A stretch of DNA of 64,000 nucleotides, taken from NCBI GenBank assembly GCA_009909035.1, contig JAAAOB010000019.1, positions 1-64,000 on the forward strand, in the 5' to 3' direction. Of the stretch, positions 1-64,000 are shown piece after piece (within the stretch, counting starts at the first letter, position 1; each line of letters starts with the position of its first letter). The notes under the pieces are model-generated. The model worked only from the letters and a program-made list of their open reading frames with translations. It did no database searches and had not been told where the DNA came from. Position numbers and translations under genes: made by a program. The stretch is from Bacteroidota bacterium. GTDB lineage: Bacteria; Bacteroidota; Rhodothermia; Balneolales; Balneolaceae.

Positions 1-1040
1 TCAGGAAGCTGAATACTTTTGCGGAACGTATCGGAGGTTTCGCAAATCGGTCCGACAACGTCATACGTTTTTTTCGGCCTGTTTGATGTGAGCACATCCA
101 CTTGATGAGCCGCCTGGTAAAGTGCGGGGCGGATCAGCTCGGTCATGCCCGCATCAAGCACGGCAAAGTTTGTGGTGATTCCCTCCTTGACGAAGAGCAC
201 TTTTGATATCAAACTGCCGCACTGCGCCACAATGCTTCGGCCCAGCTCAAAATGAACCTGCTGGCCGTCTCTTACGTTAAGATTGTCATCAAAAAGGTTG
301 AAGAAGGAGTCGAAATCTGGAATAGATTCCTCATCGGGGAGCTCATAATTGATGCCAAGCCCGCCCCCGACATTGATGTGCTTAAGATTAAACCCTTCAT
401 CTTCAAAGCGAGTTTGAATCTGATTCACCTTTTCACAAAGATCCCTGAACGCTTTTAAATCCCTTATCTGCGATCCGATATGGAAGTGTATACCGGTTAG
501 GTTGACCGATTTGAGGCCGGGCAGCATCTCAAACAGCTTGGGCAAATGCTCAGGATTGACGCCAAACTTATTTTCAGAAAGACCCGTGGTAATGTATTTG
601 TGAGTTTTGGCTTCAACATTTGGATTGAGCCGGACCGATACATTGGCAATTTTTCCAGCTTCATTGGCCAGCTCGTTCAGAACGGTGATTTCCTGGATTG
701 ATTCGCAGTTGAAGGAGAAAATATCGTAATCGAGGCCGGTTTGAATTTCCTCATCCGTTTTGCCTACCCCCGCAAAAGCAATCTGTTCCGGTTTGAATCC
801 TGCTTCAATAGCCCGTTCGATCTCTTTGCCGCTTACGCAATCGATACCCATTCCTGCATTGCGTACAAGGTCCAGGATTTTGAAATTAAAATTGGCCTTA
901 ATTGCAAAATGGACATGATATCCCTTTGATACGCCGTGCATCTTTACCTGGTCAAGCGTGCGCTGGAGAAGATTAAGGTCGTAATAGTAAAACGGAGTTT
1001 GGAGAGATCTGAATTTCTCTACCGGAAAGAGGGTTGACAT
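1..1040 (-). CDS. lysA: Diaminopimelate decarboxylase, 3' end outside the window
   Basis: PLP enzyme that decarboxylates meso-diaminopimelate to lysine, the last step of lysine synthesis in the cytoplasm. Reading the minus strand from the ATG at 1040 gives an open frame to the window edge. Visible family motifs are HFAIKAN, with the PLP-binding lysine near residue 48, HFHIGSQI, the glycine-rich GGGLGINYE, and close to the window edge VVGPICETSD, which holds the C-terminal-domain cysteine of the fold type III decarboxylases. The start is the only ATG that gives the usual short N-terminus before the barrel; no Shine-Dalgarno is seen. The last residues lie beyond position 1. Ornithine/arginine decarboxylases share the fold, but the length and motifs fit LysA best. 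Confidence 0.93.
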   Translation of the reverse strand, partial: MSTLFPVEKFRSLQTPFYYYDLNLLQRTLDQVKMHGVSKGYHVHFAIKANFNFKILDLVRNAGMGIDCVSGKEIERAIEAGFKPEQIAFAGVGKTDEEIQTGLDYDIFSFNCESIQEITVLNELANEAGKIANVSVRLNPNVEAKTHKYITTGLSENKFGVNPEHLPKLFEMLPGLKSVNLTGIHFHIGSQIRDLKAFRDLCEKVNQIQTRFEDEGFNLKHINVGGGLGINYELPDEESIPDFDSFFNLFDDNLNVRDGQQVHFELGRSIVAQCGSLISKVLFVKEGITTNFAVLDAGMTELIRPALYQAAHQVDVLTSNRPKKTYDVVGPICETSDTFRKSIQLP

Positions 1041-1148
1041 CGAGAGTGTTTGAATTCGTGGTTAGCCATCAAAACTACGGATTTAGGAGTTCAGATGTGT
1101 TGGTTTTTGATTCTCACCTCCCGCAGAGGAGACAGCCGCCATGCGATG

Positions 1149-1472
1149 GGACCCACCCCTCTGGATCTCCCCTCCCTCCGCCGAAAGACACGGCGCATGG
1201 AGGGGAGAGGCTTTAGATCGGAAATCGAAAACCGTAAATCTCAAGAATCGCTAAATCAAATGTAGAGTCTGATGATTTTGCAATAGCTTTACCCGATACC
1301 CGATACCCGATACCCGATACCCGATACCCGATACCCGATACCCGATACCCGATACCCGAATTAACGACATAACGATGTAGCGGTCCGGAATTTAGACCTC
1401 TCCTCTCGCGGTGGAGACAGCCGCCAAAGCGATCCGTCGGCTCACGGAATGCGACGCGGCAGAGGTGGGTCC
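1149..1472. mobile_element. MITE-like intergenic element, copy A
   Basis: A 324-bp non-coding block whose ends are imperfect inverted repeats: GGACCCACCCCTCTG at 1149-1163 and CAGAGGTGGGTCC at 1460-1472, which match over 13 bases apart from a 2-base gap. Inside are a hairpin with 9-bp arms (1167-1175 with 1199-1207), a 59-base stretch (1192-1250) identical to 3949-4007 in copy B, and an ACCCGAT array. There is no transposase and no clear target-site duplication, so mobility by a transposase acting in trans is inference. It could instead be a REP/BIME-like repeat. Confidence 0.6.
1291..1359. repeat. Heptamer tandem array (ACCCGAT)n, about 9.9 copies
   Basis: Nine perfect ACCCGAT units and a partial tenth, with no mismatches. 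Read on the minus strand, every frame is open and encodes the same heptapeptide (IGYRVSG), because seven is not a multiple of three; open frames across it are therefore by-products of the repeat. The perfect identity suggests slippage-driven copy-number variation. Confidence 0.95.
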
Positions 1473-1513
1473 AACTATGGCTGATCGTCCGTCCACCACC
1501 CATGAAGTAAATT

Positions 1514-1521
1514 TACATTTG
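1514..1521 (+). promoter_or_regulatory. Possible -7 element TACATTTG
   Basis: Matches the Bacteroidota -7 consensus TAnnTTTG and lies 61 bases before the ATG at 1583. I see no convincing TTG at the -33 distance, so this rests on one motif only. Confidence 0.3.
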
Positions 1522-1582
1522 AATATTTACTGCATAAAAGTACATTGTGAAGAGTGAACACCCTAATTTTAATACGTTATGT

Positions 1583-2524
1583 ATGCAGAGAATTACAGGC
1601 ATCTTGATACTCTTCTTACTTCTGCCTTTTACCGTTCAATCGCAAATCGTTACAGAGATGGAATTGGTGAATGATAAATTAGCCCGTGGGGAAAATTTTC
1701 AGTTTACCTACTCATTCTTTAATGGTTCAGATGAAACTCTCCAGTACACAGGGAGTTCATCCTGGCAGGTGAAGCTGGAATTTAGCGACATTGAAGAGTT
1801 TGATGTTTCGGTCACCGCTGATTACTTATCGTATTTTGTGGCACCTGGAGGTTTTCTCACGTTTGAATTCGACCTTTCACCAGAAGAGCTAAAATGGCCA
1901 CTTTTTGACGGCGAACACCTGATCTACGCAACATTCCTGGGCCGCACAGATTCTGTAGCGGTTGAAGCACCGGCCACCTATGGCGGAGAATTGAATGTGA
2001 GATACAACAGTACAGATGCAGCGGCAGTGCAGGCATTCAAAGATAGCCTGGCTGCAGAAGATGAAAGTATGGAGATTCTGGACCAGGGGGATAACTCAGG
2101 CGAGGTTTTTGAACGCTGGTCATTTGAAAACCTGCAGGTTGAACGGCTGAACCAGCAGGTAAAAGCGGATGACCGGTTTATCAGTTCATGGATAGACCGG
2201 TTTATAACACATGAGTCGTCAACGTTTACATCAAATGAAGATGAAAGCGACATTTTACCTGCTTCCACAGAACTCAAAAGGAACTATCCGAACCCATTCA
2301 ATCCGTCGACAAACATTGAATTTTACCTTGATAGTCAGGGCAGAGTTGAACTTTCAGTATATGATCTTGCCGGCAGAAAAGTGGCAGAGCTGGTCAGCCG
2401 AACCCTTTCTGTAGGCACTCATTCACGACAGTTTGATGGCGGAAATCTTGCCAGCGGCGTCTACATCTACCGATTGACCACAGAGAATACCACCCTTTCC
2501 AAGAAGCTGACTCTTGTCAAGTAG
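1583..2524 (+). CDS. Secreted protein with T9SS type A sorting domain
   Basis: The 313-residue product starts with a typical signal peptide (MQRITGILILFLLLPFTVQS) and ends with about 80 residues of a type A sorting domain: NYPNPFNPST, a YDLAGRKV core and the terminal SGVYIYRL...KKLTLVK strand. That domain sends proteins through the type IX secretion system to the surface. Residues about 25-150 are beta-rich (FTYSFFNGSDETLQYTGSS), resembling the BsuPI inhibitor fold; that match is tentative. A GTG at 1547 would add 12 residues before the signal peptide; I prefer the ATG at 1583. It converges on the Nramp gene with an 11-base gap, and both lie between two copies of a repeat element. Its substrate or target cannot be told. 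Confidence 0.85.
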   Translation: MQRITGILILFLLLPFTVQSQIVTEMELVNDKLARGENFQFTYSFFNGSDETLQYTGSSSWQVKLEFSDIEEFDVSVTADYLSYFVAPGGFLTFEFDLSPEELKWPLFDGEHLIYATFLGRTDSVAVEAPATYGGELNVRYNSTDAAAVQAFKDSLAAEDESMEILDQGDNSGEVFERWSFENLQVERLNQQVKADDRFISSWIDRFITHESSTFTSNEDESDILPASTELKRNYPNPFNPSTNIEFYLDSQGRVELSVYDLAGRKVAELVSRTLSVGTHSRQFDGGNLASGVYIYRLTTENTTLSKKLTLVK

Positions 2525-2535
2525 CTGAAAAAATT

Positions 2536-3852
2536 TCATTTATTAAGCGTTGTATTGCGGTTTAATCCTCCTTTTATCAACGGTATGATGACAAACAGGA
2601 ACAGAACGATTGATATAGCGACGATCACGGTTTGATTTGGCAGATCAAAATGTCCAATCCGTGAAGATGCTTTCAATAGATTGGTTAATCCAATCAGAAT
2701 GGTAAGCCAGGTAACGATGCCGGTCAGGACGTTCGTTACTGTCCCGTTTTGATGGTTAGCAGGCAAAACCCGTGGATTGTTCATGAGCAGGAACAGGATC
2801 ACCGCAATCACAGGCAGAATAATCCCGTTGAGCGCCTGCGCCAGGATGATCACCGGAACGGGCTGGAGCTGCATCACGCCAAAGAGCAAGCCGATGCCGA
2901 GCACGCCCATCCAGACGGATCGGAATTTCAGTCCGGTTTCGTTCCAGGAGGATGGGTTTTTGGTATCTGAAAGGAGGGATTTTGCTGTTACGGATGCGGC
3001 CAGGGCGGCGGTGAGTGTAGAGCTGAGTCCGGCACCAAACAGGCCGATGGCAAGCAGGAGAGATCCATAGCCGCCCAGCTGTGTGGAGAGGGTGGAGGCC
3101 AGTTTTTCGAAGGTAAAATCACCGGTAATGGCGGTCCCGGTGAGCAGAATGGCCACAGAAATGAGTCCGCCAAGCCCAATGGCGATTCCAAGACTTAGCT
3201 TCATTTCTGATGGTGACTGGGCGTGCTTCAGTCCCGATCCCAGGAAAATATTGTAGGGCACTACGGTGGTGCCGATGAGCCCCAGCACGAGGATTTCAGA
3301 TCCATCAGGAATCATAGGAATAAATCCATTGGCGAAGATTTCAGAAAGAGACGGTGAGATCATGACGGCGGTCATCACAAAACAGATTCCCATGATGGCC
3401 ACGATCACTCCCAGCAGCTTTGCAATCTGGCGAACCGTGCCCTTCCAGAGCAGAATGCCGGCCAAGATGCCAATCAACGCTACAATGAGCGGAACTGGAA
3501 TAGAACCGGTCACCAATGTCAGTCCTGCCACGGCGCCCAATATATTCCCGGCCTCAAACGCGGCGCAGCCGCTGAGAATGGCAATGAGCGCGAGCCAGAT
3601 CAGCCAGGTTCCTGCTTTGGAACACCCATACTCCTGCTTCATCGCCTGACCCAGATTGTGTCCACTCACGGCCGTAATGCGGGCGGATGCCTCCTGGAGG
3701 ATGTAGCATGCAATTGTGGAGAAGATCAGCGCCCAGATCAGCGCATACCCAAAACCCGCACCGGCTGAAGCAGCGGTTGTGACCGTGCCCGGCCCGATAA
3801 ATGCCGCGGATATCACCGACCAGAAAAGGATATTGAGGAGTCGTTGTTTCAT
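2536..3852 (-). CDS. Nramp (SLC11)-family transporter, divergent metal site
   Basis: A 438-residue polytopic membrane protein of the Nramp/MntH superfamily, with many hydrophobic helices and the family's start pattern (SVISAAFIGPGTVTTAASAG). Classical Nramps bind Mn2+ or Fe2+ with the helix 1 motif DPGN and the helix 6 motif MPH. Here the equivalents appear to be GPGT (residues 20-23) and VPYN (about 198-201), so the aspartate, asparagine, methionine and histidine positions all differ. The protein is thus a divergent family member whose substrate should not be assumed to be Mn2+. An upstream TTG at 3888 is possible, but the ATG at 3852 gives the normal N-terminus. It is convergent with the T9SS protein and has no obvious metalloregulator beside it. 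Confidence 0.85.
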   Translation of the reverse strand: MKQRLLNILFWSVISAAFIGPGTVTTAASAGAGFGYALIWALIFSTIACYILQEASARITAVSGHNLGQAMKQEYGCSKAGTWLIWLALIAILSGCAAFEAGNILGAVAGLTLVTGSIPVPLIVALIGILAGILLWKGTVRQIAKLLGVIVAIMGICFVMTAVMISPSLSEIFANGFIPMIPDGSEILVLGLIGTTVVPYNIFLGSGLKHAQSPSEMKLSLGIAIGLGGLISVAILLTGTAITGDFTFEKLASTLSTQLGGYGSLLLAIGLFGAGLSSTLTAALAASVTAKSLLSDTKNPSSWNETGLKFRSVWMGVLGIGLLFGVMQLQPVPVIILAQALNGIILPVIAVILFLLMNNPRVLPANHQNGTVTNVLTGIVTWLTILIGLTNLLKASSRIGHFDLPNQTVIVAISIVLFLFVIIPLIKGGLNRNTTLNK

Positions 3853-3896
3853 GGGGAGTAGTGTAGGAGGGAATGAGTGAATTAGCAAATTGGGTT

Positions 3897-4153
3897 GACC
3901 ACCCCTCTGGCTCTTTCCTCCCTATCCGCCGGGTGGCGGAAAAGACATGGCGCATGGAGGGGAGAGGCTTTAGATCGGAAATCGAAAACCGTAAATCTCA
4001 AGAATCGATATATCAATTGTGAAGGCTGGTAATTTTGAGATAGCTTTACCCGATACCCGATACCCGATACCCGATACCCGATACCCGATACCCGATACCC
4101 GATACCCGATACCCGATACCCGATACCCGATTAACGACGCTGCAGAGGTGGGT
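3897..4153. mobile_element. MITE-like intergenic element, copy B
   Basis: Second copy, in the same orientation as copy A. It starts at GACCACCCCTCTGG, a degenerate left end, carries the same 59-base block (3949-4007), 12 heptamers, and ends at CAGAGGTGGGT (4143-4153). In place of copy A's hairpin it has a local CCGCC...GGCGG stem near 3926-3940. The rest of the 3853-4451 gap shows only another hairpin (4225-4241) and AT-rich sequence before the oxoprolinase gene. Confidence 0.6.
4048..4131. repeat. Heptamer tandem array (ACCCGAT)n, 12 copies
   Basis: Twelve uninterrupted perfect units, against just under ten in the copy 2.7 kb upstream. Both arrays follow the same TAGCTTT junction and are followed by TTAACGAC, so they are alleles of one repeat that differ in copy number. 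Confidence 0.95.
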
Positions 4154-4224
4154 TTCGGAGGCTGGTAGTGATGTCCTGCCACGGGACCCATCCCTGAAGG
4201 TCCGCTGGACGCGACTGCTTCTGT

Positions 4225-4241
4225 CCCCTCCGCCGGAGGGG
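4225..4241. repeat. Perfect hairpin CCCCTCC-GCC-GGAGGGG
   Basis: Seven-base arms around a three-base centre, in a stretch (4171-4250) that also repeats the GGGACCCA motif seen at the left end of copy A. There is no T-run, so it is probably part of repeat debris and not a terminator. Confidence 0.55.
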
Positions 4242-4451
4242 AGGAGTTTAAGGCTTGAAAATCGACTTAAAGCTCCACAATATCTAATCAACCAATAAAC
4301 GAATAAACAAATTACCAACACGCACGCTTGCAGGTCCTCTTTTGACGAATAACGAATTTCCCCATCAAGGAAAAAACCAAATACCGAAATTAATTTGAGT
4401 TAACACGCAGTTCTTTATCTTTTAGCTGAGTAAGAATTCTATCTGAAATAG

Positions 4452-7400
4452 ATGCAGGAACAAAACCAATCATCGGCGGCATCCCCATGGAAGCTCTACA
4501 TCGACACGGGCGGGACGTTTACGGACTGTATCGCGTACGATCCGGATGGAAATATTCATCGGCGAAAGGTTCTTAGCAGCAGCGCGGTTCGGGGAACGGC
4601 TGAAGGCGGAACCTCATCAACTAACGTTAAGGTCGTTTTGAGAGAGGATCTGCCTGAGGGATTTTTTAAGGAGTGCGACTTTTCACTGCTTGACCGGCCA
4701 GGGGAGACGTTCAGGATTCTGAATTTTAATGCATCTGCATCGCAAATTCTTTTGGATCGTGAGATTGATCTGTCGGGAAAGGAATCACACGCTTTTGAGA
4801 TTGTGAGCGGTGAAGAGGCTCCGATCCTGGCCGCCCGGATGGTGACCCGCACGGCTCCCGGTGATCTGTTTCCACCGCTTGAACTTCGATTGTCAACAAC
4901 CAAGGGTACGAATGCACTTCTTGAGAGAAAAGGTGCTAAAACACTCTTTATCATCACGGAAGGGTTTGGAGACCTGATAAAAATCAAAAACCAGCAGCGG
5001 CCTGATATTTTCTCACTAAACATTCAGAAATCTGATCCGTTTTATTATAAGATAATAGAGGCTCGAGAAAGGGTGGATGCCAATGGTAACATTATCAAAC
5101 CACTTGACAAAAAGGATCTTCAAGACCGCATCAAGCCGATAAAAGATGAGTTTGATGCCGTGGCGATCTGCCTGATGAACAGTTACAAAAACAGCCGCCA
5201 TGAACAAGAGATTGAAAAGATACTGCTGGATATGGGATTCCAATATGTCTCGTGCTCTTCTGACCTGAGCCCTGAGATCAAGATTGTGCCGCGAGCCGTC
5301 ACGGCTGATGTCAACGCGTATCTGACCCCCATTATGGACCGGTATCTATCGAGAATAGCTAAGGTGATCAGCGGCAGTTCATTCAGGGTGATGAGCAGCG
5401 GCGGAAACCTGGTGGAGGCCGATCACTATCTGCCAAAAGATGGGTTGCTCAGCGGTCCGGCCGGGGGAGTCATTGGTGCGGCGGCGATCGGGAAGAGGGT
5501 TGCAAAAAACCTGACAGGTTTAGAAAAGATCATCTCCTTCGACATGGGGGGAACGAGCAGCGATGTGTCCCGCTATGATGGTGCAATGGATTACGTGTAT
5601 GAACATGCGGTGGCTGATGCAACGCTTGCGGCTCCGGCTGTGGATATCGAGACGGTTGCTGCAGGAGGAGGATCCATTTGCGGGTTTGACGGCCGCAGCC
5701 TCACGGTGGGACCGGAGAGTGCCGGCGCTGATCCGGGTCCGGCGTGTTATGGTCGTGGCGGTCCATTGACCATCACGGATGTGAATCTGCTATCGGGCCG
5801 CTTGAACAGGGCGAACTTTCATATCTCCATTGATCGCAAAGCTGCCGATATGCGGTTCAAGGAATTGCAGAAAAAGGTGAATGAAAATCGGGATCAAGAG
5901 CTAAGCAGGAACCAGATTTTGTCGGGCTTTTTGGATATCGCCAATGAACGAATGGCCCAGGCAATCGAGACCATTTCTACACAGAAGGGGTTTGATCCGA
6001 TGGAGTATTCTCTTGTCGCATTTGGAGGAGCCGGCGCTCAGCATGCCACCGCTATTGCTGAAAAACTGAACATATCAACAGTACTTGTGCCGGCTGATGC
6101 AGGGCTGCTCAGTGCTTACGGCCTGCAGCAGGCAACGCTTGAGCAGATAGAAACTCTGCAGATGCTGAAGCCGCTCAGTGATGTAGAACGATCTTTAAAG
6201 GAAGAATTTGATAAACTTGAGAGAATAGCTCAAAACGGTTTGAATGGTCAGGGTGTGGACGATGCGCAGATCACAGCGGGACAAAAGCAGCTCTTTTTAC
6301 GTTTCCAGGGACAGGATAGCTCTGTAGCAATTGACTGGTCGGAGGGGGTGGATATTTCAGAGAGATTTGAAGACCTGTACCGTCAATCATACGGTCACTG
6401 GATTGAGGACCGGGAGATTGAAGTTGAAGTGCTTCGGGTGAGAGTTTCCGAAAAGAAGCCCGATTCGCAAAAATATGGCGATGAAAAGAAACAGGAAAAA
6501 CAAATTAACTATCAGCAAGACAGTAACGAAAGCACGACGTTTATCACGTCAGATGGAGAACTGGAAGCAGCAATCTACAGGCGGAAAGATTTAAAACCGG
6601 GCGCTTCATTGACCGGCCCGGCACTTGTGCTTGATGCGCACAGCACCACGGTTCTCGAGCCCGGCTGGACAGGAGATCTTTTGGATGATGGCACTTGGCT
6701 GTTCAAGCATACAACGCAAGGCTCTGAAGCATCAACGAAAGTCGACCGCTCAGAGGAAGTAAACCTGCAGCTCTATACCAACCGGTTTACCTCCGTTGCC
6801 GAAGAGATGGGAGAGGTATTGAGGAAAACGTCGATGTCGGTGAACGTAAAAGAGCGGCTCGATTTTTCATGCGCTCTGCTTAACCGTGACGGATATCTCG
6901 TGGTAAATGCACCTCATATACCAGTTCATCTTGGGGCGATGGGGACGTGTGTGAGGACAATAATTGATTGGAGTAAAAATGAGAAAACCCTCCAAGAGAT
7001 CGAAACCCTTGGAGGGTTGAGTAATGAATTCGTAGAAGGCGACATCATCGTCACCAACCACCCCGCATTCGGTGGATCACATCTACCGGATGTAACCGTC
7101 ATCACGCCTGTATTTGTAGATGGAGAGCGGATCGGCTTTGTAGCGAGCCGGGCGCATCATGCAGAGATTGGAGGAAAGCGTCCGGGGTCCATGCCGCCGG
7201 ATGCAACACGACTTTCAGAAGAAGGCGTTGTGATTCCACCCACCTTGCTGGCCCGCAACGGTGATTTTCGTTGGGACCACATCAAACAGCTGCTGACGGA
7301 TGCCGAATGGCCCACCCGTTCGATAGACGAAAATATGGCGGATCTGCAATCTGCCGTTTCTGCCAATCATCGCGGGGCTGAAAAGTTGAAATCAATGGCC

Positions 7401-8339
7401 AGTGAGTTTGGTGTGAATGATGTCACAAGCTACATGCGTCGGCTTAAGGCGTATGCGGCGGACCGAATGCGCCTGACCCTGAATGAATTTCCAAATGGTG
7501 AGTACAGCGCCAGTGAAACGCTGGATGATGGATCTGTTTTGGCCGCAACGTGCATGGTGCACGATGATTCGATAAGCATTGATTTCAGCGGTACCTCACC
7601 CGTTAATGATGGAAACCTGAATGCAAATCCATCGATCGTCACGAGCGTGGTGATTTACGTTCTTAGGCTGATGATCGATGAGCCGTTGCCGCTGAATGAT
7701 GGACTTCTGGAGCCGGTAGATATCATTCTGCCTGAATGTATGCTGAATCCCGATTTTCCGGATGACCCGGCGGAGTGTCCGGCCGTGGTGGGCGGAAATA
7801 TTGAAACGAGTCAGCGGCTGACCGATACGCTGCTGAAAGCGGTCGGCTTGAGTGCGTGCAGTTACGGGACGATGAACAATGTGCTGTTTGGGAACGACCA
7901 TTTCGGCTATTATGAAACTGTGGGCGGTGGAACCGGAGCGGGTGATGGATTTCATGGGGCTGATGCCGTTCATCAGCATATGACCAATACCCGCGCAACG
8001 GACCCGGAAGTTCTGGAGCATCGTTATCCGGTCAGGCTGGACCGCTATGCAATTCGGATAAAGTCTGGTGGAAATGGAAAATGGCAGGGTGGCAACGGGA
8101 CTGTTCGGGAGCTAACGTTCCTGGAACCGGTAAGCCTGTCGGTTCTTACACAGCATCGTGAAAATCAGCCGTTTGGCCTGAATGGCGGAGAACCTGCAAA
8201 GCCCGGCTTGCAGTGGATTGAAAGAGCAGGCGGAAGCAGACAAGAGTTGAATTGGCGCGACGGTGCTGATCTTGAGATAGGGGATCGATTCATTCTGCAA
8301 ACGCCCGGCGGGGGTGGATTTGGCAAGAATGAAGAATAA
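4452..8339 (+). CDS. 5-oxoprolinase / hydantoinase A+B fusion ATPase
   Basis: The 1295-residue protein joins a hydantoinase A-type half and a hydantoinase B-type half, as in ATP-dependent 5-oxoprolinase (OPLAH), which opens 5-oxoproline to glutamate. The N-terminal phosphate-binding motif DTGGTFTD is at residues 18-25, followed later by TTKGTNALLERKGAKT, SFDMGGTSSD and AGGGSICGFD; the B half begins near residue 775 with the RFTSVAEEMGEVLRKTSMS pattern and ends GGGGFGKN. Compared with other family members there are roughly 100 extra residues between the DTGGTFTD strand and the TTKGTNALLE motif. Substrate could be 5-oxoproline, a hydantoin or a related lactam. It stands alone between a repeat element and the Fur-family gene. 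Confidence 0.88.
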   Translation: MQEQNQSSAASPWKLYIDTGGTFTDCIAYDPDGNIHRRKVLSSSAVRGTAEGGTSSTNVKVVLREDLPEGFFKECDFSLLDRPGETFRILNFNASASQILLDREIDLSGKESHAFEIVSGEEAPILAARMVTRTAPGDLFPPLELRLSTTKGTNALLERKGAKTLFIITEGFGDLIKIKNQQRPDIFSLNIQKSDPFYYKIIEARERVDANGNIIKPLDKKDLQDRIKPIKDEFDAVAICLMNSYKNSRHEQEIEKILLDMGFQYVSCSSDLSPEIKIVPRAVTADVNAYLTPIMDRYLSRIAKVISGSSFRVMSSGGNLVEADHYLPKDGLLSGPAGGVIGAAAIGKRVAKNLTGLEKIISFDMGGTSSDVSRYDGAMDYVYEHAVADATLAAPAVDIETVAAGGGSICGFDGRSLTVGPESAGADPGPACYGRGGPLTITDVNLLSGRLNRANFHISIDRKAADMRFKELQKKVNENRDQELSRNQILSGFLDIANERMAQAIETISTQKGFDPMEYSLVAFGGAGAQHATAIAEKLNISTVLVPADAGLLSAYGLQQATLEQIETLQMLKPLSDVERSLKEEFDKLERIAQNGLNGQGVDDAQITAGQKQLFLRFQGQDSSVAIDWSEGVDISERFEDLYRQSYGHWIEDREIEVEVLRVRVSEKKPDSQKYGDEKKQEKQINYQQDSNESTTFITSDGELEAAIYRRKDLKPGASLTGPALVLDAHSTTVLEPGWTGDLLDDGTWLFKHTTQGSEASTKVDRSEEVNLQLYTNRFTSVAEEMGEVLRKTSMSVNVKERLDFSCALLNRDGYLVVNAPHIPVHLGAMGTCVRTIIDWSKNEKTLQEIETLGGLSNEFVEGDIIVTNHPAFGGSHLPDVTVITPVFVDGERIGFVASRAHHAEIGGKRPGSMPPDATRLSEEGVVIPPTLLARNGDFRWDHIKQLLTDAEWPTRSIDENMADLQSAVSANHRGAEKLKSMASEFGVNDVTSYMRRLKAYAADRMRLTLNEFPNGEYSASETLDDGSVLAATCMVHDDSISIDFSGTSPVNDGNLNANPSIVTSVVIYVLRLMIDEPLPLNDGLLEPVDIILPECMLNPDFPDDPAECPAVVGGNIETSQRLTDTLLKAVGLSACSYGTMNNVLFGNDHFGYYETVGGGTGAGDGFHGADAVHQHMTNTRATDPEVLEHRYPVRLDRYAIRIKSGGNGKWQGGNGTVRELTFLEPVSLSVLTQHRENQPFGLNGGEPAKPGLQWIERAGGSRQELNWRDGADLEIGDRFILQTPGGGGFGKNEE

Positions 8340-8345
8340 CAAGCG

Positions 8346-8377
8346 TTGACGTAATGCGTTTGGAGTGAGTATTTTTG
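8346..8377 (+). promoter_or_regulatory. Promoter of the Fur-family gene
   Basis: TTG at 8346-8348 and TATTTTTG at 8370-8377, a full TAnnTTTG match, separated by 21 bases. This is the usual Bacteroidota -33/-7 layout, and it lies 30 bases before the ATG at 8408. Confidence 0.6.
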
Positions 8378-8407
8378 AGGACGAAAAAATTAATGTAGTG
8401 GCATAAA

Positions 8408-8827
8408 ATGACAACCGACAAAGCAGAACAACGACTCGAATCTCGACGCATTCAGCCAACGGCGATGCGGCTCAGGGTGTTGAGATATTTGTCGGACAGG
8501 AGGGTGGCCGTGAGCCTTTCCGACCTTGAGCACCATTTTTCACATGCTGACCGGACAACACTCTACCGAACGCTGAAAACCTTCCAGGAGCATGGACTCG
8601 TCCACCAGATCTACGACGAAAGCGGAAGCACGAAATACGCGCTTTGTACCGAGGATTGCACCTGCACCTATCCGGATGACATGCACGCTCATTTCTACTG
8701 CTCTTCCTGCGAGAATACATTCTGTTTCCAAAATCTGTCGCTGCCAACAATCGATCTCCCCGATGGATTCAAACCTTCTTATGGAAATTTTGTGATTACC
8801 GGACAATGTCCTGATTGTGCCGCCTGA
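8408..8827 (+). CDS. Fur-family metal-responsive repressor
   Basis: A 139-residue winged-helix regulator of the Fur/Zur/PerR family. Residues about 15-80 form the DNA-binding part (SLSDLEHHFSHADRTTLYRTLKTFQEHGLV), and the C-terminal dimerisation part holds the structural zinc cysteines C98-C101 and C134-C137 plus HAHF metal-site histidines at 93-95. It also has three extra cysteines (C80, C84, C86). The P1B-type Zn/Cd-exporting ATPase starts just downstream in the same direction, so a role in zinc (Zur-like) or heavy-metal homeostasis is likely, but the metal is inferred from this neighbour only. Confidence 0.9.
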   Translation: MTTDKAEQRLESRRIQPTAMRLRVLRYLSDRRVAVSLSDLEHHFSHADRTTLYRTLKTFQEHGLVHQIYDESGSTKYALCTEDCTCTYPDDMHAHFYCSSCENTFCFQNLSLPTIDLPDGFKPSYGNFVITGQCPDCAA

Positions 8828-8854
8828 TCTTTGCAATACGGTTGCACGGTACAA

Positions 8855-8871
8855 ATCCATACTTTTTGGAT
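8855..8871. promoter_or_regulatory. Possible operator before the P-type ATPase
   Basis: Inverted repeat ATCCA-(7)-TGGAT in the gap between the Fur-family gene and the ATPase. It overlaps a TACTTTTT stretch that resembles a -7 element. Fur-family sites are short AT-rich dyads, so it is a candidate, but five-base arms can arise by chance. Confidence 0.3.
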
Positions 8872-8908
8872 GAATTTAGAATTAGAAATCCGTACACCCG
8901 AATTGAGT

Positions 8909-10864
8909 ATGTCTGAACATGTTCATGAACAAGCCTGCGGCGACTCGTGCGGTTCATGTTCGCCGCAATCAAAGTCTGAATCGTCTTCGTATCTGGCAGA
9001 TTATTGGGCGCCTATTGTAAGCGGGCTGCTTCTTTTTGGCGGTCTGTCCATCGACTACCTGCTGCAGGCCGGCTGGTTTTCAGGCCCGGTTAAACTGGTC
9101 TGGTATCTGGTCGCTTACATGCCGGTTGGACTGCCGGTGCTGCAACAGGGGCTCAAAAACGCGCTGAGCGGCAGCCTGTTTACCGAATTCTTTTTGATGG
9201 GAATTGCCACCATTGGGGCGTTTTTCATCGGCGAATATGCTGAGGGCGTGGCCGTGATGCTTTTCTATTCGGTGGGTGAACTTTTTCAGGAGCGGGCGGT
9301 TCAAAAAGCACGTGCAAATATCAGGTCACTGCTCGATGTTCGTCCCGAGACCGCTCACCTGATCGGCGAGGGTCAGGTGACAACAGTACATCCGAGATCG
9401 ATTTCCGTGGGGGAACAGATTCGGGTCAGGCCGGGGGAACGCGTTCCGCTTGATGGAGAACTGATATCGGAAGGAGGTGGATTTGATACGTCTGCACTGA
9501 CCGGTGAGAGCAAGCCGCGACAGTTTTCAAAAGGGGATACCGTGCTGAGCGGGATGATGAACCAGAACCAGGTGGTGGAACTGGAGGTCACCAAATCGTA
9601 CGAAAACAGCTCGATTTCCAGAATACTCAAACTGGTTGAAGACGCATCCTCCCGAAAAGCGAAGACAGAGCTGTTCATCAGGCGATTTGCAAAAATCTAC
9701 ACGCCGGCAGTCGTCGGGTTAGCCGCGCTGCTGGTTGCACTTCCCGCACTGTTCGTAACTCCCTACGTTTTTGAAGATTGGTTGTATCGCGGTCTTGTAT
9801 TCCTGGTTATTTCATGCCCGTGTGCTCTCATGATATCGATTCCGCTTGGGTATTTCGGTGGAATTGGTGCGTCATCCAAAAACGGTATTCTCGTAAAAGG
9901 GTCGAACTTTCTGGACGCGTTGAGGTCGGTACAAACGGTCGTTTTTGATAAGACGGGCACACTTACGGAAGGACGCTATTCCGTCCGGGATATCGAAATC
10001 CAACATAACAATCAGAACCGGATGATCTCACTGCTCAACGCAGTGGAAACGGCATCCACGCACCCGGTTGCAAAAGCAATTGTAGAACACATTGGGAAGG
10101 AGACCAATTTTCAGCCGAACGTGACGGATCAGCAGGAGGTTCCCGGGTTTGGCGTGAAGGCTATCGCCGATGGGTTGCCGGTCGTTGTTGGGTCTGAAAA
10201 ACTAATGAGACAAGAAAAAATAGACCTGAATGGTCACGCAAAAAATGGGCGGTCAGATCGTTCCGTGGTCTACCTTGCTGTTGATGGTAAACACGCCGGG
10301 ACAATAACATTGTCGGATCGGTTGAAAGCCGATGCTGCTGACGCCATAAAGCAACTAAAGAAACTTGGTGTTGAGCGGACGATCATGCTGAGCGGGGATC
10401 GTAAATCGATTGCAGATCAAGTCGGCAATGAGATCGGGATTGACGAGGTCTATGGCGATCTGCTGCCGGATGAAAAAGCAAACAAACTGGATGAGATTAA
10501 ACAGAAATATCCCGGCGTAACGGCGTATGCTGGAGACGGAATCAACGATGCGCCTGTGCTGGCCCTGAGTGATGTGGGAATTGCGATGGGTGCAATGGGG
10601 AGCGATGTAGCTATTGAAACGGCTGACGTCGTCATTCAAACCGATCAGCCATCAAAAATAGCTTCGGCCGTTCGGATCAGTAACGCTACCCGGAACATCG
10701 TATGGCAGAACATTGGCCTGGCACTGGGCATTAAAATCTTGGTGCTGGCGCTCGGTGCCCTCGGAATGGCAACCCTGTGGGAGGCGGTATTTGCGGATGT
10801 AGGGGTAGCCCTGCTGGCGGTTTTAAACGCAATCCGGATCCAAAGGATGGATTTTGGATCATGA
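8909..10864 (+). CDS. Heavy-metal (Zn/Cd/Pb) translocating P1B-type ATPase
   Basis: Inner-membrane pump of about 651 residues that exports soft divalent cations at the cost of ATP. Seen: a Cys/His-rich N-terminus (HVHEQACGDSCGSC) in place of a full HMA domain, the TGES actuator motif, the membrane metal site SCPCAL with cysteines near 303 and 305, the phosphorylated aspartate near 347 in DKTGTLTEG, an STHPVAKAI nucleotide-binding motif, and GDGINDAP. CPC in helix 6 with this layout fits the ZntA/CadA group (P1B-2) better than the copper pumps. I chose the ATG at 8909 since an ATG at 8870 overlaps the likely promoter/operator; it would add 13 residues. It forms a unit with the Fur-family gene upstream. 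Confidence 0.9.
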   Translation: MSEHVHEQACGDSCGSCSPQSKSESSSYLADYWAPIVSGLLLFGGLSIDYLLQAGWFSGPVKLVWYLVAYMPVGLPVLQQGLKNALSGSLFTEFFLMGIATIGAFFIGEYAEGVAVMLFYSVGELFQERAVQKARANIRSLLDVRPETAHLIGEGQVTTVHPRSISVGEQIRVRPGERVPLDGELISEGGGFDTSALTGESKPRQFSKGDTVLSGMMNQNQVVELEVTKSYENSSISRILKLVEDASSRKAKTELFIRRFAKIYTPAVVGLAALLVALPALFVTPYVFEDWLYRGLVFLVISCPCALMISIPLGYFGGIGASSKNGILVKGSNFLDALRSVQTVVFDKTGTLTEGRYSVRDIEIQHNNQNRMISLLNAVETASTHPVAKAIVEHIGKETNFQPNVTDQQEVPGFGVKAIADGLPVVVGSEKLMRQEKIDLNGHAKNGRSDRSVVYLAVDGKHAGTITLSDRLKADAADAIKQLKKLGVERTIMLSGDRKSIADQVGNEIGIDEVYGDLLPDEKANKLDEIKQKYPGVTAYAGDGINDAPVLALSDVGIAMGAMGSDVAIETADVVIQTDQPSKIASAVRISNATRNIVWQNIGLALGIKILVLALGALGMATLWEAVFADVGVALLAVLNAIRIQRMDFGS

Positions 10865-11035
10865 GAAGCAGCGAGTCATCAAATCGTATTGAGGATGTAA
10901 ACAAAATCAGATCCCGCATTATTCTTCCACTATACCCTGAACGAGGTGGCAATTTCCCCTGTGATCTGCAGTATGAAAGAATCTGCGCTTAACTCCATTT
11001 ATGTTGAGTGCCAACGTCCGGGAATATAAACCGTT

Positions 11036-11479
11036 GATGGTTTATCCTGTCCGTCCAGAACGGTTGAACCTATAAACCAGATCCTGCTGCTGCATCTCAT
11101 CGTTTTTCATCCGCGGTACTCAGCGATAATTATTGAGGGATTGATTTTAGACGGGGTAAACAAACTCTCTATGACGTTGAAGAACAGGAGATATTTTAAA
11201 TTTCGAACGTGTTGTGGACAGCTATGATTTTTTTTCCTGCCCGTCCAAAGCGGTTGAACCTATATACGAGATCCTGCTGGTGCATCCCATCATTTGTCAT
11301 TATCGCAGATTGAGGCTGAGTCTATCGCAGAGTTGCGCTGAGTTGGGATCGTTTTGGGCAGTCCATCCTCGCGAAACTCAGCGAGAATTATTGAGGGATT
11401 CATGTTAGACGGGGTAAACAATCTCTCTGACCTTGAAGAACAGACGATATTTTAAATTTCAACAGTATTTGGACAGCCC
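11036..11479. repeat. Two imperfect tandem copies of an unknown sequence
   Basis: Copy 1 (about 11036-11222) and copy 2 (about 11223-11479) share, in order, CGTCCA-A-CGGTTGAACCTATA, GAGATCCTGCTG or its variant, AATTATTGAGGGATT, TTAGACGGGGTAAACAA, TTGAAGAACAG and GATATTTTAAATTTC, ending in TTGGACAGC or TGTGGACAGC. Copy 2 has about 65-75 extra bases after the first third. A start of a third copy (TGATGGTTT) follows at 11480. It fills most of the 746-base gap between the ATPase and the next gene; I see no coding potential, tRNA or known RNA in it. Confidence 0.8.
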
Positions 11480-11610
11480 TGATGGTTTGTATTAAAACGA
11501 TCAGCGCGATTCTATTGACTTTAAAGCTGATTTTATTTAAATGAGAAGTAATCACCGTTATAGCTGATACACCGGGGAGCTTGTAAAAAGGGGAAGAGAT
11601 TACTGAGACT

Positions 11611-12006
11611 ATGGCACAGAATAAAACGACGATCCTGCCGGAGGATGACCGTACAGAAGCTCGCCATCTTTACCAGCTGGAGCTTGAAAAAGAGCTGGCA
11701 CAGTTCGTGGTACTTGGCAATAGTGATGAATCGGAACGAATTGTAAACGATGCCGACCGGCTTGCAGGGGATCCTGAAGATCCACGCCGAGTGGTTTGGG
11801 CGAAAAACCCGGAATTCATCGTAGATATCATAGAGTCACAATCCATTTCAGCCAACCTGGAGCCGGTAGATACCGAGACTCCAGATAAAGCATATACGGT
11901 TGGCCCAAGCAGTACCATACGGTTTGTGATTCGGCATGATGATCCGGAACCGAATAATCTGAAAATTTTTGAGGCGTATATCTATGCAGAGCGTGATGAA
12001 GATTAA
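11611..12006 (+). CDS. Hypothetical protein, first gene of a two-gene cassette
   Basis: A 131-residue acidic, soluble protein with no signal peptide or membrane segment that I do not recognise. The first 60 residues look helical (DDRTEARHLYQLELEKELAQFVV), the second half beta-rich (AYTVGPSSTIRFVIRHDD). The ATG at 11611 follows a long untranslated stretch without Shine-Dalgarno. Its last 11 bases overlap the start of the next gene, which implies translational coupling and a shared task with that exported protein. Confidence 0.72.
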   Translation: MAQNKTTILPEDDRTEARHLYQLELEKELAQFVVLGNSDESERIVNDADRLAGDPEDPRRVVWAKNPEFIVDIIESQSISANLEPVDTETPDKAYTVGPSSTIRFVIRHDDPEPNNLKIFEAYIYAERDED

Positions 12007-13750
12007 GCTGAAGAGACTCTACATCCAGGTTTTTATCGTTTTGGGTTTCGTGGGGTCTCAGCCCGTTCATGCACAAATTTTGCAAGTCACCGAATTTGAT
12101 GAGGATGGGCATGAGGTTATTGCGAAGCGGGGAGTATCAAGGGCAGATATCAACAGCTATTTTACAATAGACATTAACAAAAATCAGCTGGCTGCCAGTC
12201 AGCCGGAGAGCCGTTCTCTAAACAGGCAGCTCAGGAGTATCGAGCGCCTGCAGTTCAGGCTTGCTGAAGGGATGCGTTCGCTGGCTGATCTGCAGGAGGC
12301 GTATAACGCCTCATTGGAGCAAAACGACAGGAGAATATACCAGGCGGCCCTGAACAATCAGGCATCTGTGACGATCGAGGTATTGGAGCTGCTTCGGGAC
12401 CTTGAAATGGATCGCGCACTGCAGCGGTTTGATAGTGCCCTGAATGAAAATCTAAGTATAATGGAACAGTATACTCTCTTTTTTGAGATAGCGGAGGAGG
12501 AGGTTACTAAAATAAGCCGGGATGTTGAGGGTATAATTGAGCGGGAGGGCCGATTCTACCTGTTGGGAGCCTGGCTGATCCACCAGGGTGAATCGCGCCC
12601 GGTGTCGCTTTCGGGTTTTGACACCTACCGAGAACAGGACTACTACCGGGTGGATCGCTTTCGGGATGTGTTTATGAACATATCTGCGGAGCATGAAAAC
12701 ATGCTTCGGCAGTTCGGTACAAGTGATCAGAGACGCAGCTACGAGAATGCACGAGAGCGCATGGTATCCAATGCGGCAGAGAAAGTTGAACTGCTCCGAG
12801 AAAACATCAGGGGATGCATCACCAACTTTAAATTTGAAACCGGACGGTTGATAGCTGCCGAGATGGATGAGTTGATGAGCCAGCGAAACCAGCTTGTTGA
12901 GGTATTTGAAGAGATAACCGGCATGTTTGAAGATCTCATTGATGAGGTTCGATCAGTCTCAAATGCAATGGAGGGAATAAGTGCTGTTCACTCCATCACA
13001 ACAGAAGTCGAACCCCTGGAAGATCGCACAACTCAACTGCTCCAGACCGTAGAAGTGTTTGCGGATTCAGCAGCGGCACGGCTGGCAGACCCGGACCTGG
13101 CGTCGATGAACGAGGTGCTTGAATCGTGCCGGAGCAGGTTATATCCAGTGACAGAGCTGGTTCACTTATTTCAGGCATTTGGTGAGTCAGGAGAAGCTAA
13201 TCGTAAAGCGCTGGAATTTGGGGATGAGGTGATTCGTCATAGCTTCTCGAGTTTGCCCGGGCAGACCTCTTTTTCTCTGAAAAGATCCGGTTTCAGGGAA
13301 CCCGGGGATATGATCGTACTTAAGATGTCTGCCGGGAAGAAAGAGGAAACTCCGACGGATCTCGCTGTTCGGCAGCTTCAGCTGGAGCGTGTGTTGCCCT
13401 ATTTGAAGCTGTCGCCGGGACTGATTTACGCCCGTCCAACAAAAGATGAAAGCAAAGGGGTGGCGGGCGAATTTCACCTGGCACCATCGTATAGTGTGCT
13501 GCTGAAATTCGGCAGCCGTCGCAGTTCTTTTATCAATCGCCTGCTTGAGCCCGGCGTGGGGTTAAATATATCGGCACTTGATTTTTCGGGCAATAACACG
13601 CCCGAACTTGGTATATCGCTGGTAGGATCAGCCATGAAAGACTATCTGCAGGTTGGCTACGGGTATAATGTCAATGTTCGAACGGGATTTTTCACTTTCG
13701 GCCTGCGGTTGCCGCTTGCGTCCATGACGCTTCAGGGTCAGTTAGAATAA
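11996..13750 (+). CDS. Exported protein, coiled-coil body and beta-rich C-terminus, unknown
   Basis: About 584 residues. The N-terminus is a signal peptide (MKIKLKRLYIQVFIVLGFVG, cut near PVHAQ). Residues about 50-380 are rich in charged helices with coiled-coil character (LNRQLRSIERLQFRLAEGMR; many Glu/Arg heptads), and the last 120 or so residues alternate polar and hydrophobic residues with aromatic strand ends (FHLAPSYSVLLKFG, LQVGYGYNVNVRTGFFTFGL), like outer-membrane beta strands. I do not recognise the family. The ATG at 11996 overlaps the preceding gene by 11 bases; upstream ATG 11984 is possible but spoils the signal peptide. The response-regulator gene converges on it 44 bases away. 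Confidence 0.75.
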   Translation: MKIKLKRLYIQVFIVLGFVGSQPVHAQILQVTEFDEDGHEVIAKRGVSRADINSYFTIDINKNQLAASQPESRSLNRQLRSIERLQFRLAEGMRSLADLQEAYNASLEQNDRRIYQAALNNQASVTIEVLELLRDLEMDRALQRFDSALNENLSIMEQYTLFFEIAEEEVTKISRDVEGIIEREGRFYLLGAWLIHQGESRPVSLSGFDTYREQDYYRVDRFRDVFMNISAEHENMLRQFGTSDQRRSYENARERMVSNAAEKVELLRENIRGCITNFKFETGRLIAAEMDELMSQRNQLVEVFEEITGMFEDLIDEVRSVSNAMEGISAVHSITTEVEPLEDRTTQLLQTVEVFADSAAARLADPDLASMNEVLESCRSRLYPVTELVHLFQAFGESGEANRKALEFGDEVIRHSFSSLPGQTSFSLKRSGFREPGDMIVLKMSAGKKEETPTDLAVRQLQLERVLPYLKLSPGLIYARPTKDESKGVAGEFHLAPSYSVLLKFGSRRSSFINRLLEPGVGLNISALDFSGNNTPELGISLVGSAMKDYLQVGYGYNVNVRTGFFTFGLRLPLASMTLQGQLE

Positions 13751-13794
13751 GTGGCAAAGCGACGGCAGAATGCGAAGAACGGAGTAGGATTTCT

Positions 13795-14745
13795 CTATTC
13801 AGCGAACATATTTCTGTAGAGAATCCATAGGATAGACCCACAGTATGTGATTACTTTCACCAGTAGTTTGTACTCTTTGGTTGTAAAAACGTGGTTTCTT
13901 TTTAAAATGATAAAGCTATAGGCCGGTGTATTTTTTGGAACGAGCATCCTGTTCTTGGAGAGATTTTCACGACTGATCTTAAACATCGGAATTCCAATTT
14001 CGGAGCTGAGACCACTCTCCATGGCTAAATTGGCGAAGATACCGGTTTTACCGGGACAATTGGCATTATTTGTCATGTAGGAGGTCCGCTTAATAAACAG
14101 CGTCTTAAATGCAGGCTCTTTTTTAATATCCTCCGGGCCAAAATCCGGTGGCTGTAAATCACCCATAGATATGAGCATATTCGGCCTGCCTTTTTGTACC
14201 GACCAGATGGATAAATACTCGATATCAAAATACTTCATCAGGTTAACGGAAAATCTCCGTGCAACGAAAAAGAAATCTTTCTTTTTAGAATCCTTTACGA
14301 GATTTCTGATAATCAGCTTACCAACTTTTTTTAAATCGGTATCTTGAGCAGGCCGGGTTGCGGATTCCGTAATATTATTTTCAATTATTTTTGAAAGTGA
14401 TTGCTTCCCCTCTTCCGTGAGTAGTTTATCTTTTGAAACAAATGCCGCAGCACCAAGATTTTTCGCTTTTTGCTCTCTCTCCTCCGTTGCTTTCCCCGTC
14501 AAAATTACAACGGGCACATCGTTGAGGGTCGTGTCGATCATGAGTGATTCCAGAAGTTCAAGGCCGGACAGTTCAGGAAGCTCAATATCGAGCAGTATCA
14601 AATTGACAGGGATAGCAGATACAAGATCGATCGCCTCCTGGGCATCAGAAGCAAATTCCAGGTCGTAGTTCTTGTTGAGCATTGCCTTAACAACAACGTG
14701 TATCGAAACCTGGTCATCAACAAATAAAACTGTTGGTTTTTTCAT
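13795..14745 (-). CDS. Orphan response regulator, receiver plus GAF-like C-terminus
   Basis: The 316-residue cytoplasmic protein begins with a complete receiver domain: acidic pair D10/D11, phospho-acceptor D53 (LILLDIELPELSG), T83 and K105 (AFVSKD). After a linker, residues about 140-310 look like a GAF-type sensory fold (LAMESGLSSEIGIPMF, YSFIILKRNHVFTTKEYKLL) and contain no helix-turn-helix or enzyme motif that I can see, so output is likely by protein contact. No histidine kinase lies nearby. A perfect 27-bp dyad sits 42 bases upstream of its start and may control it. Confidence 0.85.
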   Translation of the reverse strand: MKKPTVLFVDDQVSIHVVVKAMLNKNYDLEFASDAQEAIDLVSAIPVNLILLDIELPELSGLELLESLMIDTTLNDVPVVILTGKATEEREQKAKNLGAAAFVSKDKLLTEEGKQSLSKIIENNITESATRPAQDTDLKKVGKLIIRNLVKDSKKKDFFFVARRFSVNLMKYFDIEYLSIWSVQKGRPNMLISMGDLQPPDFGPEDIKKEPAFKTLFIKRTSYMTNNANCPGKTGIFANLAMESGLSSEIGIPMFKISRENLSKNRMLVPKNTPAYSFIILKRNHVFTTKEYKLLVKVITYCGSILWILYRNMFAE

Positions 14746-14786
14746 GACGTATTAGGTGCACAGTTTGTTGGGTAAAAACTGAAAGT

Positions 14787-14813
14787 AACCTTAGATAAAT
14801 GTACTCTAAGGTT
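14787..14813. promoter_or_regulatory. Perfect dyad AACCTTAGA-N9-TCTAAGGTT
   Basis: Nine-base perfect inverted repeat with a nine-base spacer, centred 55 bases upstream of the response-regulator start on the minus strand. The 18-base period between arm centres is compatible with a dimeric regulator binding one helix face. No T-run follows on either strand, so it is a better operator than terminator. Confidence 0.5.
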
Positions 14814-14875
14814 CGTAATGTGTACAATATTTGGGCAACACCTGAGTGATTTAATAATCAAAAAATGTTCACCGC

Positions 14876-14965
14876 ATGAGAAGTTGGGGCTTTATTCTGC
14901 TATTAATTATCGGATGCATGTCTGCAATATTAAGTATTATTCTTTCACCGGGCAGAAAATCTTGA
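14876..14965 (+). CDS. Possible 29-residue membrane peptide
   Basis: An ATG-initiated reading frame coding for a short peptide that starts MRSWGFILLLIIG and ends SPGRKS: one hydrophobic segment of about 20 residues flanked by basic residues. It lies in the 371-base gap between the divergent response regulator and the aminotransferase. There is no Shine-Dalgarno, though an AATATTTG stretch 45 bases upstream resembles a -7 element. The rest of this gap shows only the dyad at 14787. Chance hydrophobic ORFs of this size are common, so this is only a candidate. Confidence 0.25.
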   Translation: MRSWGFILLLIIGCMSAILSIILSPGRKS

Positions 14966-15116
14966 ATTGTGTGGTTGGTGCCTGATGGGCGGGCTATAAC
15001 GATCCGGTTATAAAGTGCATGGATCTGGCGCCTATCTCGTAGATTTTGGAGATCTATTTTCTGTTAAAAGACAAAAACTGAAAGTTGAATAATGTTCAAA
15101 TTTGTTGTGGATCGCT

Positions 15117-16310
15117 ATGAAAAAAAGAATAAGCCATCTTGACTATATACGAACGAACACACCCGGCTGCCATCACCGGGTTCATTTGAATAATGCCGGT
15201 GCTGCCCTGATGCCCAAACCGGTGATTGATACGATTCATGACCACCTTTTGCTTGAATCACAAATCGGCGGGTATGAGGCTGCCGATGCCGCATTGGAAG
15301 AGATTCAACGTGCCTATGCTGCTGTAGCTGACTTGATAGGATGTGGCCACCGCAACATCGCCATGGTTGAGAATGCAACGGTGGCCACATCGCAGGCACT
15401 GAGTGCCTTTGATTTTACCCGCGGTGATACGATCATCACCACAAATGTGGACTACTCGTCGAATCAAATCATGCTTTTAAACCTCTCGGAGCGATTTGGC
15501 GTAAGGATCATAAGAGCAAAAGATCTTCCGGCAGGTGGAGTAGATCCTGCGTCTGTTCGCCGGTTGATCCAAAAGCACCGTCCCAAAGTGATGGTAATGA
15601 GCTGGATACCAACAAACTCCGGGATGGTTCAGGATGCCGCCTCCGTTGGGAGTATCTGTGAGGAAGAGGGCGTGCCGCTGCTACTGGATGCCTGCCAGGC
15701 GGTAGGGCAGATTCCGGTGGATGTGAAAGACATAAAGTGTGATTTTCTTGCTGCCACCTCCCGTAAATTTCTGCGCGGTCCGAGGGGCATGGGATTTTTG
15801 TATGTGTCTGATCGTGTGCTTGAGAGGGGGTTATCACCACTTTTCCCGGATACTCACGGGGCCCGCTGGACTGGCCCCGACACCTTTCTGCTGCAGGAGG
15901 GGGCCAAACGGTTTGAAAACTGGGAGTTTCCATATGCACTGCTGCTGGGAATGGGCAGAGCCGCGGAGTATGCCAATCAGATCGGGATGGAGATGATTTC
16001 AAAACGGGCACATGAACTGGGTGACTACACCCGCAGCAAACTGGACGAATTACCGGGTGTTCGCATGCTGGATTACGGTAAGCAGAGATGTGCCATCGTA
16101 TCGGCTGCATTTGAGGGTATTGATGCAAAAGTTCTTGTTCAAAAACTCAGAGATCGGAATATCAATACAAGTTCTGCTTCGAGAACGGCAGGTGTGATTG
16201 ATATGGATGCCAAGCATGTGGATTCAGTTCTGAGAATTTCCCCTCATTATTATAATACCAGGGATGAGATTGACCAGGTTGCGGAGGAGTTGAGAAATTT
16301 AACAACCTGA
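15117..16310 (+). CDS. Class V aminotransferase (cysteine desulfurase-like)
   Basis: A PLP enzyme of 397 residues from the class V fold (NifS/IscS, isopenicillin-N epimerase, phosphoserine transaminase relatives). The PLP-binding lysine is K217 in AATSRKFLRGPRG, and D191/Q194 in LLLDACQAVGQ hold the cofactor ring. It starts HLNNAGAALMPKPV, typical of the epimerase/desulfurase-like clade. No cysteine-containing desulfurase active loop is obvious near residues 330-350, where SSASRTAG is found, so sulfur transfer is not established. The ATG at 15117 is preferred over a TTG 15 bases upstream. It is probably monocistronic. Confidence 0.88.
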   Translation: MKKRISHLDYIRTNTPGCHHRVHLNNAGAALMPKPVIDTIHDHLLLESQIGGYEAADAALEEIQRAYAAVADLIGCGHRNIAMVENATVATSQALSAFDFTRGDTIITTNVDYSSNQIMLLNLSERFGVRIIRAKDLPAGGVDPASVRRLIQKHRPKVMVMSWIPTNSGMVQDAASVGSICEEEGVPLLLDACQAVGQIPVDVKDIKCDFLAATSRKFLRGPRGMGFLYVSDRVLERGLSPLFPDTHGARWTGPDTFLLQEGAKRFENWEFPYALLLGMGRAAEYANQIGMEMISKRAHELGDYTRSKLDELPGVRMLDYGKQRCAIVSAAFEGIDAKVLVQKLRDRNINTSSASRTAGVIDMDAKHVDSVLRISPHYYNTRDEIDQVAEELRNLTT

Positions 16311-16432
16311 GGTTGGTTGATGCGCTCAATTTTCAGGATTAGAATTGGAATCAGGATAGGGTATAATTCGTTGTGGTTTATGGATTTACAAAAAATGTAA
16401 ACGGTTTAATACACGAACGGACTCCATAGTCA

Positions 16433-17878
16433 ATGGTTGAAGGGATCTACCAGGCCGACTACTGGATAAGCCGCTTCATTATTCAGCGCGGCATGGGGTT
16501 TATTTACCTGTTGGCGTTTCTTGTGGCTTTTCATCAGTTTCGTCCACTTGTTGGAGAAAATGGACTCCTGCCGGCACCTGAGTTTTTAAAAAGGACAACC
16601 TTCAAAGAGTTTCCGGGTATTTTTCAGTGGCATTATTCCGACTCTTTTTTTGGATGGATTGCCGCATCGGGTCTATTTCTGTCCCTGTTGGCGTTGTTTG
16701 GAGTCTCTGATTCTTGGCCCGTCTGGCTCACCATGCTGCACTGGTTTCTGCTGTGGGCACTCTACCTTTCGATTGTCAACGCGGGGCAGATTTTTTACGG
16801 GTTTGGCTGGGAATCTCTTCTGCTCGAGGCGGGATTCTACGCCATCTTTCTGGGCCCTCTTCATTACAATGCACCAGTCGTTGTGATATTTCTGCTCCGA
16901 TGGCTTCTGTTCCGCGTGGAGTTTGGAGCGGGGCTCATCAAAATGCGGGGAGACAGATGCTGGCGGAACCTGACCTGTCTGAAGTACCATCACGAAACGC
17001 AGCCGCTGCCCAATCCGCTGAGCCGCTTTTTTCACAACCTGCCGAATTCAATCCATACATTCGAAACGCTATCGAATTACGTTGTACAGCTTGGGGTGGT
17101 TTGGCTGCTGTTTGCCCCTCAGCCTGTCGCCTCTTATGCGGCCGCCCTGATTGTGCTGAGCCAGGGCTATCTCATCATTAGCGGCAATTATGCGTGGCTG
17201 AACTGGCTGACATTGCTTCTGGCGTTCAGCGGATTCAGCGATGGATTTTTTCAGCAATTTGTCCATCTGTCACTACCAACCGAACTCGTGTCACCGGTTT
17301 GGTTTCAGGGGTTAACTGCCGTACTGACTCTTGCGGTGATCTATCTAAGCATGCATCCAATCAAAAATATGATTTCACCATCTCAGCGAATGAATGCCAG
17401 TTTTAATAATCTACACCTGGTAAACACCTATGGAGCTTTCGGGTCAGTTACGAAAGAGAGGCGGGAGATTGTAGTTGAAGGTACAACGGATGACCATATT
17501 GATGAGAATACGGTATGGAAAACGTATGAATTTAAAGGAAAGCCGACGGACCCTTCCCGGCGTCCGCCGCAAGTGGCTCCTTATCACTTACGCCTCGACT
17601 GGCAGATGTGGTTTGCGGCTATGAAAGATATTCGGTCCAGTCCTTGGTTTATCCGGCTTGTGCTGAAGTTGCTGGAGAATCACCAGCCGGTTGTGAAGCT
17701 GTTAAAAAACAATCCGTTTGAAAAAGAGCCCCCAAAATTTATACGGGCGGGGCTATACATTTATCGCTTTACAACACCGGAAGAGAAGCGAGAGTCCGGC
17801 CGATGGTGGCACCGGCACTATCAATATGAATATATGCCGCCGCAATCACTCCATGACCTGAAAGGAATTAATTTTTAA
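16433..17878 (+). CDS. Lipase maturation factor family membrane protein
   Basis: A 481-residue protein with about eight membrane helices, matching the lipase maturation factor family (vertebrate LMF1/LMF2 and bacterial homologues). Recognisable family patterns are the N-terminal YWISRFIIQRGMGFIYLLAF, GENGLLPA, the WFLLWALYLSIVNAGQIFYGFGWESLLLE stretch (given here as a region near residue 100-130), KMRGDRCWRNLTCLKYHHET, and after the membrane part the soluble LVNTYGAFGSVTKER region. Eukaryotic members help fold lipases in the ER; the bacterial role is not known. The DCD-like gene follows 18 bases later and is probably cotranscribed. Confidence 0.85.
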   Translation: MVEGIYQADYWISRFIIQRGMGFIYLLAFLVAFHQFRPLVGENGLLPAPEFLKRTTFKEFPGIFQWHYSDSFFGWIAASGLFLSLLALFGVSDSWPVWLTMLHWFLLWALYLSIVNAGQIFYGFGWESLLLEAGFYAIFLGPLHYNAPVVVIFLLRWLLFRVEFGAGLIKMRGDRCWRNLTCLKYHHETQPLPNPLSRFFHNLPNSIHTFETLSNYVVQLGVVWLLFAPQPVASYAAALIVLSQGYLIISGNYAWLNWLTLLLAFSGFSDGFFQQFVHLSLPTELVSPVWFQGLTAVLTLAVIYLSMHPIKNMISPSQRMNASFNNLHLVNTYGAFGSVTKERREIVVEGTTDDHIDENTVWKTYEFKGKPTDPSRRPPQVAPYHLRLDWQMWFAAMKDIRSSPWFIRLVLKLLENHQPVVKLLKNNPFEKEPPKFIRAGLYIYRFTTPEEKRESGRWWHRHYQYEYMPPQSLHDLKGINF

Positions 17879-17896
17879 CCTCAAATAATACACGCT

Positions 17897-18355
17897 ATGA
17901 CACTAAAAAAATCAGACGAATGGATAGACAGCGTAAAAAATATTGTGCACCAGGACACCCAGCAACAGGAGTTTTGTTTGGATTTGACAGTTAGTGAGAT
18001 CCGGAACTTCACGGGCCCTGGATCCCTGGATTTTGGCGGAAGCGAGTTTGCGCCGGCATCAACCGAACTCATCGAGCCGAAAAAGAAGAATCCGGAGGAT
18101 ACATACGGCTGGTGGAAATTGTTGGGGGGCATCTATCGTGCCGTTTGTAACGAATCCTTCAAATCACTGGGGGATCACGCAGTATTCATTGTCCCTCATC
18201 AGCATGCACTTGATGCCGGGCTGATGGTACATGCGGCATTGGCTGAACGAAACGTAAGCAGTGACCCCATTGAGCTGCTGATTCACGCTCCCGGTGCCGG
18301 GTGCAATATCAAAGAAAATGCAAGAATTGCCTCCGCATACAGGATGTCCGGTTGA
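17897..18355 (+). CDS. dCTP deaminase/dUTPase-superfamily-like protein
   Basis: A 152-residue protein that I align by pattern with the DCD/dUTPase fold: LDLTVSEI, GPGSLDFGGSEF, WWKLLGGIYRAVCNE, VFIVPHQHALDAGL, and NIKENARIASAYR, in the order and spacing of the family's G-Y-V-NE, PRSSL and GxRIAQ motifs. The motif carrying the substrate arginine and serine (usually PRSSL) reads PHQHAL here, so the classic catalytic residues are not conserved and the activity may be lost or different. It follows the lipase maturation factor gene at 18 bases, a pairing I cannot explain. The family assignment is by eye only. Confidence 0.5.
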   Translation: MTLKKSDEWIDSVKNIVHQDTQQQEFCLDLTVSEIRNFTGPGSLDFGGSEFAPASTELIEPKKKNPEDTYGWWKLLGGIYRAVCNESFKSLGDHAVFIVPHQHALDAGLMVHAALAERNVSSDPIELLIHAPGAGCNIKENARIASAYRMSG

Positions 18356-18549
18356 GGGGCGTGCCACGGTCGGATTTCCATCTCTTCAGTCCCGTCGATA
18401 ATGAAGCGTTATTTACGTATTATCGGGTAGTGGAATAGAGTATGCTGGACTCAAACACTTTTAAATATCTTGCAGATCGCTGCACGGTCTGGTATGAAAC
18501 CGGCGATAAAACCGAATGATTAAACCATAATGTCAAGCAGATTACTATA

Positions 18550-19020
18550 TTGAAGAAGAAACGAAAGGAACTTACCGACCAGGAAAAGCGCACCGTTGAT
18601 GAACTGGTTGAGGCGCACATCACTCCGGAAGTGCATCACCTGGGAGCGGAACGCCGAAAGGTTGCACGGTACGACAAACGGGAGAAGATGTATGGCGGAA
18701 CCGGAACTGTATATTTAATGCAGTTATTTCACGAAGGCGAACTGGTGAATAACCGGATCGGGGCGTACATGATTTTGCCAACCAATGAGGATTCCGCAGG
18801 TTTCCATACGCACGGTACCAGACAAGAACAAGAACTATACGTGGTGATGAGCGGCGCGGGGCAGTATCATGAAAAAGATGACGCTCAAAGCAATCCAAGG
18901 ACATATCCAATCAGCACAGGAAGCGTCACAACCGTCCGGGGCAATGCTCACCATGCCGTCAGTAATACCGGGGATGGCCCATTGATCATCTTTGTCATTA
19001 CCACAAACGAGCCGGAATAG
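18550..19020 (+). CDS. Cupin-domain protein
   Basis: A 156-residue protein. Residues about 60-150 form a single cupin barrel with the first motif GFHTHGTRQEQELYVVMSG, giving the metal ligands H-x-H-x(4)-E, and a second motif PISTGSVTTVRGNAHHAVSNTG with the last histidine. Such small cupins bind a metal and act as sugar isomerases, dioxygenases or sensors; the substrate is open. No in-frame ATG exists before residue 48, so a TTG at 18550 appears to be the start; the frame is closed by a stop at 18517-18519. The 194 bases before it show nothing clear. Confidence 0.8.
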   Translation: MKKKRKELTDQEKRTVDELVEAHITPEVHHLGAERRKVARYDKREKMYGGTGTVYLMQLFHEGELVNNRIGAYMILPTNEDSAGFHTHGTRQEQELYVVMSGAGQYHEKDDAQSNPRTYPISTGSVTTVRGNAHHAVSNTGDGPLIIFVITTNEPE

Positions 19021-19312
19021 TGCCACAGGGTTCAGGAATGAACATTTCAGGCAATCTCCGTCAGGGTTGTACTCAGATCATGTAATCTTATGCGTAGATT
19101 TTTTATTTGATAAATGATCGGATTTGTGCAAATTATTTGCATATCAATGATAGAGGGTATCCAAGCGTGAGAACACCTTTTGAACATGAAAATGCGTCTT
19201 CATCGGCAGGTTCACCAGCCCGGGCAAACCAAACCCCATGGCTAATGTAACGGGTGATGAATCCTTTCAGCCAAATCTGCCGGAAGTTGACTTCAGCTTT
19301 TAATGCGGTGCT

Positions 19313-21709
19313 ATGAATATTACTGATCCCACGAGGTGGACGTTTATTGAGGAGTTATTTCACAAGGTTATTGACCTGCCGGAAAATCTCCAGGCTGACC
19401 GGGTTCGCCAGATGCAGAAGGAGTATCCGGAATATGCCGATGCAGTTGATAAACTATGGAAGGCACACAGAAAATCCGGAAACTTTCTGTCCGGTACGAT
19501 TGTGGACAAAATTAATATTCAGCCCGGTGAACGTGTGGGGCCCTGGGAAATCCAAAGAGAGATTGGCAGAGGCGGAATGAGTACCGTTTTCCTGGCCGAG
19601 CGAGTGGATGGCAGATTCGAACGGCAGGTTGCCATTAAATTTTTGCACGGATTTATTCCCGGTAAAGACATGGCAGATCGAATGAAAGCCGAACAATCGA
19701 TCCTTGCCGGGCTCGATCATAAAAATATTTGCAAGCTGCTGGATGCAGGTGTAGCCGCCGGCGGGCGCCCCTATTTTATCATGGAATATGTGAATGGCGA
19801 ACCGGTGGACCAGTATTGTGAAACGAAAGATCTGACGGTTGCTCAAAGGTTGTACTTGTTTGAGCAGGTCTGCGAAGCTGTGTTATATGCCCATCAACGG
19901 ATGATTGTACATCGCGATCTGAAGCCAAGCAATATTCTTGTAAACCAATCGGGTCAGGTGAAGCTCCTGGATTTTGGGATCGCGAAGATTCTGTCTGAAG
20001 AACCTGAATTGGACATCACCAATACTCACACATCTCTGCACCTGATGACCCCGGAATATGCCAGCCCGGAGCAGGTGGAGTACCGGCCTGTCACAACCGG
20101 TACGGATGTCTACTCGCTCAGCCTGGTTCTGTGTAAAATTTTGACCGGTTCGCTACCTTATGAGCTCCAGAAGAAAACGCCGCTTGAGATGGGAAAAACG
20201 ATTACGGACACCGAGCCCGTAAAACCCAGTGCACTTGTTAAACGATTGAATTCGAAAGCCGGGGAACGTGATGGGAGAAATAACTCACCGGGAGTAGAGC
20301 GAATTCTTAAAGGAGATCTCGATAATATCATATTGAAAGCCCTCAGAAAAGATCCAGACCGGAGGTATTCATCAGTAGAGCAGTTTCTGCAGGATATCCG
20401 AAATTACCTGGAGGATCGGCCGGTAACCGCCCGGCCCGAAACGGTAGGGTACAGGGCGAAAAAATTTATAAAAAGAAACCGTGGGCCCGTGGCAACCGCG
20501 GCCGTAGTGGTTATCCTATTGATCTCATCCATGGTGATATCACTGTGGCAAGCAGAGATTGCAGACACACAGCGGAGAATTGCCGAACAGCGCCTTGGAG
20601 ATTTACGAGAGCTGGCGGGATCTATGATGTTCGAGGTTCACGATGCTATTGCCCCTCTTCCCGGATCCGTGGAGGCACGGGAGATGATTGCTTCAACTAT
20701 TTCTGAATACCTGGAACAAATATCGTCAATGAATGTGGAGGATCCGGACCTCAAACTTGAGCTTGCGGGTTCTTATCGCAGAATTGGGGATTTGCTGGGA
20801 AATCCAACGACATCCAACCTGGGAAGGAGCCAGCAGGCACTCGATAATTACGATAAAGCCCTTGATCAGCTGAACAGTACACCTTCATGGCGGAGTGTTG
20901 AGAACACAGCCTTTGTTCGGGAGCGAGCGGTAATCCTGGAAAAAAAGAGCGATGTGCTTGCCTCCCTCCAGCGTCTCGATGAAGCTGAAAACCTTCAGCG
21001 CGAATCTGTCTCACTATTCAGGCAGATAATGAACCGGGACTCAAACGATGAATCGGAGTTCAGTTATGCAGTTTCACTGTTGAAACTGGGAGATTTGATG
21101 GGGCATCCTAACTTTCAGAACCTGGGTATGCCGGACAGTTCTTTAACGCTATACAAGAGCGCTGAATCAATCCTGGATCGGCTTTATCAGCGGCCTGAAA
21201 AGAGTACAAGAGTGGTTCGGTATAACGGACTTATACATGAACGCATTGGAGTGATATATGAACAACTTCGCCAAACGGAGTCTTCTATTGAGCATTTCGA
21301 AAAATCTATGGAGATGCGGGAAGAGTTCATTGAACTTGATCCTATGAACTACAATGCGATCCGCGATAAAGCCGTCAGCCTGGAGAACCTTGCCAAGGTT
21401 TATCTTACAACCGGAAATTTGGCGGAAGCTGAAAAAAGATTTGAAGAGTCGTTCCAGACATTTAAGTGGTTATATAACTCTGATCCTACAAACTACAGCG
21501 CAATTCAATCACTGGCTGTCAGCCACATACATCTGGGAGACCTGGCCTACCATCCGGATCGCCCGAGTTACAATAAGGTTGATGAATCAAGAGGTCATTT
21601 TTTAGAATCGAAAAACTTACTCAGCCAGCTGATTGCAATTGAACCTTCCAATTCCCGAACGCAATTTTTGCTCGATCTGGTGGAAGGCCGGTTGAGCCGG
21701 TTGCCTTGA
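19313..21709 (+). CDS. Membrane-anchored Ser/Thr protein kinase with TPR-like sensor region
   Basis: A 798-residue Hanks-type kinase. Residues 1-60 match the short helical leader often found in kinases encoded beside ECF sigma genes. The kinase domain (about 79-370) has the glycine loop GRGGMS (85-90), K109 in VAIK, HRDLKPSN (200-207), DFG (220-222) and TPEYASPEQ. One membrane helix follows (about 391-413), then about 385 residues of helical repeats resembling TPRs, outside the membrane or periplasmic. It thus could sense envelope signals and phosphorylate cytosolic targets. The ECF-type sigma gene lies 195 bases downstream in the same direction, a likely partner. Confidence 0.92.
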   Translation: MNITDPTRWTFIEELFHKVIDLPENLQADRVRQMQKEYPEYADAVDKLWKAHRKSGNFLSGTIVDKINIQPGERVGPWEIQREIGRGGMSTVFLAERVDGRFERQVAIKFLHGFIPGKDMADRMKAEQSILAGLDHKNICKLLDAGVAAGGRPYFIMEYVNGEPVDQYCETKDLTVAQRLYLFEQVCEAVLYAHQRMIVHRDLKPSNILVNQSGQVKLLDFGIAKILSEEPELDITNTHTSLHLMTPEYASPEQVEYRPVTTGTDVYSLSLVLCKILTGSLPYELQKKTPLEMGKTITDTEPVKPSALVKRLNSKAGERDGRNNSPGVERILKGDLDNIILKALRKDPDRRYSSVEQFLQDIRNYLEDRPVTARPETVGYRAKKFIKRNRGPVATAAVVVILLISSMVISLWQAEIADTQRRIAEQRLGDLRELAGSMMFEVHDAIAPLPGSVEAREMIASTISEYLEQISSMNVEDPDLKLELAGSYRRIGDLLGNPTTSNLGRSQQALDNYDKALDQLNSTPSWRSVENTAFVRERAVILEKKSDVLASLQRLDEAENLQRESVSLFRQIMNRDSNDESEFSYAVSLLKLGDLMGHPNFQNLGMPDSSLTLYKSAESILDRLYQRPEKSTRVVRYNGLIHERIGVIYEQLRQTESSIEHFEKSMEMREEFIELDPMNYNAIRDKAVSLENLAKVYLTTGNLAEAEKRFEESFQTFKWLYNSDPTNYSAIQSLAVSHIHLGDLAYHPDRPSYNKVDESRGHFLESKNLLSQLIAIEPSNSRTQFLLDLVEGRLSRLP

Positions 21710-21904
21710 CCTGGAGATTAATATTTTGTTGGCTTCCAGATTTTCCTTGATTTACGGGGTAATCCTCAGACTTTTCATTTGCAGAGGTTCGGAATAGAAG
21801 AAAAAGTTGAGATTATTTTGTATCTAAGAGCAGGAGTATCCATTGAAATATCTCTTCAATAGAAGAACTCAATTCGCTGGTTTTTGGAAAAGAATACAAA
21901 GCTT

Positions 21905-22480
21905 ATGGGTGATACAAATAGTAGTAATGAGTTGACCCGCTTGTTAAACTCACTTCAGGAGGATGATGAGGCGGCTAAAAAAATCTTTCCTCTGGTCTAT
22001 AACGAACTGCATGCGTTAGCTCATCGTAAAATGCGTAAAGAACGGAACGGCCATACCCTTAACACAACAGCCCTTGTTCATGAGGCATACCTGAAACTGG
22101 TTGATTACCCTCCAGAGAATAACTGGGACGGGCGAAATCATTTTTTTGGGATAGCCGCCCGTGCCATGCGGCAAATTCTTGTGAACTATGCCCGGAGCAG
22201 AAATGCCCAAAAGCGCTCCGGTAATAAAAACATTCAGCCGTTTCAGGAAGAGATCTACCTTACCGAAGAGAAGGCAGGGGAGCTTGTCCATCTGGAGGAG
22301 GCGCTCACGGAACTTGAAAAGCTAAATGAACGGCTCGGAAAGGTGGTTGAGTGCAGGTATTTTGCGGGGTATAATATCGAAGAGACAGCTGAAATCCTCG
22401 GAATCTCTTCGGCTACGGTGAAACGAGACTGGACCAGTGCCCGTGCGTGGCTTTACAACTATATGCACCCGGGGGAATAG
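21905..22480 (+). CDS. ECF-type sigma factor (Sigma70_ECF family)
   Basis: A 191-residue sigma factor of the group usually paired with Ser/Thr kinases. Region 2 is seen in VYNELHALAHRKMRKERNGH and TALVHEAYLKLVDYP...FFGIAARAMRQILVNYARS, and region 4 in LGKVVECRYFAGYNIEETAEILGISSATVKRDW, an HTH that reads the -35 element. No anti-sigma gene is next to it; by analogy with kinase-linked sigma factors, control by phosphorylation from the upstream kinase is plausible but not shown. The ATG at 21905 is chosen over a TTG at 21884. The kinase-first order is the reverse of the more usual arrangement. Confidence 0.9.
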   Translation: MGDTNSSNELTRLLNSLQEDDEAAKKIFPLVYNELHALAHRKMRKERNGHTLNTTALVHEAYLKLVDYPPENNWDGRNHFFGIAARAMRQILVNYARSRNAQKRSGNKNIQPFQEEIYLTEEKAGELVHLEEALTELEKLNERLGKVVECRYFAGYNIEETAEILGISSATVKRDWTSARAWLYNYMHPGE

Positions 22481-22717
22481 TCTCGGTAAAGAGTGTTAAT
22501 TCGTAGTGAGCCCGTTCCGGGCAGACGGTTAGCAAAAATGGCGAATTGAAACAATATAGAAGATGAGCCACTAATTTTCCGCTTGAATTCGTTCAATATC
22601 CCCTCATTTCATTAAGCGTGGATTTTCACCACCACGGGCGGGTGCTTTTTAGTTTATCAAAAATGAAATCACTATCATTTGTGCTTCAATAGATCATCGC
22701 CCTAAATCACAATAGAA

Positions 22718-25195
22718 ATGGAATATATACCTTTCTCGCTGCCATTTTCAGACCCTGTGATGATTTTTGCCCTGGTGATGCTGATCATTTTACTGGCACC
22801 GCTCATCTTTAACAAGTTTAAAATACCCGGACTGGTAGGGATTATTTTATCGGGAACCCTGGTTGGACCGAGTGTGCTTGGCCTGCTGGAACGCGATCGC
22901 ACCATTGAGCTTTTGGGAACCGTCGGCCTGCTCTACCTGATGTTCATGGCCGGCCTCTCCATTGACCTGAACCGCTTTGAAAAGCTTCGAAACAGAAGTA
23001 TCGGGTTTGGATCGATATCCTATCTCTTTCCTGCAGCAGGGGCGTACTACATGGGAATCTATTTCTTTGATTATTCTGTGGCGACGTCTCTTTTGCTTGG
23101 GGCTATTGTGGGCTCACACACATTACTGGCATACCCAATTGCAGAACGACTGGGCATCACAAAAAATACGGCTGTTACGATGTCGATTGGGGGTACCCTG
23201 GTAACGGATGCACTCTCACTTGGAATATTGGCGGTGATTGCCGGTACGGCGGGTGATGTGTCCGGTCCCGGCTACTGGATCGGATTTACAACATCCGTCT
23301 CTGTTTTCCTGATTGGTGCCGTACTGATTTTACCGAGGCTGGGCCGTTGGTTCTTCAGAAACGTAAAATACCAGAATAATACAGATTATGTGTTTATGGT
23401 GGCGGTGCTGTTTACAACGGCTTTTTTGGCAGAGCTATCGGGGTTAGCGTCTATCATTGGGGCGTTCCTTGCTGGTCTGCTTTTAAACCGTCTCGTTCCG
23501 GAAACGGGTACGCTGATGAGCAGAATTCAATTTGTTGGTAATGCCCTGTTTATTCCATTTTTCCTGATCTCCGTGGGCATGTTGGTAGATATTGATGTTT
23601 TAGGCAGCTACGATGTCTGGGAGAAAGCGATCGGTTTGATGCTGCTCGTTTTTGCCGGTAAAGCCATCGCATCATACATCATAAAGTTAATTTTTAGCTA
23701 CTCCATTGAAGAAGGGTTGGTTATCTACGGACTAACCACGCCCCAGTCAGCCGCTACGCTTGCTGTTACACTGCTTGGGTATGATCTGGGCTTTTTTGAT
23801 CAAACGGCGGTGAATGCTGTGGTCATCCTGATTTTATTCTCCTGTCTGCTTGGCCCCTGGCTGGTTGAAAAGTATGGACGTGCTGTGGCTGTTATGGAAG
23901 AAGAGAAACCGTACAATCCTGCTGATGCTCCTCAACGAATCCTGGTTCCGCTGGCGAACCCCGAAACATCCGACGCGCTGATGGATATCGCATTTATGGT
24001 ATGGGATCAAAAGTCAGCGCAGCCCATTTTTCCGCTTACGGTTGCACGAGATGATGCCAACGTGGAAGCCAATGTGGCCAGAAGTGAAAAAATGCTTAGT
24101 CATGCCGTCCTGCATGCCGCAGCAGCAGAGGTTCCGGTCAATCCCATCACGCGCGTTGATCTGAATATTTCCAAAGGAATTTCGCGGGCTGTTGATGAGA
24201 AGCGAATTACTAACATCATTATCGGGTGGAATGGCGAGATATCCACCAAACGGAGAATCTTTGGCAGTGTACTCGATCAGCTGTTGGAGATCGTGGATGA
24301 AATGGTGATGGTTTGTAAAGTGAATAAACCGCTGAATACGTTTGAACGGCTGGTGGTAGCAATACCGCCGCTTGCCTCACTTGAAATTGGGTTTAGAGGA
24401 ACCATCCACTCATTGAAACTGATGGCCGATCAGATGGGCGTGGAGCTCATTGTTATTTCTACAGTAGAACGTGAACCCTACGTCCGGAAACGAGTGCTGG
24501 ATGTGAAACCGGATCTGGATGTGGAGTTCAGCACTCTCCACCGCTGGAGTGAACTTCAGGTATGGCTCGACAAACACTGCAGCGAGAATGACCTCTTTGC
24601 ACTTGTAAGTTCCCGTGAGGGGACCATCTCCTGGCGCCCCGGCCTTGATCGGCTCCCCCGCGTTATTGTACAGCGCCACCCTGATCTCTGTTTTATCATT
24701 ACCTACTCCTCCGAAATAGAAGAGGAAGCTGACCAGGGACTCGGGTATTCTCAAAATGTAGAGCTGCTGAACCGCAGCCGGGTGAAAATTGGGCTTGAGT
24801 CAGAATCGATCGAGGAAGTGCTGACTGAACTCATATCAGACGACAAACTCATCGAACATATTACGACCGATCGGATTACGAAACGTCTGTTAAAGAATTC
24901 AGCCGATTACAGTCCTGAAATGATGCCGGGAGTGCTGTTTTATGAAACGCACACTTCAAAAGTAGATGAACAGGCTCTGTTTATTGGTATTTCAAAAAAA
25001 GGGATCAACACAAAAGTGACGGCTAACCAGGCAACCGTCGTCTTGATTCTGCTGAGTCCAAAAGATTTAAAGGCCCAGGATCATTTGAGGACCCTGACGA
25101 AAGTGTCGCGATTAATTCACCCGGGCCGGGATGTTGAACAATTAAAAACTGCAAAAACCAGGCAGGAGGTACTGGATGTTCTGCTTGGTATGTAA
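22718..25195 (+). CDS. CPA2 cation:proton antiporter with USP-like C-terminal region
   Basis: An 825-residue inner-membrane protein. Residues 1 to about 390 form a Kef/NapA-type Na+(K+)/H+ exchanger with 12-13 helices: LLGTVGLLYLMFMAGLSID, GTLVTDALSLGILAVIAG (the T/D region of the unwound helix), and LAELSGLASIIGAFLAGLLLNR. After it, residues about 405-825 look like two universal-stress-protein-like alpha/beta domains (RILVPLANPETSDALMDIAF; RLVVAIPPLASLEIG). Such tails bind nucleotides or sense state and gate the exchanger. It probably exports Na+ or moves K+ for pH and salt homeostasis. It precedes the APC permease gene by 602 bases. Confidence 0.9.
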   Translation: MEYIPFSLPFSDPVMIFALVMLIILLAPLIFNKFKIPGLVGIILSGTLVGPSVLGLLERDRTIELLGTVGLLYLMFMAGLSIDLNRFEKLRNRSIGFGSISYLFPAAGAYYMGIYFFDYSVATSLLLGAIVGSHTLLAYPIAERLGITKNTAVTMSIGGTLVTDALSLGILAVIAGTAGDVSGPGYWIGFTTSVSVFLIGAVLILPRLGRWFFRNVKYQNNTDYVFMVAVLFTTAFLAELSGLASIIGAFLAGLLLNRLVPETGTLMSRIQFVGNALFIPFFLISVGMLVDIDVLGSYDVWEKAIGLMLLVFAGKAIASYIIKLIFSYSIEEGLVIYGLTTPQSAATLAVTLLGYDLGFFDQTAVNAVVILILFSCLLGPWLVEKYGRAVAVMEEEKPYNPADAPQRILVPLANPETSDALMDIAFMVWDQKSAQPIFPLTVARDDANVEANVARSEKMLSHAVLHAAAAEVPVNPITRVDLNISKGISRAVDEKRITNIIIGWNGEISTKRRIFGSVLDQLLEIVDEMVMVCKVNKPLNTFERLVVAIPPLASLEIGFRGTIHSLKLMADQMGVELIVISTVEREPYVRKRVLDVKPDLDVEFSTLHRWSELQVWLDKHCSENDLFALVSSREGTISWRPGLDRLPRVIVQRHPDLCFIITYSSEIEEEADQGLGYSQNVELLNRSRVKIGLESESIEEVLTELISDDKLIEHITTDRITKRLLKNSADYSPEMMPGVLFYETHTSKVDEQALFIGISKKGINTKVTANQATVVLILLSPKDLKAQDHLRTLTKVSRLIHPGRDVEQLKTAKTRQEVLDVLLGM

Positions 25196-25797
25196 ATGTC
25201 AGTGTGGAATGTTCTAAGTTCTGTAAAAATCGAATGATAAGGAACTTCATCAGCGGAATGAACTGTTGATGGACATCACGATTTAATCATTCAAACTCAT
25301 ACTATTTTTTTGAGAACCATAAACGCCATTATTCGCAAATCCATCGTAAGGGCACTGAGGAGACAAATGGTTGGTATCTTATTTTCTATTAATAACGCAT
25401 ATTTGATTTGAAGAACCCTCGAAGCTTAACGATAAGACCAAAAAACTACGGGCAGAACGGACAATTGCTCTCATATGAAACTGTTCAACAAGACCAAAAA
25501 ATTGGAAAAAGCATGTAGAGTAAAAACTGATGTGATGGACGGCCGGGTAAAAACAGGCCCCTTTTCTACTTAGCAGATAATGTTTACATACTACAGCAGA
25601 TGATCCTGTAATTATCTCTAAAACATACTATTCCGCTCCTTTCTACCGGAGGATGATTATTTATCTATTCCATCTACCCGTTATAAATATTTATATATTA
25701 GTAGTTATTAAAAAATGGTCGATTCAGCAGAACATAAGATCTGAAAGCTGATCAAAGCTGACTATTCGATACAGAATCCTTTTATCCTATTTCTTAA
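25196..25797. other. 602-base non-coding gap
   Basis: AT-rich and without a credible gene. A 12-base direct repeat AAGACCAAAAAA occurs at 25434-25445 and 25490-25501. A GGCC...GGCC pair at about 25541-25562 is followed by CCCCTTTTCT, a very weak terminator. The last 120 bases are strongly AT-rich, the likely promoter region of the permease. Confidence 0.5.
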
Positions 25798-27942
25798 ATG
25801 CCAGTGAATAAAAACCACAATAAGCTCGATAAAGAACTGAAGCTTTTCGACGTCTATGCTATAAGTACGGGGGCAATGTTCAGTTCTGGCTTTTTTCTTC
25901 TGCCGGGACTCGCCGCTGCGCAAACCGGACCATCTGTAATTTTAGCCTATTTTGTGGCAGGAATTTTGATTTTACCGGCCATGTACAGCGTTGCAGAATT
26001 ATCCACGGCCCTTCCCCGGGCCGGCGGGGCCTACTACTTTATTGATCGCAGCCTGGGGCCGTTGTTTGGTGCAATTGGCGGAATTGGCTCCTGGCTGGCA
26101 CTGATCTTCAAAAGCGCATTTGCCCTGATCGGGATGGGGGCCTACATCGCAATATTTATCGATCTTCCGATCACACCGGTTGCCATTGCCCTGACGATTT
26201 TCTTCGGTATTACAAATGTTGTAGGGGCCAAGGAGAGCAGCTGGCTGCAAAACGTAATGGTCGCCTCGCTTGTAAGTATACTCTTCTTTTATGTTACTGA
26301 GGGTATGTTTAAAGTGGTCTCAGTTGATATTTTTGACGTGATACGCACAGAGTTTCAACCCTTTTTCCAGTTTGGCGCGGAGGGATTTTTTGCCACCATT
26401 GGGTTCGTGTTCGTCTCGTATGCGGGCCTCACAAAAGTTGCCAGTGTTTCTGAAGAGGTTCAAAACCCGGATCGGAATATCCCGCTGGGTATGATGCTCT
26501 CCCTTGCAACAGCGACGTTCATCTACGTCGTTGGTGTTTTCATCATGGTGATGGTGCTCGATTCTGAGGCGCTTCAATCAGACCTGACGCCAGTGGCCAC
26601 CGCCGGTGAGGTCTTTATGAGCTGGCTCCCCGGCTCGTTAGGGCTAATACTGGTCGTGATAGCGGCGATTGCCGCGTTTGCCTCAACCGCAAATGCAGGA
26701 ATTATGTCGGCAGCGCGGTATCCATTTGCAATGGCCAGGGACGAGCTTGTTCCATCCATATTTTCAACCCTGGGGCGGTTTGGCACGCCAATGGTTTCAA
26801 CGATAACCACGGTCCTGGTGATGGTATTTTTGATAGTGGCCTTTAATGTTGAAGCGGTTGCGAAGCTTGCCAGTGCATTTCAATTGCTCTTATTCGGCAT
26901 ACTGAATGTTTCGGTAATTGTGATGCGGGAAAGTAAAATTGATGCGTATGATCCCGGATTTTACTCGCCGCTCTACCCGTGGATGCAGATCGCCGGGGTC
27001 ATTATTTCGGCGTTTTTAATTGCGGAGATGGGCCTTCTGTCGATCTTATTTACGCTGGGTGTCATAACGGTTAGCGTTGCATGGTATTTTGGATACTGCA
27101 AAGATAAGGTGAGTCGTGAGGGGGCAATTTATCATGTTCATGCCCGGCTTGGAAAATACCAGTACAAAGGTCTCGAAAGAGAAATGAGAGGAATCATCAG
27201 AGAAAAGGGATTGCGCAAAGAAGATCCGTATGAGAAAGCGATTGGCCGGTCGGTAGTGTTGGATATTCAGGAGAAAGAAATTGAGTATACTAAACTGATT
27301 CAGAAGGTGTCGCAGGGACTTTCAATGCGCCTTAACCTGGAGCAGGATGACATTGCAGAGTTGTTTATGGATGAAAAGTTTGAAGGAATTATCCCTATCG
27401 GTAATGATACGGCTTTGAAACATATTCGGCTTGAACAAGACATTGAATCGGAAATTGCGCTGGTGCGGTTTCAAAACGGCGTGGTATTGGAAGATGATAG
27501 GTTTGTCTCATTCGATGACAGGGGAGATGTTGATGACGACAACCGGCTTTATGCAATCATCTTTTTAATCAGTTCTAAAGCAAACTCAGGACAGCACCTC
27601 CGCATTCTTGCTCACCTGGCTGAAATGGTGGACAGTATTGACTTTATCAAACGGTGGATGAAGGCAAAAGATCAGGCCGAACTGCGTGAGATTTTACTCA
27701 GGGATGAGCGCTTCATTAACATCTCTATCCGGAATGAGGACAGCTCAAAAACGATGATCGGCAAAAAGGTGAAAGAACTAAAACTTCCGGGCGAGAGCTT
27801 GATCACGATCATAAAACGAGATGGCGAAATTATTTTTCCACACGGTAAAACGGTGATCCGGGAGAGCGATGAGATATCGATCATAGGCGAGAAACAGGAT
27901 ATCATAGAGATCAAGGAGACGGTGAAGAGGGGAGATCAATAA
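25798..27942 (+). CDS. APC-family permease with EIIA-like and RCK_C/TrkA_C-like C-terminus
   Basis: A 714-residue protein. Residues 1 to about 450 carry the amino-acid/polyamine/organocation fold with about 12 helices (LFDVYAISTGAMFSSGFFLLPG, the helix 1 G-S/T-G substrate motif; ALPRAGGAYYFIDRSLG). Residues about 500-640 resemble a PTS EIIA type 2 domain (AIIFLISS, QHLRILAHLAEMV, LREILLRDERF) with a histidine in ALKHIRLEQD near 542 that may correspond to the phosphorylated one. Residues about 650-705 match RCK_C/TrkA_C (GKKVKELKLPGESLITIIKR, DEISIIGE). Such tails couple transport to ligand or phosphorylation state. The substrate is unknown. Confidence 0.85.
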   Translation: MPVNKNHNKLDKELKLFDVYAISTGAMFSSGFFLLPGLAAAQTGPSVILAYFVAGILILPAMYSVAELSTALPRAGGAYYFIDRSLGPLFGAIGGIGSWLALIFKSAFALIGMGAYIAIFIDLPITPVAIALTIFFGITNVVGAKESSWLQNVMVASLVSILFFYVTEGMFKVVSVDIFDVIRTEFQPFFQFGAEGFFATIGFVFVSYAGLTKVASVSEEVQNPDRNIPLGMMLSLATATFIYVVGVFIMVMVLDSEALQSDLTPVATAGEVFMSWLPGSLGLILVVIAAIAAFASTANAGIMSAARYPFAMARDELVPSIFSTLGRFGTPMVSTITTVLVMVFLIVAFNVEAVAKLASAFQLLLFGILNVSVIVMRESKIDAYDPGFYSPLYPWMQIAGVIISAFLIAEMGLLSILFTLGVITVSVAWYFGYCKDKVSREGAIYHVHARLGKYQYKGLEREMRGIIREKGLRKEDPYEKAIGRSVVLDIQEKEIEYTKLIQKVSQGLSMRLNLEQDDIAELFMDEKFEGIIPIGNDTALKHIRLEQDIESEIALVRFQNGVVLEDDRFVSFDDRGDVDDDNRLYAIIFLISSKANSGQHLRILAHLAEMVDSIDFIKRWMKAKDQAELREILLRDERFINISIRNEDSSKTMIGKKVKELKLPGESLITIIKRDGEIIFPHGKTVIRESDEISIIGEKQDIIEIKETVKRGDQ

Positions 27943-28035
27943 CGTCTCTTGCAGCTGCAGACCCGTGGTGGGGGTATTTTTTCTGAGTTGGCGACATCTG
28001 GCAATAGAACGTACTTGCGGCACTTGAATAAAATA

Positions 28036-28061
28036 CATAAATATGTTAATATGATTTTATG
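28036..28061. promoter_or_regulatory. Possible autoregulatory site of the toxin-antitoxin operon
   Basis: CATAAA (28036-28041) and TTTATG (28056-28061) form a six-base inverted repeat whose right arm contains the antitoxin start codon. VapB-type antitoxins bind dyads over their own promoter, but the AT-rich setting makes this weak. Confidence 0.3.
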
Positions 28062-28325
28062 CGAACAACGATAGATATACCGGATGAGCTCATGAAGATG
28101 GCGAAGAAAAAAGCGATAGAGGAGGGAATTACCCTGAAACAGCTGTTTACAAAAACACTGGAAAAGGAACTGGCTGATGCACCTTCCACAAGCAGCACGC
28201 CCTGGAAAAAGCTAAAGGGGATGGGTTCGGCACACAAGCTTTCTCCCGATGATTCAGGCTTTGACGGGTATTCAGGCCCAGATTGGACCCATTCTGTCCA
28301 GGTGAATGAACCCAATGATACATGA
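28059..28325 (+). CDS. vapB: VapB-type antitoxin
   Basis: An 88-residue protein: residues 1-40 match the short beta-strand plus two-helix DNA-binding fold of VapB/ribbon-helix-helix antitoxins (MRTTIDIPDELMKMAKKKAI). The remainder (from about residue 45) is polar, Ser/Asp-rich and likely unfolded until it wraps the toxin. It ends in ATGA overlap with the PIN-domain gene, which ensures coupled translation. It neutralises that RNase and represses the operon, as known for the family. Confidence 0.85.
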   Translation: MRTTIDIPDELMKMAKKKAIEEGITLKQLFTKTLEKELADAPSTSSTPWKKLKGMGSAHKLSPDDSGFDGYSGPDWTHSVQVNEPNDT

Positions 28326-28720
28326 TCCTGCTGGACACCCACATCTGGCTGTGGTGGTTACTGGGGGATGGGGCGCTATCTGAAAAGGAACGAGACGCAC
28401 TGGACCAGCTTGCAATAAAAAAGTTACTTGCCCTTTCGTGGGTATCGATCTGGGAAACGGAGATGCTGGAGAGAAAAGGAAGGATTGAGCTACTTCCGGA
28501 ATTTGAGCGGTGGATTGCAGCTGCAAGGCAGCCCGGTATGATTACAATTTTGGCCGCAGATACCGACGTAGTGCTGGCTCAGCGCAGACTGCCAGAGGAG
28601 TTTCACAATGATCCGGCAGACCGCCTGATTACAGCTACGTCAATCCTTTCGGGTTATCCCCTGGCCACACATGACGGCCGAATACGTGACTCCGCGGCTT
28701 GCGAATTGTGGAAGCCTTAA
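28322..28720 (+). CDS. vapC: PIN-domain toxin (VapC-type)
   Basis: A 132-residue PIN-domain endoribonuclease. The acidic catalytic residues are seen in LLDTHIWLWW (Asp5), SIWETEML (Glu), NDPADRLITATS (Asp) and the ATHDGRI end motif (Asp). Members of this group cleave tRNA or rRNA and arrest growth unless bound by antitoxin. The start shares ATGA with the antitoxin gene. Its TAA shares a TTAA palindrome with the stop codon of the convergent hisS gene. Confidence 0.88.
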   Translation: MILLDTHIWLWWLLGDGALSEKERDALDQLAIKKLLALSWVSIWETEMLERKGRIELLPEFERWIAAARQPGMITILAADTDVVLAQRRLPEEFHNDPADRLITATSILSGYPLATHDGRIRDSAACELWKP

Positions 28721-29982
28721 ACAGCAGGTGTAAACCGCGCCAGGATCTGCTCAAACGTAAGCGAATGTTCCTCACTTTCAGCCATATCACGGAATGTGAA
28801 TGTTCCTTCTGTCAGCTCGTTATCTCCCACAATGATGGTGTATCGTGCGTTTTCCCGGTTCGCATCCTTCATTTGGGCTTTCATGGATCGGCCCTTATAA
28901 TCCATCGTGGCGGAGATGCCTTTATTCCTAAGCTCCGGCAGCTTTTTTACGCCCCATTTTCTGGCTTGATCTCCAAGGGTTACAATATATACATCCACTT
29001 TTTTATTTTCGCCGAGAGTAATTCCAAGTTCTTCGCATGCAATCATCAGCCGTTCCATACCGGCCGCAAAACCGACAGCCGGCGTAGGCTGCCCGCCAAT
29101 CTCTTCCACAAGCAGATCATATCGTCCGCCCCCAGCAAGCGCGTCCTGCGAGCCAAGATCGGGACTGATGAGTTCAAAGGCGGTTTCCGTGTAGTAGTCC
29201 ATTCCACGAACCAGATAGGGATCCTCCTCGTACGGGATCTTAAGATCATCCAGATACTGTTTTACCTTTCTGTAATGTTCAATCGAACCCTCACTGAGGT
29301 AATCCGTGATCACAGGAGCTGATTCAATAAACGGCTGATCCTCCTCTTCCTTGGAATCAAGGATTCGAAGTGGATTCTTGTCGTACCGCTTTTTAGAAAC
29401 CTCGCTTAAACTCTCAAAATTGGGTTTCAAATGGGCTTTGAGGGCTTTTTTATAACTTTCCCGGCTTTCGGGGTCGCCAATGGAATTGAGTTTCAGGGTT
29501 GTGTTGGTGATGCCGATCGTATTGTAGATGTGGATCATAAATGCAATGACCTCCACATCGGCAACTGCATCGTCCGTGCCGAGAACCTCTATGCCGAATT
29601 GGTGAAACTGCCGCTGCCGCCCCTTTTGCGGGCGTTCGGCCCTGAACATGGGGCCGATGTAGTACAGCTTCTGGGAGCCGCCCCGTTGCTCCAGGTGATG
29701 CTCCACATAGGCGCGAACCACAGGGGCCGTAAGTTCCGGCCGAAGTACATAGTGGTCATCCCCGCGGCTGAATGAGAAGATCTCTTTAGATACAATATCC
29801 GTAAGCTGACCCAATCCCCGCACGATCAGTTCGGTCTGCTCCATGATGGGGGTTCTGATCTCCTCCAGGTTAAATATTTTGGCTTCACGGTGTATCAGTT
29901 GTTCAACATATTGCCATTTCCGTGCATCATCAGGAAGGATATCCACCATTCCAGGGTGGGTGGTGTATTTTGGCTGAGCCAT
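28717..29982 (-). CDS. hisS: Histidyl-tRNA synthetase
   Basis: Class II aminoacyl-tRNA synthetase of 421 residues that charges tRNA-His. Motif 2 is seen in MFRAERPQKGRQRQFHQFGIE, the histidine-specific LVRGMDYYTETAFE motif and GGGRYDLLVEEIGG are present, and motif 3 is GFAAGMERLMIACE. The C-terminal anticodon-binding domain starts near residue 330 (VDVYIVTLGDQA). The start MAQPKYTTHPGMVDILPDD is standard. It is divergent from the M1 peptidase gene and convergent with vapC. Confidence 0.97.
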   Translation of the reverse strand: MAQPKYTTHPGMVDILPDDARKWQYVEQLIHREAKIFNLEEIRTPIMEQTELIVRGLGQLTDIVSKEIFSFSRGDDHYVLRPELTAPVVRAYVEHHLEQRGGSQKLYYIGPMFRAERPQKGRQRQFHQFGIEVLGTDDAVADVEVIAFMIHIYNTIGITNTTLKLNSIGDPESRESYKKALKAHLKPNFESLSEVSKKRYDKNPLRILDSKEEEDQPFIESAPVITDYLSEGSIEHYRKVKQYLDDLKIPYEEDPYLVRGMDYYTETAFELISPDLGSQDALAGGGRYDLLVEEIGGQPTPAVGFAAGMERLMIACEELGITLGENKKVDVYIVTLGDQARKWGVKKLPELRNKGISATMDYKGRSMKAQMKDANRENARYTIIVGDNELTEGTFTFRDMAESEEHSLTFEQILARFTPAV

Positions 29983-30187
29983 TGCGGTCTAAATATGATT
30001 AAAACGTTGGGATTAACAGCGAGACAAGATACGGCTGATTCACGACATATCGTAAATCATCTGATGGCTATATCGGGAATTCAAAAGACGGTTGGTACGA
30101 GCAGACGCTATTGAATTATTCAGAGGTATCATTTCTTTCATCATCATTTCCTATTTTCATGCAGTGATCAATTAAAACGAAAAAACA

Positions 30188-31867
30188 ATGACTCGTTTTT
30201 CTTTCTCGTTTCTTGCTCTTGTTATGCTCTCTTTTTCCGCTTCCGTTGCCCAGGACTTGGTGTATGAATCGGGTGGTGAGCTACCCCCGGAGCTTTCCTC
30301 GTATAACGTTCATTTTTATGATCTGACTGTTACCATTGATCCTGCAGACAGCACGATTAGTGGAAGTGTTGAAACTCACGTTGAGATTGTCCAGCCGACG
30401 AACAGGATTGTTTTGGCTCTTGATCCCAAACTGTCTGTGTACCGGATGATGGAGCTGAAAGGCGATAACAGAAGAGATCTGAGATTTGAGCGAAGCGGCG
30501 ATCATAAAAACATGGTGATTTATTTTCCGGTAACGAAGCAGCCGGGGGAGAGAGCTGTTATTGAAATAGATTACGGAGGAAAACCCATGGAGGCTGCGAA
30601 TCCGCCCTGGGATGGCGGACTGGTTTGGGCGAAAACGCCCTCGGGCGAACCATGGGTGGGGGTGGCTTCCCAAACGATCGGCGCCTGGGTTTGGTGGCCC
30701 AATAAAGATCATCCATCCGACCGGCCCGATTCGGTAGCCATCAACCTGACGATGCCTGATCACCTGGTGGTTGCATCCAATGGCCGTTCAAGAGGCACCA
30801 CCGAACGGAATGATGGGTTCAAAACCTGGCACTGGTTTGTATCCACCCCGATCAACAACTATAACATCACGTTCAACGCCGCTCCATATGAGACCCTCCG
30901 GGAGACCTACACAAGCACTTCCGGGGATGAAATGGAGATTGTTTTCTGGGTTCTGCCGGAATTCATAACCGAGGGACGTGAGCTATTTCCTCAATTTGTC
31001 AGCCAGATGGAGTTTTTTGAACGGACGCTCGGTCCGTACCCATTCAGGGCGGATAAATACGGCGTTGCCCATGCACCGTATCTTGGGATGGAACATCAGA
31101 CTCTGATTGCTTACGGCGCAGGGTTTGAAGATGGCGTTCTTTTTGGCGAACCGTCGAAATTTGATGATCTGCATCAGCACGAACTGGCCCATGAGTGGTG
31201 GGGTAACCTTGTGACCGTCTGGGACTGGAGGGATTTCTGGATCCACGAAGGGTTTGGAACGTATATGCAGGCGCTTTATGCCGAGCAGGTGAGCGGAATG
31301 GACGATTACCAATCAATGATCCGATTTTTTAAGAGCAGGATCTCGTCAACTCAGCCTGTTGCTCCCCGCCGGCGGATGAGCACCCTCGAGATAACAAGAG
31401 GTGGAAGGGGCGGGGATGTTTACTACAAAGGAGCCGCTTTTCTGCATACGCTCCGGAATTTTATCGGGGATCAACTCTTTTTTGAATCGCTCCGAAGGTT
31501 TGCCTATCCCGATTCAGACATGGAAAAGGTTGTCGATGGAAGCCATATGCGATTTGCCACAACCAATGATTATCTGACCCTGGTAAATCAACTTACTGGA
31601 GACGACCTGGGCTGGATGTTTGAGGTGTACCTGCGGCATGCACCGTTGCCAATCCTGGTTGTAGAACAGACTGAAAATGCAATTGCTTTGCAGTGGAATA
31701 CGGAAACCGGGGATTTTCCGATGCCCGTGGATGTGCGGATTGGAGACCAAATCCGGGAAGTGATTCCGGGTGAAAACGGCAGCCGGATCGAATTTGATGC
31801 CGGACAAGCCGTAGAGATCGATCCAAAAGGCAAGCTATTGATGACGGTGGAGAGAAGAGTTCCGTAG
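30188..31867 (+). CDS. Exported M1-family metallopeptidase
   Basis: The 559-residue zinc aminopeptidase of the M1 family starts with a signal peptide (MTRFSFSFLALVMLSFSASVA) and thus works outside the cytoplasm. The N-terminal beta-sandwich precedes a catalytic domain with the substrate-binding GMEHQT (the GxMEN equivalent), the zinc motif HELAHEWW (two His and catalytic Glu), and about 18 residues later the third ligand in HEGFGTY. It lacks the long C-terminal helical domain of PepN, as in other bacterial secreted forms. It likely trims environmental peptides. Confidence 0.92.
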   Translation: MTRFSFSFLALVMLSFSASVAQDLVYESGGELPPELSSYNVHFYDLTVTIDPADSTISGSVETHVEIVQPTNRIVLALDPKLSVYRMMELKGDNRRDLRFERSGDHKNMVIYFPVTKQPGERAVIEIDYGGKPMEAANPPWDGGLVWAKTPSGEPWVGVASQTIGAWVWWPNKDHPSDRPDSVAINLTMPDHLVVASNGRSRGTTERNDGFKTWHWFVSTPINNYNITFNAAPYETLRETYTSTSGDEMEIVFWVLPEFITEGRELFPQFVSQMEFFERTLGPYPFRADKYGVAHAPYLGMEHQTLIAYGAGFEDGVLFGEPSKFDDLHQHELAHEWWGNLVTVWDWRDFWIHEGFGTYMQALYAEQVSGMDDYQSMIRFFKSRISSTQPVAPRRRMSTLEITRGGRGGDVYYKGAAFLHTLRNFIGDQLFFESLRRFAYPDSDMEKVVDGSHMRFATTNDYLTLVNQLTGDDLGWMFEVYLRHAPLPILVVEQTENAIALQWNTETGDFPMPVDVRIGDQIREVIPGENGSRIEFDAGQAVEIDPKGKLLMTVERRVP

Positions 31868-31899
31868 TGAATGGCTCAATCCACGCCGGATGTTATCAT

Positions 31900-31931
31900 A
31901 AAAAAAGCCCACACCTTTTTAAAGCGTGGGC
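31900..31931 (-). terminator. Rho-independent terminator after the universal stress gene
   Basis: On the minus strand GCCCAC (31926-31931) pairs with GTGGGC (31907-31912) around a loop, followed at once by seven T (31900-31906). It lies about 20 bases beyond the stop at 31952. It probably also stops readthrough toward the M1 peptidase. Confidence 0.85.
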
Positions 31932-31951
31932 CTGACTGAAAGTTGTTGAAA

Positions 31952-32863
31952 TTACCCGAATAGGTTTTTCAGGAATTTCTGATGTTTCTTTTTGTCTTTT
32001 TTAATCAACAGGGGAACACCAAACCGGTAATACGCCATTTTATCGGTGAAATCCTCCCGGAAGATACTTGTGATTTTTTTGTCGGATTTGGATACAGCAA
32101 CGATCATATCAATTTGGTCTTGAATGATTTCATCGTAGAGCTGATCCATTTTTGATCCTTCAACATTCAGAGAAAAGACAATTTCTACATCACTGGGAAT
32201 GGAATACGATTCAATGAACTCCTCCTTTTTCTCTCGCAGGTACTTGTGCATTTTCTCCTTGTCTTCCTCTTCGGGAAGATAAGGGAAAAACTGGGCCGGG
32301 TAATTGTAAATGTGCTGAGCTTTCACACTTCCTCCTTTTGTGCTGGCGAGTTCGTGCGCAAGCTTGACGGCCGTGGCAGATTCGCTGGAAAAATCGATCG
32401 GAACCAGCGTCTTCTTAAGCTGGTAGCGAGCGGTTTCCGGCACAAAAAGAATGGATGAATATACATACTTCATAATTCTTCTTGGAATTACCCCTTTGCC
32501 GCTGTAGCCTGATTTTTTGCCCATAATTACAAGATCGGGGTCGACCTCGTTCATTGTTTTCACAATTTCATCGGTGGGGCGCCCCTCCTGAATCAAGAGG
32601 TTTGTTTCAATTGGGGTGTCAGCAAAATATTCGTCAATCTTTCCTTGAATATCTTCGCGAATAACATTTTCGAAATCTTCCCTGTTTTGTAGCTCGGGAA
32701 AAAGCTGCACCATGTCATCAGCCACTTCCGTTGATTTGATGACATGAATAAATGTTATTTTTTTAGGTTTGATTTCTGATTTAAGAAAATTTGCGTAACC
32801 CACCAGGATGTCATCCATACTGGTGAGGTCCAGACATACAAACCATTCTTCAAAGCGTTCCAT
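31952..32863 (-). CDS. Tandem universal stress protein (UspA superfamily)
   Basis: A 303-residue cytoplasmic protein with two USP domains, about 1-145 and 146-300. The second starts KKTLVPIDFSSESATAVKLAHELA. The typical ATP-binding G-x2-G-x9-GS/T pattern is only partly visible (VIMGKKSGYSGKGVIPRRI in domain 1), so nucleotide binding is uncertain. It is the last gene of an apparent minus-strand unit with the BCCT transporter (20-base gap) and the porin, which points to salt or osmotic stress, and it ends at a strong terminator. Confidence 0.88.
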   Translation of the reverse strand: MERFEEWFVCLDLTSMDDILVGYANFLKSEIKPKKITFIHVIKSTEVADDMVQLFPELQNREDFENVIREDIQGKIDEYFADTPIETNLLIQEGRPTDEIVKTMNEVDPDLVIMGKKSGYSGKGVIPRRIMKYVYSSILFVPETARYQLKKTLVPIDFSSESATAVKLAHELASTKGGSVKAQHIYNYPAQFFPYLPEEEDKEKMHKYLREKKEEFIESYSIPSDVEIVFSLNVEGSKMDQLYDEIIQDQIDMIVAVSKSDKKITSIFREDFTDKMAYYRFGVPLLIKKDKKKHQKFLKNLFG

Positions 32864-32883
32864 AAATTAGCTCCCGGTCGTTT

Positions 32884-34497
32884 TTAAATTTGTTTTTCTA
32901 ATGTGGATTTTACGATCTCTTCGTAGGAATCTCGTTCTTTGTCCTTCGCCTTATTGAGATTTTCCTGGTACTCTCTTTCGAGACCTTGCTTAAGACTGTA
33001 ACACATGACGAGCAAAATTAAAGCGAACGGAAGCCCTGTACTTATAGCCGCCGCCTGGAGAGCTCCAAGGCCACCGCCAATAAGAAGAACCGCTGCAACA
33101 AGACCCTCTGTAGAGGCCCAAAAAATACGTTGTCCCACGGGAGAGTCAAGCTTTCCGCCACTTGTCAGGCTGTCAATAACAAGAGACCCGGAGTCGGAAG
33201 AAGTGACAAAGAAACTCAGGACAAGGATGATGGCAAGAAATGAGGTGATTACACCCAATGGGAATTCATTGAGCAGAACGAAAAGGGACGTTGTTTGATC
33301 TGCTTCAACCGCGGATGCAATTTCTGCAAGACCACCGGTTTCGAGATACAGGGCACTTCCGCCAAAACCGCTCATCCAGAGAAAGGTGACAATTGTGGGT
33401 ACAATAAGTACACCCAGTACAAATGTTTTAATTGTGCGTCCTTTGGATATTCGGGCAATAAACATACCTACATAAGGAGACCAGGAGATCCACCACGCCC
33501 AGTAAAAGACGGTCCATGTACTCATGAAGCTTCCTTCCTCATAGCTTTGTGTCCAGGTTGCATAGCTGGCAAAATTTTGAAGGTAATAGCCAAAATTCTG
33601 GACGAAAGATCCTAAAATATAGAGTGTAGGGCCCACCACAAGAATGAAGAGCAAAAAGAGTCCTGCAAGGCGAATATTGAATTCACTAAGGATTTTAACT
33701 CCTTTGTGAATGCCCAGGACAACAGACCCGGTGGCCACAATTGTAACACCAACAATAATCATAACCTGCAGATTAATGGTGTTGGTAAAGCCAAACACAA
33801 ATTCCATACCTGCACCTGCTTGCTGGGCACCCAGGCCAAGAGATGTGGCAAGTCCGAAAAGTGTGGCAAGGACCGCGAGAATGTCAATAACATCTCCCAT
33901 CCACCCTTTAATCCTGTCACCCAAAAGCGGGTAAAAAATGGAACGGAAAGAGAGAGGCAATTTCCGGTTAAAGGCGAAAAATGCCAGTGCTAATGCTACG
34001 ATCGCGTAAATGGCCCACGCGTGCAGGCCCCAGTGGAGGAACGTAACCCCCATGGCATCGCGAGTTGCCTGTATCGATCCGGATTCCGCGTGTGGCGGAT
34101 ATAAGAGATGCCACATCGGCTCGGCGACGGCAAAAAACATTAAACCGATCCCCATACCGGCACTGAAGAGCATGGCAAACCACGCCATTGTGCTGAATTC
34201 AGGCTTTGCATCTTTTCCACCTAAACGTATGTTGCCATATTTGCTAAAGGCAAAATACAAGGCAAAAGCTATGAAAATGTTCACAGCTGCAACAAATAGC
34301 CAGCTTGCCCAGTCTGTAATACTCACCCTGGCAGCGTTAAAGGTCTCTTCGGCTGCTTCTCCTGCAAGCAGTGTGCCTACAATAAGAATTGTAATCAATA
34401 TCACGGACGGCCAAAAGACCGGCCCGTGAATGTCAAACCATTTATTCGTGCCGGTTTTTTGAGACTCCGGCGTGTCGTCATCTCCTCGTAAAGCCAT
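32884..34497 (-). CDS. BCCT-family betaine/choline/carnitine transporter
   Basis: The 537-residue symporter takes up compatible solutes such as glycine betaine, usually with Na+. Seen: the helix 3 glycine stretch GMGIGLMFF, the W-rich signature WAWWISWSPYVGMFIARISKGRTI in parts (FYWAWWISWSPYVG and FIARISKGRTI), and 12 helices. The C-terminal tail is charged (EREYQENLNKAKDKERDSYEEIVKSTLEKQ within the last 35), resembling the osmosensing tail of BetP. The gene is 20 bases upstream of the USP and 45 bases downstream of the porin. Confidence 0.94.
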   Translation of the reverse strand: MALRGDDDTPESQKTGTNKWFDIHGPVFWPSVILITILIVGTLLAGEAAEETFNAARVSITDWASWLFVAAVNIFIAFALYFAFSKYGNIRLGGKDAKPEFSTMAWFAMLFSAGMGIGLMFFAVAEPMWHLLYPPHAESGSIQATRDAMGVTFLHWGLHAWAIYAIVALALAFFAFNRKLPLSFRSIFYPLLGDRIKGWMGDVIDILAVLATLFGLATSLGLGAQQAGAGMEFVFGFTNTINLQVMIIVGVTIVATGSVVLGIHKGVKILSEFNIRLAGLFLLFILVVGPTLYILGSFVQNFGYYLQNFASYATWTQSYEEGSFMSTWTVFYWAWWISWSPYVGMFIARISKGRTIKTFVLGVLIVPTIVTFLWMSGFGGSALYLETGGLAEIASAVEADQTTSLFVLLNEFPLGVITSFLAIILVLSFFVTSSDSGSLVIDSLTSGGKLDSPVGQRIFWASTEGLVAAVLLIGGGLGALQAAAISTGLPFALILLVMCYSLKQGLEREYQENLNKAKDKERDSYEEIVKSTLEKQI

Positions 34498-34542
34498 ACT
34501 GTTCCAATTGATTTTAAGTTATAGTGAGCAGTTAAGATTTGT

Positions 34543-35781
34543 TTAGAAATAGAATCCAATATTGATGTTGAAGCGAATATTATATTCGGAATCACCAAGT
34601 CCAAGATCTTCGTGTCCCGGACCTACGCCAACACCAAAATTGTCTGTCAGCCACGGCTGATCAATTCCCTGAGCAATATCAAAATAGGTAAAAACAGGAC
34701 CTGCGGAGACCAAAACTCCGGTAATGTTCTGTAGTGTAGGCTGGAAGTTATCATCCAGGGTAAGTGTACTTCCGGTAGCGCGGAGTGTGGTTCCTTCACC
34801 AACCGTATTCTCCATGTAGCTGAAGTCGTTGTAAAAGTTCAGGTTTGTGATAGGGCCCCATTCTACATCATGAGAGTAGGCGATGCCAAGCGTGGCAATC
34901 CACGCTTCGGTAGACACCTCATATGGAATTCCATAGGCTCCCATAAAAACCGTGCTGAGCTCATCACCGGCGTTATCGGTTGCGTCCATCGTGTAGTAGG
35001 CGAATTGCGGCTTGATGTTAAAGTTGCCGGAGTTGAAATCGCCATGAACGGATACGGCAAACTGGTTGTCAAAGTCATCTTGTGCGGAATTGTAAAGCTG
35101 ACCATACTGCACAGAAGCACCTAATTCGCTGGAACCGATCTGGTATGCACCGCGGACGTTAAATTGATTGCGCTCAGTTAATGACGTATTCTGGCCCGGA
35201 ATTACATCATACGAGTATCGTCCTGCACCACCTACACCAAAGTTCGAATTCCCTCCATTGGATGGACCCTCAGGTTCTGCCTGAAAGAAGTAGGCAAAAT
35301 CCCACTGCCAGTTGTCGGTAGTACGGGTAAACTTGATACCCATATCGTGGTCATCTTCAAGGCCTACGTAGTATGGAAGGCTGAACCACCAGTTATGGGA
35401 GTTGTACTGCAGGTTGCCGAACGGAACCTGAGTTACACCAAGCTGGCCCTGAACGGTTTCAGAAAAGTCGTACTCCAACCAGCCCTGTTTTACAAAGTGG
35501 GTGCCGAACGTAGGATAGAAGCGATACTCAAAATTGAGGCCGATCCCATTGGGGTTATCATAAACGGCATTGATTCTCCAGGTGTCAAAAGTGAATTGAG
35601 AGCTGTTAGCGTCAATATCACTTTCATAACTGGTTAGCAGCATATTATAACGTACAGCTCCCCCAACATGCAGCGAAGGCTCATCGTCCGATTGAGCAAT
35701 AGCTTCAGTATCTATTCCACTAATCAGCAGAAGAACGATAGCGATTAGAAAGATTTTCTTAATTGTCTCGGATAAATTCAT
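34543..35781 (-). CDS. Outer-membrane beta-barrel porin
   Basis: A 412-residue exported protein. Signal peptide MNLSETIKKIFLIAIVLLLI, cut near AIAQ, then alternating strands with aromatic girdles and a C-terminal strand ending in NIGFYF, whose terminal phenylalanine is typical of outer-membrane barrels. It resembles phosphate-selective porin O/P-like or DcaP-like channels. An upstream frame extension to 35895 is ignored as it precedes the signal peptide. It is followed by the BCCT gene, so it may admit the osmolyte through the outer membrane; this is inference from position. Confidence 0.88.
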   Translation of the reverse strand: MNLSETIKKIFLIAIVLLLISGIDTEAIAQSDDEPSLHVGGAVRYNMLLTSYESDIDANSSQFTFDTWRINAVYDNPNGIGLNFEYRFYPTFGTHFVKQGWLEYDFSETVQGQLGVTQVPFGNLQYNSHNWWFSLPYYVGLEDDHDMGIKFTRTTDNWQWDFAYFFQAEPEGPSNGGNSNFGVGGAGRYSYDVIPGQNTSLTERNQFNVRGAYQIGSSELGASVQYGQLYNSAQDDFDNQFAVSVHGDFNSGNFNIKPQFAYYTMDATDNAGDELSTVFMGAYGIPYEVSTEAWIATLGIAYSHDVEWGPITNLNFYNDFSYMENTVGEGTTLRATGSTLTLDDNFQPTLQNITGVLVSAGPVFTYFDIAQGIDQPWLTDNFGVGVGPGHEDLGLGDSEYNIRFNINIGFYF

Positions 35782-36134
35782 GTATCTGTAGTTTTGATTA
35801 ATTTTTGAATTAATATTTTTATCAGGATTTTGGCCTGAGATAGTTAAAAGTTTACCGACGTCAATTAATTCCATAAAGATTAAAAAAATCCTCAAGTAAT
35901 CAAAGTCTGAAACTCTTTTAAATAATTGGAATTTCTGAACTTACAACCATACAAGAGTTATCCGGAAAGTCAAATAGTCTATTTAAAAATAATAGTCAAA
36001 TAAGATTATGCTATTATGCACATTGTGCCTGATGAAGATGTGTTACGGGCGTGACTTGAGAGGGTGGGGTGATAAGTATTATTTGTAAATAAAAAATATA
36101 TAATTCAAAAATTATAATATATAAAATAATAATA
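35782..36134. other. 353-base AT-rich gap between doxX and porin genes
   Basis: Probably carries the porin-BCCT-USP promoter. Direct near-repeats GTCAAATAGTC and TAGTCAAATAAG occur at about 35969-36002. The AT-rich hairpin listed separately lies at its right end. No gene is visible. Confidence 0.5.
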
Positions 36135-36148
36135 TTATTTTTTGAATT
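36091..36148 (-). terminator. AT-rich terminator-like hairpin at the 3' end of doxX
   Basis: AATTCAAAAA (36102-36111) and TTTTTGAATT (36139-36148) pair perfectly over ten bases; on the minus strand a T-run (36091-36096) follows after a few bases. The hairpin starts inside the last codons of doxX. Pure A/T stems are weak, so this is a moderate call. Confidence 0.4.
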
Positions 36149-36551
36149 TATAATCAGCACTGTACTGACCGGGACCCGTAATCAGAAGTGATATAAAAAC
36201 CACAGCCACTGACAGCGGGTGGGCAATTCCGGGAAACCCAGCTTCCCTGGATATTTGGGTTATGACCGCTACTATCATGGTGGAGATCAGTAATACGAGA
36301 GCAGGAGTGGTGAATAGTCCAAAGATTAATAATATTCCACCAAAGAATTCCGAAAAGCCAGCCATGAAACCAAAGAGTACGTGAAAGGAATCAATTCCCA
36401 GGTTTGACATTGCACTACCCACAGCTCTCCATTTTTCAACGCCGCCGAAAAGTTTAGGATATCCGTGAATTAAGAAAATGACGCCAAGTGCAACCCGTAG
36501 AAAAAGGAGGCCTGCATTCAGTCGGATTTTTTCTGTGGCTGATAGTCTCAT
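36135..36551 (-). CDS. DoxX-family membrane protein
   Basis: A 138-residue protein with four predicted membrane helices and the DoxX pattern LLFLRVALGVIFLIHGYPKLFGG near the N-terminus, then FGFMAGFSEFFGGILLIFGLFT. Family members occur in thiosulfate:quinone oxidoreductase and in redox-stress membrane complexes; here no partner gene is adjacent, so the function is open. It is divergent from the cryptochrome gene, a gap of 112 bases. Confidence 0.9.
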   Translation of the reverse strand: MRLSATEKIRLNAGLLFLRVALGVIFLIHGYPKLFGGVEKWRAVGSAMSNLGIDSFHVLFGFMAGFSEFFGGILLIFGLFTTPALVLLISTMIVAVITQISREAGFPGIAHPLSVAVVFISLLITGPGQYSADYKFKK

Positions 36552-36663
36552 AGTAGTTATTTAGCGGTGAAATTGTCCTGTTTTGATGTCAATACAACTA
36601 TTTTGATCCGATTTCGGTTTCGTAGCGTAACAAATCTAATTCAAATGTTGACCTACGCCACTT

Positions 36664-38085
36664 ATGAAATCACTTGTTTGGTTCAGAAACGACCTTCGGC
36701 TAAAAGATCATCAACCGCTGACGGAAGCATCTAAAGCGGGATCCATACTTCCGGTATACTGTTTAGATCCGCGGCTGTTCCGTGAGAACAGATACGGTTT
36801 CCCTAAAACAGACCGCCACAGGGCCCGGTTTTTGCTGGAGTCTGTCAAGGATTTACGTCAAAATCTCCATGCTGCGGGATCTCCTCTGATCTTCAGGAGA
36901 GGCAAACCAGAGGAAATAATTCCTGAATTGGTGTCCGGAAACAAGATTGATGCGATATATTTCCACGGAGAAGTGACTCAGGAGGAGATTTCGGTAGAAA
37001 AATCTCTTGAAAAGCGATTGGATATTCCCATGCACCGCTGTTGGGGACACGCCATGTACCACCGCGACGATCTGCCGTTTGATCTTCTCACTATCCCCGA
37101 TGTATTTACCCAGTTTAGAAAAAAAATAGAAAAGAAAAGCAGTGTTCGGGCTCCTCTCCCGGAACCACCACGGCTCCGTCCGGTGTCGGACGTACCATCT
37201 GATGAACTGCCCGGGATTGAAGATTTGGGATTTCGACGTGAGGAGAAAGATGAGCGTTCCGTACTCAATTTTACGGGTGGCGAAACCGCCGCCTGGAAAC
37301 GGCTTCAGCACTATTTTTATGAAGAAGACCAGTTGCGAAAGTATAAATTTACCCGGAATGGACTTTTGGGAGCCAATTACTCATCCAAGTTTTCCCCCTG
37401 GCTTGCCCATGGGTGTATATCTGCACGCTCCATCCATTCTGAAGTCGTCAATTATGAGCAGACCATTCACAAAAATGTGTCGACCTATTGGATGAAGTTT
37501 GAATTGATCTGGAGAGATTATTTTCGCTACTCAGCGATTAAGCACGGGAACCAACTCTTTCAGCTTGGCGGAATCCAGGGCAAAGAGCTCAAAAAGTCAA
37601 CGGATATGCCAACCTTTAAAAAGTGGGCGGCCGGTGAAACGGGTATTCCTTTTGTAGATGCCAATATGCGTGAACTGAATCAAACGGGATACATGAGTAA
37701 CCGGGGCCGGCAGAATGTGGCCAGTTTTTTGGCCCAAAACCTGGATTTCGACTGGCGATGGGGTGCGGCTTATTTTGAATCGAAACTGATCGACTATGAC
37801 GTGCACAGCAACTGGGGAAACTGGGCCTATAATGCCACGGTTGGCCACGATCCACGCAATCGTTATTTCAATATTATCAACCAGGCCCGAAAGTATGATA
37901 AAAAAGGAGAGTATGTGCGTCACTGGTTGCCGGAGCTGGAGCATTTGCCGTCTGAATTTGTCCACGAACCGTGGAAAATGACGGAAGATCAGCAGGTTCT
38001 TTACGAAACGCGTTTTGGGGAGGACTACCCCGAACCGATGATCGATCTGGAGGAGAGCTATGAGCGGATAAGAAACCGCGGGTAG
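36664..38085 (+). CDS. cry: DASH-type cryptochrome / photolyase
   Basis: FAD-containing blue-light protein of 473 residues. Residues about 1-130 form the antenna-binding alpha/beta domain (SLVWFRNDLRLKDHQPL), the rest the helical FAD domain, with KFSPWLAHGCISARSI, WRDYFRYSAIKHG, MRELNQTGYMSNRGRQNVAS and the DASH-typical DYDVHSNWGNWAYNATVGHD and YFNIINQARKYD. DASH proteins repair cyclobutane dimers mainly in single-stranded DNA and may signal. ATG at 36664 gives the normal N-terminus. It fits a light-exposed habitat. Confidence 0.95.
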   Translation: MKSLVWFRNDLRLKDHQPLTEASKAGSILPVYCLDPRLFRENRYGFPKTDRHRARFLLESVKDLRQNLHAAGSPLIFRRGKPEEIIPELVSGNKIDAIYFHGEVTQEEISVEKSLEKRLDIPMHRCWGHAMYHRDDLPFDLLTIPDVFTQFRKKIEKKSSVRAPLPEPPRLRPVSDVPSDELPGIEDLGFRREEKDERSVLNFTGGETAAWKRLQHYFYEEDQLRKYKFTRNGLLGANYSSKFSPWLAHGCISARSIHSEVVNYEQTIHKNVSTYWMKFELIWRDYFRYSAIKHGNQLFQLGGIQGKELKKSTDMPTFKKWAAGETGIPFVDANMRELNQTGYMSNRGRQNVASFLAQNLDFDWRWGAAYFESKLIDYDVHSNWGNWAYNATVGHDPRNRYFNIINQARKYDKKGEYVRHWLPELEHLPSEFVHEPWKMTEDQQVLYETRFGEDYPEPMIDLEESYERIRNRG

Positions 38086-38144
38086 CACAAAAGCCACCTT
38101 ATCCATTGATTCTGAGCGTTTGTTTTTGTAAATATGTATAAAAC

Positions 38145-39206
38145 ATGTGCAAAATGAATAAAGAGCCAATCAGGGGCCGCGGATCCTCAACCAATCCCCG
38201 GCATCGGTTTACCGATAAAGAGATTGAGTATGATATCGACGAAAAGACGGGTCAACTCCGAAAACCCGAACGGAAAATTCTTACAGATCATACCAAGGGA
38301 ATTATTTCCAAAAACAAGAGCCCGGACATTCCGTTTGATGTCAGTATCAATCCATACCGTGGGTGTGAGCATGGGTGTGCTTACTGCTATGCAAGGCCAA
38401 CGCACGAATTTTTGGGGATGTCGCCGGGCCTGGATTTTGAAACAAAAATTGTGGCGAAATACAGTGCACCGGACCTTCTTCGGGAAACGTTATCTTCGAA
38501 CTCCTGGAAACCCCAAACGCTGGTGATGAGCGGTGTAACAGATCCCTATCAGCCCGTTGAGAAGGATCTGGAGATCACCCGGAAATGTGTGTCGGTGCTT
38601 GCCGAATGCCGGCACCCCCTGGTTATCATTACGAAGAATTATGGAGTTAAAAGAGATATCGACTTTTTGCAAACACTTGCATCCGTTTCAGCCGTGCGGG
38701 TGGTACTTTCAATTACCAGTCTCGATAAAGATTTGATCGGCACGCTTGAACCAAGGACCTCACGTCCTGAGAAACGTCTGAGGGCAGTTAAAGAGCTCAC
38801 AAATGCCGGCATCCCGGTTCATGTCAATATCGCTCCGCTCATCCCCGGTCTCACTGACGACGAGATCGTTCCGATAATGGAGCGGTCCAAAGAAGCGGGT
38901 GCGGAATCTGTTTCCTATACGATACTGAGGCTTCCCTACGCCGTAAAAGATCTCTTTATGAAATGGCTCGAGGATCACCAGCCGAACCGAAAACAGAAAG
39001 TGATTCATAAATTAAAAAGCCTGAAAGATGGGCGCCTCAACCGGTCTGAGTTTGGTGAAAGATTCAGAGGCGAAGGCGCGTACGCTGAACAGATCCGGCA
39101 ACTGTTTGAAATACACAAAAAACGGCTGGGCCTGAATGAAAATAATTATTCATTGAATAAACGCGCATTCAGAAGGCCGCCAACGGACCAGTTAACTCTT
39201 TTTTAA
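38145..39206 (+). CDS. PA0069-family radical SAM protein (SplB-like)
   Basis: A 353-residue radical S-adenosylmethionine protein. The [4Fe-4S] cluster motif is CEHGCAYCYARPTH, C-x3-C-x2-C. Then come LVMSGVTDPYQPVEKDLEITR and HVNIAPLIPGLTDDEI, characteristic of the spore-photoproduct-lyase-like PA0069 group, whose substrate is not established. It follows the cryptochrome by 59 bases in the same direction, so the two may be cotranscribed, which would fit a link with DNA photodamage, but this is inference. A second ATG at 38154 is also possible. Confidence 0.9.
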   Translation: MCKMNKEPIRGRGSSTNPRHRFTDKEIEYDIDEKTGQLRKPERKILTDHTKGIISKNKSPDIPFDVSINPYRGCEHGCAYCYARPTHEFLGMSPGLDFETKIVAKYSAPDLLRETLSSNSWKPQTLVMSGVTDPYQPVEKDLEITRKCVSVLAECRHPLVIITKNYGVKRDIDFLQTLASVSAVRVVLSITSLDKDLIGTLEPRTSRPEKRLRAVKELTNAGIPVHVNIAPLIPGLTDDEIVPIMERSKEAGAESVSYTILRLPYAVKDLFMKWLEDHQPNRKQKVIHKLKSLKDGRLNRSEFGERFRGEGAYAEQIRQLFEIHKKRLGLNENNYSLNKRAFRRPPTDQLTLF

Positions 39207-39259
39207 AGGCACAGCAAATGTCGATATAGGTTCTCCGAAAGGATATCATCACGCTGTAG

Positions 39260-39298
39260 ATCCCGCATCGAGTGCGGGATGACGCCCATTTTGGACAG
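39260..39298. repeat. Palindrome plus dispersed-repeat end
   Basis: ATCCCGCA-TCGAG-TGCGGGAT (39260-39280) is a perfect eight-base palindrome. It continues as GACGCCCATTTTGGACAGC, which is close to the right end of the 178-bp element at 50768-50945. No matching left end is seen here, so this is a single or decayed end. It lies in the 492-base gap 39207-39698, where I see no gene. Confidence 0.65.
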
Positions 39299-39412
39299 CC
39301 CCATAAAGATAAACGTCCTCATTTGAATTGATGTGAGAACATTCGATAACAGATTCCGACACAGTTAAACGAATAAAGTTCGCAGGTTTATTTTGAAGCT
39401 CGCCTCCTTGCC

Positions 39413-39434
39413 GAGTCCCGCCATGGCGAGACTC
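39413..39434. repeat. Imperfect palindrome centred on CGCCATGGCG
   Basis: GAGTC-C-CGCCATGGCG-A-GACTC pairs ten of eleven positions. No T-run follows. Probably another piece of the intergenic repeat family that fills this gap. Confidence 0.5.
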
Positions 39435-39698
39435 CAACATTCTCGTTGTTTTGACCCAAACGTTAAGGGTTCTTCGTTGATGCCTCGAGGGTTCTGGCCG
39501 AAGGTAGTTTATTACATTTGATGGCTATAAACCTGGACTTAATATGAAAACGATAAATAGAATGATGTATCTTTAAGATAGGATCAACTCAATCCACCTA
39601 TTTCATGTTACGGGATGAGTTTAAAGATCTCTATTTTGAATGTATTGTTTCTTAAATCTGTTTTTAAAATTCGATAAATTAAAAATAAAAACCTGATT

Positions 39699-40280
39699 AT
39701 GTCTGCAGTTAACTCAACAATGTTAGAGCTTGGTACAACAGCACCCAATTTTTCACTATTGGATGTTATTTCCGGTGAAACCTACTCACTGGAAAAATTT
39801 AAAGGGAATAAGGCGCTGCTGGTCATCTTTATGTGTAATCACTGTCCCTATGTGAAGCTGATTAAAGAATCTTTGGTTGATTATGCAACCGACTATATGC
39901 CAAAAGGGGTCGGTATGGTAGCCATTAGTTCAAATGACATAGAGAACTACCCGGACGACCGTCCCGAGAAAATGAAAGAGGATGCCGAACGATTGGGGTA
40001 TCCGTTCCCGTATCTGTTTGATGAAAGCCAGGACGTGGCAAAAGCGTACAAGGCAGCCTGCACGCCGGACCTGTTTCTCTTTGATGAAAATCTGAAACTG
40101 AAATATAGAGGGCAGTTTGATAACGCCCGGCCCGGGAATGATGTTGAACCTACAGGATCGGATCTTCGTGATGCTACCGATAAAGTTCTTTCCGGCGAAA
40201 CCGTGCCCGCAGATCAAAAGCCAAGCATTGGATGCAATATAAAATGGAAGAAAGGGAATGAACCGGAATATTTTGGGTAA
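39699..40280 (+). CDS. Thioredoxin-fold redoxin protein
   Basis: The 193-residue protein is of the AhpC/TSA-redoxin type: ELGTTAPNFSLLDVISGETYSL, then the redox pair C46-x-x-C49 in FMCNHCPYVK, and the cis-proline stretch AACTPDLFLFD. It has no signal peptide and so is cytoplasmic. Likely a thiol-disulfide reductase or peroxiredoxin-like reductant. Its 3' end overlaps pdxH by 23 bases, which implies an operon. Confidence 0.9.
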   Translation: MSAVNSTMLELGTTAPNFSLLDVISGETYSLEKFKGNKALLVIFMCNHCPYVKLIKESLVDYATDYMPKGVGMVAISSNDIENYPDDRPEKMKEDAERLGYPFPYLFDESQDVAKAYKAACTPDLFLFDENLKLKYRGQFDNARPGNDVEPTGSDLRDATDKVLSGETVPADQKPSIGCNIKWKKGNEPEYFG

Positions 40281-40929
40281 TTCGGAAGAGCAGGTAGACA
40301 TAGCAAATCTGCGAAAAAATTACACCAGCGGCGGGTTGGTGGAAGATGATTTGCTTGACGACCCCGTTGAATTTTTTAAACTATGGCTCAACCAGGCGAT
40401 CGACTCAGAAGTTCCTGAGCCAAATGCAATGTCCCTGGCAACCGTTTCGGAGAGTGGCAAAGCTGAAAACAGAATCGTTTTGCTGAAGGGTGTTGGCAAA
40501 CGATCCATTCAATTCTATACAAATTACAATAGCCGGAAAGGAAAATCCCTCGAAGTAAATCCATCTGTTGCCGTTAATTTTTGGTGGGCAGAGCTTGAGC
40601 GGCAGGTTCGTATGAATGGAGATGCTGCGAAACTGAGCCGGCGGGAGTCGGAAGACTATTTTCAAAGCCGTCCGAGAGAGAGTCAGCTTGGTGCCTGGGC
40701 GTCTGAACAAAGCAGTGAAATAACCAATCGTGCGGAACTTAGCAAATCGTTCGAAGCTGTAAAACAAAGATTCGGAAAAGACCCGATTCCGACACCTGGA
40801 TTTTGGGGCGGTTACAACATCACACTAAACGAAATTGAGTTTTGGCAGGGCCGGCCCGGACGTCTTCATGACCGCATACTGTACACTTACGGAGATGGCG
40901 GCTGGACCTTTAAACGATTGCAGCCATAA
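40258..40929 (+). CDS. pdxH: Pyridoxamine 5'-phosphate oxidase
   Basis: A 223-residue FMN enzyme that oxidises pyridoxamine- or pyridoxine-5'-phosphate to PLP. Matches the family from LRKNYTSGGLVEDDLLDDP through NAMSLATVSESGKAENRIVLLKG, FYTNYNSRKGKSLEVNPSVAVNFWW and RQVRMNGDAAKLS to the C-terminal WQGRPGRLHDRILY, where the substrate arginine and histidine lie. The ATG at 40258 lies inside the end of the redoxin gene. PLP is needed by LysA, ThrC and the class V enzyme in this window. Confidence 0.96.
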   Translation: MNRNILGNSEEQVDIANLRKNYTSGGLVEDDLLDDPVEFFKLWLNQAIDSEVPEPNAMSLATVSESGKAENRIVLLKGVGKRSIQFYTNYNSRKGKSLEVNPSVAVNFWWAELERQVRMNGDAAKLSRRESEDYFQSRPRESQLGAWASEQSSEITNRAELSKSFEAVKQRFGKDPIPTPGFWGGYNITLNEIEFWQGRPGRLHDRILYTYGDGGWTFKRLQP

Positions 40930-40933
40930 GCCG

Positions 40934-41599
40934 ATGGGAAAAAATAAGCTGCAGCGGTACGCCGAAAATAAAGAGTTGGAAAATGTTATCGAGCATGGTG
41001 CGTTCGGTGAGGATGATTTTTCTCATAAAGGAAGATGGGCTCAGGAAGTATTTGGAAATAAAAACCCGATAATTGTTGAGCTGGCATGCGGTAAAGGGGA
41101 GTATACGACATCGCTTGCTGAGCGATTCCCCAACAAGAACTTCATTGGAATTGATATCAAGGGAGACCGGATTTGGAAGGGAGCAAAACGCGCAATTGAA
41201 CAGAATCTGGACAACGTTCGATTTTTGCGGTGTTTCATCGATCACCTGGACCAATATTTTAGCAAAGGTGAGATTCATGAGTTCTGGATTACCTTCCCTG
41301 ATCCTTTTTTGAAAAAATCGGACGCCAAAAAACGACTCACATCCCCTAAATTTTTGTCGATTTATCGAAAAATTGCCGAGGAATCAGCTACCGTGCACCT
41401 GAAAACCGATTCGGAACAGCTATTTCGGTTCACGGAATGGGTAATAGAGAATCAACAACTCCCGGTAATACGGCGATTTGATGATCTCTATGGTGAAGGT
41501 CCGGCTGATGAACTTCTCTCAATCAAGACCTATTACGAAAAGAAACATCTTGCGGCCGGCCGCAAGATCCATTTCATCAGCTTTTCGCTTACCTCCTGA
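40934..41599 (+). CDS. trmB: tRNA (guanine-N7)-methyltransferase
   Basis: SAM-dependent enzyme of 221 residues that makes m7G46 in tRNA. The SAM site is IIVELACGKGEYTTSLAERFP, followed by FIGIDIKGDRIWKGA, then WITFPDPFLKKSDAKKRLTSPKFL, the family motif with the catalytic Asp and substrate residues. I place the start at the ATG 40934, four bases after the pdxH stop; longer frames would run into pdxH. It closes the redoxin-pdxH-trmB operon. Confidence 0.95.
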   Translation: MGKNKLQRYAENKELENVIEHGAFGEDDFSHKGRWAQEVFGNKNPIIVELACGKGEYTTSLAERFPNKNFIGIDIKGDRIWKGAKRAIEQNLDNVRFLRCFIDHLDQYFSKGEIHEFWITFPDPFLKKSDAKKRLTSPKFLSIYRKIAEESATVHLKTDSEQLFRFTEWVIENQQLPVIRRFDDLYGEGPADELLSIKTYYEKKHLAAGRKIHFISFSLTS

Positions 41600-41615
41600 A
41601 TTTTTACGCGGCCTA

Positions 41616-41643
41616 TTGACTTTCTGCAGGAAAATGGTAAATT
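41616..41643 (+). promoter_or_regulatory. Promoter of the tetR-fadE unit
   Basis: TTGACT (41616-41621) and TAAATT (41638-41643), 16 bases apart, resemble a classical sigma-70 promoter and not the Bacteroidota TAnnTTTG type. It lies 17 bases past the trmB stop. Confidence 0.5.
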
Positions 41644-41654
41644 AAAAGATGAAC

Positions 41655-41667
41655 TTAACACTGTTAA
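41655..41667. promoter_or_regulatory. Likely TetR operator TTAACA-C-TGTTAA
   Basis: A perfect 13-base palindrome (six-base arms, one central base) just downstream of the promoter and 10 bases before the TetR start. Its place, over the presumed start of transcription, suits autorepression by the TetR protein. Confidence 0.6.
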
Positions 41668-41677
41668 CCTGTCTGCA

Positions 41678-42265
41678 ATGTCCCTCAGAGAAGATATTTT
41701 ACACGTAAGTCGTTCTCTTTTAGTGAAAGAGGGTTTTGGAAAAATGTCGATGCGGAAAATTGCCAAAGAGGTAGACGTATCGGCAACCAGCATCTACCTG
41801 CATTTCAAAAATAAAGATGAACTATTGCTGGCTCTCATCGAGTCGAGCATTGCGCACCTTGCCGATATCCTTCAAAAGCAATTGAAAGATGGAGACGATC
41901 CGATTCAAAAACTGGAAAAGCTGGCAGACGGCTTCATCTACTTTGCTCTCAATCACCCGCAAGAGTACGAAATCATTTACATGGTACGGCCGGAGGAGAT
42001 GCCGAAATTTCCGAAAGAGAAGTTCAATCAAATTCGCAAAGTTTACGAACTCTTAGCAGATATTATTGATGAAGGGTGTCAAAAGGGAGTTCTGCAGGTC
42101 GAAGATCCGCTGATGAGCGCATATACGGTATGGGCCCAGCTTCACGGGGTTGCATCCGTAGTGATCAGCAAACGCCTGGATACTCGAATACCTGTTGAGC
42201 CGTTCGTAAAGCAGGCCGTTGACCACGTAATTCAGGGCTTTATAACACAAAAAACAATGGTTTAA
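41678..42265 (+). CDS. TetR/AcrR-family repressor, probable fatty-acid regulator
   Basis: A 195-residue regulator. The N-terminal HTH is in residues 5-50 (MSMRKIAKEVDVSATSIYLHFKNKDELLL). The ligand-binding C-terminus (from about 55) resembles the WHG/TetR_C groups (YFALNHPQEYEIIYMVRPEEMP; AYTVWAQLHGVASVVIS). It lies directly upstream of the acyl-CoA dehydrogenase gene with a 10-base gap, so a regulator of fatty-acid oxidation answering to acyl-CoA is likely. A palindrome in front of it is the likely site. Confidence 0.92.
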   Translation: MSLREDILHVSRSLLVKEGFGKMSMRKIAKEVDVSATSIYLHFKNKDELLLALIESSIAHLADILQKQLKDGDDPIQKLEKLADGFIYFALNHPQEYEIIYMVRPEEMPKFPKEKFNQIRKVYELLADIIDEGCQKGVLQVEDPLMSAYTVWAQLHGVASVVISKRLDTRIPVEPFVKQAVDHVIQGFITQKTMV

Positions 42266-42270
42266 AGGAG
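42264..42270 (+). promoter_or_regulatory. Shine-Dalgarno AAAGGAG of the acyl-CoA dehydrogenase gene
   Basis: A strong AAAGGAG five bases before the ATG at 42276, overlapping the TetR stop codon. It is noteworthy since nearly all other starts here lack such a site. Confidence 0.7.
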
Positions 42271-42275
42271 AAATT

Positions 42276-44771
42276 ATGGAAAGTTTAATTCAACAACTCG
42301 CATTTTTTGCCGAGCTCCCATCCTGGATATCCTGGGGGAGCGTCATTGCCGCACTATTAATTTTATCCTACACGGGAGCACCTCTGTGGCTCTGGGCCGC
42401 AGCCGGCCTGGCAGCGCTTACAGGATTTGGTGCCCCGGTATGGCTGGTGGCAACGTATCTTGTCCTGGCGGTAGTTTTTAACCTGAAACCGGTAAGACGA
42501 GTACTCTTTTCAGGGCCGATTATGAAGCTTCTGGATGTTCTCAACATCTTGCCGGCTATTTCGGAAACAGAACAGACCGCTATTGATGCGGGTACCGTTT
42601 GGATGGAAGGAGAATTGTTTTCCGGCAAGCCCGATTTCAAACGGATGATGAATGAATCCTATCCGGATTTAAATGATAAAGAGAGAGAATTCCTTGACGG
42701 GCCTGTTGAAGAGCTCTGTGGTATGGTGAGTGACTGGGATGTCTTTCAACGACGCGGGTTTGACGATGAAACATGGAAATATCTGAAGGAGAAACGATTT
42801 TTTGGATTGATCATCCCCGAGGAGTATGGTGGATATGGTTTTTCGGCCAACGCGCATAGTGCGATTGTATCAAAACTTGCATCACGATGCGGGCCGTTGG
42901 CTACAACCGTCATGGTTCCCAATTCATTAGGGCCCGCGGAGCTGCTGATGCATTATGGTACCGATGAGCAAAAGAACCATTATCTCCCCAGACTTGCCGA
43001 CGGACGCGAGATTCCCTGCTTTGCTCTTACCGAGCCAAATGCTGGCTCTGATGCCGGGTCGATGCAGAGCACCGGGGAAGTCAAGATGGACGACAACGGA
43101 AATCTCTACCTGGTTCTAAACTGGGATAAGAGATACATCACGCTGGCGGCCATATCAACCGTCATTGGCCTGGCTTTTAAACTTTATGATCCAAACGAAT
43201 ACCTCGGGAAAGGCAAAACCCTGGGCATTACATGTGCACTGATCCCCAGTGATACCGAAGGCGTGGAACTGGGCAAGCGGCACGATCCGCTGGGCGTACC
43301 GTTTTATAACTGTCCCACACGCGGGCATGATGTGAATGTGCCGATTGATGCGATTATCGGTGGGAAAGAGGGAGCCGGAAACGGGTGGCGTATGCTGATG
43401 GAATCACTGGCCGTTGGGCGCGGTATTTCGTTACCGGCGCAGTCAATCGGTGGTGCAAGAATGGCATTCAGAGCCGTTGGGGCCTACGCCGCAATTCGGA
43501 AACAGTTTGGCCTCAACATCGGTAAATTTGAAGGAATTGAAGAGCCGATGGCTCGTATCGGCGGGTACACATACCTGATGGACGCCTCAAGAAGCTACAT
43601 TTGCGGTGCACTCGATCAAGGCGCAAAACCGGCAGTTGTTACAGCCATTGCAAAATATAACTTTACGGAACTGGGCCGTGAAGTGATCAATGATGCAATG
43701 GATATTGTAGGCGGAGCCGGAATTTCCCGTGGACCACGAAATATTTTTGCTCACAGCTACATCGCAACACCGATTGCGATTACCGTGGAAGGAGCCAATA
43801 TTCTGACCCGCACCTTGATGATCTTTGGCCAGGGTGCCATCCGGAGCCATCCATACGCGCTGAAAGAGATCAATGCGCTCATGGAGAAAGATGTAAAAGC
43901 ATTTGATGATGCGTTTACCAAGCACCTGGGCCACGTGGTCCAAAATAAAGTACGCGCCCTGCTGCTAAGTATCACGAGAGGGCATATTGGCTCCTCGCCT
44001 GGAAGCGGAGCCACAGCAAAATACTACCGCAAACTGAACTGGGCGTCAGCCTCTTTTGCTTTTATGTCGGATATTGCCCTGGGATCTTACGGGGGAGCTC
44101 TTAAAATGAAAGAGAAGCTTGCCGGACGCTACGCTGATATCCTGAGCTGGATGATGCTGGCAACCGCCACGCTACGGCGCTTTGAATCTGAAGGGCAGAG
44201 AGAAGAGGACCGTATCTTTTTTGAATGGTCGATGCAGCATGCTTTCTACCGAATACAGACGGCATTTGACGAAATCTACAGCGAAATTGATGTTCCGGGG
44301 CTGAGCTGGGTTTTCCGGGGTCCTGTCGGACTTTGGTCGCGAATTAACAGAATCGGTAAAAAGCCGTCTGATAAGCTGGGCCATAAAGTTGCCCAGGCGA
44401 TGCAGCAGCGCGGCGAACAGCGAGACAGGTTAACCGACGGAATCTATATCAGTACATCCACTGATGAAGCCATTGGCAAGTATGAACACGCAATGAAACT
44501 GATCGAGCAGACCTATCCGATCTACAAAAAGCTGTATAAAGCAACCAAGGCCGGCAAACTTAAGAAAGGAAACGTCCTGGAGCAGCTTGATCCTGCATTG
44601 GACAGTGGAATTATTACCCATGAGGAAGCCAACCGGGTGAAAGAGACCGAAAATGCACGGTTTGATGCCATTCTTGTAGATGAGTTCACACTCGAGGAGT
44701 ACAACAAAAGTGCGGTCACACCTGATGAGGATAAAGGGATGAAGGAAGAAAAAAATCCACTGATGGCGTAA
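42276..44771 (+). CDS. fadE: Acyl-CoA dehydrogenase, FadE type
   Basis: Large (831-residue) acyl-CoA dehydrogenase like E. coli FadE, doing the first step of fatty-acid beta-oxidation. The N-terminus has membrane-associated helices (residues about 10-75). The FAD domain covers about 120-530 with CFALTEPNAGSDAGSM, and GRGISLPAQSIGGARMAFRAVGAYAAIRKQFG; the C-terminal about 300 residues form the DUF1974-type extension. It is encoded after the TetR gene and has a strong Shine-Dalgarno. No other fad genes are in the window. Confidence 0.93.
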   Translation: MESLIQQLAFFAELPSWISWGSVIAALLILSYTGAPLWLWAAAGLAALTGFGAPVWLVATYLVLAVVFNLKPVRRVLFSGPIMKLLDVLNILPAISETEQTAIDAGTVWMEGELFSGKPDFKRMMNESYPDLNDKEREFLDGPVEELCGMVSDWDVFQRRGFDDETWKYLKEKRFFGLIIPEEYGGYGFSANAHSAIVSKLASRCGPLATTVMVPNSLGPAELLMHYGTDEQKNHYLPRLADGREIPCFALTEPNAGSDAGSMQSTGEVKMDDNGNLYLVLNWDKRYITLAAISTVIGLAFKLYDPNEYLGKGKTLGITCALIPSDTEGVELGKRHDPLGVPFYNCPTRGHDVNVPIDAIIGGKEGAGNGWRMLMESLAVGRGISLPAQSIGGARMAFRAVGAYAAIRKQFGLNIGKFEGIEEPMARIGGYTYLMDASRSYICGALDQGAKPAVVTAIAKYNFTELGREVINDAMDIVGGAGISRGPRNIFAHSYIATPIAITVEGANILTRTLMIFGQGAIRSHPYALKEINALMEKDVKAFDDAFTKHLGHVVQNKVRALLLSITRGHIGSSPGSGATAKYYRKLNWASASFAFMSDIALGSYGGALKMKEKLAGRYADILSWMMLATATLRRFESEGQREEDRIFFEWSMQHAFYRIQTAFDEIYSEIDVPGLSWVFRGPVGLWSRINRIGKKPSDKLGHKVAQAMQQRGEQRDRLTDGIYISTSTDEAIGKYEHAMKLIEQTYPIYKKLYKATKAGKLKKGNVLEQLDPALDSGIITHEEANRVKETENARFDAILVDEFTLEEYNKSAVTPDEDKGMKEEKNPLMA

Positions 44772-44793
44772 CCGTAGCGCAATTCCGTATTGG

Positions 44794-44821
44794 ATAATAA
44801 AGCCGGAGTACCACCTCCGGC
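44794..44821 (-). terminator. Terminator-like hairpin after proC
   Basis: On the minus strand GCCGGAG pairs with CTCCGGC (44815-44821 with 44802-44808) around six bases, followed by TTTATTAT. It is 79 bases beyond the proC stop and 30 beyond the fadE stop on the other strand. Confidence 0.5.
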
Positions 44822-44899
44822 CGCCGGCCCGGGAACCTGAGATAGATACTGAGACTGCCGCGAATGAAACATTGGTACGACATCAGGCCGTTTGTTCTC

Positions 44900-45718
44900 T
44901 CAGGACTCGCTTTCGCCGGTGTGTAAACTCTCTGCCTTTGTAGCAGAAAGAAGTATTCCCTTAATCATGGCGGAGCTGAATCCGCTGTGCTCCATCTCGT
45001 TCAGTCCGGAGATTGTACAGCCACGCGGGGTTGTCACCCGATCGATTTCGAACTCCGGATGATTGTCTTTATCAGCCAGAAGAGATGCGGCGCCTTTGGC
45101 CGTTTGTGCGGCCATTTCAAGTGCTTCATGAGCATGAAAGCCGATCTCGATTCCTCCCTGGGATGCGGCACGTATCGACCGGAGAAAAAAGGCAACGCCG
45201 CAGGCACACAGCGCTGTGGCGGCCGTCATCTGTTCTTCCAGTATGGTAACGGTCTTACCTACGGTTTTAAATATCGCGCTTGTCGTCTCCAGGATATCCT
45301 CATTTCCATTATCCGTACAAATACAGGTCATGGACTCGCCAATGGAGATTGCGGTGTTCGGCATGGCGCGGGTAATGGAGATATCCTCATCGATAATAGT
45401 TTTCATGTAACTGATCATGACACCTGAAACCACCGAAATAAGCAGATGACGATCTGCATCAAGGAAAGGGCCAATCTGCCTGAGAAGGGCATCGATTTGA
45501 CTGGGTTCAACAGCCAGAATTACGATATCGGAGGTTTCAATGGCCTGCTGATTGCTTGATGTGACGTTAAATCCTTTTTTACTGTACGACTCCAGCAGGT
45601 GGGTTCGGCGTCGGGTAAGCGTGATAGAACTGGCCTCGTATTTACCCGACGATGCAAGGCCGGTAGCAATAGCTGTGCCGATATTTCCGGCACCGAGTAT
45701 GGCAATGGAAGTGCTCAT
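44900..45718 (-). CDS. proC: Pyrroline-5-carboxylate reductase
   Basis: A 272-residue NAD(P)H enzyme for the last step of proline synthesis. The Rossmann motif AILGAGNIGTAIATGL is at residues 6-21. The family stretch ITRAMPNTAISIGESMTC and the C-terminal helical domain with ...DRVTTPRGCTISGLNEME, which includes the proline-site T-x-P-x-G-x-T motif as TTPRGCT. Proline is also an osmolyte. It is divergent from the thr operon over a 263-base gap, in which I found no leader peptide. Confidence 0.94.
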   Translation of the reverse strand: MSTSIAILGAGNIGTAIATGLASSGKYEASSITLTRRRTHLLESYSKKGFNVTSSNQQAIETSDIVILAVEPSQIDALLRQIGPFLDADRHLLISVVSGVMISYMKTIIDEDISITRAMPNTAISIGESMTCICTDNGNEDILETTSAIFKTVGKTVTILEEQMTAATALCACGVAFFLRSIRAASQGGIEIGFHAHEALEMAAQTAKGAASLLADKDNHPEFEIDRVTTPRGCTISGLNEMEHSGFSSAMIKGILLSATKAESLHTGESES

Positions 45719-45981
45719 GATTTCTTTTTATTATTGAAATTTACGTGCTAACAGGAAGTGGATCTGAATCTGTTATAAGTCAATTAATAACAAGTGGTTG
45801 CTTTATTTTATTTACAAAAATAATTAACTAATGCAGTAGACTAAAGATAAAATTTCAATAAAAAAAGAATAGGAAGCGCTTCTATAAAAGAAAATTAGAA
45901 ATTGCTGAAAATAACTTGAACAGGAACGATGAGTTGACTAACATAGATCGCCCTTAAACCACCATCAACCAAGTCCATTCT

Positions 45982-48456
45982 ATGCAAGTCCTTAAATTTG
46001 GCGGAACATCCATGGGAACCGTCGAATCTATCAAAAGTGTATTATCAATTGTTAAAGATAGAGCGGAGGCGGGTTCTGTAGCCGTAGTGGTTTCAGCAAT
46101 GAAGGGAGTTACGGACCAGCTTGCGGAGACCTGCGATCAAATGGCCCAATCGTCGTTTGAGTACAACAACCTGCTACAGAATCTTGAAGAAAGACATTTT
46201 GCTATTGCCCGCCAGATGCTGCCCGCTCAGGCACAGAGTGAGCTGATCACAGAGTTAAAGATTATACTCAACGAGCTGGAAGATGTCCTGCAGGGAGTCT
46301 CCCTGGTTCACGAAATATCCCCCAAAACACGGGATTTTGTGATGGGTTTCGGGGAGCGCCTGTCAGCAAAAATCCTGACCTACCTGGTAAAAAGTGAGGG
46401 AATAGAGGCGGGCTATACGGATGCACGATCAATCATCGTAACGGATTCACGCTTCGGAAATGCGAGTGTGGATGAGATGGTGACCTACGACAAAATCCGC
46501 TCATATTTTAAAGAAAGATCCTCAACCCGCGTATTTATCGTTACGGGATTTATCGCGGCAACGGCAAATAAAATGCCGACCACACTTGGCAGGGGCGGGT
46601 CGGACTACACCGCTTCGTTGATTGGCGCGGCTGTAAAGACGGATCTGATTGAGATCTGGACCGATGTAAACGGTTTGATGACTGCCGATCCGCGCAAGGT
46701 AAAGCGGGCGTTTCCTATTGATGAAATTTCCTACGAGGAGGCGATGGAGCTTTCGCACTTTGGTGCGAAGGTGATTTACCCGCCAACATTGATCCCGGCG
46801 CTGAAGGCCCGAATTCCCATCGTCATCAAGAATACATTTGACCCCTCAAAACCGGGGACATGCATCCGTAAAGAGATCACGCCCAATAATAATCTTATTA
46901 AGGGCTTGTCGTCTATCGACAATATCACCATGCTTACGATTAAGGGGAGCGGCATGATTGGTGTAAGCGGTATTGCAGCCAGAATTTTTAATTCACTGGC
47001 CGATGCAAACGTAAATATCATCATGATTACCCAAGCCTCTTCGGAGCATACAATATCTATCGGTGTGCTTCCTTTCCAGGCCAAAACGGCCCGGGAAACC
47101 ATTAAGCGTGAATTTGAGAAGGAGCTGCTGGGCAGTGAAATAGATCATGTGGAGGTGGAGGCAGATCTTTCGGTGATTGCGGTTGTGGGAGATAATATGA
47201 AAAATATCCCGGGCATTGCGGGACGCGTATTTCGTGCGTTAGGGCGAAATGGAATTAATATCCGCGCTATCGCCCAGGGATCATCGGAACGGAACATCTC
47301 ATTTGTGGTGAGTAATAAAGATGAACGTAAAGCCATTAATACGCTTCATGACGCTTTTTTCCTTGCCGGCGTCAAAACGGTCAATCTTTATGTTGCAGGT
47401 GTAGGGTTGATTGGCGGTACGCTGCTCGAGATGCTCAATGAACAACTGGAAGCATTTTATACTGAATATAATATCGATTTTTCGCTCCGTGCCGTGGCAA
47501 ATTCCCGGCAAATGTTGATCCGGGAAAACGGTATTGCCCTGAATAACTGGAAAAAACACCTGGATGAGGAGGGTGAGCCTACAGACCTGATGAATTTTAC
47601 CCGGCAGATCCGGAAACACAACCTGCCAAACTCCATTTTTGTGGACTGTACGGCAAGTGATGAGGTATCAGAAATTTACCCGGAGCTTCTGTCCTCGAGC
47701 ATATCCGTAGTGACACCGAATAAAAAGGCAAATTCAGTTGACTACAGCTACTACAAAAAACTTCAAACGCTTGCTGATCGCCACAATGTGGCGTTTAAAT
47801 ACGAAACCAATGCCGGAGCTGGTTTACCGATAATCTCAACGATCAATGAGCTGGTATCAACCGGAGATCATATTGAAAAAATTGAGGGCGTACTCTCGGG
47901 AACGCTTAGCTATATTTTTAATTCATTTACCGGCGAAAAAAGATTCAGCGATATTGTACGGGAGGCACGGGAAAAGGGATATACGGAGCCGGATCCCCGC
48001 CAGGACCTGAACGGCCAGGATGTGGCCAGGAAGCTATTGATTCTGGCACGTGAGGCGGGTGTTGAGCTGGAACCCGACGATATTGAGGTTCAAAATCTCG
48101 TTCCTGAATCGGCACGAAATGGAAATGATATTGAGCAGTTTTTTGAAGAATTATCTGGATACGATGACCAGTTTAAACAGATGGGGCTCAATGCAAAAAA
48201 AGAAGGGAAGAAACTTTGCTACATCGCACGTTATGAGAATGGAAAGGGTGTGGTAAAGATGGAAAAAATATCCCGTGATCATCCCTTCTACGGCCTGGAC
48301 GGAAGCGACAACGTCATCGCTCTCTACACACGCTACTATAAAGAGAGCCCTATGGTGATCAAAGGCCCGGGAGCCGGTGCCAACGTCACCTCCGGAGGCA
48401 TTGTAGCCGACATACTTCGCGTTGTAAGTACAAAAGCAGCAAGTAACGCAGGATGA
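45982..48456 (+). CDS. thrA: Bifunctional aspartokinase / homoserine dehydrogenase I
   Basis: The 824-residue fusion does steps one and three of threonine/methionine synthesis. The kinase part has KFGGTSMGT at residues 5-13 and GRGGSDYTASLIGAA, the regulatory part two ACT domains (about 315-465: GSGMIGVSGIAARIF, IPGIAGRVFRALGRNGINI), and the dehydrogenase part GVGLIGGTLLEML (about 474-486), TNAGAGLPII and PGAGANVTSGGIVADILR. This layout is common in Bacteroidota and gammaproteobacteria. It starts the thrABC operon; feedback by threonine on the ACT domains is known for the family. Confidence 0.97.
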   Translation: MQVLKFGGTSMGTVESIKSVLSIVKDRAEAGSVAVVVSAMKGVTDQLAETCDQMAQSSFEYNNLLQNLEERHFAIARQMLPAQAQSELITELKIILNELEDVLQGVSLVHEISPKTRDFVMGFGERLSAKILTYLVKSEGIEAGYTDARSIIVTDSRFGNASVDEMVTYDKIRSYFKERSSTRVFIVTGFIAATANKMPTTLGRGGSDYTASLIGAAVKTDLIEIWTDVNGLMTADPRKVKRAFPIDEISYEEAMELSHFGAKVIYPPTLIPALKARIPIVIKNTFDPSKPGTCIRKEITPNNNLIKGLSSIDNITMLTIKGSGMIGVSGIAARIFNSLADANVNIIMITQASSEHTISIGVLPFQAKTARETIKREFEKELLGSEIDHVEVEADLSVIAVVGDNMKNIPGIAGRVFRALGRNGINIRAIAQGSSERNISFVVSNKDERKAINTLHDAFFLAGVKTVNLYVAGVGLIGGTLLEMLNEQLEAFYTEYNIDFSLRAVANSRQMLIRENGIALNNWKKHLDEEGEPTDLMNFTRQIRKHNLPNSIFVDCTASDEVSEIYPELLSSSISVVTPNKKANSVDYSYYKKLQTLADRHNVAFKYETNAGAGLPIISTINELVSTGDHIEKIEGVLSGTLSYIFNSFTGEKRFSDIVREAREKGYTEPDPRQDLNGQDVARKLLILAREAGVELEPDDIEVQNLVPESARNGNDIEQFFEELSGYDDQFKQMGLNAKKEGKKLCYIARYENGKGVVKMEKISRDHPFYGLDGSDNVIALYTRYYKESPMVIKGPGAGANVTSGGIVADILRVVSTKAASNAG

Positions 48457-48460
48457 GCTG

Positions 48461-49429
48461 ATGCAAATCAAGAAACGTACATCTGTAAGCGCCTTTGCAC
48501 CGGCCTCGGTGGCCAATGTGGCTTGTGGATTTGATGTCCTTGCATTTGCTGTGGAGGGACCCGGAGATATCGTAGAGGTCTCCTATAGTGATGATCCGGG
48601 CGTATCTATTGTTCATATTCAGGGAGATGGAGGGCTCTTGCCGAGAGAACCTGTCGAGAATACGGCCGGGAGAGCCGCCATGGCAATGCTCAACAGCCTT
48701 GATGGGGCTCCGGAGCAGGGCATATCTATTCGGATAGAAAAAAAGATGCCCCTGGGCAGTGGCATGGGATCAAGCGCGGCAAGTGCCGTAGCGACAGTTG
48801 TTGCCCTGAACGAGTTGTTAAATCATCCATTATCGCGAATTGAGCTGCTTCCGTTTGCCCTTGAAGGCGAACTGGCGGCAAGCGGGAGCCTGCACGCGGA
48901 TAATGTTTCCGCATCTCTTTTGGGGGGATTTACACTCATTCGCAGCCAACATCCTCTTGATGTTGTGGAATTGCCCGTTCCGGACGGGCTGATAGCGGCT
49001 CTGTTTCATCCAAATATTTCCATCAGCACGAAAAATACCCGTCTTATTCTTCGGAAATCTATTCAGATGTCGCAGGCGGTGAAACAGTGGGGGAATCTCG
49101 GCGGACTGATAGCCGGGCTATACACGGAAGATTACGACCTCATGGCCCGATCGCTGGAAGATCATATTGTGGAACCGGCGCGCTCGATTTTGATTCCGGG
49201 ATTTGATGAAATGAAAGAAGACGCTTTGGCAGAAGGTGCACTCGGGTTCAGCATTTCCGGAGCAGGTCCGTCCGTTTTTGCACTTTGCAGGTCAGAAGAG
49301 ATCGCCAACGCAATCCGTCTTAAAATGGAGCGAATCCTGGATACCTATAATCTCAGCGTGGATACGTATATTTCGCCCATAAACCGGAAGGGCAGCTACA
49401 TACTGAATGATGAAGAGGATCCCGGATGA
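48461..49429 (+). CDS. thrB: Homoserine kinase
   Basis: A 322-residue GHMP-family kinase that phosphorylates homoserine. ATP-binding motif PLGSGMGSSAASAVA (about 98-112), the N-terminal SAFAPASVANVACGFDVLAFA motif, and the C-terminal GFSISGAGPSVFALC. It starts four bases after thrA and overlaps thrC by four bases (ATGA), so the three genes form one translational unit. Confidence 0.97.
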   Translation: MQIKKRTSVSAFAPASVANVACGFDVLAFAVEGPGDIVEVSYSDDPGVSIVHIQGDGGLLPREPVENTAGRAAMAMLNSLDGAPEQGISIRIEKKMPLGSGMGSSAASAVATVVALNELLNHPLSRIELLPFALEGELAASGSLHADNVSASLLGGFTLIRSQHPLDVVELPVPDGLIAALFHPNISISTKNTRLILRKSIQMSQAVKQWGNLGGLIAGLYTEDYDLMARSLEDHIVEPARSILIPGFDEMKEDALAEGALGFSISGAGPSVFALCRSEEIANAIRLKMERILDTYNLSVDTYISPINRKGSYILNDEEDPG

Positions 49430-50733
49430 AATTTTACAGTACACAACGGTCATCTCCCCACATATCCTTTTTGGAAGCGGCTGAGAAAGGACTGGCTCCC
49501 GATGGCGGCCTCTATATGCCAGAGACGTTCCCCGGGCTTGATCTGCCGTTTGAAAACGGGAATCCCGACATTTCCTTGACGAGTCTGGCCAAAACCTGCA
49601 GCTACCCTTATCTGAAGGAGGATCTGACAGTAGATGAAATCGGCCGGTTGATTGACGATGCGATCCATTTTGACGCACCCCTCGTGCAGCTTGATGAGGA
49701 TCTTTTTGTACTGGAGTTGTTCCACGGCCCAACTCTTGCATTCAAAGATTTTGGTGCAAGGTTCATGGCCCGCCTCTTTTCAGCCTATCGCACCAAAAAC
49801 CGAGGCGACCTGGTGATTCTTGTTGCCACCTCAGGCGATACCGGCGGGGCCGTTGCCAACGGGTTTTACGGTCTGCCGGGCGTCCATGTCTGCCTTTTGT
49901 ATCCTGAAGGTAAGGTGAGCGATGTACAGCGCAAGCAGATGACAACTCTCGGGGAAAACGTGACCGCCCTTGAAATATCCGGTACGTTTGATGACTGCCA
50001 GAGGCTGGTGAAGTCGGCTTTTTCGGATGAAAAGCTGAATGGTGACCTGAACCTGAGCTCCGCAAATTCGATCAATATTGCCAGGCTGTTGCCCCAGAGT
50101 TTTTACTACCTGCATGCCTGTTTTCAACTAAAGAAGCTGACTCAAATCCCGCCTGTATTTTCCGTGCCGAGCGGGAATTTCGGCAACCTCACAGCGGGAC
50201 TGTTTGCTGAAAAAATGGGGATGCCGGTTCAAAAATTTTTGGCGGCCACAAACAGCAATGATGTTGTGCCGAACTATTTGTCCGGCCGTGAGTTTAGCCC
50301 CAGCCCATCAATTCAAACCATCTCCAACGCAATGGATGTGGGAGATCCCAGTAATTTTGCAAGAATCCGCGCTCTGTTTGGCCAGGACGATGAGGCTATC
50401 CGGAATCATTTGTGGGGTGCGGCTTTTTCCGATGATAAGATCAGATCAAAAATAAAGGAGACACATCAGCGGCATAAGTATGTAGCCGACCCGCATACCA
50501 CAGTGGGGCTGCTTGCAGTTGATTTATATCGTCGTGATACCGGAGACCAATCCCCGGCAATCGTACTGTCAACGGCACACCCTTCAAAATTTGCAGACGT
50601 GGTAGAAGAGGAGACCGGTACAAAAGTAGAGATCCCCGTACGCCTGAAAAAAGCCACGGAAAAGAACGAAGAGTCCATCCCGCTACATGCCAATTACGAG
50701 GCCTTAAAAGCTTTTCTTAAGAGAACGTATTAA
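49426..50733 (+). CDS. thrC: Threonine synthase
   Basis: PLP enzyme of 435 residues that turns O-phosphohomoserine into threonine. The PLP lysine is in HGPTLAFKDFGARF, the phosphate-binding loop in ATSGDTGGAVANGF, and SVPSGNFGNLTAGLFAEKMGMPV follows. The N-terminal YSTQRSSPHISFLEAAEKGLAPDGGLYMPE in parts marks the bacterial short form without the plant-type SAM site. It is the last gene of thrABC; behind it lies a MITE-like element. Confidence 0.97.
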   Translation: MKFYSTQRSSPHISFLEAAEKGLAPDGGLYMPETFPGLDLPFENGNPDISLTSLAKTCSYPYLKEDLTVDEIGRLIDDAIHFDAPLVQLDEDLFVLELFHGPTLAFKDFGARFMARLFSAYRTKNRGDLVILVATSGDTGGAVANGFYGLPGVHVCLLYPEGKVSDVQRKQMTTLGENVTALEISGTFDDCQRLVKSAFSDEKLNGDLNLSSANSINIARLLPQSFYYLHACFQLKKLTQIPPVFSVPSGNFGNLTAGLFAEKMGMPVQKFLAATNSNDVVPNYLSGREFSPSPSIQTISNAMDVGDPSNFARIRALFGQDDEAIRNHLWGAAFSDDKIRSKIKETHQRHKYVADPHTTVGLLAVDLYRRDTGDQSPAIVLSTAHPSKFADVVEEETGTKVEIPVRLKKATEKNEESIPLHANYEALKAFLKRTY

Positions 50734-50767
50734 CCTCAGTTCGATTCTTAAATCTGTCAAATGCCAC

Positions 50768-50945
50768 TAAATACAGTCCAAAAAGGGCGTTAGATAAGTT
50801 AATTCATCAACAATTATGTCATGCCACGCCCCGGCGTGGCATCTCCTGCCTTTGTTAAGGACAGAAGGTTTCACTCCGCTGGCGCCACGTGTTCAAAAAA
50901 TGAGCGCATCGAGTGCGAGATGACGCCCTTTTTGGACTGCATTTA
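50768..50945. mobile_element. 178-bp MITE-like element with 23-bp terminal inverted repeats
   Basis: Left end 50768-50790 and right end 50923-50945 are inverted repeats that match at 22 of 23 positions (TAAAT-A-CAGTCCAAAAAGG... against its reverse complement). The ends carry TA on both sides, as expected for a TA target duplication of the IS630/Tc1-mariner kind. Inside is a perfect 22-base palindrome (50821-50842) and a GCGCATCGAGTGCGAGATGACGCC-type stretch in parts shared with 39262-39286. No coding capacity. Mobilisation in trans is inference. Confidence 0.75.
50821..50842. repeat. Perfect palindrome ATGCCACGCC-CC-GGCGTGGCAT
   Basis: Ten-base arms with a two-base centre inside the 178-bp element. 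A strong potential cruciform or RNA hairpin in the thrC 3' untranslated region. No T-run follows, so termination here would need another signal. Confidence 0.8.
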
Positions 50946-51111
50946 CCTTTATTTTTTAATCGAATTCAGGTTATTAGTGTAATGTCAAGGCTGACGTGTT
51001 GTGTTACGGAGCTATCCTCAACCGGCGACTTTTCGTCATCGGATGAGAGTTGTTGGTCCGGATCTCTGCGTCCGGCCTCGAACTGCCGGGTGTCTTGGTC
51101 GAGCGATTCTC

Positions 51112-51132
51112 CGGATGAAGCGAATTCATCCG
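51112..51132. repeat. Hairpin CGGATGAA-GCGAA-TTCATCCG
   Basis: Eight-base perfect arms, 66 bases beyond the stop of the minus-strand YyaL-type gene. No T-run on that strand. Rest of the gap 50946-51197 shows no gene. Confidence 0.5.
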
Positions 51133-51197
51133 ATGAAGATCCTTATCCAATAAACCGGTTAGGATGAAGATCAGACGACTTAAGACGTAAGCTCTGC

Positions 51198-53270
51198 TCA
51201 ACGTTTCAGCAACTTTTTCAGTTCCTCAACTGACTGCACCGGTGCATCACAGGAGAAATTACGGCAGACATAGACTGCTGCTTTTTCACCGATATTAAAA
51301 GGCTTCAGAAATTCAGAGCTTTTTTCAACCCGGTCTGCATTCTGATCGGTTTTCAGCAGAACGGAATACCTGAAGCGGTCCGCTGTATGAAAATAGTTTA
51401 GAAACTGTTCTACTTGAGAGGATTCAGCAGGGCCTGTAACGGCAATTTCGGCCGGATGATGTTCTTTTACCAGCAGCGGAATCAGGGCAAAGGTGTAGCC
51501 AGATGGATTGTATTCAATCAGTTCGGAAAAGACAGAAAAAATTTGATCTGACTGATCATCAAATGTCATGTCACCGGTCAGGCGTGACAGCCGAAAACCA
51601 TTCAGCGCGGCTATGGAGTTGGACGATGGCAACGCCCCGTCGTACATCTCTTTTTGGCGGCCCAGCAGCTCTTCGCCCGATTGGGATGTGAAATAATAAC
51701 CGCCATGATCGTCATCCCAAAACTGCTCGTTGAATGATTTCTGAAGGCTGACAGCTTTTTCCAGATATTCGGGATTGAGCGTGGTTTGATGGAGTTCAAT
51801 CAGCCCCCAAATACAGGCGCTGTAATCATCTGCCATTCCATCGATGGCCGCATCTTCCCTCCGGTACCGGTGGAGCATGGTGTGGTCGGCCGATATCATC
51901 CGGTCATATAAAAATTCTTCTATCTCTTTTGCTGCATCCGTAAATGCATCGTCTTGAAAAATTGTACCGGCAGTTGCAAAGGCCGCCATCAAAAGGCCGT
52001 TCCAGTCGGTCAGAATTTTGTCGTCCAGGAGCGGATGCACGCGCTTTTCACGTGCATTTTTGAGGCTGTTTCGGATTCGTTTAAGAGATTGAGCAAGTTC
52101 ACCGGCGTCCGCCTGCCGTTTATCGGCAATCGTATCAACGGGTTCGTTCAGGTGTGGGATGTTCCGGCCCGTATATCTGCCGGTGGCTTCATCCCGGTAG
52201 TTTCCATTGTTGTTGATGTTGTAGATGTCGCAAAACAGGCCGGCATCCGATTCAGGGAGCAGATCAAAGATCGTCTCTTTTTCCCAGACATAGAACTTCC
52301 CCTCCTCGCCGTCGCTGTCGGCATCTTCGGCGGAGTAGTAGGCGCCTTCGGGGGATTTCATTTTACGATCCAGGTAGCTGAAGATTTCGTAGCAGGTCTG
52401 TTTGTAGAGCGGATCGCTGGTCAGCCGCCACCCTTCGGCGTAAGCCAGCAGAAGCATGGCCTGATCGTACAACATTTTCTCAAAATGCGGGAGCAGCCAT
52501 TCGGCATTGGTCGAATACCGGTGAAACCCGCCCCCGATGTGATCCCAGATTCCGCCGAGACGCATCTGCGTCAGCGTGGTTTCCACCATCTTCAGTGCAT
52601 TCTCATGCTGATGATAGTCAGCGTATCGCAGCAGAAACAGGAGGTTGTGGGGGGATGGAAATTTGGGCTGCGATCCGAATCCGCCGTGGGTTTGGTCAAA
52701 CTGACCCTCAAGCAGGCGCAGAGCCTGGGTTGTCACATCTGCCGACAAATCGCCTTTGGATTGACCCAGCTGAAGCGACTTTGAAAACCCGTTTTTTATC
52801 TTTTTAACCGAGTCCATCACCCGCTTTTTGTCATCCGTCCAGATTTTGTGGATCTGCGGTATGAGGTCGACCATTCCCTGCATTCGCTGGCGGGATTGTT
52901 TCGGGATATATGTTGCCGCAAAAAAGGGTTCTTTTTCAGGCGTCATGATAATGGTGAGCGGCCACCCGCCGCGGCCGGTCAGCATTTGGCAGATGGTCAT
53001 GTAGGTATTGTCAATATCGGGGCGCTCCTCGCGGTCTACTTTGATATTCACAAACGCATTATTCATCAGTTCTGCCACCTGTTCATCTTCAAAACTCTCA
53101 TGGGCCATCACGTGGCACCAGTGACAGGTGGCATAGCCGATCGAAAGAAAAACCGGTTTATTCTCAGCTTTCGCTTTTTTAAAGGCCTCATCGCACCAGG
53201 GGTACCAGTCTACCGGGTTTTCGGCGTGTTGGAGAAGGTAGGGGCTTTGCTGATTTTGGAGGCGATTCAT
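51198..53270 (-). CDS. SPATA20/YyaL-family thioredoxin-domain protein (DUF255)
   Basis: A 690-residue cytoplasmic protein. Residues about 1-165 form a thioredoxin-like domain with the family start [24 protein letters not shown] in parts and the redox motif CHWCHVM preceded by GYAT. The rest has an (alpha/alpha)6 toroid related to N-acylglucosamine epimerases ([42 protein letters not shown]). The family is widespread from bacteria to man but its reaction is not settled. It stands alone on the minus strand. Confidence 0.93.
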
Positions 53271-53458
53271 TTTAAAAGATTTTCAGGGTGAATATGACAC
53301 TGTTCTGATGATATCAGAGAATGCACGCTACGTGATAATCTAAAGTGGTATCATTCCCCGACATTCTGGTACGCCATGATGCGTACGTTTAATCAGCGCT
53401 ACTACGCTTATTTCCACATATTCATTGAGAAATATAAATAGTAGTAGTACCCGACCGG

Positions 53459-53899
53459 CTACTGCTCTCCATCTTCTTTCAGGCGTTCCCCATAATCCAC
53501 AAGAAATCGCTCATATTTCTCATCCATTAGTGGTGACGTAATCAGGAAGTCGGCCGAAGAGCGATCGCAGGCAAGCGGGATGTTGTATACAATCGCCATT
53601 CGCAGCAGGGCTTTTACATCCACATCATGCGGCTGAGCCTGCAGTGGGTCCCAGAAAAAGATCAGAAGATCCAGCTTACCTTCGGCAATGGCTGCTCCAA
53701 TCTGCAGGTCGCCGCCCAATGGTCCGCTTTTGAAGCGATGTACGGGAAGCTCCAGTTTATCGGCAATGAGTCCGCCGGTGGTTCCTGTACCGTATAGTTT
53801 GTGTTTTTTCAGGATGTCGCTATTGAATTCGGCCCAGTCGAGCAGATCCAGTTTCCGGTAGTCGTGGGCGATGAGTCCGATACGTTTTTTTACATCCAT
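53459..53899 (-). CDS. mgsA: Methylglyoxal synthase
   Basis: A 146-residue enzyme making methylglyoxal from dihydroxyacetone phosphate, a glycolysis bypass at phosphate shortage. Family patterns IGLIAHDYRKLDLLDWA, the phosphate loop GTGTTGGLI, the catalytic Asp64 in SGPLGGDLQIGA and IFFWDPLQAQPHDVDVKALLR are in order. The ATG at 53899 fits the usual length of about 150; the frame is open 53 codons further upstream but this stretch matches nothing. The cyclase gene is upstream in the same direction. Confidence 0.95.
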   Translation of the reverse strand: MDVKKRIGLIAHDYRKLDLLDWAEFNSDILKKHKLYGTGTTGGLIADKLELPVHRFKSGPLGGDLQIGAAIAEGKLDLLIFFWDPLQAQPHDVDVKALLRMAIVYNIPLACDRSSADFLITSPLMDEKYERFLVDYGERLKEDGEQ

Positions 53900-54119
53900 G
53901 GTGGCGGTGTGGGAACCGATACTTGGATGTGATTTGGAGGGTTTGATTTTATTCAAGATCGCGGGGTTAGGTTCAGTATAAAGGCTGTGCAACCTGAAAT
54001 TAAGAAATACTGACCGCTTCTCCCATGTTTTTGTGGGATCCTTTACAACACACACCATATTCCGATATGGTCATTAGAACCGCTGACCCGCTGCGATTCA
54101 GATGGATTAAGACTTGCCG

Positions 54120-55970
54120 CTATACAACAAGCTTCATTTTCGGCTTCATCAGGCTCAGGCGTTTGATGGGGTGGAGCTTCTCGCCGAATCCTTTAATTTT
54201 AGAATCGGAGCCGGTTACCTCGCAGTAAATATCGTCTTGCTCAAGGAAATTCTGAAGGTCTTTATGTTCAAGCGTTTCATCAGAGATGACCAGCTCATCA
54301 CTGTTGGCTTTCTCTACAAGTCTTGATGCAAAGTTCACGGTGTTTCCGAAATAATCAATTCGGTTATTGAGTGTAACCGCATAACAGTTGCCGCAATGAA
54401 GGCCCCCCTTAATTTTTATGCGATGGTCAGCTTCATCGGCTGAATTAAAGTACTCCTGTGCTTTACGATAGGCACGTACCGCGTTATCGGGTTTCCGGAA
54501 AACAGCCATTATGGCGTCGCCAATGGTTTTTACAACGGCTCCCCGCTCTTCGCGAATAATTTTCCGAAGAACTTCAAAATGATCCATAACCCGGCTGATG
54601 GCATCCTCATCTCCGCCTTCGGTGTAAATAGATGCGGAATCAATCAGGTCTGTGAAAAGTACACTTAGCTCACTACATTTCATTTTCTGGGATGACCGCA
54701 GTTTCTCACCGGGAAAGCAATCTCTGAACAGCTGCTGGGATGTAACCTCTGCTGCCGAAACGCCATATTTGGCCCAGCTTGTATTTTCTATAGAAATCAG
54801 AAGCGGGTAATCCGTTTTATTCTTCACGATCATATCAGACTCCGGGTTAAGCCGGGTAAGACCGTTATCGGACTCTCCCTCTTCAAGAGTGAGGGTCACG
54901 TTATCCAGTCCGCCGGATTCTGATTTTACAGTTGTATCGCGATTCAGGGTGTCGGTTCGTACCCGTAAGGAGCCCTCGGGTAGGCTCAGCTGAACGTAGC
55001 GCCTGGCATCCGGCTGAATATATTGCTGCATGTATACGTGTGGTTGTTCATGCGGTCCGGATTCGCAGTAGGTGTCCTCGCTGAGTTTTCGAATAAGGGG
55101 GTGGCACTTGAATACGAGCTGTGTGCAGTTATTTAAATCCAGTTTCATCGTATCGCCACAGTGTTTACAGTAATGCGATGTGCTGATCTCGCCGAGTTTC
55201 CTTGATTTTTTCAGCGTTCTGCGGCACTGCGGGCAATTTTGCTGCCATTCCATATTCAGGATGTTCAGCAGTACAGCTTCGTAGCTGGTTTCCAATACCC
55301 TGTGAAGCGGTACCCGCCAGTAGTTTGACAGGCGAACCGGGTTTATCTCTTTTAGGTCTTGTTCATCACCATACCGGATGAACCGGATCAGTTTTTCAGA
55401 TACCTGGGAGTCTCCCGATTTTTTGATCAGCTTGTTTCGTAATTCACTCCACTTACCGAATTTAAACCTCGCCCAGAAGGGCAAATTGCCCATTGGAAAC
55501 CGGTTGTTTTTGATGGCATCATCATAATTTCTGACCATCTTTTTTAACCGTCGTTTAAAATGAGCTGCAAAATGATACTTGGTATGTAGTGAGCCTATGA
55601 AGCCACGCGATGTACCCTGAAAATGAAACACGATGTCAGTACTGCCAGAGTTTTTTTTGCGAACAGGGTGTAGCTCAATTCGGATGGATAGGCGTTTCAA
55701 TGAGCCTCTCTGATAGTTTCTCTCAACAGAAAGATAGTTTGGAGCCTCCCACTGGTAAGGTTCCTCTTGCCAGATATCGGATCTTCGAAGTTGGTTATAC
55801 TCAAGCTGCGCAAAATGGCGGGGCAAATCATGGGAGAGGATCGCTTCCTGAACCGGATGTTGACCCATATCTTTAAATATCCGGTTGGTATCGGAGATAT
55901 AGGGCCACAGTTGTTCCGGAGATACGGAAGATCTCAGCCGCCAGCTGTATGAAAATGGATAACTTTTCAT
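54120..55970 (-). CDS. Class III nucleotide cyclase with SRPBCC-like and zinc-ribbon N-terminus
   Basis: A 616-residue soluble protein. Residues about 1-160 look like an SRPBCC/START-type ligand pocket (RLRSSVSPEQLWPYISDTNRI). A zinc ribbon lies near 245-285 (CPQCRRTLKKS...HYCKHCG). The rest before about 430 resembles the DUF5939 region linked with cyclases. The cyclase domain (about 430-600) has the metal aspartates in LFTDLIDSAS and GDAIMAVF, the purine-site lysine in VVKTIGDA, and the transition-state Asn/Arg in TVNFASRLVEKA. All catalytic positions are present, so it should be active, making cAMP or cGMP. The signal sensed is unknown. Confidence 0.85.
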   Translation of the reverse strand: MKSYPFSYSWRLRSSVSPEQLWPYISDTNRIFKDMGQHPVQEAILSHDLPRHFAQLEYNQLRRSDIWQEEPYQWEAPNYLSVERNYQRGSLKRLSIRIELHPVRKKNSGSTDIVFHFQGTSRGFIGSLHTKYHFAAHFKRRLKKMVRNYDDAIKNNRFPMGNLPFWARFKFGKWSELRNKLIKKSGDSQVSEKLIRFIRYGDEQDLKEINPVRLSNYWRVPLHRVLETSYEAVLLNILNMEWQQNCPQCRRTLKKSRKLGEISTSHYCKHCGDTMKLDLNNCTQLVFKCHPLIRKLSEDTYCESGPHEQPHVYMQQYIQPDARRYVQLSLPEGSLRVRTDTLNRDTTVKSESGGLDNVTLTLEEGESDNGLTRLNPESDMIVKNKTDYPLLISIENTSWAKYGVSAAEVTSQQLFRDCFPGEKLRSSQKMKCSELSVLFTDLIDSASIYTEGGDEDAISRVMDHFEVLRKIIREERGAVVKTIGDAIMAVFRKPDNAVRAYRKAQEYFNSADEADHRIKIKGGLHCGNCYAVTLNNRIDYFGNTVNFASRLVEKANSDELVISDETLEHKDLQNFLEQDDIYCEVTGSDSKIKGFGEKLHPIKRLSLMKPKMKLVV

Positions 55971-56017
55971 CGGTTATTTATTATAAACGCTTTGTCGAGA
56001 TTCTTCGAGTGATATTG

Positions 56018-56025
56018 TATATTTG
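56018..56025 (+). promoter_or_regulatory. -7 element TATATTTG of ndk
   Basis: Exact match to TAnnTTTG, 58 bases before the ndk ATG. A TTG at 55992-55994 lies 23 bases upstream, a little far for the -33 element. Confidence 0.5.
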
Positions 56026-56083
56026 GCACTTCTATATAATAAGATTGTTTTAACCCTGAATTGTTACAAAAAAAAATAAAATA

Positions 56084-56515
56084 ATGGCAACAGAACGAAC
56101 TTTAACCATTCTTAAACCCGATTGTGTGCGGAAAAATCTTGTAGGAACCGTAATAGCCCAAATTCAAGAAGCCGGGTTTTCCATCAAAGCAATGAAGATG
56201 ACACGCCTGACCAAAGATACTGCCGGCGGGTTTTATGCCGTACATAAAGAACGCCCGTTTTTTGGCGAGCTGGTTGAATTTATGAGCAGTGGACCGTGTG
56301 TGCCGATGATTCTTGAAAAAGAGAATGCGATTGAGGATTTCAGGAAATTTATTGGTGCTACCAATCCCTCGGAAGCCGAAGAAGGTACCATCCGTGCGCA
56401 ATTTGCTGATAGTGTTGGTGAAAATATTATTCATGGCTCTGATTCCGTTGAAAACGGTACAATAGAAGCCGCATATTTTTTTGCGGAATCTGAAGTTGTT
56501 GCAAATAACGCATAA
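56084..56515 (+). CDS. ndk: Nucleoside diphosphate kinase
   Basis: A 143-residue enzyme that balances NTP pools by phosphate transfer through a histidine. It begins [18 protein letters not shown], has the phospho-histidine H117 in [12 protein letters not shown], and normal length. It is preceded by a -7 element and followed by a terminator, so it is probably transcribed alone. Confidence 0.98.
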
Positions 56516-56533
56516 TTTTTTAATCCTGCGGTC

Positions 56534-56567
56534 AAAACGGCTCTCCGGGTCGCGACGGAGCGGTTTT
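56534..56567 (+). terminator. Intrinsic terminator after ndk
   Basis: AAAAC-G-GCTC ... GAGC-G-GTTTT: outer five-pair and inner four-pair stem with one mismatch, ending in TTTT. It starts 18 bases after the ndk stop. The flanking A- and T-runs could make it work in both directions. Confidence 0.65.
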
Positions 56568-56611
56568 AATTACCATAACCAAGTATTTTCGATAACCTCA
56601 AGATTTTCCGC

Positions 56612-57874
56612 ATGAAAAATAGCAGACATTTTCTGTGTTTATCGGCATATATTTTATGTTTGATAACCATGATGCCCGGATTGATTTCCTGCACGGCAGA
56701 GGAGATCAGCGAGACAGAGAGCTCCCCGGCAGTAAAAACCGGGGGTGAAGTATTAATTGAGAATCATCTTGACGAGCTGAAAGGCAAACGTGTTGGCCTT
56801 GTCATGAATCCTACGGCTGTGGTCAATGGTGTGCATATGCTTGATACACTCTTGGCACACGAAGTCAATATAACGGCTCTCTATGCCCCGGAACATGGAT
56901 TTCGCGGAGAAGCCGGGGCCGGGGAGAAAATAGAAGATGGAACGGATCAACAGACCGGCTTGCCGGTATACTCGCTTTATGGCGATACGCGCAAACCATC
57001 CCCCCGGATGCTGGACAGCGTTGATGTTTTGCTTTTTGATATGCAGGACGTGGGGGCACGATTTTATACCTACCACGCAACGATGGGACTTGTGATCGAA
57101 GCTGCGGCGGATGCAGATGTGCCGGTCTGGATCCTGGATCGCCCGAATCCTCTGGGTGGCGAGTATGTAAGCGGATGGATCCGGGAAGATTCTCTTGCAT
57201 CGTTTGTCGGGCCCTACCCGATACCTGTTGCACATGGCATGACGCTTGGAGAACTTGCCCGGATGATGGTAGGAGAGAACTGGTTGCAGACCGGTTCCGA
57301 ACCGGAGGTACGCATCATTGAGATGGAGGGCTGGGACCGATCCATGAGATGGCCGGAAACCGGGCTGCCCTGGATCGCTCCATCACCCAATCTCCCAACG
57401 TTCGAGCACGCATTTGTATACCTTGGCACCTGTCTTTTTGAGGGTACAACACTATCGGAGGGGAGGGGAACAGACGATCCATTTTTAATTCTCGGTTCAC
57501 CTGCAACTGAACTCGACGAGGAGAGCTATGACCGGCTAAATGAACGCATTGCCGGTGGTAGCGTAAGCCCGGCGGTCTTTACCCCGAGATCGATAGAGGG
57601 TGTAGCAGCCAATCCAAAACACGAGGGAGAGGAATCCTTTGGCGTCAGGGTACACGTGGACAGTTATTCAATGTATGAGCCCTTCGAAAACGGGCTGGTA
57701 ATCCTGGCTGAACTCATGCAACATTCACCGGGCCAGTCGACCATTGATTTCCTTTATAAACTTGCCGGTACCCGGGCCATTGACAACGTACTAAGCGGTG
57801 AAGTACCACCGGATGAAGTGGCGTTTGATCTCGAGCCTTTTCTCAGCAAAAGGGACGCGTACCTCATCTACTAA
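56612..57874 (+). CDS. DUF1343 lipoprotein, NamZ-type exo-N-acetylmuramidase
   Basis: A 420-residue exported protein. The N-terminal hydrophobic segment ends in the lipobox LISC (Cys about 27), so it is anchored to a membrane. The DUF1343 domain follows: GKRVGLVMNPTAVVNG, YAPEHGFRGEAGAGEK, LPVYSLYGDTRKPSPRMLD, and LLFDMQDVGARFYTY. Characterised members (NamZ) release N-acetylmuramic acid from the non-reducing end of peptidoglycan chains; the Glu in PEHGF is a candidate catalytic residue. It likely takes part in wall turnover. No other muropeptide gene is adjacent. Confidence 0.88.
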   Translation: MKNSRHFLCLSAYILCLITMMPGLISCTAEEISETESSPAVKTGGEVLIENHLDELKGKRVGLVMNPTAVVNGVHMLDTLLAHEVNITALYAPEHGFRGEAGAGEKIEDGTDQQTGLPVYSLYGDTRKPSPRMLDSVDVLLFDMQDVGARFYTYHATMGLVIEAAADADVPVWILDRPNPLGGEYVSGWIREDSLASFVGPYPIPVAHGMTLGELARMMVGENWLQTGSEPEVRIIEMEGWDRSMRWPETGLPWIAPSPNLPTFEHAFVYLGTCLFEGTTLSEGRGTDDPFLILGSPATELDEESYDRLNERIAGGSVSPAVFTPRSIEGVAANPKHEGEESFGVRVHVDSYSMYEPFENGLVILAELMQHSPGQSTIDFLYKLAGTRAIDNVLSGEVPPDEVAFDLEPFLSKRDAYLIY

Positions 57875-57907
57875 CGCATTGCGAACGAGCGCTTGCGGCA
57901 CTACCGA

Positions 57908-58651
57908 TTAACTTCCGGCCACCTGTTGCCTGCGCCATTCATAGCAGATAAGTGCCGCGCTGACAGATGCATTCAGGGATTCCACTCCGTTATACATTGG
58001 CAGGGAGAGGAGAAAGTCGCAGTGTTCGCTTGTTTTTTTTCTCATTCCCCGGCCTTCGTTACCGATAACAAATGCCATCGGCACGTCAAAGGTCTGATCC
58101 CAGACGGCAGTATCGGCTGTTTGATCGAGGCCCGCTATCCAAAATTTGTTCTCTTTTAGCGTCAGAATGGCTTGATTAAGGTTCACAGCTCTGACAATCG
58201 GAATGCGGCCGGCTGTTCCGGCACTGGTTTTCATAACCGTGGCGTTTACCGGCGCCTGCCGGTGTTTGGGAACAATCACGGCACTTATACCGGCGGCGGC
58301 AGCCGTTCGTAAAATTGCACCAAGGTTGTGTGGATCTTCGATCTCGTCGAGGCAAAGAACGGCTTTGCCAGGGGTTGGATCAAATTTATGGAGCCACGTT
58401 TCAAAATCCTGGTAAGAAATCTCAGATACCGATGCAACGACTCCCTGGTGGTTTACGTTACCTACAAGGTCAATGAGTTTTGATTCTGGCACACGAACCA
58501 CGGGAATCCTGTGATCGGAAGCCGAAGCGGTGATTTTGTTTATTTGGTGGCTGGATATTCCGTCTCGCAAATAAATTTTATCTATTCCGGATGCATCCGT
58601 TGTTAATGCTTCCTGGAGTGGCTTAATACCATACGTAAATTTGTTAGTCAT
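57908..58651 (-). CDS. rlmB: 23S rRNA (guanosine-2'-O)-methyltransferase (TrmH/RlmB family)
   Basis: A 247-residue SPOUT-fold methyltransferase. An N-terminal substrate-binding domain (FTYGIKPLQEAL) is followed by the SPOUT motifs: LDEIEDPHNLGAILRTAAAAG (motif 1, Asn and Arg), VIGNEGRGM (motif 2) and SLPMYNGVESLNASVSAALICYEW (motif 3, knot) in parts. The pattern fits RlmB, which methylates G2251 in 23S rRNA, though a TrmH-like tRNA target cannot be ruled out. It is convergent with the NamZ-type gene (33 bases apart). Confidence 0.92.
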   Translation of the reverse strand: MTNKFTYGIKPLQEALTTDASGIDKIYLRDGISSHQINKITASASDHRIPVVRVPESKLIDLVGNVNHQGVVASVSEISYQDFETWLHKFDPTPGKAVLCLDEIEDPHNLGAILRTAAAAGISAVIVPKHRQAPVNATVMKTSAGTAGRIPIVRAVNLNQAILTLKENKFWIAGLDQTADTAVWDQTFDVPMAFVIGNEGRGMRKKTSEHCDFLLSLPMYNGVESLNASVSAALICYEWRRQQVAGS

Positions 58652-58763
58652 TTATAATATTCAACCTTGTTGTTTGGATATTGATTGTCAATTGATATAC
58701 TGTCAGATACAGAGATAAATCAGAGACTTATTTACGCCTAAACATAACGAAAAAGGCAACGCC

Positions 58764-59111
58764 ATGAAGAATGATCACAAAGAAAAACAAGGCAACAACC
58801 AATCGCTTCCTGTAACAGAGATACCACATCAGAAAACACCTGAATCAAAAAAAGGAATCAGCTCCCTCTTAAGTTCTGATGCAGGCTTAATCTTAGCCGG
58901 TATTTTTCAAATGATTGTGGGTCTCAGTATCGTGTCTGTCACCATTCTCGGGCTGCTTACTCCTCTTTGGCTGTCAGCAACGCTAAGCTTGATTGGCAGT
59001 ATCTCGAGCATGTTTGGCGTATATCTGATTTTTCATGCGGTGGCTTCGAACGGTAAATTTGACTCCCTCATCAATTCTTCAATCAAACGGGTCATCCGGG
59101 ATCAAAATTAG
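58764..59111 (+). CDS. Small membrane protein with two helices, unknown
   Basis: A 115-residue protein not recognised as a named family. Residues 1-38 are polar and charged, then two hydrophobic segments (about 41-65, GLILAGIFQMIVGLSIVSVTIL; and about 70-95, LSLIGSISSMFGVYLIFHAV), and a short basic tail (SSIKRVIRDQN). Both ends probably lie in the cytoplasm. The GDPD gene is 65 bases downstream in the same direction. Confidence 0.7.
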   Translation: MKNDHKEKQGNNQSLPVTEIPHQKTPESKKGISSLLSSDAGLILAGIFQMIVGLSIVSVTILGLLTPLWLSATLSLIGSISSMFGVYLIFHAVASNGKFDSLINSSIKRVIRDQN

Positions 59112-59176
59112 AAGCGCTTTTTTGTATAGGTGTCCGTAGAGGTATCATCCCGATCATTTATTCATCATAAACAGGC

Positions 59177-60025
59177 GTGACAGGCGGTAATTCATTTTAT
59201 AAAAGCACCCTTCTCAGGGCCGGAAACAACCAAACGGTTAAAAATTCAGTTGTCCCGCCACACGGATTCAATGCAGCAGAGGGTTTTTTTGTAATCGCGC
59301 ACCGCGGAGCGAGCCATTATGCCCCGGAAAATACAATGGCCGCTTTTACTAAAGCCCATCTGATGAAGGCGGATATGATCGAGCTGGATGTATTGCTTAC
59401 AAGAGATGGCGTGCCCGTTGTACTTCATGACACGACACTCAACAGAACGACTACAGGCAGCGGGCCGGTGAACAGTCATCTATCCAGAGATATTGCTGAG
59501 CTGGATGCCGGCAGCTGGTTCGATCCATCTTTTTCCGGTGAACGTATTCCCACTCTTGAGTCTGTCATGAAATGGGCGCGTAACACCATTGCCCTGAACA
59601 TAGAAATCAAGGGACGATCAGACACGAAATCAGCGCACCGGGTTGAGGAAATTGTCATCGACCTGATTGATTATTATAAGATGAGGAGCAGCGTTTTGGT
59701 GTCGAGTTTTGACAGATCGGTTTTGCATCGATTAAAACAGGTGGAACCGGGAATCGCGACTGCACTCCTCAACGGGCAGTATAGCTATGGTACCCGCCGT
59801 GCGCTCAGGCGAATGAAAAAAATTGGGGCAGATGGCCTGAACTTGCTGCCACGCCAAATGAATAAACCATTGATGAACAGGCTGAAACAATCCGGCACAC
59901 CGGTGTGGGTTTACACAGTAAATAAAGAGAGTGACATGCGGCGGGTCATCCGGAAGGGGGCTACGGGTATTTTCTCCAATCGCCCGGACCTGCTCCGGCG
60001 TGTAGTGATGGATGAATTTCAGTGA
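59177..60025 (+). CDS. Glycerophosphodiester phosphodiesterase (GDPD)
   Basis: A 282-residue TIM-barrel enzyme that cleaves glycerophosphodiesters to glycerol-3-phosphate and an alcohol. The catalytic motifs are VIAHRGASHYAPENTMAAF, ELDVLLTRDGVPVVLHDTTLNRTT (with E, D and H) and LNIEIKG. No signal peptide, so it is cytosolic. No ATG lies before the catalytic core, so I take the GTG at 59177. It may serve phospholipid turnover. Confidence 0.92.
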   Translation: MTGGNSFYKSTLLRAGNNQTVKNSVVPPHGFNAAEGFFVIAHRGASHYAPENTMAAFTKAHLMKADMIELDVLLTRDGVPVVLHDTTLNRTTTGSGPVNSHLSRDIAELDAGSWFDPSFSGERIPTLESVMKWARNTIALNIEIKGRSDTKSAHRVEEIVIDLIDYYKMRSSVLVSSFDRSVLHRLKQVEPGIATALLNGQYSYGTRRALRRMKKIGADGLNLLPRQMNKPLMNRLKQSGTPVWVYTVNKESDMRRVIRKGATGIFSNRPDLLRRVVMDEFQ

Positions 60026-60111
60026 TCATCCCGTCCCGGAAAAAGATCGATCTTTCTTGTGATTTCGTTTGAACGGGAATAGTGATCAAGCTATTTTAAG
60101 TCTTACACTAA

Positions 60112-62243
<2,132 letters not shown>

Positions 62244-62294
62244 GATCGGGTTGTGAAAGTATCTAAACAGTGATCTTCTTGCCAAGTCTATGGA

Positions 62295-63410
62295 TCAATT
62301 GATCAATAAACTATCGGCGATTTTAAAGGGCAATTGATTTGCTAATCGCTCTGTTCGCCAATACCCTTCAACACCGATTGCGCGGGGGTTCACCAGCGTG
62401 CCATCTTTTCGTACAAGAAAAATTCCGCTTTCGTTTTGAGGAGATAAACGGGCTCTCTCCCTGTTTTCTGTTCGCGCTGATTTATTGCCATACAGTATGT
62501 CAACCGGTCGCCGGATATGAAAGGCTTTTACCTTTTCACCAAGATCGGCTGGATTATAGCCATTCCGGATGAGCGCAAGAATGATTTCACGGGAACGTCT
62601 CGCTTTATAAATTTTATCCCGTTGCTTTCCCATAAATCTAACGACTTCAAATTGGTTTCTCGATAATCGATCCTCGTATAAACTTTTGAGAAAATGTGAT
62701 AATGACCCCTGGAAAGCACCTTCTCGGTTTTTTTCCCATTTTTCACGCTCAGCGGGTGTATTTGGGGTAAGCTCGGAAAATTGAAGATCGAGCAGCATCA
62801 GGCCGGTATCACTGTTTAGCTTCCACATAAAATCATTCAATTTTACATCAATCCGATAGCCAAGTCCACGGTTTTCAATGATTAATGGGGCTGAAGCGGT
62901 GGCAAAAAGTTCTCCTGAGGGTGTCCGTATAAAATCAAGCACCCATTGGTTTTGGATAGTCGTCTCAGACGCCAGCTGATTGCTTCCAATAAATTCATTT
63001 ACAAACGCCTCGTAATTTTCCTGCCATTCGCTGTTGTCGACAGAAATAACTATATCATCCATCTCGATTCGATCTGGGCGCAGTTCAAACCGCAGATTTT
63101 TTACCCTGTTGGTGTCGCTAAGTTCAACTGGATAGGATGCTTTATGATACCCAATAAAACTAATCAGGATCGTTTGCGGGCCCGTGCGGTTTGTGGCAAA
63201 AGAGAATGTGCCATCTTCAAGCGTGCTTGTGCCGGTGGTTGTATTTTCGAGATATACATTCGCTCCCTGGATTGGCTCGCCTGACAGTTCTTCAACAACA
63301 ATGCCTTCGATGGTAACGGGTTGAGACATCACACCTGCTGCGGTTCCAAGAGCGAAGAAAAGCCATATCGTTATCCAGACGTTTATTTTTAGCCATTGAA
63401 TTTTTTTCAT
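62295..63410 (-). CDS. Exported carboxypeptidase-regulatory-like-domain protein
   Basis: A 371-residue protein with a signal peptide (first about 29 residues, ITIWLFFALGTAAGVMSQ). Residues about 33-110 form a CarboxypepD_reg-like beta sandwich (GIVVEELSGEPIQGANVYLE, GTSTLEDGTFSFATN, ISFIGYHK), the plug-adjacent fold often seen in TonB-type or surface proteins. The remaining 250 residues have no recognised domain (LSHFLKSLYEDRLSRNQFEV; RGFxxR-like positions absent). There is no barrel-forming pattern, so it is probably periplasmic. It is convergent with the Nudix gene. Confidence 0.8.
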   Translation of the reverse strand: MKKIQWLKINVWITIWLFFALGTAAGVMSQPVTIEGIVVEELSGEPIQGANVYLENTTTGTSTLEDGTFSFATNRTGPQTILISFIGYHKASYPVELSDTNRVKNLRFELRPDRIEMDDIVISVDNSEWQENYEAFVNEFIGSNQLASETTIQNQWVLDFIRTPSGELFATASAPLIIENRGLGYRIDVKLNDFMWKLNSDTGLMLLDLQFSELTPNTPAEREKWEKNREGAFQGSLSHFLKSLYEDRLSRNQFEVVRFMGKQRDKIYKARRSREIILALIRNGYNPADLGEKVKAFHIRRPVDILYGNKSARTENRERARLSPQNESGIFLVRKDGTLVNPRAIGVEGYWRTERLANQLPFKIADSLLIN

Positions 63411-63819
63411 AGCAGGTACGTTTTCGCATAGTCAATGCGCAGTTCCAATTGATAAATTATGACTACACTGAATTCTTGAGTCTAAGAGCCAGTATTATAT
63501 TGCCTGTGATAAACTCTCAATGAATGTGTCAAACTACTAATTAAATAGAAAGAAGCTAAAAATCAAACGAGATGGTGAGTCTGTTTCAAAAAAAATGGAT
63601 ATAGAAAACAGAATTCAATGAGCTGAGGTCAAAGGCGATTTATCCAGAGCGTATACATCTGCTGAAGATTTGGAAGTAGATCGAGGCCTCTTCCGGAGGG
63701 GGGAAGAATCGGTCAGTCAAATTCTTGTTCAGATGTTCTTTTCTGAACTGAACTCTTTTTGGTTGCGATCATTTCTTATATTGACGACAGAATAAAAATC
63801 TATCACAGCACCTCAATCC
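63411..63819. other. 409-base non-coding gap
   Basis: Divergent intergenic region between the carboxypeptidase-regulatory-like gene and the lipoprotein gene. A TTG at 63761 followed by TATATTG around 63776 resembles a weak promoter for the right-hand gene. No repeat or gene visible. Confidence 0.45.
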
Positions 63820-64000
63820 ATGTTCATGCATCGACTACCTATAATTCTCCTGCTTTTACTACCATTCGTCTTATCCTCTTGTGAACAGCAGCAACAGGGC
63901 ACACTACTTCATAACGTAAAAGGCTACTCTCTTCTTGATGATGAGCTTCATGAATTTGATGCCATCGCGTTTCAGGATGATGAAATCCTGGCCACAGGCT
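63820..64000 (+). CDS. Amidohydrolase-like lipoprotein, 3' end outside the window
   Basis: The frame from the ATG at 63820 stays open to the window edge, 60 codons. It begins with a lipoprotein signal (HRLPIILLLLLPFVLSSC, lipobox Cys near residue 21), then EQQQQGTLLHNVKGYS and DAIAFQDDEILATG. The last pattern resembles the opening strands of metal-dependent amidohydrolases of the YtcJ type (…AIAVxDGRILAVG), but too little is visible for a firm family call. ATG 63826 is an alternative start. Confidence 0.65.
   Translation, partial: MFMHRLPIILLLLLPFVLSSCEQQQQGTLLHNVKGYSLLDDELHEFDAIAFQDDEILATG

Follow-up and report, generated by a model that had tools for sequence, protein, structure and literature searches.

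At positions 1149–1472 of the 64,000-nucleotide stretch analyzed here (the window), a pair of short inverted ends encloses a hairpin and a heptamer array, raising the question of whether this is a mobile element and, if so, what moves it. An earlier note, made from the sequence alone, had described the stretch as MITE-like, and the features that it pointed to are present: the ends GGACCCACC-CC-TCTG (1149–1163) and CAGAGGTGGGTCC (1460–1472), an internal hairpin, a perfect TACCCGA array and a segment repeated 2757 bp away (176 nt at 94% identity, with a perfect core of ~59 nt). We found that 1149–1472 consists of two inverted copies of a structured unit with the heptamer microsatellite between them (Table 1).

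The 324-bp full layout has only two copies in the genome, both inside the window. BLAST of 1100–1520 against the own genome returned one full second copy, at 3899–4116 in the same window, and a dozen partial matches; because each partial match covers one module, the real repeat is the end module and not the 324-bp whole. The second copy (copy B) matches the first (copy A) in left unit, spacer and heptamers, and its right-unit body is gone, with CGAC at both deletion end-points. No Rfam covariance model matched 900–4600 at E≤1.

Table 1. Coordinates of the hairpin units and associated features in the window
Feature	Position	Strand	Evidence or remark
Truncated right-type unit: hairpin-1 remnant CACCTCCCGCAGAGGAGACAGCCGCC, end box lost	1111–1148	+	86% direct repeat of 1398–1426
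Left unit, GGGG type: end box GGACCCACCCCTCTG, hairpin 1 (1166–1208), without hairpin 2	1149–1215	-	Covariance-model match 1149–1206, 20.1 bits
Hairpin 1 of left unit	1166–1208	.	18-nt arms 1166–1183 / 1191–1208, 89% complementary
Spacer, degenerate AATCGNA-like tract, common to copies A and B	1216–1289	.	Sequence comparison
Heptamer microsatellite (TACCCGA)10, 10.0 perfect units	1290–1359	.	Also occurs without hairpin units
Right unit, GAGG type: hairpin 1 1399–1417, GACAG, hairpin 2 1420–1460, end box CAGAGGTGGGTCC 1460–1472	1399–1472	+	Covariance-model match, 42.9 bits, E 1.4e-9
Copy B left unit	3897–3966	-	Direct repeat, spacing 2746–2757
Copy B heptamer microsatellite, 12.1 units	4047–4131	.	
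Copy B right-unit stub, end box only, body lost	4141–4155	+	CGAC at deletion end-points
Third unit, best preserved, both hairpins	4184–4250	-	Covariance-model match 4184–4241, 51.9 bits, E 5.9e-12

The heptamer array is an independent microsatellite

The heptamers had been counted as part of the element, a claim that does not hold. TACCCGA arrays occur in only three places in the own genome, one of which (G000 C118) carries no units, the array of the congener G160 (L309) is likewise free of units, and none was found in 147 other genomes of the phylum. On the minus strand the array reads as a G3N4 heptamer, GGGTATC. The array is a genus-level G3N4 microsatellite that is independent of the element and lies in the spacer by chance; it would have originated there independently and then have been copied with the spacer to 3.9 kb. 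The G-quadruplex heptamer repeats GGGAATC of Xanthomonas (PMC4692102) are also G3N4, a likeness that is limited to the array and does not extend to the element.

The repeated unit is a conserved double hairpin with a coupled end box

The inverted ends by themselves prove nothing, because the window holds ~40 comparably spaced inverted pairs that are 12 nt or longer and have no more than one mismatch, and the 11-mer end motif, allowing one mismatch, occurs 49 times genome-wide against 55 for the reversed control. We therefore dropped both as evidence and scored complete units with a covariance model trained without the units of the window. With this model the host genome yields 39 units and the congener 49, and even the incomplete left unit (1149–1206, minus strand) reached E 0.001 at 20.1 bits. 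The complete unit is thus highly significant, unlike the ends alone.

In order, the unit comprises hairpin 1, GACAG, hairpin 2 (of free sequence) and the end box CAGRGGTGGGTYC. Hairpin 1 takes the form CTCCCCTCC-loop-GGAGGGG or CTCCTCC-loop-GGAGGAG, and the left unit of the window folds at -35 kcal/mol. Base pairing in hairpin 2 is real, as covariation attests: its outer eight positions are 72.7% Watson-Crick, compared with 30.5% after swapping 3' arms between units (maximum 39.8% among 1000 swaps), and five of the ten consensus pairs show two-sided changes in the alignment. Furthermore, the variable purine R of hairpin 1 equals that of the end box in 61 of 63 distinct units (37 GG, 24 AA and 0 AG), as one would expect if hairpin and end box were read together.

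Many copies are intergenic and stand in inverted dimers, which when complete measure ~100–150 bp in both the own genome and the congener. Around DUF559 genes (see below) the dimers all point the same way, the left end being of GGGG type and the right end of GAGG type, a rule that the window pair 1149/1472 also follows; REPIN-like, the palindromic dimers stand alone as well, in tens of copies. When 84,980 species genomes were scanned for the pattern, the unit turned up in Rhodohalobacter, a Balneolaceae MAG, Calditrichota, KSB1 and a small number of further MAGs. The expectation that copies elsewhere would share these ends is borne out in other genomes, and with it the view that the window belongs to a dispersed, non-autonomous family, of which the own genome also holds copies with shared ends. 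One further cluster in the own genome (L080, G000 C140:11800–13200) is a ~146-bp tandem array of three left-type units adjoining a transporter-like gene.

Two conventional explanations fare poorly against this anatomy. Ordinary transcription terminators, or chance low-complexity GC hairpins next to a microsatellite, would account for intergenic hairpins that adjoin gene ends and for inverted ends at chance level; we find this hardly credible given a conserved two-hairpin anatomy with an end box (E down to 6e-12 in the window), the lack of a T-tract and the in-frame copies within genes. A classical MITE, that is, an internally deleted IS with terminal inverted repeats mobilized by a DDE transposase, would share the inverted ends, small size and multiple copies. 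It is highly improbable, however, since no target duplication is seen at the ends, none of the loci examined contained a DDE transposase that shares them, and the ends are subterminal hairpins, REP-like rather than TIRs. Of the MITE-like reading, the dispersed non-autonomous family is supported and a MITE in the usual sense is not. At the flanks of complete dimers in the own genome and congener we saw no direct repeat by eye, and no exact empty site for unit dimers was resolved.

No bracketing of Y1 transposase genes by units in the loci scanned

Our first idea of a partner was a RAYT, prompted by a RAYT gene on the own contig C143 that has one diverged unit ~310 bp away; on this reading a Y1 (HUH) transposase would move the units as RAYTs move REPs. 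The inverted hairpin dimers are REPIN-like, RAYT-family genes are present in nine of the ten unit genomes, with three in the own genome, and the GGGGWSAS shared by TIRYT TIRs is fitted by GGGGACAG (PMC3733652). We dropped the idea when Y1_Tnp loci proved not to be bracketed: among 33 such loci scanned in unit genomes, at most one had a weak unit-like match nearby and none was bracketed, and among the units listed none lay within 1 kb of 50 Y1_Tnp genes. In addition, the REP foot GT[AG]G (or CGTC) is absent 5' of hairpin 1 and of hairpin 2 in the consensus of 26 units, with GGTGGG lying 3' of hairpin 2, and the own-genome RAYTs are flanked by different hairpins. These points make a RAYT quite improbable as the driver, and the units are tied to no IS nor, as far as tested, to a RAYT. 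The flanks at the own-genome RAYT loci L033 and L034 carry the hairpin repeats GTCCCGTAGGGAC and CGTGCCGTAGGTACG, so that this genome also has a REP-like system distinct from the present one.

Hairpin units bracket DUF559 genes

A cluster of complete dimers on the own contig C100 brackets a DUF559 gene, and its units are 79% identical to the right unit of the window. DUF559 (PF04480) was found in nine of ten unit-bearing genomes searched, and units bracket it in the own genome (C100), KSB1 and Calditrichota. Further DUF559 genes have their own variant hairpins on both sides, among them a second own-genome gene on C159 (L175), whose flanks share the design of the window's left unit. Among the units in the matches listed, at least 18 have one of 29 DUF559 genes within 1 kb, where 0.21 would be expected. 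The earlier note had looked to a transposase gene with matching ends; no transposase among the loci examined has them, and the gene that does is DUF559, which encodes a predicted Vsr/EDxHD-type endonuclease.

To quantify the association, we compared flanks in 40 Bacteroidota regions and gene content in 148 genomes of the phylum: repeats flank both sides of 26 of 37 DUF559 genes versus 30 of 375 neighbouring genes (p 2e-17; 8 of 119 for size-matched neighbours), and DUF559 is present in 18 of 19 genomes with units versus 60 of 129 without (p 4e-5), p values that shared ancestry inflates, yet bracketing is seen repeatedly with units of unrelated sequence. About 30% of DUF559 genes fail the flank test, and most of those listed have a hairpin on at least one side. 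At L166–L192 and L222–L261, DUF559 is bracketed by other hairpin types, CCCCCTTTGAAGGGGG...GGGGGATGT and CTCCCCTCGAGGGGAG...GAGGGGTGTT. Such other types suggest many parallel lineages of one system. The open-access literature searched offered nothing linking DUF559 to hairpin repeats, and the association, which is broader than the window, is apparently undescribed.

DUF559 is a predicted Vsr/EDxHD-type endonuclease

The C100 protein matches PF04480 at 4e-34, and DUF559 proteins are ~130 aa long, without an extra DNA-binding domain. A profile of 19 DUF559 sequences matched PDB 3hrl (endonuclease-like protein) at 8e-33 and PDB 3r3p ("mobile intron protein"), which we take to be I-Bth0305I, at 6e-6. 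The residues E, D, E-x-D, H and a later D are invariant in all 19, pointing to a Vsr/EDxHD-type endonuclease fold with the catalytic acidic residues and histidine kept. EDxHD homing endonucleases have been described (PMC3943268), and a DUF559 gene has been assigned to this family (PMC9403480). A single-sequence AlphaFold model of a DUF559 protein (pLDDT 42) was set aside.

DUF559 elements occur inside conserved genes and at the window locus of a sister species

Besides insertions between genes, DUF559 and its hairpins are read through in frame inside LeuRS, MetH and HsdR-like genes, essential genes among them. LeuRS is uninterrupted in ~31 of 40 sampled genera of one family, that of G063, and the same LeuRS loop holds DUF559 in G063, G217, G205 and G184, with hairpins flanking it in three, so that DUF559 is present or absent at a fixed site among relatives. 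In the LeuRS of G184 (L303) the DUF559 within the loop is degenerate and the hairpins are gone, perhaps marking a decayed or domesticated insert. The loop, which precedes VFTTRPDT (L278–L306), also takes unrelated in-frame repeats: besides DUF559 elements it holds GTCATTGCGAGCGAAGCGAAGCAATC-type hairpins, TGAGCTTGTCGAAGC-type repeats and AATTCAGAATTCAG runs. Because it accepts many unrelated intergenic repeats, it is a natural trap for mobile repeats.

At the locus of the window, the congener G160, a sister species, has lysA, then dimer - DUF559 - dimer - dimer, then a hydantoinase gene. In the window, unit cluster A is followed by a T9SS-sorted ORF and an Nramp gene, after which come unit cluster B and the hydantoinase gene. 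This comparison makes the window a DUF559-less relative of the congener's element, although the two additional genes between the clusters mean that it is no simple deletion of it. When the intergenic DNA of the two is aligned at the nucleotide level, the right unit alone aligns well. The T9SS-sorted ORF and Nramp gene (1473–3896) sit where the congener has only the DUF559 element; they are possibly cargo, or the outcome of a rearrangement between repeats.

A REP-like family with a candidate homing-type driver

We consider it probable that what the window holds is a gene-less, and hence non-autonomous, member in decay of a REP-like element family, which a homing-type endonuclease is likely to drive. 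Against this stands the window's left unit, which lacks hairpin 2 and scores 20 bits. The complete element would read [left unit, right unit] - DUF559 gene - [left unit, right unit]. Its DUF559 protein would recognize the hairpin units and cut DNA at or near the end box; repair of the break from an element-bearing copy would then spread the element in gene-bearing and gene-less forms, and unit dimers could be mobilized in trans.

A competing reading takes DUF559 as a passenger or beneficiary, with some other activity spreading the units and the gene riding between them or preferring to insert there. Each genome has tens of units at a distance from any DUF559, the LeuRS loop also takes repeat families without it, and the nuclease alone leaves the joining step unexplained, as a hydrolytic nuclease by itself cannot join DNA. 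We nevertheless regard a passenger role as unlikely, since in several phyla DUF559 is bracketed by units of independent sequence, and genomes that have units tend to have DUF559 too.

The DUF559-hairpin system looks like selfish DNA that resembles REP repeats, with a homing-endonuclease-like partner in place of a transposase. REP/REPIN/BIME sequences with their RAYT (TnpA_REP) genes (PMC2817692, PMC3116915, PMC3733652, PMC6006769) likewise consist of short palindromes that form inverted dimers, number tens of intergenic copies and bracket a cognate single-domain enzyme gene; here, however, the partner is DUF559 (Vsr/EDxHD) and not a Y1/HUH transposase, and the unit has two hairpins and an end box coupled to hairpin 1. 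TIRYT/TIRtron repeats (PMC3733652) also bracket a small gene and form dimers or groups elsewhere, but their gene is a Y1 transposase. EDxHD homing endonucleases (I-Bth0305I; PMC3943268) share a homologous nuclease domain (PDB 3r3p) and insertion inside conserved genes; unlike them, the DUF559 element has no self-splicing intron or intein, and the hairpin repeats at its borders occur as free copies too.

GC-rich hairpin repeats of the form CCCCTCC...GGAGGGG are common in Bacteroidota and related genomes, and their origin has so far had no explanation; a tie to DUF559 would account both for these repeats and for a domain still labelled "unknown function". The double-hairpin elements and GC clusters of fungal mitochondria, which are organellar, are similar in having double hairpins, in being dispersed and thought mobile, and in lying near endonuclease ORFs. 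As a tentative extension, on which we lean slightly toward doubt, stand-alone DUF559 may define an unnamed class of bacterial mobile element, reading double-hairpin units in which end box and hairpin-1 arm correspond in a guide-like manner, and spreading its own gene and a large population of gene-less dimers among Bacteroidota, Calditrichota and KSB1, with essential genes invaded in frame. If so, there would be a second REP-like system, run by a homing-type nuclease rather than a transposase, and one could test directly where in-frame palindromic insertions in essential genes come from.

Elsewhere in the window, at 50774–50938, a long exact inverted repeat, CAGTCCAAAAAGGGCG / CGCCCTTTTTGGACTG, has its arms ~140 bp apart, and a similar motif, CTGTCCAAAAAG, adjoins units in L006 and L075.
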